DNA of 32,094 bases from a virus: IMG/VR virus record IMGVR_UViG_3300044953_000554, positions 1 to 32,094 of that record. The stretch is one strand, 5' to 3'. The notes under the pieces were generated by a model that searched no databases, was not told the DNA's origin, and was given only the letters and a program-made list of their open reading frames with translations. Both the position numbers and the translations under genes were made by a program. Shown in pieces: positions 1 through 32,094 of this stretch; position 1 is the first letter of the stretch; every line of letters begins with the position of its first letter.

Positions 1-71
1 ACCTCGCCGCTTTTCGCGGGGATCGCCTCGTGGCGTTGGTCGCGCCGCTCCGCCCCGTGGAGGCCGCATGA
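1..71 (+). CDS. 3' end of an upstream gene (partial)
   Basis: The frame beginning at base 3 is open to a TGA at 69-71 and gives the last 22 residues of a protein whose start lies outside the window. Its stop overlaps the ATG of the next gene (ATGA at 68-71), the coupling style used throughout this genome. The tail contains no recognisable motif, so function cannot be assigned. It could also be chance reading-through in GC-rich DNA. Confidence 0.4.
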   Translation, partial: LAAFRGDRLVALVAPLRPVEAA

Positions 72-565
72 CGCCGCGCGAGCCGCAGCCTGGCACCATC
101 GTCGCCAAGGCGGTCGACGCGGTTGCGTCGGCGTCGTCAGCCCTCACGGTGACCGAGATCTCCGCCGCTACCCGCCTGCGCCGGGACGGCATCCGCGCGG
201 CCGTGCGCCACGGGTGCGAGCGTGGATACCTCGTCGCGCGCCCGGGACAGGCCGGGACGCCCCGATGCTTCGATCGCCCCGTCGAGGTCGACCGCGCCCT
301 CGCCCGTCTCGAGGCGGCCCGCTACCTGCGGCGCGCCGAGGCCGCCGTCGAGCCCTACGGCGTGACGCTCCGCACCGCGCTGAGCCGTCGTCGCGGCGCC
401 CGGATCGACGAAGCTCGCGCCGCGCTCTACGCCGCCCTCTGGGATGCGCCGGAGACGCCGACGGCGAGCGAGATCGGTCGGCTCGTCGGGCGGGATCATA
501 CGACGGTCGCGCACGGGATCGAGAAGCATCAAGCCCGAGTTCGGGAGAAGGCAGCAGCACGGTGA
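68..565 (+). CDS. DnaA-domain-IV-like DNA-binding protein with N-terminal winged helix
   Basis: 165 aa. Residues about 15-65 look like a winged helix-turn-helix (VTEISAATRLRRDGIRAAV followed by a basic wing). Residues about 90-160 follow the layout of DnaA domain IV, the part of the bacterial initiator that reads DnaA boxes: a helix (VEPYGVTLRTAL), a basic loop (SRRRGAR), a long helix, then the signature GRDHTTV at 141-147. In DnaA the D, H and T of this signature contact bases, and all three are kept here. There is no AAA+ ATPase domain, so it is not an initiator by itself. It sits in a replication gene cluster. Likely role (inference): binding DnaA boxes or the phage origin, or interfering with or recruiting the host initiation system. 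Confidence 0.7.
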   Translation: MTPREPQPGTIVAKAVDAVASASSALTVTEISAATRLRRDGIRAAVRHGCERGYLVARPGQAGTPRCFDRPVEVDRALARLEAARYLRRAEAAVEPYGVTLRTALSRRRGARIDEARAALYAALWDAPETPTASEIGRLVGRDHTTVAHGIEKHQARVREKAAAR

Positions 566-903
566 CCGTCACGATCCCGATCCACACGGTGAGCGAGGCG
601 AACGCGCACACGCACTGGCGCGCTCGGTACAAGCGAGCGAGGGAGCAGCGGGACACGGTGCAGATCGTCCTGCGGGCGACCGCGGCGCCGCCGGGGCTGC
701 CGTGCGCGGTCACGATGACGCGGATCGCGCCGCGAGCGCTCGACGACGACAACCTTGTCGGCGCGCTCAAGCACGTGCGCGACGGCGTGGCGGACTGGCT
801 GTGCATCAATGACCGCGACTCGCGCGTGTCGTGGACCTGCGCGCAGCGACGCGGGGCCGCTCGGCAGTACGCGGTCGAAGTCGCGATCGTGCCACGCGCC
901 TAG
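562..903 (+). CDS. RusA-like Holliday junction resolvase
   Basis: 113 aa from GTG 562, whose GTGA overlaps the previous stop. RusA-family enzymes cut four-way DNA junctions that arise in recombination and replication, and many phages encode one to clean branched DNA before packaging. The acidic core is visible: D61-x-D63-N64 (LDDDNL), a lysine at 70, and D84/D86 in INDRD. E. coli RusA uses an equivalent D-x-D-N motif plus a later acidic pair. The lysine is displaced by about three residues compared with E. coli RusA, and the helix reads ALKHVRDGVADWL, a variant form of the family. Length fits the family (about 120 aa). Confidence 0.72.
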   Translation: MTVTIPIHTVSEANAHTHWRARYKRAREQRDTVQIVLRATAAPPGLPCAVTMTRIAPRALDDDNLVGALKHVRDGVADWLCINDRDSRVSWTCAQRRGAARQYAVEVAIVPRA

Positions 904-969
904 GTGCGCGTGGAGCTGGTGGACGAGGCGCCGCAGGTGAAGCGGCAGAGAGGAGCATCGAAGCGATGA
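904..969 (+). CDS. possible 21-residue microprotein
   Basis: GTG at 904 opens directly after the RusA-like stop and runs 21 codons to a TGA at 967-969 that overlaps the ATG of the next gene (ATGA at 966-969). The peptide is short, charged and basic at its end. The overlap fits the coupling seen elsewhere, but there is no clear ribosome binding site and no homology I recognise. It may only be spacer DNA. Confidence 0.22.
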   Translation: MRVELVDEAPQVKRQRGASKR

Positions 970-1400
970 AGGCTCAGCGCAACCCGGCGCCCGTCCAGGG
1001 CGACTGGCTCACGAGGATCAGCAAGGACCGCGAGCGGCGCGAGGATACCGTCTACGTCGTGTCGCCGGACGCCACCGGCGCGACGATCGCCCGCGTCGAA
1101 TCGTGGAGCTTCGTCAACGGGGAGTTGGTCTTCGAGCTCGGGCGGCACACGCACGCGGGCTCCGCGCACCTCGCAGACCCGCGCGCCTTCCGGCCAATGG
1201 CGCGCCCGACGCCCCCTGTGGAGCCGGAAGCCACGCTCGAATCGCTCCAGCGCGCCGTGGCGGACCTCTTGGCTCGCGTCGAGTACCACACCACGACGAA
1301 CGCCATGCTGCTCGAGCGCGTCTCCGCGCTGGAGTCTCGGATCGCGACGAAGGCGAACGGGCAGGTGCCGCTCGCGTTCCAGGCGGGGGCGCGGGCGTGA
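966..1400 (+). CDS. hypothetical protein with C-terminal coiled coil
   Basis: 144 aa from ATG 966. This start is chosen over upstream in-frame ATG 831 because a GAGAGGAG ribosome binding site lies at 948-955 and because 831 would overlap the RusA-like gene deeply. The middle has alternating beta-like segments (TVYVVSPD, ARVESWSFVNGELVFELG). A proline-rich linker follows, then a heptad-like helix (LESLQRAVADLLARVEYH and MLLERVSALESRI) that could form a coiled coil. No family is recognised. The neighbours are DNA-metabolism genes, so an accessory role there is possible but unproven. Confidence 0.65.
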   Translation: MKAQRNPAPVQGDWLTRISKDRERREDTVYVVSPDATGATIARVESWSFVNGELVFELGRHTHAGSAHLADPRAFRPMARPTPPVEPEATLESLQRAVADLLARVEYHTTTNAMLLERVSALESRIATKANGQVPLAFQAGARA

Positions 1401-1441
1401 GCCGACGGTCCTCTTGCGCGACGATGGGAGGTGCGTGACCT

Positions 1442-2170
1442 GTGCCCGACGCGCCTGCGAGCTACGTCTACTTCATCCGCGCTGGCGGCGACGGGCCGAT
1501 CAAGATCGGGACGACGGCCGGGTCGCCGCACGGACGGCTGCGTGCGATGCAGACGGCAAACGCTGAGACACTCGTGTTGCTCGCCGCGGTTCCGGGCGAC
1601 GTGGGACTCGAGCGAAAGCTCCATGAGCGCTTCGCCGCGCTACGCATGCGCGGCGAGTGGTTCCGAGCGACGCCCGAACTGCTCGCCTTCGTGGAAGGAG
1701 CGAGCCTCACGGCGCCGCCCGTGGAAGAGGGTATCGATCCGCTTGCCGGACTCGACTTCACCGAACACCACGCGCAGGCGCTCGAGGGGTTTCTCGAGGC
1801 GTGGTGGACGCTCAAGATGGGCGAGCGGCTGCTCGGTCACGTCCCGTTTGGTGAAGCCGGTGGCTACGACGCCGGCGAGCTGCCGCACGGGCTCGTGGTG
1901 GCGCTCGGAGACGCCCTCAGCGACGTCCGGTGGCTAGACGGTCTTCGTGCCAGACAGGCCCCGGACGGCAGCGGCGCACGCGCGCTCCCGAACGTCGTTC
2001 CTCGCCTGGCAGCGCTAGCGCGGTCACTCGAGGAGGCGATCGAGGGGCACTCCTCGGCCGTCGCGGAGTGTCGCCTTGCCGAGGCCGCGCACGAGGGCTT
2101 CGATCCGTGCACGGACGAGAGTCCGTTGGAGGCCGACCTCACCGCCGCCCCGCCGGAGGCGTGGAACTGA
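1442..2170 (+). CDS. T5orf172/MUG113-type GIY-YIG domain protein
   Basis: 242 aa from GTG 1442, with a good GGGAGGTG ribosome binding site at 1426-1433. Residues 8-90 carry the T5orf172-type GIY-YIG fold: YVYFI at 8-12, then IKIGTT at 20-25, a conserved arginine in the next helix (GRLRAMQ), then LERKLHERFAALRMRGEWF. GIY-YIG domains are nuclease folds, and this subfamily is common in phages and mobile DNA. The following about 150 residues are helical and acidic and match nothing I know. The stop overlaps the next ATG. Possible roles are phage recombination or host-DNA attack; cleavage activity is inferred from the fold only. Confidence 0.72.
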   Translation: MPDAPASYVYFIRAGGDGPIKIGTTAGSPHGRLRAMQTANAETLVLLAAVPGDVGLERKLHERFAALRMRGEWFRATPELLAFVEGASLTAPPVEEGIDPLAGLDFTEHHAQALEGFLEAWWTLKMGERLLGHVPFGEAGGYDAGELPHGLVVALGDALSDVRWLDGLRARQAPDGSGARALPNVVPRLAALARSLEEAIEGHSSAVAECRLAEAAHEGFDPCTDESPLEADLTAAPPEAWN

Positions 2171-3294
2171 TGCGTTGGGAGGAGGAGCGGTACGTTCGCG
2201 TCTACACGCGCGAGGAGCCCGAGTGGACGCTCCTCCCGTTCGAGTCACGCCTGCTTTGGTGCGACTTGATGAAGCGATTCGACCGCGCCGGCCTCTTGCC
2301 GCTTGGCCGGTCTCGGTGGCGTGGGGTCGCATCGATCTGCCGTGTGCCCCTCGACTTCGTCGAGCGCGCCATGCCCGCGCTGCTGGGAGATGGCTGCTGT
2401 CGCCTGGTCCCCGATGACAAGGGCGGCGAGATGCTCTTCGCGCCGAACTACATGGTCGCCCAGGAGGCGACCCAGTCGGACGCGGCCCGCCAACGCGCCT
2501 CGCGAGAGCGCGCGCGCGACCGGGCCCGCGCAAACGAGCTTGGGCTCGTGTCACAAAACGTGACAGACCCGCCCGATTTCGAGGTGTCACAAAACGTGAC
2601 GGAGGCGTCACGAGACGTGACGGACCCGTCACGAAACGATCCAGATCCGTCACGCGCCGTCACGCGCTGTCACTCTGTGCCTAGCCTAACTGTGCTTAAC
2701 CAAGAACAAACAAACGGGGCTTTCGCCCCGTCCGGGCCTGGCGGCCCGGGTACCTCTTCGACGACCGCGGAAGGCACTCATGACGAGGCCAGCCGACCCA
2801 CGCTTGAGTCGAACCGGCCCGCTCCGCCATCCGCCGGACAGGCGCGCCCCACCCAGCAGGCCACGCAGCTCGCGCTCGTCGCACCCGAGGCCAAGCCAAA
2901 GACGCCGTCGCAGGCGGACTTGGTCTTCGCCCGCTACGAGCAGGGATGGCGCCGCCTCATCGAGGGCGGGCGAGCCCCGGTCCTCAGCGAAGCCCGCCGG
3001 CGACTCATCGCCCGCCGGCTGAAGGACGGTCTCTCGCTCGAGGTTCTCCTCGCGGCCGCCGACGGCGTTTGGCGCAGTCGTTGGCACGTCGAGAACAACC
3101 GGTACCAGTTCGACCTTGTGTTTCGCGACGTAGAGCACGTCGAGCGGTTTGCGAACCAGGCGCACGAGGTTCTGCCGGGGGCGGGTAGTCGCGGGCGGCA
3201 CGACGTCCAGCGCGGCTCGGCCGACCACGCCGCTTGGGCCGAAACTTCCGAGCGCCTTCATGGCCGCGACGACGGCAGAAAGGACACGTTTTGA
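2170..3294 (+). CDS. lambda-O-like replication initiator containing the putative origin
   Basis: 374 aa from ATG 2170 (TGATG overlap with the upstream stop). Residues 1-100 look like a winged-helix DNA-binding domain. A very basic Arg-rich helix follows at about 100-125, then a low-complexity linker in which a seven-residue pattern recurs (QNVTEAS, RDVTDPS, RNDPDPS), then a Pro/Ala-rich stretch. Residues about 250-360 form a compact C-terminal domain (LSEARRRLIARRLKDGLSLE, then WRSRWHVEN) resembling the conserved C-terminal domain of phage replication proteins. The linker repeats come from 21-bp DNA repeats in frame, the arrangement known from lambda O, whose gene contains ori. The AAA+ loader downstream supports the role: initiator binds origin, loader brings the replicative helicase. 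Confidence 0.72.
   Translation: MRWEEERYVRVYTREEPEWTLLPFESRLLWCDLMKRFDRAGLLPLGRSRWRGVASICRVPLDFVERAMPALLGDGCCRLVPDDKGGEMLFAPNYMVAQEATQSDAARQRASRERARDRARANELGLVSQNVTDPPDFEVSQNVTEASRDVTDPSRNDPDPSRAVTRCHSVPSLTVLNQEQTNGAFAPSGPGGPGTSSTTAEGTHDEASRPTLESNRPAPPSAGQARPTQQATQLALVAPEAKPKTPSQADLVFARYEQGWRRLIEGGRAPVLSEARRRLIARRLKDGLSLEVLLAAADGVWRSRWHVENNRYQFDLVFRDVEHVERFANQAHEVLPGAGSRGRHDVQRGSADHAAWAETSERLHGRDDGRKDTF
2549..2673. repeat. iteron cluster with 21-bp and 10-bp phasing
   Basis: The left half-site GTCAC starts at 2550, 2586, 2607, 2628, 2649, 2659 and 2669 (steps 36, 21, 21, 21, 10, 10). The right half-site GTGAC starts at 2560, 2596 and 2617. The first unit, TGTCACAAAACGTGACA (2549-2565), is an inverted repeat with 6-bp arms and a 5-nt spacer. 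Copies at 2585-2601 and 2606-2622 keep the palindrome, the copy at 2627 has lost its right arm, and the last three are half-sites. Steps of 21 and 10 bp place all sites on nearly the same helix face, as expected for cooperative binding of a protein. Confidence 0.82.
2714..2731. repeat. perfect 7-bp hairpin beside the A/T-rich stretch
   Basis: ACGGGGC (2714-2720), loop TTTC, then GCCCCGT (2725-2731). It lies inside the initiator coding frame, so it is unlikely to be a terminator. It could mark the edge of the unwinding region or serve as a priming or loading structure. Confidence 0.6.
2732..2749. repeat. second perfect 7-bp hairpin
   Basis: CCGGGCC (2732-2738), loop TGGC, then GGCCCGG (2743-2749). 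It starts at the base after the first hairpin ends and has the same stem and loop sizes. The pair is unusual enough to suggest function, though short GC-rich stems do arise by chance in such DNA. Confidence 0.5.
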
Positions 3295-4169
3295 GCCTCA
3301 CGACGAAGATCGCCACGAGCCTCGACGCGGCACGGGCACGCCCCCCCGGGTGCGCCGACCAGCCGGCGAAACGGCTGGTGGAGTTGCTGGCGGATGCCGG
3401 GTTCGACCCGACGGTGCCACCGCCCGAGGCGTCGCGCACGTGCGCTTCGGGTTGCGGCGCGTCGGTCGCGCGGCGCGGCGACTACTGCGACGGGTGCGCA
3501 GCGCTCGGCCGCTTTCGGCACCGGAGCATGGCGCTCGAGCGCGCCTACGCGTCGGTGTCCGCGGGGGGGAAGATGACCTTCTGCCGGCCCGGCTGGCCCG
3601 AGTACGAGGCGGCGACGCGCAAGGCGCGCGAGGCCGCTGCGCGCCTGCCCGAGCCCACTGCGCGCGAACGCGCGATCGAGGTCATCGACGGCGCGCTCTG
3701 GAAGCGCACGCACGGCAACATGACGATCCTCGGCCCCACGGGGTACGGCAAGAGCAAGGTCCTGCGCGCCATCGGACTGCGCGTCATCGACCTCGCGCTT
3801 TACGGCGAGGTGGACAAGGACCGCCACGACTTCGCGCGGCGCGTTCGGTACGCGTATGGGCTCGACCTCGCGCGAGCCCGCGCGGCATCGAAGCTCGGGG
3901 AGGAACCAGCGGCGTTCGCGGAGGCACGGGCGGCGTCGTTGCTCTTGCTCGACGAAATCGGCTTCGAGGACCAGCGAACAGATCCCGTGGCGATTCGGGA
4001 CCTCGTGTACTGGCGCTACGACAACGGCCTGCCCACCGTCGTGACGAGCGGCTCCAAGATCGCCGAGCTCGAGGCGCGCTACGGCGAAGCGACGATGCGT
4101 CGCCTTTGGGAGGGAGGCCGGCTCGTGGACCTGCACGCGGCGCCGAGGCCGGAGCGCGGGCGAAAGTGA
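3291..4169 (+). CDS. DnaC-like AAA+ helicase loader
   Basis: 292 aa from TTG 3291, chosen because AGAAAGGA (3277-3284) is well placed and TTGA overlaps the initiator stop; upstream in-frame ATG 3234 would overlap that gene by 60 bases. The N-terminal part has a four-cysteine pattern, C51-x3-C55-x10-C66-x2-C69, a probable zinc site like those in DnaC/IstB-type and lambda-P-adjacent loaders. The ATPase core has Walker A GPTGYGKS at 148-155, Walker B LLLLDEIG with D221/E222, and a sensor-like VVTSG strand. Loaders of this class deliver the hexameric DnaB-type helicase to an origin bound by the initiator. The neighbours fit that role. Confidence 0.8.
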   Translation: MSLTTKIATSLDAARARPPGCADQPAKRLVELLADAGFDPTVPPPEASRTCASGCGASVARRGDYCDGCAALGRFRHRSMALERAYASVSAGGKMTFCRPGWPEYEAATRKAREAAARLPEPTARERAIEVIDGALWKRTHGNMTILGPTGYGKSKVLRAIGLRVIDLALYGEVDKDRHDFARRVRYAYGLDLARARAASKLGEEPAAFAEARAASLLLLDEIGFEDQRTDPVAIRDLVYWRYDNGLPTVVTSGSKIAELEARYGEATMRRLWEGGRLVDLHAAPRPERGRK

Positions 4170-4426
4170 GTCGCGCCCGCTCCGCCCTTCTCGCGCAGGG
4201 CTGCACCAACCTGCTCGATGCAGCCTGCGCGCGGCATGGCGTCACACCGGACGACGTGCTCGGACCCCGCCGGACACGGCCTCTACCGACGGCGCGGGCC
4301 GAACTGTGGCGCGACCTCCGTGCGTGCGACCCGTCGCGATGGACGTACCCAGTCCTGGGACGTGTGTTCGGGGTCGATCCGTCCACGGTTCTACGTGCCG
4401 TGCAGAGGGTGACGAATGGTAGTTGA
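4166..4426 (+). CDS. stand-alone DnaA-domain-IV-like protein
   Basis: 86 aa from GTG 4166 (GTGA overlap with the loader stop). The whole protein matches the plan of DnaA domain IV: an N-terminal helix (LLDAACARHGV), TPDDVLGPRRTRPLPTARAE corresponding to the basic loop and long helix, then VLGRVFGVDPSTVLRAVQR with the HTH signature at 69-75. The signature is GVDPSTV rather than GRDHTTV: the base-contacting H is replaced by P and the R by V, while D and T remain. This suggests altered or weaker DNA specificity. No AAA+ domain is present. It is the second such protein in this module (the other is at 68-565). Confidence 0.68.
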   Translation: MSRARSALLAQGCTNLLDAACARHGVTPDDVLGPRRTRPLPTARAELWRDLRACDPSRWTYPVLGRVFGVDPSTVLRAVQRVTNGS

Positions 4427-4511
4427 CGTGGCGTTCATCGAACAGGCCGAGGCGAATGAGCGGCCGTGCGAGCGATGTGCGGATGACGACGATGGTGGAA
4501 AGGGGAACTGA
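4416..4511 (+). CDS. possible 31-residue acidic microprotein with a Cys pair
   Basis: ATG 4416 lies inside the end of the previous gene, preceded by AGAGGG (4404-4409) at a good distance, and runs to TGA 4509-4511, just before the next start. The peptide contains CERC and a run of four aspartates, which could be a small metal-binding knuckle. Too short for homology reasoning; support comes from the ribosome binding site and the genome's overlap style. Confidence 0.38.
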   Translation: MVVDVAFIEQAEANERPCERCADDDDGGKGN

Positions 4512-4512
4512 C

Positions 4513-5382
4513 ATGCACGAGTCGCTAAGGGCCGACGATGCCAAGGTGGAAGCGGGGCAGGTAAGGGCGCACATGAGCGACCCGTTGTGGCGCTACCTCA
4601 TCGGCGAGCGCCGCCCGAACGGTCACTTCAGCATCCGTTCCAACATCACACCGTATGCCGACGCGAGAGAGTACCGAGAAGGCGCCTTCGATGAGTGGTT
4701 CCGCGAGCGCACGACGATTGTCTGCCCGGCGAGCATCCGCAAGGGGGACGTCTTCACCGATGAGGTCGTCCGCATCATCGTCGGTCCGGGGATTGACCCC
4801 GACGAGATCCGCGAGAGGTGCTTGCGCGGCGAGTTGCGGATCCTGAATCGGGGGCCATCGGTGGCGCCGACGGCCGAAGTCGTCGGCGACGTCTGCCCGC
4901 GCCAACGTCACCGCAACGACGTGGAACAACGCAGCGCCGATCAGGCGATGGGGCAGGAAAAGCGTAGGCGTGAGCGGGAGCGGTGCACAAAGGCGCTGGA
5001 GGAGCGGGAGCGCCTGCGCGTCGCGACGGACCCCACCGAGCGCGTGCGGCGCGTCCGCATGCCCATGGCGCTCCGCGCTCTCGCCGATCAGCTAGACGGG
5101 GCCTTCGCGGGCTTGCCCGTCTGGGCGCGACGGCGGCTTGCCGGCTCCTGCCGGCGGCTTGCAGACGTCGTGCGGGCCGCGAATGAGACCGACGTCTCTT
5201 GGTTCGCGTACAACGCCGCACGGACAGTCATCGGGTGGATCCACATGGCCTCGCTCACGGGGAGCGCGATGCCGTTCGCCGACAGTGACGCGGCGGATGT
5301 GGTGGGCTGGGTCGAGGCTGCCTTGCAGACCGCGGAGCGTTCGGTGGAGTCGTGCTCGAGATCAACCGAGAGGCGCACGTGA
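4513..5382 (+). CDS. hypothetical protein
   Basis: 289 aa from ATG 4513. This start has GGAAAGGGGA at 4497-4505; the upstream in-frame start at 4423 would cover the microprotein and most of the spacer. Residues about 15-115 form a mixed alpha/beta region (DPLWRYLIGERRPNGHFSIR, then a segment reading VRIIVGPGIDPDEIRERCLR). A charged helix of Glu/Arg repeats follows at about 140-175, then a helical C-terminal half (LADQLDGAFAGLPVWARRRL). I recognise no family. It ends the first tightly coupled gene block; a 122-bp gap follows. Confidence 0.6.
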   Translation: MHESLRADDAKVEAGQVRAHMSDPLWRYLIGERRPNGHFSIRSNITPYADAREYREGAFDEWFRERTTIVCPASIRKGDVFTDEVVRIIVGPGIDPDEIRERCLRGELRILNRGPSVAPTAEVVGDVCPRQRHRNDVEQRSADQAMGQEKRRRERERCTKALEERERLRVATDPTERVRRVRMPMALRALADQLDGAFAGLPVWARRRLAGSCRRLADVVRAANETDVSWFAYNAARTVIGWIHMASLTGSAMPFADSDAADVVGWVEAALQTAERSVESCSRSTERRT

Positions 5383-5504
5383 TGGAATAGAACGAGGCCC
5401 CCGGCGCGCCAACGCCGAGGGCCTTCCAGGGGAACAGGGACGACGACCAGACTGCCCAACACCTAGCAGGACGAGCGGGTCTCGTCCAGGAAAGGGGCAC
5501 CCCC
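5383..5504. other. intergenic spacer between two early blocks
   Basis: 122 bp without a credible ORF. It holds a strong terminator-like stem (5396-5423) and, at its right end, the AGGAAAGGGG ribosome binding site (5488-5497) of the next gene. Being one of the longest gaps in the window, it is a candidate place for a promoter, but I cannot point to clear -35/-10 boxes. Confidence 0.5.
5396..5423 (+). terminator. terminator-like hairpin
   Basis: An 11-bp stem with one mismatch: GGCCCCCGGCG (5396-5406), loop CGCCAA, CGCCGAGGGCC (5413-5423). It follows the stop at 5382 by 13 bases. Only TT follows the stem, so a classical intrinsic terminator is doubtful; it may attenuate transcription or protect the mRNA end. 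Confidence 0.4.
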
Positions 5505-6305
5505 GTGAAGCTCCTACCGATCGCAGTCCACGACGAGCTGGTCTACTACTTCGCCAACGCCGAGTGCGACCAAGGCGCCAAGTCGAGCCACGAAGCCCTG
5601 GTCGCCATGATCGAACGTGGTGGCCCTAGCTCCGGCGGCGCCGACCCGGAGAACCAGATCACCGACCACCGCTTCGGCTGGCCCGCTCACGGGGGCGAGT
5701 GCCTCGTCGGCAAAGCTCGCCGCGTCTGGTGCGCCCTCCACGCCCTGCCCCAAGGCACCCCGCACCACAACGTCCTCTTCGCCGCCCACGGCTGGATCCA
5801 GTGGTCCGGCGTCATCGACAACGCCTTCGGCCGCGGCACCGCCGCCAAGGTCGTCGCCGCCGTCGGCCCTCACGTTGGCGTCGCGCTGCTCACGAAGACC
5901 GCCCGCGACGGGTTCGCCGCCGCGCAGCAGGCCCGTCGTGAACGCTTGCTCGCCGCGCCCGCATGCGAGCACCTGAGCGCATCTCGCTCCCCCAAGCCGC
6001 CCCCGCTCCGCTGGAAGGACCACCGGGTCGCATGGGACAACGAGGGCGGATGGCTCGTCGCAACGGTGATGGTAGCCCGGAGCCGGGACGCATCGGCGTC
6101 GGCCCGGCGCGACGCAGAAGAGGATCTCGCCCACGTCCGGCGCGAGGTCGCCGAACTCGTCGCCAACGCCTACGAGGCCTACGCCGTCGCACGCGGGATC
6201 CGCCTCGAGACCCCAGAGGAACAGGCACGGCAGCGCTCAAGGGCGCGTACGGTTCGCCTCGAGCCGTCAAGGATGCCTCGCCGCCTCGGAGGGCTCGGGC
6301 GATGA
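5505..6305 (+). CDS. hypothetical protein
   Basis: 266 aa from GTG 5505 with a well placed AGGAAAGGGG ribosome binding site at 5488-5497. The N-terminal half has a compact helical segment with several Cys/His/Trp residues (KARRVWCALHALPQGTPHHN, then VLFAAHGWIQW); the C-terminal third is a charged helix (ARRDAEEDLAHVRREVAELV). No family is recognised. A gene at the end of the early region just before the packaging genes is where lambdoid phages keep late regulators, so a transcription-control role is conceivable, but the sequence does not show it. The stop overlaps the next ATG. Confidence 0.6.
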   Translation: MKLLPIAVHDELVYYFANAECDQGAKSSHEALVAMIERGGPSSGGADPENQITDHRFGWPAHGGECLVGKARRVWCALHALPQGTPHHNVLFAAHGWIQWSGVIDNAFGRGTAAKVVAAVGPHVGVALLTKTARDGFAAAQQARRERLLAAPACEHLSASRSPKPPPLRWKDHRVAWDNEGGWLVATVMVARSRDASASARRDAEEDLAHVRREVAELVANAYEAYAVARGIRLETPEEQARQRSRARTVRLEPSRMPRRLGGLGR

Positions 6306-6742
6306 CCGGCGCCGTCCTCGGCCGCGCGAACATCATGAAGCTCCTCGGCATCGCAGACTGGCGCACCGTCGAGAAGCTCGCAGAGCGCCCGGTCGACCCG
6401 CTGAGCCTTCAGTGGGACGCCTTGGATCGACCGTGGCTCGACCTCGCCGAGTACGACGCCTGGCTCACGCGCAACAACCGCGGGCATCGATACATGCGCG
6501 TCGAGCGCCGCGTGAAGGCGGACCCAGTACTCCTCGAGCGGCTCGGGGATCTCCTGCCGGCCGCAGCGCCTCGGCGGAAAGTCAAGACCAAGGCCACCGG
6601 AGACCGCGCGCGAGAGTACCCACAGGTCGACGAAATCCGTCAAGACACCAAGATCGGGGCCACTTCAATCTCCCAGCGGATGCAAGGCGCGCGGACAACG
6701 ACCGCGAGAAGCCGGCTATTGCGCACAAGCAATCTCCGCTAG
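6302..6742 (+). CDS. small HTH (MerR/excisionase-like) DNA-binding protein
   Basis: 146 aa from ATG 6302 (ATGA overlap). Residues 5-60 fit a winged helix of the MerR/AlpA/Nu1 kind: IMKLLGIADWRTVEKLAE as helix-turn-helix, then a short wing and the closing LDLAEYDAWLTRNNRG, where AEYDAWL is the usual last helix. The rest is basic and Ser/Thr/Arg-rich. It could be an excisionase-like regulator, or a Nu1-type small terminase subunit because the terminase genes follow. A better placed terminase small subunit candidate lies immediately before TerL, so I favour a regulator. Confidence 0.5.
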   Translation: MTGAVLGRANIMKLLGIADWRTVEKLAERPVDPLSLQWDALDRPWLDLAEYDAWLTRNNRGHRYMRVERRVKADPVLLERLGDLLPAAAPRRKVKTKATGDRAREYPQVDEIRQDTKIGATSISQRMQGARTTTARSRLLRTSNLR

Positions 6743-6761
6743 CGCGCGGCGCCCCAACGGA

Positions 6762-6776
6762 CTAGCCTTTTGCTAG
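6762..6776. repeat. short inverted repeat CTAGC/GCTAG
   Basis: Five-bp arms CTAGC (6762-6766) and GCTAG (6772-6776) around CTTTT. CTAG-containing sites are rare in GC-rich phage DNA, and another (CGCTAGCG) lies 18 bp upstream, so a regulator site is possible. It is too weak for a confident terminator. Confidence 0.3.
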
Positions 6777-6786
6777 GCTCATCAAC

Positions 6787-6894
6787 GTGTGCCAGAAATG
6801 CGCCACAGAAGGCCACATTTGAGAGCCACGCCGGGATGAAAGCGGCTTCGATGAGTACTACGCCGAGATCAACGAGGCGGACGTCGCCGCGTAG
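6787..6894 (+). pseudogene. mini-ORF with in-frame TGA (broken or recoded)
   Basis: GTG 6787 opens a frame that gives CQKCATEGHI, meets TGA at 6820-6822, then stays open for 23 codons ending DEYYAEINEADVAA and a TAG at 6892-6894. The downstream half uses G/C in most third positions, as the true genes here do, while the other two frames do not. That suggests one small gene with a Cys-pair N-terminus and acidic C-terminus, interrupted by a nonsense change. Readthrough or a sequencing error are alternatives. The start and its ribosome binding site are weak. Confidence 0.35.
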
Positions 6895-6921
6895 CCGGTG
6901 TGGTGTGCAGGCACGGACGCG

Positions 6922-7491
6922 ATGAAGAAGGGTGCACCGCCGCCGCCCCAGCGGCGAGTGAAGACTGCCGAGCGTGGGGACGCCGAGGAGCGCGTCCACC
7001 GGCTGACGCTCCTCATGGCGTCCGGCACCTACATCACGGCCGTGACGCCGAGTGCACTCGCGGAGGAGTGGCGCATCAGCGTCGGGCAAGTGCATCGGTA
7101 TGCCGCCGAGGCAAGCCGCCGCGTTCGTTGGCTGACGCGGAACAGCGGCGAGCTCCGATCGCGGATGATGAACGTCTGCGAGACGCTCATCGCAAAGGCC
7201 GCGAGCCGGTCCAGCGCGCCGAACGAGAAGTTGTCGGGCACCGCTGCGATGGCGGAGGCATCGAGGGATCGGAACGCGATCGAGGCCGTGCGCACGATGG
7301 CCGGGCTGATCGACGCGGACGAGCGCAGCACGGTGGAGGCGATCAAGATCCTCGGGAGCAAGTACGACCCGGAGGAGCGGCCGACGCTCGAGGACGCGCT
7401 CGTCCAGCAGATCAAGGGCGAGACGAGCACGGACATGACGCACACGATCCGGATCGTCTTGACGGACGATCCTGCGCGTGACCGTGGCTGA
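6922..7491 (+). CDS. terminase small subunit candidate
   Basis: 189 aa from ATG 6922; in-frame GTG 6898 is an alternative. An N-terminal basic tail leads to a helix-turn-helix at about 45-75 (TPSALAEEWRISVGQVHRYA), as in many small terminases that bind the packaging site on phage DNA. A long helical region follows (about 80-155) that could form the oligomerisation core, then a C-terminal tail that would contact the large subunit. It overlaps the terminase large subunit by 14 bp, so the two are probably made together. The call rests on HTH plus position; sequence identity to a known TerS was not established. Confidence 0.62.
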   Translation: MKKGAPPPPQRRVKTAERGDAEERVHRLTLLMASGTYITAVTPSALAEEWRISVGQVHRYAAEASRRVRWLTRNSGELRSRMMNVCETLIAKAASRSSAPNEKLSGTAAMAEASRDRNAIEAVRTMAGLIDADERSTVEAIKILGSKYDPEERPTLEDALVQQIKGETSTDMTHTIRIVLTDDPARDRG

Positions 7492-8863
7492 TGTAGAAGT
7501 CCGCCTGAACCGGCCGCAGTCAGCCGCCTTCCGAGCCATTCAGCCACGCACCACGACGACCCTGAAGTTTGGCCGAGGGGTCGGGAAGAGCTGGTTCCAG
7601 CGATTCTGTTGGTACAAGCTGGTGGCCGAGTACGACGGGGTCGAGCGTGCTGGGACGCAAGGACTGCGAGGCATCCGGATCGTACTCCTGATGCCGACGT
7701 TCAAGCAGTGCGTCGACACGCACGGGGCGCTGCTCCAGGCCGAACTTGACGGGCGGTGGTCCTTTCTCGGCGGGCGCGTGAACCGAACGCGATGGCGCGT
7801 CGACTTTCCGGGCGGCTCGTGGATCCAGTTCTTCGGCGCTGAAAACGCCGACGCGGCCCGCGGTCTGCGCTGTGACTTCGTCAGCCCAGACGAGTGCGAC
7901 GACACCGACCAGAGCGTGTTCGAGGCCATCGTCCAGCCGTGGTTCTCGGAGCCGTGGTCGCTGGGCATCACGCTCGCGTCGGGGACGCCGCGCCGTGGCC
8001 GCTACGGGCTGCTCTACAAGCTCTGGAGGCTCGGGCAGGACGGCGTCGCCGGGTTTCACAGCTTCCACGCGACCTACCGGGACGTGCCCGAGAACGTGTC
8101 GCAGGAGTACGTGGAGCGGCTGCGAGCCGTCACATCGCCCGAGCTCTTCGCCCGCGAGTGGGAGGCGAACGAAGACGCCGCAGAGGGCCTGGTCTACAGC
8201 ATCTTCCGCGAGGCGTTCCACGTGCGCCCACCCGTGCCGGAGACGCGGTGGAACGAGATCCTCATCGGCGTGGATCATGGCTACGAAGACCCTGGCGTGT
8301 TCGTCGTGTGCGGCGTCGCGGGGCAGGGCAAGGACGCGGCCGTGCACGTGCTCGAGGAGCACTACCGAACGCACAAGACGGAGGAGTACTGGGTCTCGCT
8401 GGCGGCCGAGGTCGACCGACGCTTCAGCGTGAAGGGCACAAAGCCGAGGTGGTACGCGGACCCGTCCCAGCCGGCGAGGATCGAGGCCATCCGGCGAGTA
8501 GGGTGCCGGGTCGAGCCGGCCGCGAACGCGATCGACGATGGCGTGTCGGCAGTGGCCGATCGACTGGTGGTTCGGCACTACAACCCGCTCTCGCCTGTCT
8601 GCACGGGATGCGGTGGTACAGGGTGTGCGCTGTGCAGGGCCACGACAGACGCTCAAGCGCGGCTGTACGTGTCGCCAGAATGCAAGAACACCATCGCCGA
8701 GTTCGGCGAGTACCGGCGCAGGCGTGACCCGAGGAATCGCGAGCGAGTGACGGACGACATCGAGGACAAGAACAACCACGCCATGGACGCGCTCCGCTAC
8801 GCCATCTTTTCGCGCTTCGGCGCCCCGCCGCGCACGCGCACCGAGTTCGGTCCCGGCTACTAA
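7478..8863 (+). CDS. terL: terminase large subunit
   Basis: 461 aa from GTG 7478. This is the packaging motor that pumps DNA into the prohead and cuts it. ATPase half: Walker A GRGVGKS at 32-38, Walker B ending SPDE with D138/E139, coupling motif ASGTPR at 167-172. Nuclease half: acidic residues in GVDHGYEDP (D266), WYADPSQP (D328) and NNHAMDALRYAIF (D437), the RNase-H-like triad of terminases. Between the second and third acids there is a four-cysteine cluster, C375-x2-C378-x4-C383-x2-C386, an apparent zinc knuckle that resembles the DnaJ CxxCxGxG style and is not part of the core fold. Length is normal for the family. Confidence 0.92.
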   Translation: MTVADVEVRLNRPQSAAFRAIQPRTTTTLKFGRGVGKSWFQRFCWYKLVAEYDGVERAGTQGLRGIRIVLLMPTFKQCVDTHGALLQAELDGRWSFLGGRVNRTRWRVDFPGGSWIQFFGAENADAARGLRCDFVSPDECDDTDQSVFEAIVQPWFSEPWSLGITLASGTPRRGRYGLLYKLWRLGQDGVAGFHSFHATYRDVPENVSQEYVERLRAVTSPELFAREWEANEDAAEGLVYSIFREAFHVRPPVPETRWNEILIGVDHGYEDPGVFVVCGVAGQGKDAAVHVLEEHYRTHKTEEYWVSLAAEVDRRFSVKGTKPRWYADPSQPARIEAIRRVGCRVEPAANAIDDGVSAVADRLVVRHYNPLSPVCTGCGGTGCALCRATTDAQARLYVSPECKNTIAEFGEYRRRRDPRNRERVTDDIEDKNNHAMDALRYAIFSRFGAPPRTRTEFGPGY

Positions 8864-8869
8864 GGCGTC

Positions 8870-10657
8870 ATGTTGTCGTCCCAGTATGCCGCGGAGCGCG
8901 ACCTCGCCGAGAAAACGCTCCGGGCGAACGTTGCGGCGCGAGCCTCTCGCATGGACATGCTGGTCCGCTATGCCGAAGGGCGCCAGTACGAGGGCCGCCC
9001 GTCATTCTGGGACGGGTCGGTGCCGCTCTTCCGACGGGCGCCATGCGTGGTCTATGCGGCGCCGGCCATGGCAGCGCACTCGTTCGTTGCACTCTTGCTG
9101 GGGGATGACCGGTTCTGCGGCCTGACCTCGCATCCTGGCGAGAACGATGCGGCGTTCGACGAGGCGTTCGGTCTGGACGAGACCGACTCGGCCACGCTGG
9201 ACCGATTCATCGAGTCGATGCTCCGGCGCGGGCACGTGATGCGGTCGCTTCGAGCGTTGCTCTACCGGTCGCTCGTGGCAGGTTGCGCGGTGGCAGTCGG
9301 CTCGATGCGATACGGCACGCCCGCCCTTTCGACCCTCCCCGCCGAGTGGTGCACGGCGGATCGCGGGGCCGACGGCCAGGTGATCATGCTGGAGGTTCTC
9401 TACCCGCAGATCGAGGACGAGACCGCGGCCGACGGGTCAAAGCATCCGGTGTGCATGCTGTACCGGCGAGTCATCGACGGCACGACCGACACGACCTACC
9501 TCCCGACGCGAGCTCTACTCGACGGCACAAGGCCGGAGGAGTGGCGCGTCGACCAGGAGCGCACGGTCGAGCACGGCTTCGGGTTCTGCCCGGTCGTCTG
9601 GTACGCCAACCGGCATGAGTCAAATGACCTGGTGGCAGATTCAGGGCGTGCGATCCATGACCTGGTGCTCGACGAGCTCGACGGGCTGAACTTCGCGCTG
9701 TCGGTGCGGCACCGCGCCGCGATGATGTTGGGCGACCCGATGATCGTCGAGATCGGCGTCGACAAGGACTACCAGCAGGCGCCGCAGAGTTCGGTCTGGC
9801 GCAGCGCGCACATGGGTCCGGGCGACCACCCGGACAACTACAGGTGGGGCCGCTGGGAGCAAAGCGGCGCCACGGGGACGATGAAAGGCCCGGGGACGAC
9901 GTGGCGGTACGAATCGCCGCAGACGAAGGTCGACATCCTCACGCTGCCATCGGGCGCGCTCGACCCGCTCGTCAAGAACGCCGACGATCTCCTCGCCACC
10001 GTGGCCGAGAGCATGGCCTGGGTCCCCACGGACGCGAAGCAGTTGAACCTCGGCACGGCACCGAGCGGCCGGGCGTTCGAGTGGCTGCACAAGAAGCAGA
10101 TCGACCGCTGTCTCGAACTGCGAGAGGACTTCGGCGAGGACTGCATTCTGGCGTGCGTGGGGATGCTGCTCCGCATGGTCCTTGCGACCCCGGCGGCGCG
10201 GGTCCGGCTCGGCGGGGTCGGTGAGGTGCAGGCGATCCTGGGGCGCTTTCTCGTGGCCGTCGAGGGCGGGTTCGACTGGGTGCCGCCAGAGTTCAAGTGC
10301 AAGTGGGGGCCGTTCTTCCCGCCGACCGAGGCGGACATGAAGCTCGTGAGCGAGGCGGCGCGAGCCGATCTCCTCGCCGGCATCATCACGAAGCGCACCG
10401 CCGTCGAGCGGCTTGCGCCGTTCTACGCCATCAAGAACGTGGACCAGTACCTCGAGGCACTCGAGGGAGAGGCGGCCGAGCGAGAGGGCGCTCTCGAGGG
10501 CGCTCTGCGGAACCTCCAGCGAGCGAACGCCGAGGAGGCGGAGGATGAGGGCGAACGCGTTGCAGCGCCCGCGGTCGCGAAGCCTGTTCCGCCGCGCAGA
10601 GCGACGGTGGAGGTCGGCGTGGTGCGAGGCCGCACGCGAGCGGCCGTAGGAGGATGA
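8870..10657 (+). CDS. portal protein
   Basis: 595 aa from ATG 8870, directly after the terminase. Portal proteins form the twelve-fold ring at one capsid vertex through which DNA enters and leaves. Size, position and content agree: an N-terminal helical part, a mixed alpha/beta wing, a segment DLVLDELDGLNFALSVRHRA typical of the ring region, and a long charged C-terminal helix (EALEGEAAEREGALEGALRN) that would form the barrel. The stop overlaps the Dps-like gene's ATG. Subfamily not determined, but the following Mu-F/SPP1-gp7-type gene suits an SPP1/Mu-like head module. Confidence 0.85.
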   Translation: MLSSQYAAERDLAEKTLRANVAARASRMDMLVRYAEGRQYEGRPSFWDGSVPLFRRAPCVVYAAPAMAAHSFVALLLGDDRFCGLTSHPGENDAAFDEAFGLDETDSATLDRFIESMLRRGHVMRSLRALLYRSLVAGCAVAVGSMRYGTPALSTLPAEWCTADRGADGQVIMLEVLYPQIEDETAADGSKHPVCMLYRRVIDGTTDTTYLPTRALLDGTRPEEWRVDQERTVEHGFGFCPVVWYANRHESNDLVADSGRAIHDLVLDELDGLNFALSVRHRAAMMLGDPMIVEIGVDKDYQQAPQSSVWRSAHMGPGDHPDNYRWGRWEQSGATGTMKGPGTTWRYESPQTKVDILTLPSGALDPLVKNADDLLATVAESMAWVPTDAKQLNLGTAPSGRAFEWLHKKQIDRCLELREDFGEDCILACVGMLLRMVLATPAARVRLGGVGEVQAILGRFLVAVEGGFDWVPPEFKCKWGPFFPPTEADMKLVSEAARADLLAGIITKRTAVERLAPFYAIKNVDQYLEALEGEAAEREGALEGALRNLQRANAEEAEDEGERVAAPAVAKPVPPRRATVEVGVVRGRTRAAVGG

Positions 10658-11139
10658 TGTTCGAGTCGACCTTGCCCCGGACCGACGAGGATCGGCAGCG
10701 GATCGCCGACGTGCTGAATCCCTGCGTCGCTTCGGGGATCGACCTCTACAACGCCGCGAAGTTCGCGCACTGGAACGTGCGAGGCCCCGCGTTCGGGCCG
10801 TTGCACGCGCTCTTCGGTGACGTCGCGAGCGTCGCGGCCGAGCAAGTGGACATCCTCGCGGAACGCGTCTCGCAGGTCGGCGTGCTCGCGCTGGGCACGA
10901 CGCAGCAGGTCGCGGCCGAGTCCAGGCTGGACGACATGCCGACGGACGAGACCGATGGCTACGCGCTCTGCCGGATCCTGTTCGACCGGGTGCGGCAGTG
11001 CGTGGCGTTGCTCTCGCAGGCTCGAAACGACAGCGACGACCTCGGTGCGCTCGACACGTCGCAACTCCTGAGCGACGCCATCCTGGCGTTCGACAAGCTC
11101 GGCTGGATGCTCGTGGCGCACATCCCCCGCGGTGCCTGA
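10654..11139 (+). CDS. dps: Dps-family ferritin (DNA-protection protein)
   Basis: 161 aa. Dps proteins form hollow dodecamers that oxidise Fe(II) using hydrogen peroxide and store the iron; many also bind DNA. The family signature is clear: LYNAAKFAHWNVRGPAFGPL, then VDILAERV. H39, H51, D66 and E70 have the same spacing as the ferroxidase residues of E. coli Dps (H51, H63, D78, E82), so catalysis is probably intact. The end (LLSDAILAFDKLGWMLVAH) also fits. There is no Lys-rich N-terminal tail. Two ATGs stand in tandem at 10654 and 10657; AGGAGG (10648-10653) is too close to either, so reinitiation after the portal gene is likely. Placement between portal and minor head genes is unusual. Confidence 0.88.
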   Translation: MMFESTLPRTDEDRQRIADVLNPCVASGIDLYNAAKFAHWNVRGPAFGPLHALFGDVASVAAEQVDILAERVSQVGVLALGTTQQVAAESRLDDMPTDETDGYALCRILFDRVRQCVALLSQARNDSDDLGALDTSQLLSDAILAFDKLGWMLVAHIPRGA

Positions 11140-11890
11140 CCTCGTTGTCCCTCGCGACGTGCGACGGGTGCACCGCGAAGCTCAAGCCGCCATGCTGGGC
11201 GTGGAGGCCGCCTCCAGACGCGCGATGGCGGCCACGGTGGCCGACGTCGCCAAGCGGAACGCCGGCCGCGCCACGTACCTCCCAGAGGCCAGCAGCGCAC
11301 TCCGAACTCGGCTCGGGCCGCTCCTGCTCGAGACGCGGCGGGCGGCCCGTGTGGCCGGCTCGCGAGCGCTCGCGAAAGAACTCGCCGTCGCGGCCAAGGT
11401 GGCCGCGGACTACGGCGTCGAACTTCCAGGGACAACCGAGATCGCGCCCCTCGCCGAGGTCGACCGCGAGCAGACGACGAGTCTCGCGGCCGACTACGCG
11501 GAATCGGTCATCGCGAAGGCGCACGAAGGGCGCGGCACAGGGGTCACCCTCTCCGACGTCGTCAAGGCGCTCACGTACCGCGTCGACCGGCTCGCGGCGA
11601 CCGAGACGGCGCAAGCGTTCAACGGCCAGCGGGTGATGGCGGAACGTGCCTACCGAGCCCAGTACGCGGGGACGCAGTGGTTCCCGGCTATGGTGAAGGT
11701 CTGGGATGCGACGCTCGACCGTCGCGTCTGCCGAGTCTGCACCGGCAAGGCCGGGCAGGTGCGGCCGTGGGGCATCTCGTGGGCCGGTCTTGAGCCAGGC
11801 CAGCCACACGTCAACTGCCGATGCACGAGCATGATGCTGTTCGCCCCGATCTACATGGGGCGCGAGTTCATCGAGGACGAGGCGGCGTAG
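11132..11890 (+). CDS. minor head protein (Mu F / SPP1 gp7 family)
   Basis: 252 aa from GTG 11132, overlapping the Dps stop by 8 bp. Mu-F/SPP1-gp7-type proteins sit inside the capsid near the portal in a few copies. The signature is the C-terminal part: RLAATETAQAFNGQR, then WDATLDRRVCRVC with C200-x2-C203, then PHVNCRC with H226, C229 and C231. This Cys/His set probably binds a metal. The N-terminal half is helical and basic. The family position after the portal is standard, except that the Dps gene is inserted between them. No extra toxin domain is fused to its end. Confidence 0.82.
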   Translation: MPDLVVPRDVRRVHREAQAAMLGVEAASRRAMAATVADVAKRNAGRATYLPEASSALRTRLGPLLLETRRAARVAGSRALAKELAVAAKVAADYGVELPGTTEIAPLAEVDREQTTSLAADYAESVIAKAHEGRGTGVTLSDVVKALTYRVDRLAATETAQAFNGQRVMAERAYRAQYAGTQWFPAMVKVWDATLDRRVCRVCTGKAGQVRPWGISWAGLEPGQPHVNCRCTSMMLFAPIYMGREFIEDEAA

Positions 11891-11933
11891 TCCGCGAACC
11901 AACCCCCCATTCAACTCCGCGAGGGTCTGCCGC

Positions 11934-12026
11934 ATGGCTTCGACGATCTCCATCCCGACCGCCGCAAACGTGGGCGGCTTCTCGACCGTCTGGTTCGAGT
12001 ACACCCGCAAGACGCTGACGAGCTGA
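11934..12026 (+). CDS. 30-residue small protein
   Basis: ATG 11934 follows GAGGG (11921-11925) at a good distance and runs 30 codons to TGA 12024-12026, which overlaps the next ATG. The peptide (N-terminus MASTISIPTAANVGGFSTVW) is neutral and rather hydrophobic with a basic end. It is probably a real small gene in the head operon, of unknown role. Confidence 0.45.
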   Translation: MASTISIPTAANVGGFSTVWFEYTRKTLTS

Positions 12027-12232
12027 TGATCTGCGACGACTGCGGCGCCACGGTGGACGAGTCGCGTGCGTTCGGCACGCCCGCCGGCTGGGTCTACCCC
12101 TGTGGCTCGTGCGCGTGTCGAATGATTGTCGTGCCGCTGACTGAGGTCGAGCAACTCGACGAAGTGGGCGCCGACCCGTCGGGGCCGACCGTCAAGAAGA
12201 CCACCGTTCGTTCGATGAAGAGAGACCGCTGA
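12026..12232 (+). CDS. zinc-ribbon microprotein 1
   Basis: 68 aa from ATG 12026 (ATGA overlap with the 30-residue gene). It starts CDDC (C3, C6) and has a second cluster YPCGSCAC at about 25-31: two Cys pairs separated by about 20 residues, a classic zinc-ribbon plan. The rest is acidic, then a basic tail. It is the first of three consecutive small genes with Cys pairs in the head operon. Function unknown; the arrangement suggests a small structural or regulatory protein rather than an enzyme. Confidence 0.62.
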   Translation: MICDDCGATVDESRAFGTPAGWVYPCGSCACRMIVVPLTEVEQLDEVGADPSGPTVKKTTVRSMKRDR

Positions 12233-12603
12233 TGGCCTGCTCCTCGCCCGGCTGTTCGTGCGATGCGTTCTACGCTTCGCTCGGGGACTTTGGGATGCAG
12301 AGGCGGTGTCGCCTGTGTGGGTCGACGTGGCTCGACCAGGACCCGGCGCCGGCCTTGGCCGCCGCGTCGGCCCTGGACGCCCCGATGGTGCGAACGACGC
12401 CACGCGCTCGGAGCGAGACCGCAACGACCACGAACGCTGTGGCGGACGTGGTGACCATGGCGCGACAGCGCCTCGCGGAGGTGCGCAACGAAGCGGCCCA
12501 CCTCGAGCTGAGGCTCGCCGTACTGCGGACCGAAGAAACGATGCTGGCGGCCATGGTGCGGGCCGCCGATGACGTCGCCGCGCCTGACCCCTGCCAGAAC
12601 TGA
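12232..12603 (+). CDS. zinc-ribbon plus coiled-coil protein 2
   Basis: 123 aa from ATG 12232, overlapping the previous stop. The N-terminus carries C3, C8 and C10, then CRLC at 26-29 followed by GSTW, consistent with a zinc ribbon. After a Thr/Ala-rich linker there is a long helix with heptad character (VVTMARQRLAEVRNEAAHLE, then LRLAVLRTEETMLAAMV), so the protein may oligomerise. No family is recognised. Its place between the minor head and scaffold genes suggests a virion or assembly factor. Confidence 0.6.
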   Translation: MACSSPGCSCDAFYASLGDFGMQRRCRLCGSTWLDQDPAPALAAASALDAPMVRTTPRARSETATTTNAVADVVTMARQRLAEVRNEAAHLELRLAVLRTEETMLAAMVRAADDVAAPDPCQN

Positions 12604-12613
12604 AGGGCAACCC

Positions 12614-12796
12614 ATGAAAACGTGCCTCGTGTGCAGCGCCGACGTGCCCGATGAGTCGGTGACGTGCGCATCCTGCGGCTGCTGTGACCTCGCTCAGGTC
12701 GCGGCGGCGAACGACGAGCCGCCGCCGCCGCCTGCCGGCGAGGACTCCACCGACGAGCCGCCGCCTGCCGGCGAGAAGCGGAAGCGGGGGCGCTGA
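12614..12796 (+). CDS. zinc-ribbon microprotein 3
   Basis: 60 aa from ATG 12614, chosen over in-frame 12569 because GAAGGG (12602-12607) precedes it and because 12569 lies inside the previous gene. It opens CLVC (C4, C7), then CASCGCC at about 20-26: two Cys pairs as in treble-clef/zinc-ribbon peptides. The second half is Pro/Glu/Asp-rich with PPPAGE repeated and a basic KRKRGR end. The stop overlaps the next ATG. Confidence 0.6.
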   Translation: MKTCLVCSADVPDESVTCASCGCCDLAQVAAANDEPPPPPAGEDSTDEPPPAGEKRKRGR

Positions 12797-13233
12797 TGTT
12801 CGCGTTCGACGAGTTCGTCATCAGCGGCACGTCGCCTGCGTCGGCGTCAACCGCCGTGCTCGCGACCGAGTTCAGCGTCGCGCGGTTCATCTCGCTCGCC
12901 GTGGAATGTGAGGTCGTCGGCGCCACGGGCGGGACGCTCGACATCTACTTCCAGATCCGAGGCGCCAACGCGGCGGTGTCGACCGACTGGTACGACTACG
13001 CGCACCTGCCCCAGATTGCCGCAGGAGCAGCGGCCTCCGTTCGGGCGATGTCGTTCTCGCGCCTCGCGCAGCAGACCACCATCACCACGATCGGCAAGAA
13101 CACGTCGCCGGCACTCGCGGCGAACACGGTCGTCGGCGGCACGTTCGGCGGAGCGATGCGGATCCTGTGCGTGGCTGGCGTCGGCACCTCGGCCGGCGCC
13201 GCCCTCGCGTTTCATTTCCTAGGGTCGAACTGA
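12796..13233 (+). CDS. small beta-rich virion protein, capsid-proximal
   Basis: 145 aa from ATG 12796 (TGATG overlap). The sequence alternates hydrophobic and polar residues with many Gly/Ala/Thr (ISLAVECEVVGATGGTLDIY, then FQIRGANAAVSTDWYDY) and ends LCVAGVGTSAGAALAFHFLG. It shares this plan (tl..yfQ.s...W.dy, then r.l.v.GvG...) with the protein at 15675-16085 on the other side of the capsid genes, so the two may be paralogues. Probably a head decoration or fibre-like protein; no known family is recognised. Confidence 0.6.
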   Translation: MFAFDEFVISGTSPASASTAVLATEFSVARFISLAVECEVVGATGGTLDIYFQIRGANAAVSTDWYDYAHLPQIAAGAAASVRAMSFSRLAQQTTITTIGKNTSPALAANTVVGGTFGGAMRILCVAGVGTSAGAALAFHFLGSN

Positions 13234-13265
13234 CCCGCTGAAACCACCCCCAACAAGGAACCACC

Positions 13266-13664
13266 ATGGCCGCAGTCACCGGCACCGTCAACAGCGTGCG
13301 CCTGCTCGATCTCGCGTCGGGCCCCACGTTCGACTCCAGCACCAACCTCGTCCACAGCGCCGTCATCTACGTCTCGTTCACCGGCACCTATGCGCAGTCG
13401 GATGACGGCACGATCGCTGCGGCGAACACCGCCATCGCGAACGCGCGCCGCGACGGCAAGACCGTCACGATCCACAGCGCAGCGTTGCACTCCTCGGGCC
13501 TCGAAGGCACGACGGCGATCGGCACGTACACGACCATCTCGCACTCGGGCGGCACGCTCACCGTGCAGCTCTCGACCGGCGCCCTCACGGCCGAGCACGC
13601 GAACGCGGCGCTCGGCACCTTCAACCGCGACATCGGGATCTACGTCTCGTACGTCCTGAGCTGA
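13266..13664 (+). CDS. small virion protein (putative head decoration)
   Basis: 132 aa from ATG 13266 with AAGGAA at 13255-13260. It is Thr/Ser/Ala-rich and mostly beta-like (LVHSAVIYVSFTGTYAQSDD, then GTYTTISHSGGTLTVQLSTG), with one helix between. No Cys and no transmembrane segment. Lying two genes before the major capsid protein, it fits a capsid-decoration or accessory head protein. This is inferred from place and composition, not from a recognised family. Confidence 0.58.
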   Translation: MAAVTGTVNSVRLLDLASGPTFDSSTNLVHSAVIYVSFTGTYAQSDDGTIAAANTAIANARRDGKTVTIHSAALHSSGLEGTTAIGTYTTISHSGGTLTVQLSTGALTAEHANAALGTFNRDIGIYVSYVLS

Positions 13665-13730
13665 GCGGTCCGCCACGCGGCCCAGCGACGCCGTGTAGCG
13701 ACACGTCCTTGCGTCGCATCCTCCAACGCT

Positions 13731-13750
13731 CTCGCGGGCGACATCGCGAG
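13731..13750. promoter_or_regulatory. hairpin before the scaffold ribosome binding site
   Basis: CTCGCG (13731-13736) and CGCGAG (13745-13750) can pair around an 8-nt loop. The TAGGAG ribosome binding site of the scaffold gene starts at the next base. It lies in a 101-bp gap (13665-13765) that holds no gene. It could tune translation or mark an mRNA processing site ahead of scaffold and capsid; evidence is weak. Confidence 0.28.
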
Positions 13751-13765
13751 TAGGAGACCCCCCCC

Positions 13766-14494
13766 ATGAGTGAAACCGCCACCGCGGCGCCTGCACAGGC
13801 GCCCGCAACGCCGCCGCCCACCGTCGAGACGCCCGCCGTGGGCACCTCGACCCCGGCCGCTCCCCCCCCGACGGACGACGTGCGCATGTCGAGTTCGGCC
13901 TTGAAGGCCAGACTCGAGGAGGAGCGGCAGAAGGGCGCACGGAAGGCCGAAGAGTCGATCGCGAAAACGCTCGGCGTCTCGGTCGACGAAGCCCGCGCCG
14001 CCATCGAGAAGGCCCGCGCGCTCGAGGCCGAGAAGCTCTCGGAGCTCGAGAAGCGCGACCTCGCGATCAAGGATCTGACCCCGAAGGCCCAGCGCGCCGC
14101 CGAGCTCGAGGCCGTCGTGCTGGCGCAATCCACGGCAGCGATGGCGGCCTTGTCGGAGTCGCAACGCGCCGCCGTTCAGGCCGTCGCGGGCGACGACCCC
14201 GTGCGCGTACTGAGCACGATCCAGGCGATGCGCCCCACGTGGGAGAGCGCGCCCGTCGTCGAGGCGCCGGCCTCGCAGACCACAATCCAAACCGTGCCGC
14301 CTACTCGGGTGCAGCCTCCGGCGCATACCGAGGTGACGAACGCACAAGTGCCGCCGAGGCCCCCCATGGGTGTGGACCACCTCGCCGAGTACGAGCGACT
14401 GGCGGCCAACCCGAACGGGGGCCGGTTCGCTGCCGCCGTGTACTACGCGGCCAACGCGGCGGCCATCGACATCCAACGCAAGCACCGAGCGTAA
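13766..14494 (+). CDS. capsid scaffolding protein
   Basis: 242 aa from ATG 13766 with TAGGAG at 13751-13756. It has the usual scaffold make-up: a Pro/Ala/Thr-rich disordered N-terminus (1-40), a long charged coiled-coil region (about 45-125, for example EEERQKGARKAEESIAKTLG and ALEAEKLSELEKRDLAIKDL), a flexible middle, and a short helical C-terminus that would touch the shell. Scaffolds guide prohead assembly and leave before packaging is complete. It directly precedes the major capsid gene, the standard order. No protease motif is seen in it. Confidence 0.75.
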   Translation: MSETATAAPAQAPATPPPTVETPAVGTSTPAAPPPTDDVRMSSSALKARLEEERQKGARKAEESIAKTLGVSVDEARAAIEKARALEAEKLSELEKRDLAIKDLTPKAQRAAELEAVVLAQSTAAMAALSESQRAAVQAVAGDDPVRVLSTIQAMRPTWESAPVVEAPASQTTIQTVPPTRVQPPAHTEVTNAQVPPRPPMGVDHLAEYERLAANPNGGRFAAAVYYAANAAAIDIQRKHRA

Positions 14495-14540
14495 GCCAGT
14501 GAACCTGGGACTGCGACTCGGCTGAGGACACAAAACAGAC

Positions 14541-15662
14541 ATGGCAACCACGATCGACCGCAGTTCGCTGCCCCAGGAATTTCAAGACCTCACCTCGGAG
14601 CGCATGCTCCGAGCGCCGGAGCCGCAGTACTTCCACGCGGCTCTTCTCAAGGGCGTGATCGCCGCACAGGCGCTCTCGATGGCCAACAGCCTCGGTCTGG
14701 CCCTCCCGGGTCGCGAGCCCCTGGCGTCCGGCATCGATGCGCCCGCGAGCGCCTTCGCCGGACTCGTGCTGAACGACCCGAGCGGCATCTTCGAGGCCGT
14801 CAGCTACTTCGACGACTTCGACCGAGCGGGCGGCGCGATGAACCCGGGGCACTCGGTGCGCATCAACCGCCCCATCTTCACCGACTCGACCTACACGCTC
14901 ACGAGCCGCACCATCCCGGTCGGGTCGACGATCGCGACGACGGGGCAGGCGGTGCAGATGGGCCAGGTCGACCTCGTCCTGCGCCGCATCGGCGGACCCT
15001 ACGCGAGCTCGGCGGTCACGCCCTACGTGCTCGAGCGCTTCGACATGATGCGCAGCATCCACGGCGCGGCGAACGTCGTCGGGCGCTTCCTCCAGCGCGA
15101 CTGCGACAAGACGCTCGACAAGATCGGGATCGACCTGTTCGACCAGGTCGACTCGACCAACGGCACCGTGCGCCCGGACGGCATGTCGACGGACGACAGC
15201 AGCGCGGCGGCGGGGACGTTCCCGCTCGACTACGCGACCATCGCGAAGCTGAAGACGCGCATGGTGACGCAGCACGTGATGCCGTTCCGCAACGGCCGCT
15301 TCGGGCTCGTCCTGCACCCGCGCCAGATCGAGCAGCTCAAGAACCAGGCCGACTTCCAGCGGCTCTCGCAGTTCCACAGGGACATCAATCCGCTGTTCAC
15401 GGCGTCGTACCAGTTCACGATCGACGGCTTCGACGTCTACCAGTCGACCACGCTGACGACCGCTACGAACGCGAACTCGATCACGGTCTACCGTGGCCAG
15501 GCGTTCGGGCGCGATGTCGTCGGCATCGGCTGCCCCCGCAAGCCAGAGGTCGTGCAGCACTCGAGCGACAACTATGGCGAGAGCTACCCGCTCGTCTGGC
15601 TCGCCTACCTCGCCGTGACCACGCTCGACAGCCGTTACACGTACCGCGTGACCACGGACTGA
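14541..15662 (+). CDS. major capsid protein
   Basis: 373 aa from ATG 14541, with GAGGA at 14524-14528. It follows the scaffold and has the expected size and texture of an HK97-fold shell protein: an N-terminal arm with PQYFHAALLKGVIAAQALS, an extended loop region (SVRINRPIFTDSTYTLTSRT), a long spine-like helix (AANVVGRFLQRDCDKTLDKI), and a beta-rich A-domain with LVLHPRQIEQLKNQADFQ, the stretch usually found near the end of such proteins. No ORF for a separate maturation protease is seen upstream. It resembles P22-like or Mu-unlike shells more than HK97 itself, but I cannot fix the subfamily. Confidence 0.82.
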   Translation: MATTIDRSSLPQEFQDLTSERMLRAPEPQYFHAALLKGVIAAQALSMANSLGLALPGREPLASGIDAPASAFAGLVLNDPSGIFEAVSYFDDFDRAGGAMNPGHSVRINRPIFTDSTYTLTSRTIPVGSTIATTGQAVQMGQVDLVLRRIGGPYASSAVTPYVLERFDMMRSIHGAANVVGRFLQRDCDKTLDKIGIDLFDQVDSTNGTVRPDGMSTDDSSAAAGTFPLDYATIAKLKTRMVTQHVMPFRNGRFGLVLHPRQIEQLKNQADFQRLSQFHRDINPLFTASYQFTIDGFDVYQSTTLTTATNANSITVYRGQAFGRDVVGIGCPRKPEVVQHSSDNYGESYPLVWLAYLAVTTLDSRYTYRVTTD

Positions 15663-15674
15663 AGGGGAACCAAC

Positions 15675-16085
15675 ATGATCAAGAGGTTCTGGAACAGCAC
15701 GGGCGTTGCCACCACGGGGTTCTCCGGTGCGGCGCCGCAGACCGTGGCGGGCGCGACCATCGCGGTGCGCGACAAGATCAACCTGAGCGCGCTGATCTAC
15801 GCGAAGGCGACCGTCAACACGCTCACGCTGACCGCGAAGTGGCAGGTCTCGCTCGACGGGTCGACGTGGCGCGACGTGTACGGGCCGAACCGCGCGACGA
15901 ACGTGGTCATCGTGACGGGCACGGGTTCGGCCGTCACCGACACGATCGTGGTGCAGGCCCCGGAGGCCGTCTACGGCTACCCGAGCGTGCGGTGCATCGT
16001 CGTGAGCGGCGTCGGTTCGGGCTCGGGTGCGGGCTCGGACGAGGCGTCGATCACCTACTACGCGAACATCGATCAGTCGCTCTGA
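15675..16085 (+). CDS. small beta-rich virion protein after the capsid gene
   Basis: 136 aa from ATG 15675. It is a beta-sandwich-like sequence, with TLTLTAKWQVSLDGSTWRDV in the middle and a Gly/Ser-rich end (GVGSGSGAGSDEASITYYAN). The KWQVSLDGSTW stretch resembles domains seen in capsid-associated and host-receptor-facing phage proteins. Compare the protein at 12796-13233, which has the same order of features. A head decoration or fibre role is likely, as genes placed just after the shell gene often have it. Confidence 0.58.
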   Translation: MIKRFWNSTGVATTGFSGAAPQTVAGATIAVRDKINLSALIYAKATVNTLTLTAKWQVSLDGSTWRDVYGPNRATNVVIVTGTGSAVTDTIVVQAPEAVYGYPSVRCIVVSGVGSGSGAGSDEASITYYANIDQSL

Positions 16086-16106
16086 GCGGCCGGGGGCTGA
16101 CTCGTC

Positions 16107-16709
16107 GTGGCGCTACTCGCAAGCGAACTGGAACGCATCAAAGTAGAGCTGGGGTACAACGTGCTCACGATCGGCGCCTTGCCGTACGTCGGGCACTCCC
16201 AGCTCTTCGACAGCGTCGTCCAGCCGTATCTCTCTGCGGGGGCGTCCACGACGAGCAGCACCTCGGTCACGGCGGCGTCGAGCGCGACGCCCGTTGCGCT
16301 CACGCTCGCCAGCGCCACGGGCTTCTCCGCAGGCGCGCGCGTCGTCGTCGATGTGGACGACCGGCAGGAGGTCGTCACGGCGCAGAGCGTCTCGGGTAGC
16401 ACCTTGACGGTGCTGCTGACGCTCGCGCACTCGGGGACCTACCCGGTCACGGTCGAAGGCGGCGAGACCATCGTCCGCGAGATCCTGAAGCGGCTTCGTC
16501 TCATCCACGCCGCGATTGACGACGCCTCGAGCACGGCCGGGATCAAGCAGGTGGACGAGATCCACTTCTTCGGCGATGCACTGAGCAGCCAAACGGTCGT
16601 CCTGGAAAAGCAACTCGAGATGGCGCGTGACCGGCTCGCCGCGGCGCTCGGCGTCCCGAACATGTGGCGCATGCGGCAAGGCGCGTCGCAGTCGATCGCG
16701 CTCTACTGA
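16107..16709 (+). CDS. head-tail connector (adaptor) candidate
   Basis: 200 aa from GTG 16107. It begins with a helix (LLASELERIKVELGYNVL), has a beta domain in the middle (ATPVALTLASATGFSAGARV, then VVVDVDDRQEVVTAQSVS, a module often seen in phage structural proteins), and ends with helices (LRLIHAAIDDASSTAGIK, LEKQLEMARDRLAAALG). Position right after the head genes and before the neck genes is that of the gp6/gp15-type adaptor that docks under the portal. Family identity is inferred. Confidence 0.55.
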   Translation: MALLASELERIKVELGYNVLTIGALPYVGHSQLFDSVVQPYLSAGASTTSSTSVTAASSATPVALTLASATGFSAGARVVVDVDDRQEVVTAQSVSGSTLTVLLTLAHSGTYPVTVEGGETIVREILKRLRLIHAAIDDASSTAGIKQVDEIHFFGDALSSQTVVLEKQLEMARDRLAAALGVPNMWRMRQGASQSIALY

Positions 16710-17137
16710 TGACGTTCCGCACGAACCTCCTCAAGACGGTGAACAGGCTTCGGCGCCTGCCGGGACCGCCGGCCGAGGGCGGCCGGTTCGACGTCTACAC
16801 CGCCACGGTGACGCGGCGGTTGGTCTCGTGGAGCGGAGGAAGCGTCAAGCTCGGCACCGCGACGACGACAGACCTCGAGCTCCGCCCGCGCCCGAAGGTG
16901 CGCGAGGTGTCTGGGGACGACGTCCTGCGCGTGGGGCCGGTCACGCCGCAGAACGCGGTCGGCGGCTACTCGCCGTCGCAGTTGAACCCGACCTCGCTCG
17001 CCGCAGGCGAGGAGTTCTACTACGTCGTCGTCGGCCCGTTCGGGACGAAGAACTACGCGCTGACCGCGTTCGACACGGGCAGGGCGTTCTCCTACTACCT
17101 CACGCTCGAAGCCCTCGAGCGGAAGCGGCCGTTCTAG
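16709..17137 (+). CDS. neck / head-completion protein candidate
   Basis: 142 aa from ATG 16709 (TGATG overlap; the in-frame ATG at 16664 lies inside the previous gene). The start is basic, then beta-rich stretches (RFDVYTATVTRRLVSWSGGS, then ATTTDLELRPRPKVREVSGD) and a segment EEFYYVVVGPFGTKNYALTA. It fits the place and size of a head-closure or stopper protein that keeps DNA in until the tail joins. No specific family recognised. Confidence 0.5.
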   Translation: MTFRTNLLKTVNRLRRLPGPPAEGGRFDVYTATVTRRLVSWSGGSVKLGTATTTDLELRPRPKVREVSGDDVLRVGPVTPQNAVGGYSPSQLNPTSLAAGEEFYYVVVGPFGTKNYALTAFDTGRAFSYYLTLEALERKRPF

Positions 17138-17141
17138 TCAC

Positions 17142-17918
17142 GTGGGCACGTCCTCGGTTCTCGGCGCGACGTCGCTCCCGGTCGCGGCCGGCGCGTCGCT
17201 GTCGCACCTCACGGACTCGGTCGTCCTGGGCCTCCTCGACTACTTCGCGTTCTGGATCAAGAACACGCTCGACGCGAAGCTGGCGGTCTTGAGCCCGACG
17301 AGCTCGGACGCCGTGCCGACGGCCAACCGTTTCCCGTACTCGCCTGGGGAGTACTGGGTCCGCAGCAGCGTGCCGGCGCTGTACGTCTGGTGGAACGGCC
17401 CCTCGCGCCGCGTCGCCGACACGCTGGTGTACGACCGACGCGATCGGGAGATCCACATCCAGTACATCTTCGAGGAGCTGATCGCCCCCGACGGGGTCAC
17501 CGCTCGCGCGGGCCTCATGTCGGCGGTCGACGCCGCGCTCTTCAAGGCTTGCGCGCGCGGCCGACACCCGTCCTACGGGTACAACGGCTCGCCTGCGGGG
17601 ACGCCGCTCGTGGCGTCGCTGGCGCCCGAGTCGCACCTCGCCTTCGAGTACCTCGGGGGCACCGAGGGGATGATGTCGCCGGTCCCGTACTCCAACCCTC
17701 GTCCGGGCGGGGAGGGCGGAGGGCACGTCATCCGCTTTTACCCGTCGCTCCTCGCGCGCGTGGCCGTGATGGAGCGCGTGGGCGCAGACCTGCCGGACGA
17801 CCCCGACGACGTCTTCCGCGACGCCGACGTGACGATCTCGACCAACGAGACCGGCGACCCGACCGACGTCTACGAGATCCTCGAGCGCTACCTCCCAGGC
17901 TTCGACGGTGACCCCTGA
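17142..17918 (+). CDS. tail-terminator / neck protein candidate
   Basis: 258 aa from GTG 17142, four bases after the previous stop. The N-terminus contains DSVVLGLLDYFAFWIKNTLD, a helix; the middle has YVWWNGPSRRVADTLVYDRR and IHIQYIFEELIAPDGVTAR, a strand-rich pattern seen in proteins that cap tail tubes. The C-terminal part is acidic with Pro/Gly loops. It overlaps the beta-helix spike gene by TGATG. Assigned by place between head and tail genes; other neck roles are possible. Confidence 0.5.
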   Translation: MGTSSVLGATSLPVAAGASLSHLTDSVVLGLLDYFAFWIKNTLDAKLAVLSPTSSDAVPTANRFPYSPGEYWVRSSVPALYVWWNGPSRRVADTLVYDRRDREIHIQYIFEELIAPDGVTARAGLMSAVDAALFKACARGRHPSYGYNGSPAGTPLVASLAPESHLAFEYLGGTEGMMSPVPYSNPRPGGEGGGHVIRFYPSLLARVAVMERVGADLPDDPDDVFRDADVTISTNETGDPTDVYEILERYLPGFDGDP

Positions 17919-19636
17919 TGGCTGACCCCCGACGCGCGATCACGATCTACTCGACGGTCGCGACCATCGAAGCGGACCGAGGCGAGAAGCTCGCCCGCTA
18001 CGCCGTCCCGCTCGACCGGCCGCACCTCTTCCAGTGGGTCCCCGACGACACGACGACGGCCGACTCGGTCAACGTCCTGACCCATACCGGCGGCTACACC
18101 GGGCGGTTCAAGCGTGTTCGGCTGTACGACCGAGGCTCCGACCTCGGCGACGCCACGACCACGGTCTACGTGAGCGGCAAGAAGGTGCGGCTCCTGCCGG
18201 TCTCGACGCTCACGGCGAGCCGCACGGTCACGCTCGGCACGACGAATGCGGTGGCCGGAGACGACCTCTGGATCGTGTCAGAGGACCGGAGTTCGTACGT
18301 CCTGAGCGTCGTCAACGGGGGCACGGGAGCGGGCACGCTCGCGGCGACGCAAGGGCCGGGCTGGGTCCACTGCCAGTTCAACGGGACCAACTGGTTCCGA
18401 GTGGCGTTCGGCGGCGGGGCGGTCGCAGGTGGCGACGTCGCGACGCAGTCCGCGTGGTACATCGACCCGTCGAGCGGGAGCGACGCGAACGACGGCGCCG
18501 TGGCGACGCCGCTGCGCACGATGGCCGAGTTCACGCGCCGGGTCCGGGGGCGCACCCTGCTCGCTTCGTCGATCACCGTGACCGCGGTAGGCACGCTCTC
18601 GGAGGCGATCGACTTCGACGTGCTGCTGGGCGACACCGTCGCGCTGACGCTCCTCGGTTCGCGGTCGTCGTCGCTGCTGTCGGGCACGCTGACGGCGGTG
18701 CAGAACGTCGTCGAGGCGTCTGGCACGATCTCGACCATCACCGACAGCGCAATCGCGTCGTCTTGGACGTCGTCGCTCGGCTCGAACCTGAACTGCCTCG
18801 TACGCGTCGCGCTCGGCGCTGGGTCCTACGCGCACATGTGGATCGCGAAGGATCTCGGGAGCAAGACCGCGCGGGTGTCGGATCCGATGAACCCGGCGAC
18901 GTTCGTCTCGGCGTCGCTGTCGACCTCGCTCGCCTACACGACGCACACGCTGACCCGGATCGGGAACGCGAACGTGACCTTCAACGCGAAGGTCGGCCAC
19001 GCGAGCTACATCCTGATCCAGGACTGCGAACTCGGTTCGGCCGGGACGCACAGCGTCGAGTTCTACGACGGCAACTACACGCTGCTCTCGTGCGCGGTGA
19101 ACGGCGCCGACTTCCTCGGCACGCGGAACATGGCTACGCTGAACTGCAAGTTCACGGACGGCTACCGAGTTCAGAACGGGGCCTATGCCCAAGACTACAG
19201 CGGGCTTCTGTTCTCGGCGTCGTCCCCGCCGACGGCGCGCCAGAACTCCCATGTGAACCTGAACGCGACCCTCGTGCAGGGGAGTTCGCTTGTGGCGCGC
19301 GGGAGCATCTCGGTCTCCTCCGGCACGTGGGCCGCTGTGTACGACCCCGCGGTGGCGGCCAACGCGAACGGGGCCGAGGTGCTTGCGGGCGGTCATCTCA
19401 AGGTGATCGGCCGCCTCTTCGGAACCACGACGACGACCGGGACCAACGCAGGCGTCTGGGTCGACGCGACGGGGAGCGTGGCGTTCAACTCCTCGAAGCC
19501 GCTCGCGATCACCGGGGCGACGAACGACACGCTCATCGGCGGGACGTCGAAGTCCTACGCCACGCTCGGGTCGACGGGCTTCATGAACACGAACAACGGC
19601 GCGGTCATCGGCGCCACGGACTTCGCGCGCGGCTAA
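17918..19636 (+). CDS. tailspike-like beta-helix protein
   Basis: 572 aa from ATG 17918. The first about 175 residues are beta-rich, with a segment GTNWFRVAFGGG common in phage fibre domains. At 180-205 it has WYIDPSSGSDANDGAVATPL, the motif that opens right-handed parallel beta-helix domains in many tailspikes and surface-sugar depolymerases. The remaining sequence is a series of short beta rungs rich in Ser/Thr/Asn/Gly, as in such helices. Likely role: binding or cleaving surface polysaccharide. Catalytic residues cannot be picked out. Its place upstream of the sheath gene, away from the baseplate genes, is unusual for a tailspike; a capsid or neck fibre is an alternative. Confidence 0.66.
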   Translation: MADPRRAITIYSTVATIEADRGEKLARYAVPLDRPHLFQWVPDDTTTADSVNVLTHTGGYTGRFKRVRLYDRGSDLGDATTTVYVSGKKVRLLPVSTLTASRTVTLGTTNAVAGDDLWIVSEDRSSYVLSVVNGGTGAGTLAATQGPGWVHCQFNGTNWFRVAFGGGAVAGGDVATQSAWYIDPSSGSDANDGAVATPLRTMAEFTRRVRGRTLLASSITVTAVGTLSEAIDFDVLLGDTVALTLLGSRSSSLLSGTLTAVQNVVEASGTISTITDSAIASSWTSSLGSNLNCLVRVALGAGSYAHMWIAKDLGSKTARVSDPMNPATFVSASLSTSLAYTTHTLTRIGNANVTFNAKVGHASYILIQDCELGSAGTHSVEFYDGNYTLLSCAVNGADFLGTRNMATLNCKFTDGYRVQNGAYAQDYSGLLFSASSPPTARQNSHVNLNATLVQGSSLVARGSISVSSGTWAAVYDPAVAANANGAEVLAGGHLKVIGRLFGTTTTTGTNAGVWVDATGSVAFNSSKPLAITGATNDTLIGGTSKSYATLGSTGFMNTNNGAVIGATDFARG

Positions 19637-19699
19637 GCGCTCGCCTCGGACAGTACAACGCACACGCGCGCTCGATGCGGAGCGCGGATGGGGAGATCC

Positions 19700-20002
19700 A
19701 TGCCTCGGTTCCACAAGGTCATGGGCGTGCCCGGCCGGCTCATGCCGGACCCGCGCGCGCTCTACGCGAGCCCGGCGCGCTACGTCGGCATGCGGCACAT
19801 GCCGCGGCCGGAGGACGTCGTCGAGACGCGCAAGAAGCACGAGCAGTACGAACCGGTGGAGCAGGTCGTGCCGGACGACCCGCCGGGGCACTTCCAGGCC
19901 GCTGCAGCGAATGGCGACATCCGCCTCCTCGGAACCTGTGTCGCCGAGACGATGGCCCAGGCGTTCGCGGCCAAGGCCGTGACCGAGCAGGAGGTCGAGT
20001 AG
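19700..20002 (+). CDS. DUF2635-like small protein upstream of sheath
   Basis: 100 aa from ATG 19700, preferred over ATG 19688 because GGGGAG (19690-19695) lies before it. The start (VMGVPGRLMPDPRALYASPA) and the NGDIRLL segment near residue 75 recall the small Mu-type protein (DUF2635) that directly precedes the sheath gene. Here the protein is longer than that family's usual 60-80 residues and has a C-terminal helix. Role unknown, but its conserved place suggests involvement in sheath or tail assembly. Confidence 0.5.
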   Translation: MPRFHKVMGVPGRLMPDPRALYASPARYVGMRHMPRPEDVVETRKKHEQYEPVEQVVPDDPPGHFQAAAANGDIRLLGTCVAETMAQAFAAKAVTEQEVE

Positions 20003-20003
20003 C

Positions 20004-21566
20004 ATGGCTCTCACCGGGATCGACCCCGCGGCGCGCACCGCGGGGGACTATCGCGAGATCTTCTTCGCGCAGGGCCAGGCCGCCGGCTCGCAGACCGATC
20101 GGTCGTACATGATCATCGGCAACAGGACGTCGGCGGGCGACGCCACCGTCAATACGGTATTCGGGCCCGTGGAGGACGACGACGCGGCGGTGCGCAAGGG
20201 CGGCCGGCGCTCCGAGTGGTATCAGATGTGGAAGAAGGTCCGGGCGGTCGACCCGACCGGCAAGGTCTACGGGATCTGCCCGACGGAGAGCGGCGGCACC
20301 GCGGCAACGAAGACCATCACGTTCGCAAGCGGCGCGGCCTCAGCGACCGTGACCGTGGACGTCGAACTCATCGGCGAGTCGACGAGCTTCACCGTGCTCT
20401 CGGGCGACACCGCGGTAACGCAGGCCGCGGCGTGCGCCGCCGCGATCAACGCGGCGTCCAACTCGTCCTGGCCGGTGACCGCAGCCGTCGGCTCGAACCC
20501 GAACGATCACATCGTGACGGTGACCGTGGCGAACAAAGGGCCGCGGTCCGACTACGTGCTCCAGGGGCTTCGCGTCACCTACCGGAAGAGCGCGACGACC
20601 ACCGCGACGGTGTCCGCGGTCTCGAGCGGCACGACGGACGACGACCACACGACGGCGTACGCCGCCATCGCGGCCGGGCGCTACTACTACATCATCAGCC
20701 CGAAGTACTCGACGAGCGCGCCGACCTCGACCGACGACGGCGTGGGCGAGGCGACGCTGATGGTGACGCAGCAGGCGCTACCGGCGGCCGGCAAGGGGCA
20801 GCAGATCTTCTTCGGCTTCGTCGGCACGCAGGCGCAGGCGACGACCGTGGCGACGGACTCGGATGCGAACAACCCACGGCTGAAGATCTTCCACGCGGAG
20901 AACAACGACTGGTATCCGGCGCTGCTCGCGTCCTACTGCGCGGCGGTCCAGGCGCTCGAGGAGCGGAAGCACCCGGGCGCGTCGCTCACGCTGTATCGTC
21001 AGAACGCGACGATCAACCGGATCTTCAGCATCCCCGACCCGTACTCGAAGAACGACCGGCCGACGGCGACGGAGATCGAGGCCGACCTGGCGAACGGCAT
21101 CACGCCGATCTGCTTCGACGAGAAGGGGAACGCCTACATGAACCGGTGCGTGACCTCGTACACCGAGGTCTCGGCGGGCGTGAAGGACTACCGTGCGAGC
21201 GAAGGGCACATCCCGAGCGTGATGGACTTCGTCTGGGATCTCATCTTCGCGCGGCACAACGTGCTCCGACTCGCCAACCCGTTCGTGGCAAGCGACCCCG
21301 TGGCCGGGGAGAAGCCGAAGCCGCGCCACATGTACCCGAGTACGCTGAAGTCGATGGCCTTCAAGCTCATCGACGACCTTACGGCGGAAACCCCGCTCGG
21401 TCAGTACGACGCGCCGATCCTGAACCCGAGCAAGAAGCAGGAGATGAAGGACTCGGTCGTCGTGACGTACCGCACGGGCGGCCTCGCGTTCTCGGCGAAC
21501 TTCTTTGCCGTGGAGCACTACAACAAGGGCGAGTTCCGTCTGAACGAGACGAGCCCGAGCTACTGA
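20004..21566 (+). CDS. tail sheath protein (Mu gpL-like)
   Basis: 520 aa from ATG 20004. The contractile sheath wraps the tail tube and shortens to drive it through the cell envelope, so its presence makes this a myovirus-type tail. The C-terminal third is characteristic: a helical core around GHIPSVMDFVWDLIFARHNV and MAFKLIDDLTAETPLGQ, and an end reading VVVTYRTGGLAFSANFFAVE that would form the interlocking arm. The middle (about 95-230) is a beta-rich Thr/Ser insertion of the kind exposed on the sheath surface. Length is close to Mu gpL (about 495). The tube gene follows after 10 bases. Confidence 0.85.
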   Translation: MALTGIDPAARTAGDYREIFFAQGQAAGSQTDRSYMIIGNRTSAGDATVNTVFGPVEDDDAAVRKGGRRSEWYQMWKKVRAVDPTGKVYGICPTESGGTAATKTITFASGAASATVTVDVELIGESTSFTVLSGDTAVTQAAACAAAINAASNSSWPVTAAVGSNPNDHIVTVTVANKGPRSDYVLQGLRVTYRKSATTTATVSAVSSGTTDDDHTTAYAAIAAGRYYYIISPKYSTSAPTSTDDGVGEATLMVTQQALPAAGKGQQIFFGFVGTQAQATTVATDSDANNPRLKIFHAENNDWYPALLASYCAAVQALEERKHPGASLTLYRQNATINRIFSIPDPYSKNDRPTATEIEADLANGITPICFDEKGNAYMNRCVTSYTEVSAGVKDYRASEGHIPSVMDFVWDLIFARHNVLRLANPFVASDPVAGEKPKPRHMYPSTLKSMAFKLIDDLTAETPLGQYDAPILNPSKKQEMKDSVVVTYRTGGLAFSANFFAVEHYNKGEFRLNETSPSY

Positions 21567-21576
21567 GGGCTGACGC

Positions 21577-21954
21577 ATGTCCTTGGCGATCTACGACCGC
21601 GGGTTCTTCTTCGCAAACGGCGCGCTCCTCGGCGAATCGAGCGGTGGGAGCATCGAGTACCAGGGCGACCCGATCCCGGTCGCCACGCTGGTCAAGGAGC
21701 TGGCCGGCTTCACGCCGGTCCCTCGCAGCGCGATGATCAGCGTCGACTCGTTCGTGCCGTCGGCCGGCTTCGAGTTCGACGCCGTGAGCAAGTTCCTGAA
21801 AAACGAGTTCATCACGATGAAGCTCCAGTTCGGCGGGAGCGGGATCTTCATGGAAGCCGACGGGATGGTGCTGCCGCCGAGCATCACCTTCAGCGCCACC
21901 GACTCGACGAAGCTCGCGTTTCGCGTGCACGTCGAGGCCAAGCCGATCGAGTGA
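21577..21954 (+). CDS. tail tube protein (Mu gpM-like)
   Basis: 125 aa from ATG 21577, right after the sheath. Tube proteins stack as hexamers inside the sheath. Size and texture fit (Mu gpM is about 118 aa): a beta-rich fold with AMISVDSFVPSAGFEFDAVS, then KNEFITMKLQFGGSGIFMEA and a closing strand (KLAFRVHVEAKPIE). The position is the fixed sheath-then-tube order of Mu-type and P2-type tails. The stop overlaps the next GTG. Confidence 0.78.
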   Translation: MSLAIYDRGFFFANGALLGESSGGSIEYQGDPIPVATLVKELAGFTPVPRSAMISVDSFVPSAGFEFDAVSKFLKNEFITMKLQFGGSGIFMEADGMVLPPSITFSATDSTKLAFRVHVEAKPIE

Positions 21955-22517
21955 TCCCAGGCGCACCGCCTGGCGACGTCGCGCCGGCTCGGCTCTTCCG
22001 ATGGCTACTCAAGACGCCGCGCCCCTCGATCTCGATCGGGCCGGTCGTCGGCATCGACGCTCCTCTGCGCGTCGTCGGCCTGCGCAGCGACGAGGTGGAG
22101 GAGGTCTTCGCCGAAGCCAGCGATCCGATCGAGGTGGTGCGAGTGAGCCGGCGCATCGCCGGCCTGATCGCGCTCGCGGTCCGGGTCGGCGACGCACCGC
22201 TGTTCGAGGCGGCCGACGACGTGCGAGCGCTCTACCCGGAGACCTTCGCGGCGCTCGCGCAAGCGGTCGCCGCGGGGCTCGCCGTGGTCTCGCCGATCTA
22301 CGGGCGATCGGCGCCATGGGATGACGTGCTGCGGCGCGGCGCCCAGGACCCGAGCAACGTCGTGGCGTACGCCGCGATCCGCTCGTGCCACGACGTCGCG
22401 ATCGGCAGCCGCGCGGTGTGGCTGCCACGGCCCGAGCGCTACTTCGACCTCCCCCTGCATGCGATGACCGATGGTCAGTGGATGGCCTTCCGGGCCGCAC
22501 GCGCCGACATCAAGTGA
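21951..22517 (+). CDS. tail assembly chaperone candidate 1
   Basis: 188 aa from GTG 21951 (GTGA overlap with the tube stop). In Mu-type tails the place between tube and tape measure holds one or two chaperones that coat the tape-measure protein. This protein is helical and Ala/Val/Arg-rich (VSRRIAGLIALAVRVGDAPL), and its end has a Trp-containing helix (MTDGQWMAFRAARADIK) typical of phage chaperones. The next gene lies in the -1 frame relative to this one and overlaps it by 4 bp. Confidence 0.52.
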   Translation: MIPGAPPGDVAPARLFRWLLKTPRPSISIGPVVGIDAPLRVVGLRSDEVEEVFAEASDPIEVVRVSRRIAGLIALAVRVGDAPLFEAADDVRALYPETFAALAQAVAAGLAVVSPIYGRSAPWDDVLRRGAQDPSNVVAYAAIRSCHDVAIGSRAVWLPRPERYFDLPLHAMTDGQWMAFRAARADIK

Positions 22518-23116
22518 ACCCGACCAAGACCCCCGAAGACATCGACGCGATCCGCGAACGCCTGAAGGCTCGTGACCGCCGCGGCCACGAGTTCGACATC
22601 GCGGAGATCCTGAACGACAAGGAGCCGGCGAAGGTGCGCGTGCGCCGCCCGACCAAGGCCGAGCAGGACTTCGCGCTCGCGGCGGCTCACGACTACGTCG
22701 CCAAGAAGGTTGCCCGCACGCCGAGCGCCGCGCAGGACGACGACCTGCTGCGCGACGCGAAGAGCGCGTGCATCGTGGCGACGTGCTTCCGGCGCGCCGA
22801 CAAGGATCTCCCGCTCTGGCCCACGGGCGAGGTCCTCATGGAGGAGCTCGAAGCGGACGCGATTGGCGCACTCGTCGCCGTCGTGAATCTCGTGCGCGAG
22901 CGGGACTTCGCGGGGTTCGTGCCCCTCGACGAAGCCGCGCGCGAGGCCATCATCCGCCGGTGCGTGGACGGGGCGAGCGCAGCGTTCCCGGAGGAGCCTC
23001 TGGCGATCTACTCGCACGGCTTCCTGGCGCGCCTCGTGGTCGACTTGGCGCTCTTGATCGAGACCATGCGACAGGAGAAGGCACTCGGCACGGAGACGGA
23101 GCCCGAGCCCTCGTGA
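22514..23116 (+). CDS. tail assembly chaperone candidate 2
   Basis: 200 aa from GTG 22514 (GTGA overlap). The frame is also open 43 codons upstream (from 22385), in -1 relation to the previous gene, so a fusion product by frameshifting is formally possible. The sequence is helical and charged (DIAEILNDKEPAKVRVRRPT, then KAEQDFALAAAHDYVAKKVA), like the second half of tail chaperones. No specific family was recognised. Confidence 0.5.
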   Translation: MNPTKTPEDIDAIRERLKARDRRGHEFDIAEILNDKEPAKVRVRRPTKAEQDFALAAAHDYVAKKVARTPSAAQDDDLLRDAKSACIVATCFRRADKDLPLWPTGEVLMEELEADAIGALVAVVNLVRERDFAGFVPLDEAAREAIIRRCVDGASAAFPEEPLAIYSHGFLARLVVDLALLIETMRQEKALGTETEPEPS

Positions 23117-23463
23117 TGCGCGTCGCCGTCGATCTGCGCGACCTCGAGCGGCTCACGCGCGAGGGGATCGATGAGATGGGCCTCGCGCCTCGGCTCATGG
23201 AAAACGCGCTCAAGGACGCAGCGCGCGAGGAGCGTCAGACGCACACCTATCAGAACCAGACCGGCCACCTCGAGCAAAGCACGAAGGCCGGGATCGTCTC
23301 GGAGGTCGCGAACGAGCTTGTCGTCGACCTTGAGATGGGCGAGCCGTATGCGTCGTTCGTGATCGCGCGCGGCTACTCGCGCTTCCCGCAGATCGCGGAG
23401 AGGATCCAGGGCCGGATCTCGCGCGAGTTCGCGGCGGCCGAGCGGCGCATCGGGAGGCGGTAG
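23116..23463 (+). CDS. HK97-gp10-like tail completion protein
   Basis: 115 aa from ATG 23116 (TGATG overlap). The pattern THTYQNQTGHLEQSTKAGIV, followed by VDLEMGEPYASFVIARGYSR and a closing amphipathic helix, is the plan of HK97-gp10-type proteins, which cap or join the tail to the head. In most phages this gene lies in the neck block before the sheath; here it sits just before the tape measure. Identification rests on this motif order, and function could differ at this place. Confidence 0.55.
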   Translation: MRVAVDLRDLERLTREGIDEMGLAPRLMENALKDAAREERQTHTYQNQTGHLEQSTKAGIVSEVANELVVDLEMGEPYASFVIARGYSRFPQIAERIQGRISREFAAAERRIGRR

Positions 23464-25653
23464 GTGGCCGACGTCGTCTATCGCTTCATCGCGTCGGGGC
23501 AGGACACGGTCGCTGGAGCCTTCCGCTCGATCCACAAGGCCGCGCTCGACTACGGGAAGGCCGTGGAGGGGTCGTACGGACGGGCGGAGCGCGCGGCAGA
23601 GCGCACGAGCCGTGCGATCGAGAAACGTGGCGTCTCGCCGACGGAGCGGCTGGCGCAGCAGGTCGAACGAGACCAGACCCGCGCGGCGAAGAGGAAGGCG
23701 GACACCGAAGCCCGCGAGGCCAAGCGGTCGGCTGACGCGCAAATCCGCGAGGCTGACCGCGCCGAGCGTGAGAAGCAGCGCATGGCCGCTCGGGCGGAGC
23801 GCGAACGAGTGCGCCTTGTCCAGCAGCAAGCGCGCCTGCACCAACAGTCGACCGAGCGGGCGCGCCGCGAGCGCGCGGAGACCCTGACCCGCCTTGGCAA
23901 AAGTACGTTCGACATCGGCGGAGGCGCCGTACTCACGGGCAGTACGCTCGCCATCGGACTCGCGACCGGAGCGGCGCGCGACGCTCTGCGCACGCAGGAG
24001 CTTGCGAACCGCATCTCGATCAACGCGCGCAAGCGCGGCCAGGACTTCGTCGACCCGACGGCTCTGCGCCGCGAGTTCGAGGCAACGGCGCAGGCGACGC
24101 CAGGGATCGGTGCGGCGGACGTGGCGGACGCGGTCCAGCGCTTCATCGCGTTGACAGGTGACGTCGACACGGCTCGCCGAGGGCAAAGCGTGTTCGCTAC
24201 GGTGGCCAGCGCGACCGGCTCGAACGTGGGCGACGTCGCAGAGGCCGCGGCGTCGATCTCGCAGCAGTTCGACATCAAGGGGCTCGAGGACATGAAGGAT
24301 GTTCTCGCGGCCCTGACGTTCCAGGGCAAGGAGGGCGCGTTCGAGCTGAGGGACGCCGCAGCGCAATTCCAGCGGCTCGCGGCGTCGGGCGCGGCGTTCG
24401 GCATCCCGAAGACCGTCCAGGGCGTCAAGACGCTCGGCGGCATCACGCAGATCGCGCGCACGGGCACCGGCTCGGCGGAGCAAGCGACCACCGCAGTCGA
24501 GAACTTGCTCACGCAGTTCAAGGCCAAGAGCGGGGTGCTCGCGAGCAAGTACAAGGTCGACGTCTTCCGGGACGGCAAGGCGAGGCCCATCGAAGACCTG
24601 ATCGTCGAGACGATCGCCAAGGTCGGCGGTGGCGACATCGCCAAGAAGCAGGCCGGGCTGACGTCGGTGTTCGGGGAGCAAGGGATCCGCGCGATCAACC
24701 CGTTGGTCTCGAAGTACAACACGACCTATCAGGAGACGAGCGGCACCGCGGCCGAGAAGACTGCGGCGGGGATGGCGGTCCTGCGCGGCGAACTCGAGAA
24801 GGCGATCAACGCCGCCGGCACCTACGCCGACGTCCAGCGCGACGCCGCACAAGCGCAAAGGGACGCATCGGCCAAGCTCACGGTGGCCTGGGAGAAGGTC
24901 ACGGCGCAGGCCGCAGACCAGATCGTGCCCGCGTTGATCCCTCTCGTGGGCGAGATCCCGAAGCTGACGGGCGCGTTGCGGCCCGCGATCGAGTCGCTCG
25001 GCTTGTTCGCGAAGGGTCTCGTGGCGATGGTGCAGTACCTCCAAGACATCGGCGTCATCGACAAGCCGACGCGACAGGAAGAGTACGCCCAGGTCAAGCG
25101 CGAGTCCGATCTGTTCGAGGCGACGATCGACCCGATGCAGATGACCAAAGCGCAGATCGCGACGCGCAAGCAGTTCCGCGAGAAACTGGCCCAGTTCGAC
25201 GTGGGCGGCGCGAAGGCGCTGTTCGAGAAAGCCGGGGACGTCAAGGACATCGGCAGCAAAGAGGACTTTGCGAAGCGCATGGCAGAGGCCGAAGGGCTCA
25301 ATGTCTACACCGACAAGGAGCGAGTCATGGCCTACGGTGCGCTCTATGACCGCATCCTGGCGAATCCAAGTGCCGAGGTCGCCGACGCGCAGGGCGTGTT
25401 CTGGTCGAGCTACAGCGACAAGGGGCAGGACGTCATCGGGCGGTATGCGGACCAAGTGACCGCTGGACGAGTGACCAACGCAGGCGCGCCGAGCGGCGCG
25501 GAGGGCGTGAGCGCCGATGGCGTGGTCGTGGCGTCCGAGGAGCTCTCAGGCGCGATGGCCGATCTCGTGCAGAAGGTCACGCAGGCGGCGAGTGCGATGG
25601 AGCGCCTGAGCGTCAACAACCGCGCTTCGACGCTGAACCCTGGCGGGAGCTGA
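23464..25653 (+). CDS. tail tape measure protein
   Basis: 729 aa from GTG 23464. This protein fills the tube, sets its length and is ejected with the DNA. It starts with a short folded part (VVYRFIASGQDTVAGAFRSI), then a long Arg/Glu/Ala-rich coiled coil (about 40-140). The tape-measure core follows, with GGGAVLTGSTLAIGLATGAA as a membrane-active segment, then AATPGIGAADVADAVQRFIA-like helices and FDIKGLEDMKDVLAALTFQG. The C-terminal half has further helices and a hydrophobic stretch (SLGLFAKGLVAMVQYL). At 1.5 angstrom per residue the length predicts a tail of about 110 nm. No lysozyme or peptidase domain is seen. Confidence 0.82.
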   Translation: MADVVYRFIASGQDTVAGAFRSIHKAALDYGKAVEGSYGRAERAAERTSRAIEKRGVSPTERLAQQVERDQTRAAKRKADTEAREAKRSADAQIREADRAEREKQRMAARAERERVRLVQQQARLHQQSTERARRERAETLTRLGKSTFDIGGGAVLTGSTLAIGLATGAARDALRTQELANRISINARKRGQDFVDPTALRREFEATAQATPGIGAADVADAVQRFIALTGDVDTARRGQSVFATVASATGSNVGDVAEAAASISQQFDIKGLEDMKDVLAALTFQGKEGAFELRDAAAQFQRLAASGAAFGIPKTVQGVKTLGGITQIARTGTGSAEQATTAVENLLTQFKAKSGVLASKYKVDVFRDGKARPIEDLIVETIAKVGGGDIAKKQAGLTSVFGEQGIRAINPLVSKYNTTYQETSGTAAEKTAAGMAVLRGELEKAINAAGTYADVQRDAAQAQRDASAKLTVAWEKVTAQAADQIVPALIPLVGEIPKLTGALRPAIESLGLFAKGLVAMVQYLQDIGVIDKPTRQEEYAQVKRESDLFEATIDPMQMTKAQIATRKQFREKLAQFDVGGAKALFEKAGDVKDIGSKEDFAKRMAEAEGLNVYTDKERVMAYGALYDRILANPSAEVADAQGVFWSSYSDKGQDVIGRYADQVTAGRVTNAGAPSGAEGVSADGVVVASEELSGAMADLVQKVTQAASAMERLSVNNRASTLNPGGS

Positions 25654-25654
25654 C

Positions 25655-26569
25655 ATGGCCGACCCCCTGAACGTCGTCGCGGCGCTCCCCCCGTTGCGGT
25701 GGCGGGGGCTCACGGCCCCGTGCGAGACCGCGTCGTACCAAGGCGGGCACGACCAGGCGCGGCGCCGCTACCCGTACAAGGACGCGGCCGGCCACGACAA
25801 CACGGGGCGTCTGCCGTACGTCACAACCGTCGTCCTGCACTTCAACAACGGCATCGGGCGCACCGCCGGCACCAGCGACTACCCGAACGGCAAACCGTGG
25901 TATCCCGACTACTGGAACGACTGGAAGCTCGCGCTCGAGGACGGCGCCATCGGCGAGCTCCAGCACCCGGACCTCGGGACCTTTCAGGCCCGCGTGATGA
26001 CCTTCAGCACCGACCTGACGGCTCAGTACCGATCGGGCGCGCGCGTCACCGTCACGTGGGAGGAGTCGATCGAGGATCTCACCGAGCAGCCGCAGTTCGA
26101 GACGGCATCGGTGGACCTCGGGTCGGCGGCGAAGAAGGCCGACGAGGAGTGCGCGAAGTTCGGCATCTCGTACCCGGACGGGCAAGGCGCCACGTCGCTC
26201 TTCGACATGGTGAACCAGATCGAGGGCGCGCTCTTCTCGCTGTCGCTCAGCGTCAACGGGCTCCTGAATCGAGCGCTCGGAGCCGTGAACTTCATGTTCG
26301 ACGCGGTCGAGGCGCTGAACGACCCCTCGACGTGGCCGGCGGCGGATGCGCTGCTTCAGACCTTCAACGCCTTGCGGGCGACTGCGGACAAGATCGCTCG
26401 AGCGGCGCGCACGACGGCGAAGACGACGACCACGGCAGAGACCACGCTTGACGCCTTCGCGACGAGCACAGGGAACACGCTGCAAGAGATCCAAGGACTC
26501 AACCTCTTCGCGTTGCGCTCGCCGCTGGTCCCGAAGGGGACGACGCTCAGCTACTACACCGACAAGTGA
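25655..26569 (+). CDS. Mu gpN-like (DNA_circ_N) tail/baseplate protein
   Basis: 304 aa from ATG 25655, one base after the tape-measure stop. Residues 10-140 show the DNA_circ_N pattern: RWRGLTAPCETASYQGGHDQ, a segment with PYVTTVVLHFNN, then WKLALEDGAIGELQHPDLGT and a following strand pair. In Mu, gpN forms the hub-tape link of the baseplate. The C-terminal half is helical (LFSLSLSVNGLLNRALGAVN). The gene order tape measure, N, P is exactly that of Mu. Confidence 0.74.
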   Translation: MADPLNVVAALPPLRWRGLTAPCETASYQGGHDQARRRYPYKDAAGHDNTGRLPYVTTVVLHFNNGIGRTAGTSDYPNGKPWYPDYWNDWKLALEDGAIGELQHPDLGTFQARVMTFSTDLTAQYRSGARVTVTWEESIEDLTEQPQFETASVDLGSAAKKADEECAKFGISYPDGQGATSLFDMVNQIEGALFSLSLSVNGLLNRALGAVNFMFDAVEALNDPSTWPAADALLQTFNALRATADKIARAARTTAKTTTTAETTLDAFATSTGNTLQEIQGLNLFALRSPLVPKGTTLSYYTDK

Positions 26570-27840
26570 CCGAACGGAACCGCGCACTCGTCGAGCTGGC
26601 GTGGGACTCAGACGGGTTTGTGATCGACGCGTGGGACTCGCTCGCGCTGCACGACTCGTTCATCGACCCGCTCGGGGACTTGTCGTTCTCGGTGCGACCG
26701 CCACGCAAGGAAGTCGACTCCTACCGTCAACGCCTCGTGAAGGGCGAGGCCGTCAACCTGCGCATCAACGGCACGCCGCAGGGGAAGTTCTTGGTCCAGG
26801 AGAGCGTGATGTCCATCGGCACCGATGGCGTCTCGTTCTCGCTCTCGTGCCAGACGCCGCTGTGCGTGGCCTACGAGGCGAGCGTGGACCCGCGGGTGTC
26901 CTACGGCGGCGCGAATAACGTTAGCGTCTCGGAGGTCGTGCTCGCCGTCATGGCGCCGTTCGGCTTCGAGGCCGTCGCCGCAGACGCACTCGCGAACGTG
27001 GCCGCACGCACCGGCAAGCCGATCGGGAACGGGGTCGCCACGCCGAACCTGAAGGACCTGACGGCCAAGGAGATGCAGGCGCAGGACGGCGAGACCGCCT
27101 ACCAGTTCGCGCACCGGACCTTCTCGCGCTACGGCGTGCAGCTCCGGGTGGCGAACGACGGGACGACGCTCCTGCTCGAGGCGCCGGACTACGAGCAAGA
27201 GACGTCGTACACGGTGGCGCAGACGTTCGACTCGGGCCCCGTGGCCGACTACTTCCTGGCCGAGCCGGCCGTAGTGGTGCACTCGGGAAACCGCAGCCAG
27301 TACAGCGAATGCACCGTGATCGGCGTGGCGACCGACGACGACGGGACGCGGCGAACCGGGGCTCCTCGCGTGACTGTGGAGCCGAGCGTGCCCATCGTCG
27401 GGGTCGGCGCGTCGGTCGTGACCGAGACGCAGTCCACGCTCACCGAGCGGCGGGCGCTCGCGCGAGGGGACAGCACGACGACGAAGGTGGAGGTGGCGAG
27501 GCCGGCGTACCAGTCGCGGTCGAGCCCGTACAAGCCGAAGATCATCAAGGACAAGAACTCGGCGTCCCTCAAGCGGTGCGGCAGTACGGCCAAGCTCGGC
27601 CTGTCGCTCGGGTGTGAGACGGGATTCTGTGTCACGGGCACGGTCGACGGCTTCATGTCGCAGACCGGGCGCGTCTGGACCGTCGGCACGATCGCCCGCG
27701 TCGTCGTCGAGGCGTACGGGCTCGACGAGCGCATGTTCCTGCTCGAGGTCACGAGGCAGCAGGACGCGACCTCGGGGCAACGAACCGCGCTCAAGTTCAT
27801 CCCGCTCTACTCGCTCGTGCTCGGGGACATCGCATCGTGA
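26566..27840 (+). CDS. baseplate hub protein (Mu gpP / gp27-like)
   Basis: 424 aa from GTG 26566 (GTGA overlap). It is the hub that lies between tube and spike. The N-terminus has WDSDGFVIDAWDSLALHDSF and SFSVRPP; the middle has ETAYQFAHRTFSRYGVQLRV followed by TLLLEAP, a segment well known in Mu gpP/P2 gpD-type hubs; the C-terminal part has FMSQTGRVWTVGTIARVVVE and the closing LLEVTRQQDATSGQRTALKF. Length (Mu gpP is about 380) and position after the N-like gene agree. Confidence 0.75.
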   Translation: MTERNRALVELAWDSDGFVIDAWDSLALHDSFIDPLGDLSFSVRPPRKEVDSYRQRLVKGEAVNLRINGTPQGKFLVQESVMSIGTDGVSFSLSCQTPLCVAYEASVDPRVSYGGANNVSVSEVVLAVMAPFGFEAVAADALANVAARTGKPIGNGVATPNLKDLTAKEMQAQDGETAYQFAHRTFSRYGVQLRVANDGTTLLLEAPDYEQETSYTVAQTFDSGPVADYFLAEPAVVVHSGNRSQYSECTVIGVATDDDGTRRTGAPRVTVEPSVPIVGVGASVVTETQSTLTERRALARGDSTTTKVEVARPAYQSRSSPYKPKIIKDKNSASLKRCGSTAKLGLSLGCETGFCVTGTVDGFMSQTGRVWTVGTIARVVVEAYGLDERMFLLEVTRQQDATSGQRTALKFIPLYSLVLGDIAS

Positions 27841-28313
27841 GTGTGCTTCCCAGCTACACGACGTTCCGCGCGCTCTTCGCGACGACCGCGACCCCAGTGG
27901 ACCCGGACGGTTACGAACCGTGGCCGTACGCCACGAAGATGCGCTCCGGCGGCTTCACCGGCGGCTTCTCGGGGATCTTGTCGTTCGGCACCTCGGCTGT
28001 CGCGTTCCCGTTCACCCTCTCGGTGGACGGCCAGGCCGTCGGCGCGGTGGCCTACGACATCTACTTGTCGCAGCGCACCGACGACACGGCGAACCAGTAC
28101 TTCACGCTCACCGAGGTCTCGGGCAAGAGCGGCACGTGGACGCTCGCGCTGACCAGCGTGGCCACGTCGAAGCTCGGCCTCGCGACGGCGACGACGGCGC
28201 TCACGCCGACCCAAGGCGCGCAGGCCACGCGCAACGTCCACCTCTACGTGCGCCGACTGTCGGATGGTGCGATCCAGTGGGCCAGCCTGTTCGACTCGGT
28301 GATGGGTAGCTGA
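27837..28313 (+). CDS. hypothetical beta-rich protein inserted between hub and spike genes
   Basis: 158 aa from GTG 27837 (GTGA overlap). It is Thr/Ser/Ala-rich and strand-like (FPFTLSVDGQAVGAVAYDIY, then GTWTLALTSVATSKLGLATA), with a GGFTGGFSG loop near residue 40. No family is recognised. In Mu the hub gene is followed at once by gp45, so this gene is an addition. It may be an accessory baseplate or fibre-attachment protein. Confidence 0.55.
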   Translation: MSVLPSYTTFRALFATTATPVDPDGYEPWPYATKMRSGGFTGGFSGILSFGTSAVAFPFTLSVDGQAVGAVAYDIYLSQRTDDTANQYFTLTEVSGKSGTWTLALTSVATSKLGLATATTALTPTQGAQATRNVHLYVRRLSDGAIQWASLFDSVMGS

Positions 28314-28984
28314 TGCCGAGGTTCGCGGACCACGCCACCGCCATCGCCGACGTGCTGCTCTCCGAGGTGACCACCGAGGGCGAGGTGCGCGTCAACCTGG
28401 GCGACGTCGTGACCGGGGACGGGTTCGGCGCGTTCACGGCGACGTGGGGCGCGGACGGATTCGTCGCGCGTCCGCTCGACCCCGTAGGCGGCGAAGCCGC
28501 TCGAGCTCTGTTCATCTACGACGGGCAGAGCAAGCGCATCCTCGGCATGCGCGATGCCCGCTACGCCTCGAAGGTCGGCTCGCTGCAACCGGGCGACCGC
28601 GCGATCGTGAGCGACTGCGAGGCGCGGTTCTTCCTGAAGCGAGCGACGAACGCGCTCACGCTCTACACGACCAACGACACCGACGACGGCAACGCCATGA
28701 TGGTCCACCTCGACGGGGCCGCGGGCGAAGTGCAGGTGCGGTGCAGCGACGTGTTCGCCCTGTTCAAGAAGGGCGAGATCACGCTCGCGGTGAACGGGGG
28801 CGGGTCGATCATCATCGACGCGAACGGCGTTCAGATCGGCGGGCAGAAGTTCTCGGCGAACGCATCGACGGTCACGCTGGGGCTGCTCGCAGGAGCGCCG
28901 CCGCCTCCTGGGGTGTCCTCCGCGCTCATCGGCCCGAGCGGCCTCGCAGGCGTCCCCTCCACCAGCGTCACGATCGCACCGTAA
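28313..28984 (+). CDS. baseplate spike protein (Mu gp45-like)
   Basis: 223 aa from ATG 28313 (TGATG overlap). Mu gp45/P2 gpV-type spikes form a trimeric beta-helix needle that punctures the envelope. The N-terminal part is OB-fold-like (TEGEVRVNLGDVVTGDGFGA). Strands follow with alternating residues, and late rungs read IIIDANGVQIGGQKFSANAS. The C-terminus ends in a Pro/Gly/Ser segment (GAPPPPGVSSALIGPSGLAG). The HxH iron-binding tip motif seen in P2 and phi92 spikes is not evident, so the tip may be supplied by another protein, possibly the repeat protein encoded next. Confidence 0.72.
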   Translation: MPRFADHATAIADVLLSEVTTEGEVRVNLGDVVTGDGFGAFTATWGADGFVARPLDPVGGEAARALFIYDGQSKRILGMRDARYASKVGSLQPGDRAIVSDCEARFFLKRATNALTLYTTNDTDDGNAMMVHLDGAAGEVQVRCSDVFALFKKGEITLAVNGGGSIIIDANGVQIGGQKFSANASTVTLGLLAGAPPPPGVSSALIGPSGLAGVPSTSVTIAP

Positions 28985-28987
28985 CCC

Positions 28988-29308
28988 GTGGCCTCTGCCT
29001 GCAAGATCCCGAGCTTCTCGTTCTCGCTCCCGATCCCGGGCTTCTCGCTGCCGAGCTTCAAGCTCCCCGGCTTGCCAGGGCTACCGGACATCGGTTTCTC
29101 GCTGAAGCTGCCAACGTTCTCCTTCGCGCTGCCCATCCCTGGATTCAGTCTCCCGAGCCTCACGCTTCCGAGTCTGCCGGGCCTGCCCGACATCGGCTTC
29201 CCGCTGAAGCTGCCGACGTTCTCGTTCTCGATCCCGATCCCAGGCTTCTCGTTGCCGTCGATCAAGTTCCCGCCGCCGCTGCCCACCCTCTACTGCCCGC
29301 TCGACTGA
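28988..29308 (+). CDS. 34-residue Pro/Phe/Leu repeat protein next to the spike
   Basis: 106 aa from GTG 28988, three bases after the spike stop. After a Cys-containing start (ASACKIPSFSF) come two near-identical 34-residue units (13-46 and 47-80), each of the form LPIPGFSLPS, then LP-G-LPGLPDIGF, then LKLPTFSF, and a shortened third unit (81-106) ending YCPLD. Hydrophobic residues and prolines alternate almost strictly, so each unit should make short extended strands rather than helices. C5 and C103 are the only cysteines. I know no assigned family function. Place and pattern suggest a spike-tip, cap or membrane-contacting protein. Confidence 0.7.
   Translation: MASACKIPSFSFSLPIPGFSLPSFKLPGLPGLPDIGFSLKLPTFSFALPIPGFSLPSLTLPSLPGLPDIGFPLKLPTFSFSIPIPGFSLPSIKFPPPLPTLYCPLD
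29024..29305 (+). repeat. 102-bp tandem repeat inside the Pro-repeat gene
   Basis: Two full 102-bp units (29024-29125 and 29126-29227) and a 78-bp partial unit (29228-29305), in frame with the gene. The units differ mainly at synonymous or conservative positions, which suggests selection on the protein pattern and possible length change by slippage or recombination. Confidence 0.75.
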
Positions 29309-29311
29309 CCG

Positions 29312-30034
29312 ATGCCTACAGGTAGCGTCTCGATCGCCGCGGACGGCACCGTCACGAAGAGCGGCACGGCAGGCACGATCTACGACTCGTCGGTCTCCGT
29401 GCACGCTGCGCTGTCGCCGGCCGTGTCGGCGCCGCCGGGGGAGGAAGGCGTAGGCATCAAGCAGACCTGGGCCAACCTCGCGAACATCGTGGCGCCGTCG
29501 ATCGAAGGCGGCGCGCCGACGGGCGCAGGCGCCCTCTGGTTCACGAACTCGGCCCCGACGGGGTGGCTGATCTGCGATGGGTCGGCGGTCTCCCGGTCGA
29601 CGTACGCCAACCTGTTCGCGGTGCTGTCGACGACGTACGGGGTAGGCGACGGGTCTACCACGTTCAACCTCCCCGACTTCCGCGCGAGGTCCCCGCTCGG
29701 CGGCAACAACGCGAGCCTGCCAAACGGCGTGAACGGCGCGCTCTCCTCACGGGCGCTCGCGGCGGCAAGCGGAGCCGAGACGCACACGCTCTCGTCCGGC
29801 GAGATGCCGACGCACACGCACACGCTCACCGATCCGGGTCACCATCACAGTTCGACTGGGAACTTCGTGGTCGATGGCGGTGGCGCACTCGCGATGGCCG
29901 GGGGCGTCACGCATACCATCGCGGCGACGACGAACACAGTGAGCACGGGGATCACGATCGCGAACACGGGCGGCGGGTCGGCGCACAACAACATGCACCC
30001 GTTCGTCGTCATGAACGTGATCATCAAGACATGA
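29312..30034 (+). CDS. tail-collar-domain fibre protein
   Basis: 240 aa from ATG 29312. Residues about 65-135 are a Phage Tail Collar domain: PTGWLICDG around 84-90, then SRSTYANLFAVLSTTYGVGD, GSTTFNLPDFR and SPLGG. Such domains are found in short tail fibres that grip the cell. The C-terminal part has THTHTL (H168, H170) and GHHH (H177-179), followed by Gly/Asn-rich strands and a closing HNNMHPFVVMNVIIK, the usual end of these proteins; the His clusters may hold metal as in T4 gp12. It lies between spike and wedge genes rather than at the fibre end of the operon. Confidence 0.82.
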   Translation: MPTGSVSIAADGTVTKSGTAGTIYDSSVSVHAALSPAVSAPPGEEGVGIKQTWANLANIVAPSIEGGAPTGAGALWFTNSAPTGWLICDGSAVSRSTYANLFAVLSTTYGVGDGSTTFNLPDFRARSPLGGNNASLPNGVNGALSSRALAAASGAETHTLSSGEMPTHTHTLTDPGHHHSSTGNFVVDGGGALAMAGGVTHTIAATTNTVSTGITIANTGGGSAHNNMHPFVVMNVIIKT

Positions 30035-30444
30035 GCGGCGGACTTGGTAGTGGCCCGTTCGGGCTCGGCCCGTTCGGCTCGCGGGCAGCGACGCTAGCGG
30101 ACCAGGAGACGTCGTCGCTCTCGAGCTCGCGCAGCATCGTGCCGCGGACCATGCGGTACGAATTGAACGATGAGGGCGGCTTCGAGCCGATGGACGACAT
30201 CGCTCAGACCGCGTTCCTGCTCCTCATCCGGGAGTTCGGGCCGCGGCCTCAGTTCGTGACGGCACAGAGCGAGGAGGAGGTGCGCCAGCGCGTGCGCAAG
30301 GCGCTCGTCTCGCTGACGCCGCGGCGTGACCCCGCGATTCGCATCGACCGCATCACCGTGAACACGTCGCTTCCAGGCACGTTGTCCTACGCGGTCGACT
30401 ACACGAACCTCCGCACGAACACGAAGCAAACGCTGGAGCCGTAG
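30031..30444 (+). CDS. baseplate wedge protein (Mu gp46 / T4 gp25-like)
   Basis: 137 aa from ATG 30031 (ATGA overlap). gp25-type proteins are the most conserved wedge subunits and start sheath assembly. After a Gly/Phe-rich start the sequence has DIAQTAFLLLIREFGPRPQF, then EEEVRQRVRKALVSLTPRRD, IRIDRITVNTSLPGTLSYAV and DYTNLRTNTKQ, the helix-strand order of this family. Length is near the usual 125-150. The J-like wedge gene follows three bases later, as in Mu (46 then 47). Confidence 0.75.
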   Translation: MSGGLGSGPFGLGPFGSRAATLADQETSSLSSSRSIVPRTMRYELNDEGGFEPMDDIAQTAFLLLIREFGPRPQFVTAQSEEEVRQRVRKALVSLTPRRDPAIRIDRITVNTSLPGTLSYAVDYTNLRTNTKQTLEP

Positions 30445-30447
30445 CGC

Positions 30448-31938
30448 ATGGCCGACCTCACCTTCCCGACGCCCGCCGAACTGCGAGACGGGATCCTCCG
30501 TCGCGTCGCCTACAGCTACCAGCGCCAGGGCCTCACGGCGAACATCCTGCCAGGCTCGGATCGCTACATCACGGCAGAGGCCGTCGCGTCGCGGCTCTCG
30601 ATCCCGCTCGCGAACAGCCAGACCGCGAACACCGACCGCGACCCGCTGAACGCGACCGGGCAAGCGCTCGAAGACCTCGCCGAGGTCTACGGCGTCACGA
30701 AGCGCGACGCCTCGAAGGCCGCGGGCTACGTCACGGTCACCATCACGGGGACGGCGACCATCCCGGCCGCGTTTCGGTGCACGGCACCGGACGGGCAGAA
30801 GTACGACACGACCACGACCACGGTCGGCGCAATCACCGGCACGAAGGTCGAGGTGCAGGCGGTCGAAGGCGGCGAGGCGTCGAACCAGGACGCCGACGTC
30901 ATCATGACGTGGGACTCGACGTCGATCGGCAACCTGAAGCAGACCGCGGTGGTTGACGCGGGGGAGCTCGATGGCGGCGCCGACGCCGACGACGACGAGA
31001 CGCTGCGCCAGCGCCTGCTCGACCGCCTCTCGTTCCCGCAGGGGGGCGGCAACGACGCGCAGGTGAAGGCGTGGGCCGAGGAAGCCTCGGCCGCCGTCGA
31101 CAAGGCGTACGTGTACCCAGCGGTGCGTGGCGCTGGGAGCTTCGACATCGCGGTCACCGCGGAGGGCGGCGATCGGACGCTGGCGAGCGCGACCGTGGCC
31201 GAGGTGGCGGCCTACGTGCGTGGCAAGGTGCCGGGCGGCTCGATCGACGTGAACGTGACCACGGTGGCGCCGCAGGCCATGGACATCATCGTGTACCTCT
31301 CCCTGCCGCTACCGCAGAACGCGGGCGGCGCGGGCGGCGGGTGGCGCGACGGGACCCCCTGGCCCTCGGGCTCGTTCGCCGCAGGCACGAACGACGGGAA
31401 GGTCACGTCCTACTCGGCGCCCACCGCGACGGTGCGAACGACGACGGCGCCCGTGGTCGGCAACCAGATCGGGATCTGGAACCCGACCAACAAGAAGATG
31501 TACGAGTACACGGTGACGGTGGTCGGCGGCGTCTCGGGCGCGTACACGATCCAGGTGCAGGACAGCAACGGGGCTACGGGCTTCAAGGTGAGCCCGCTCG
31601 ACGCCTACGTATCGGCGGGGGCGTACAGCCTCGCGACCTACGCGGACGACCTCGCCGAGCAGATCGAACTCCTCGGGCCTGGGGAGAAGACGACCAACAC
31701 GGACATCTTGCCGCGGGGGCGGCGCTTCCCCGGGACCGACGTGTCGAACCCGAGCGACCTCACGAGCAAGCTCCTATCGGTCCTCGATCGCGAGCACGAG
31801 GAGATCCTGAACATCACCTACGCGGGCCGACTGATCACGCTCACGACGACGCCACAGACGAGCCCGACGACTCCAGCGACAACGGCGGACCCCCCGTCCA
31901 TCTTCTCGCTGGCCTACCTCTCCTTCTGGCCGAGCTGA
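30448..31938 (+). CDS. baseplate J-like wedge protein (Mu gp47-like)
   Basis: 496 aa from ATG 30448. It begins with FPTPAELRDGILRRVAYSYQ, a helix seen in J/gp47 proteins. RDPLNATGQALEDLAEVYGV follows, then strands, then the Baseplate_J core DDDETLRQRLLDRLSFPQGG and NDAQVKAWAEEASAAVDKAY, and VAEVAAYVRGKVPGGSIDVN. At about 290-395 lies a Gly/Thr/Ser-rich beta insertion (from NAGGAGGGWRDG to QVQDSNGATGFKV) that the core family does not need. After it come a helical segment (YADDLAEQIELLGPGEK) and a Thr/Pro-rich tail. J proteins join wedge to hub and fibres. Confidence 0.78.
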   Translation: MADLTFPTPAELRDGILRRVAYSYQRQGLTANILPGSDRYITAEAVASRLSIPLANSQTANTDRDPLNATGQALEDLAEVYGVTKRDASKAAGYVTVTITGTATIPAAFRCTAPDGQKYDTTTTTVGAITGTKVEVQAVEGGEASNQDADVIMTWDSTSIGNLKQTAVVDAGELDGGADADDDETLRQRLLDRLSFPQGGGNDAQVKAWAEEASAAVDKAYVYPAVRGAGSFDIAVTAEGGDRTLASATVAEVAAYVRGKVPGGSIDVNVTTVAPQAMDIIVYLSLPLPQNAGGAGGGWRDGTPWPSGSFAAGTNDGKVTSYSAPTATVRTTTAPVVGNQIGIWNPTNKKMYEYTVTVVGGVSGAYTIQVQDSNGATGFKVSPLDAYVSAGAYSLATYADDLAEQIELLGPGEKTTNTDILPRGRRFPGTDVSNPSDLTSKLLSVLDREHEEILNITYAGRLITLTTTPQTSPTTPATTADPPSIFSLAYLSFWPS

Positions 31939-31943
31939 CCCCC

Positions 31944-32094
31944 ATGGCAACCCCGCGAGACATCGGCGACTACGGCGGCCCCTTCGAGAACGACGGCGTC
32001 GTGCAGGACCCGACGACCGAACAGGACGCGAGCGACTACAACCGCCAGGCCGAGGACTGCGCGCAGATGACGCGCACGTCGGAGAAATGGGACT
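31944..32094 (+). CDS. start of next baseplate/tail gene (partial)
   Basis: ATG 31944 opens five bases after the previous stop and stays open to the window end (50 codons). The visible part is acidic with Gly/Pro (N-terminus MATPRDIGDYGGPFENDGVV), then a helix with DYNRQAEDCAQMTRTSEKW. In Mu the next gene is gp48, but this start does not look like gp48. Function cannot be stated from the fragment. Confidence 0.6.
   Translation, partial: MATPRDIGDYGGPFENDGVVQDPTTEQDASDYNRQAEDCAQMTRTSEKWD

Follow-up and report, generated by a model that had tools for sequence, protein, structure and literature searches.

A candidate replication origin of phased GTCAC half-sites inside the initiator gene of a myovirus-like phage

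The initiator gene and its neighbours

The DNA analysed here (IMG/VR virus record IMGVR_UViG_3300044953_000554; 32,094 bases, hereafter the window) carries the gene set of a contractile-tailed phage, with PHROG matches for terminase, sheath, tape measure and baseplate proteins. On the + strand, positions 2170–3294 encode a putative initiator of 374 residues (P0001), assigned from PHROG matches, an N-domain alignment and an AF2 model. The protein is divided into an N-terminal winged-helix domain (codons 1 to about 100; alignment of 31 sequences, AF2 pLDDT 86), a basic helix (codons about 104–123), a linker that encodes the candidate origin (codons about 124–180) and a variable C-terminal helical domain (codons about 240–330). 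The stop codon of the preceding gene overlaps the initiator ATG, and the alignment of relatives starts at that methionine. P0001 has no significant match in Pfam or NCBIfam, and its C-terminus gives weak PHROG matches to a replication initiation protein (8.8e-5) and an O-like protein (3.3e-3); the putative identity as an initiator rests on relatives, these matches, the predicted fold and synteny. The next gene (3291–4169, + strand) encodes a DnaC-like helicase loader (AAA ATPase; phrog_50, 6.5e-11).

Immediately upstream, a GIY-YIG (MUG113/T5orf172) gene at 1442–2170 ends at the initiator start codon, as does its counterpart at 941–1378 of L137 (L-numbers denote the compared IMG/VR sequences). 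In L145 (3001–4248) a homologous GIY-YIG domain (45% identity, 82 residues) lies inside the initiator itself, between the winged helix and the array, so that this protein joins a DNA-binding domain to a T5orf172-type domain. Its make-up is the same as that of Odn, the origin-directed nuclease of phage ICP1, which combines an initiator DNA-binding domain with T5orf172 (PMC8263062). Upstream of the replication genes, a 165-residue open reading frame (68–565) gives a match to the DnaA C-terminal helix-turn-helix (PF08299, 7e-7) that does not reach the cut-off.

The N-domain model folds as a winged helix followed by the basic helix. Its best structure matches are 4pql (Z 9.0; rmsd 6.5 over 95 residues), 4pt7 (Z 8.2) and 5kbj (Z 8.2), with 4pta also among the best; the matched entries are titled N-terminal domain of DNA binding protein, Structure of initiator, Rep-DNA complex and MDR initiator, and we take them to be staphylococcal RepA proteins. 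The best match among viral models is a Replisome organizer, and the fold also resembles MarR/CodY-type regulators. The N-domain is a predicted winged helix resembling plasmid RepA initiators, a likeness qualified by the commonness of winged helices: others match at Z 7–8, and a Z of 9 lies only modestly above unrelated repressors. The model of the C-domain is of low confidence (pLDDT 65, best Z 4.6), and its fold is not interpretable.

The half-site array and the stretch 3′ of it

Within the linker, ten GTCAC/GTGAC half-sites occupy 124 bp (2550–2673), starting at 2550 (+), 2560 (−), 2586 (+), 2596 (−), 2607 (+), 2617 (−), 2628 (+), 2649 (+), 2659 (+) and 2669 (+), exactly where the original prediction had placed them and with the left half-site steps it had given (36, 21, 21, 21, 10 and 10 bp). 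By their positions these half-sites form iteron dyad 1 (TGTCACAAAACGTGACA, 2549–2565), dyad 2 (TGTCACAAAACGTGAC, 2585–2600), dyad 3 (CGTCACGAGACGTGAC, 2606–2621), a half dyad 4 whose right half is degenerate (CGTCACGAAACGATCC, 2627–2642) and three GTCAC direct-repeat half-sites on the + strand, 10 bp apart and in three different codon frames (2648–2673); all three codon offsets of the pentamer are represented in the window. A lattice of 10/10.5 bp runs through 2586, 2596, 2607, 2617, 2628, the degenerate position 2638, 2649, 2659 and 2669, and the first dyad (2550/2560) is set off from the second by 26 bp, or about 2.5 turns. In the rest of the window, four half-sites are the most that any 125 bp contain. 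Markov copies of the whole window (n = 200) reach a maximum of five per 125 bp and synonymous codon re-draws of the same peptide (20,000 trials) a maximum of eight, with a mean of 4.0, so that ten half-sites are explained neither by base composition nor by the peptide. Chance and coding constraint are excluded as the source of the array in the window.

The array is followed by a 5-bp tandem repeat (GTGCC-TAGCC-TAACT-GTGCT-TAACC; 2677–2701, + strand), recognised by its lag-5 identity across relatives, in most of which 5-bp units, chiefly TAGCC and GTGCC, adjoin the last half-site on its downstream side. Across 34 members, identity at lag 5 is 0.446 vs 0.27 in control coding DNA and at lag 3 it is 0.205 vs 0.30, and 5 is the best lag in 24 of the 34; the combination of raised lag-5 and lowered lag-3 identity indicates that codon periodicity is overridden. 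On this comparative evidence the 5-bp repeat, overlooked in the original prediction, is a putative second element of the locus. It opens a candidate unwinding element at 2675–2716, delimited by A+T content and stability (56–62% A+T in DNA of 69% G+C). The A/T-rich stretch of the original prediction is real (62% A+T at 2681–2714, where 40 bp are the least stable of the locus and among the least stable in the window), but A+T richness is only part of its character, since it begins with the tandem repeat. The matching stretch of the relatives lies, at the median, within the least stable 4%, and several of them have no A+T richness there. The two adjoining 7-bp hairpins, ACGGGGC-TTTC-GCCCCGT (2714–2731) and CCGGGCC-TGGC-GGCCCGG (2732–2749), both on the + strand, are perfect and fold as claimed (z −3.5), but they are not conserved: stems of at least 7 bp occur in 15% of relatives vs 6.6% of random stretches, and we do not count them as a conserved part of the locus.

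Conservation of the lattice among relatives and in other initiators

A scan of viral contigs with P0001 alone returned no close relatives. Three matches of the half-site pattern scan described below share its N-domain, and the resulting four-sequence alignment yielded two peptide patterns within the first 17 residues; by these patterns only, and hence blind to the array, 34 IMG/VR relatives were fetched, three of which are the seed contigs again (L136, L137, L148) and several of which are near-copies (L138–L144). A GTSAC cluster (at least three sites in 150 bp) lies directly after the N-domain in 33 of the 34, L128 and L146 having three sites only, and also in all four genome contigs (by title, MAGs of Chloroflexi, Burkholderiales, a beta proteobacterium and Deltaproteobacteria). 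In the non-redundant set GTSAC reaches 71 per kb in the array vs 2 per kb outside it, 167 of the 205 adjacent spacings are 10, 11, 20, 21, 31, 32 or 42 bp, and the three codon frames are used 99, 74 and 61 times. Neighbouring half-sites most often form direct pairs (64 at 10 bp), followed by inward dyads (42 at 10 bp) and outward pairs (16 at 11 bp). In 29 of 34 cases GTCAC is the half-site closest to the downstream element, and a de novo search over all pentamers returns GTCAC as the best-lattice pentamer in 29 of 35 members. L145, the sole initiator with an inserted nuclease domain, has array steps of 7, 10 and 7 bp (3634–3750), unlike the other members.

Depending on its frame, the pentamer reads VT, SR/SQ or CH/GH in the relatives, and both linker peptides and C-termini vary (the latter fall into 27 groups, mostly singletons, in an all-against-all comparison) while the lattice stays. 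The expectation that relatives would keep the GTSAC phasing while codons vary is thus mostly borne out, with all three frames in use. The further proposal that a 21-bp step of seven codons couples the sites to the protein linker fails, as relatives use 10-, 11- and 20-bp steps in three frames; the linker peptide is a by-product. The sole relative without GTSAC (L124) carries GACAC/GTGTC seven times, six of them linked at 10–11 bp, and in its sister L128 GACAC and GCCAC alternate at 10/11/10 bp, the two forming a clade (support 100/99). That the whole L124 array changed by one base together is predicted by selection through a binding protein and not by a constraint on the peptide.

Among the ten relatives whose next gene was tested, five encode a DnaC-like loader there, four a DnaB-like helicase and one a primase. 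For L135 the match to the PHROG replication initiation protein reaches 3.1e-28. No recognisable relative of the N-domain was found in the isolated-phage collection.

The lattice extends beyond this family. Scanning IMG/VR with GTSAC-N5-GTSAC-N6-GTSAC-N5-GTSAC (10/11/10 bp) gave at least 120 stretches, most within one open reading frame, vs 11 matches in all IMG/VR for an off-phase control (12/13/12 bp), a contrast smaller than the raw counts suggest because 92 proteins among the matches listed are one cluster and the control matches are unclustered. Those 92 constitute an E. coli-prophage group, and the proteins fall into 24 clusters among the matches listed. Phage copies of the E. coli-prophage group are annotated DNA replication protein O, phage replisome organiser or primosomal protein I; other GTSAC proteins match Phage_rep_org_N (L024, 4e-21; L033, 1e-10) or DUF1376 (L093). 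Some of the 24 clusters (for instance L031, L059, L066, L072 and L087) look like chance matches or non-initiator frames and are not counted as evidence. The E. coli prophage proteins (for example those of vB_EcoS-689R5 and Tritos) share GTSAC, the 10/11-bp lattice and its place in the initiator linker with the window, but their N-domain has no significant similarity to that of the window, and after their arrays a 6-bp NNAGAT repeat takes the place of the 5-bp repeat. Other GTSAC initiators also have a tandem after the array, of 7 bp in L044 and 5 bp in L119; besides the TAGCC/GTGCC units of the window family and NNAGAT, the lineage tandems include 5-bp AAGAC and 7-bp TTCAGAG. We found no description of a GTSAC phage iteron in the literature, a weak absence given that subscription literature lay outside our coverage. 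A tentative reading, which we hold to be possible although the odds lean against it, is that these are variants of one widespread phage origin design, in which GTSAC serves unrelated-looking N-domains and each lineage's own short tandem would act, beyond mere A+T richness, as a sequence-specific element for strand opening or helicase loading, a phage counterpart of the DnaA-trio.

Interpretation of the locus and known systems

Positions 2549–2716 are very probably the replication origin of this myovirus-like phage, placed inside the gene of its own initiator. An iteron-type origin within an O-like initiator gene, as originally predicted, is the best reading of the relatives, the synteny and the modelled fold. 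A GC-skew switch, which the original prediction had offered as a check, is not clearly seen at the site in this linear record, possibly a partial genome. In the mechanism we propose, the winged-helix N-domain would bind GTCAC half-sites spaced by one helical turn, so that initiators could line up on the same side of the DNA and bend it. The direct-repeat half-sites that end the array are oriented towards the 5-bp-repeat and A+T-rich stretch, which would open; the swappable C-domain may then pass the opened strand to the adjoining DnaC-like loader or, in some relatives, straight to a phage DnaB-like helicase. Any residues that the DNA sites happen to encode would be tolerated in the linker.

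An operator role, in which the wHTH protein or a phage repressor would regulate its own operon through the array and replication would start elsewhere, is improbable. The sequence alone is compatible with a purely regulatory function, lambda O-type operons are tightly regulated and the fold has its likeness to MarR/CodY-type regulators, but the sites lie 380–500 bp inside the gene rather than at a promoter, as many as 12 phased half-sites precede a repeat/unwinding element, a helicase or loader gene adjoins, and the layout is the same as that of the annotated phi80 and lambda origins. Slimmer still is the chance that the array serves partition (as a centromere-like site), packaging or incompatibility and lies in the initiator gene by coincidence; phased repeat arrays also occur in centromere-like sites and origins can double as incompatibility elements, yet in 34 relatives the site accompanies the N-domain and keeps its position within the gene. 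Selection of the linker as a low-complexity peptide (VSQNVT/ASRDVT), with the DNA repeat as a side effect, would suit the window, where two frames account for most of the repeated sites, which read VSQNVT/SRDVT. Across the family, however, the pentamer is distributed over three frames, which already refutes this reading; the depressed lag-3 and raised lag-5 identity downstream, the failure of synonymous re-draws to reach ten sites and the persistence of the lattice over varying linkers and C-termini likewise leave it virtually no probability.

The candidate origin reading gives phage initiators that are unnamed in Pfam and NCBIfam, and not found in the isolated-phage collection, an origin recognisable from sequence, and it offers a clear instance in which selection on the DNA prevails over the genetic code in three frames. 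The switch from GTCAC to GACAC within one clade would be a natural handle on how the winged helix reads its site, and the short tandem beside the iterons gives a way to test which features make an opening element in phages rich in G+C.

Several systems resemble the window in part. The initiator of Acinetobacter phage fEg-Aba01 (annotated putative repressor) has a weakly related C-domain (3e-3), linker repeats at 10-bp steps, then a short tandem, and a helicase gene next; its repeats are of AACCC type, however, its tandem is an 8-bp AACCATCT and no similarity to the N-domain of the window was detected. A related C-domain with a different repeat is consistent with module exchange. E. coli K-12 ydaU in the Rac prophage (L157, 10500–10660) has linker repeats of the TGTTCAAACA type followed by a C/G-rich inverted repeat; it has no GTSAC array and was rejected as a GTSAC origin, and its repeats are possibly an embedded origin of another specificity. 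The BstA/aba element was likewise discarded, its repeats being unrelated. In RepA_N plasmids the N-terminal winged helix binds boxes in its own gene and a genus-specific C-domain contacts the primosome; in pSK41 the Rep boxes are central in rep and the peptide of the linker can be dispensed with (PMC5703833). The window has central sites too and a predicted winged helix that may be of the same fold, whereas the phage context, the C-domain and the loader differ, and RepA_N (PF06970) has no match in P0001 or six N-domain relatives. Phage_rep_org_N (PF09681/TIGR01714) has none in the window and falls below cut-off in the relative L126 (0.038 and 0.0086), and PF09681 has no match in four genomes holding relatives.

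The closest parallels in layout are phi80 and lambda. The phi80 origin (JX871397) has four annotated gp15 sites inside gene 15, and thus iterons inside an O-like initiator gene as in the window, with 20–21-bp steps, a 10/11-bp half-site lattice and a short A+T-rich stretch 3′ of the sites; it differs in its half-sites (TTCCC/GGGAA), its lambda P-like rather than DnaC-like loader (gene 14, next), the Phage_rep_O N-domain of gp15 (6e-25) and the lack of a 5-bp TAGCC/GTGCC repeat. The lambda origin likewise lies inside gene O, between the DNA-binding and loader-binding domains (PMC7466680, PMC6022878), and complementation survives when O proteins carry small in-frame deletions within the A+T-rich part (PMC6022878). 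P0001 has no match to Phage_rep_O (PF04492) at E ≤ 1, and with its other iteron and other loader it falls outside the lambda O family by sequence. The site sequence differs from that of lambda, as originally noted, the lattice pentamer being GTCAC and not CCCTC (nor the TTCCC of phi80). The difference in spacing noted with it does not extend to the architecture: the lambda dyad CCCTC-AAAAC-GAGGG and GTCAC-AAAAC-GTGAC of the window are both 15 bp long with an AAAAC spacer, carried in the window by dyad 1, and lambda half-sites, like those of phi80, lie about 10 bp apart, with 10/11-bp steps within and between most dyads. Lambda has four separate dyads, a purine-asymmetric A+T tract and the P loader, whereas the dyads of the window run into direct half-sites. 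We accept that the candidate embedded, self-encoded origin would work like those of lambda O and phi80 gp15, with which it has the 10/11-bp lattice in common.
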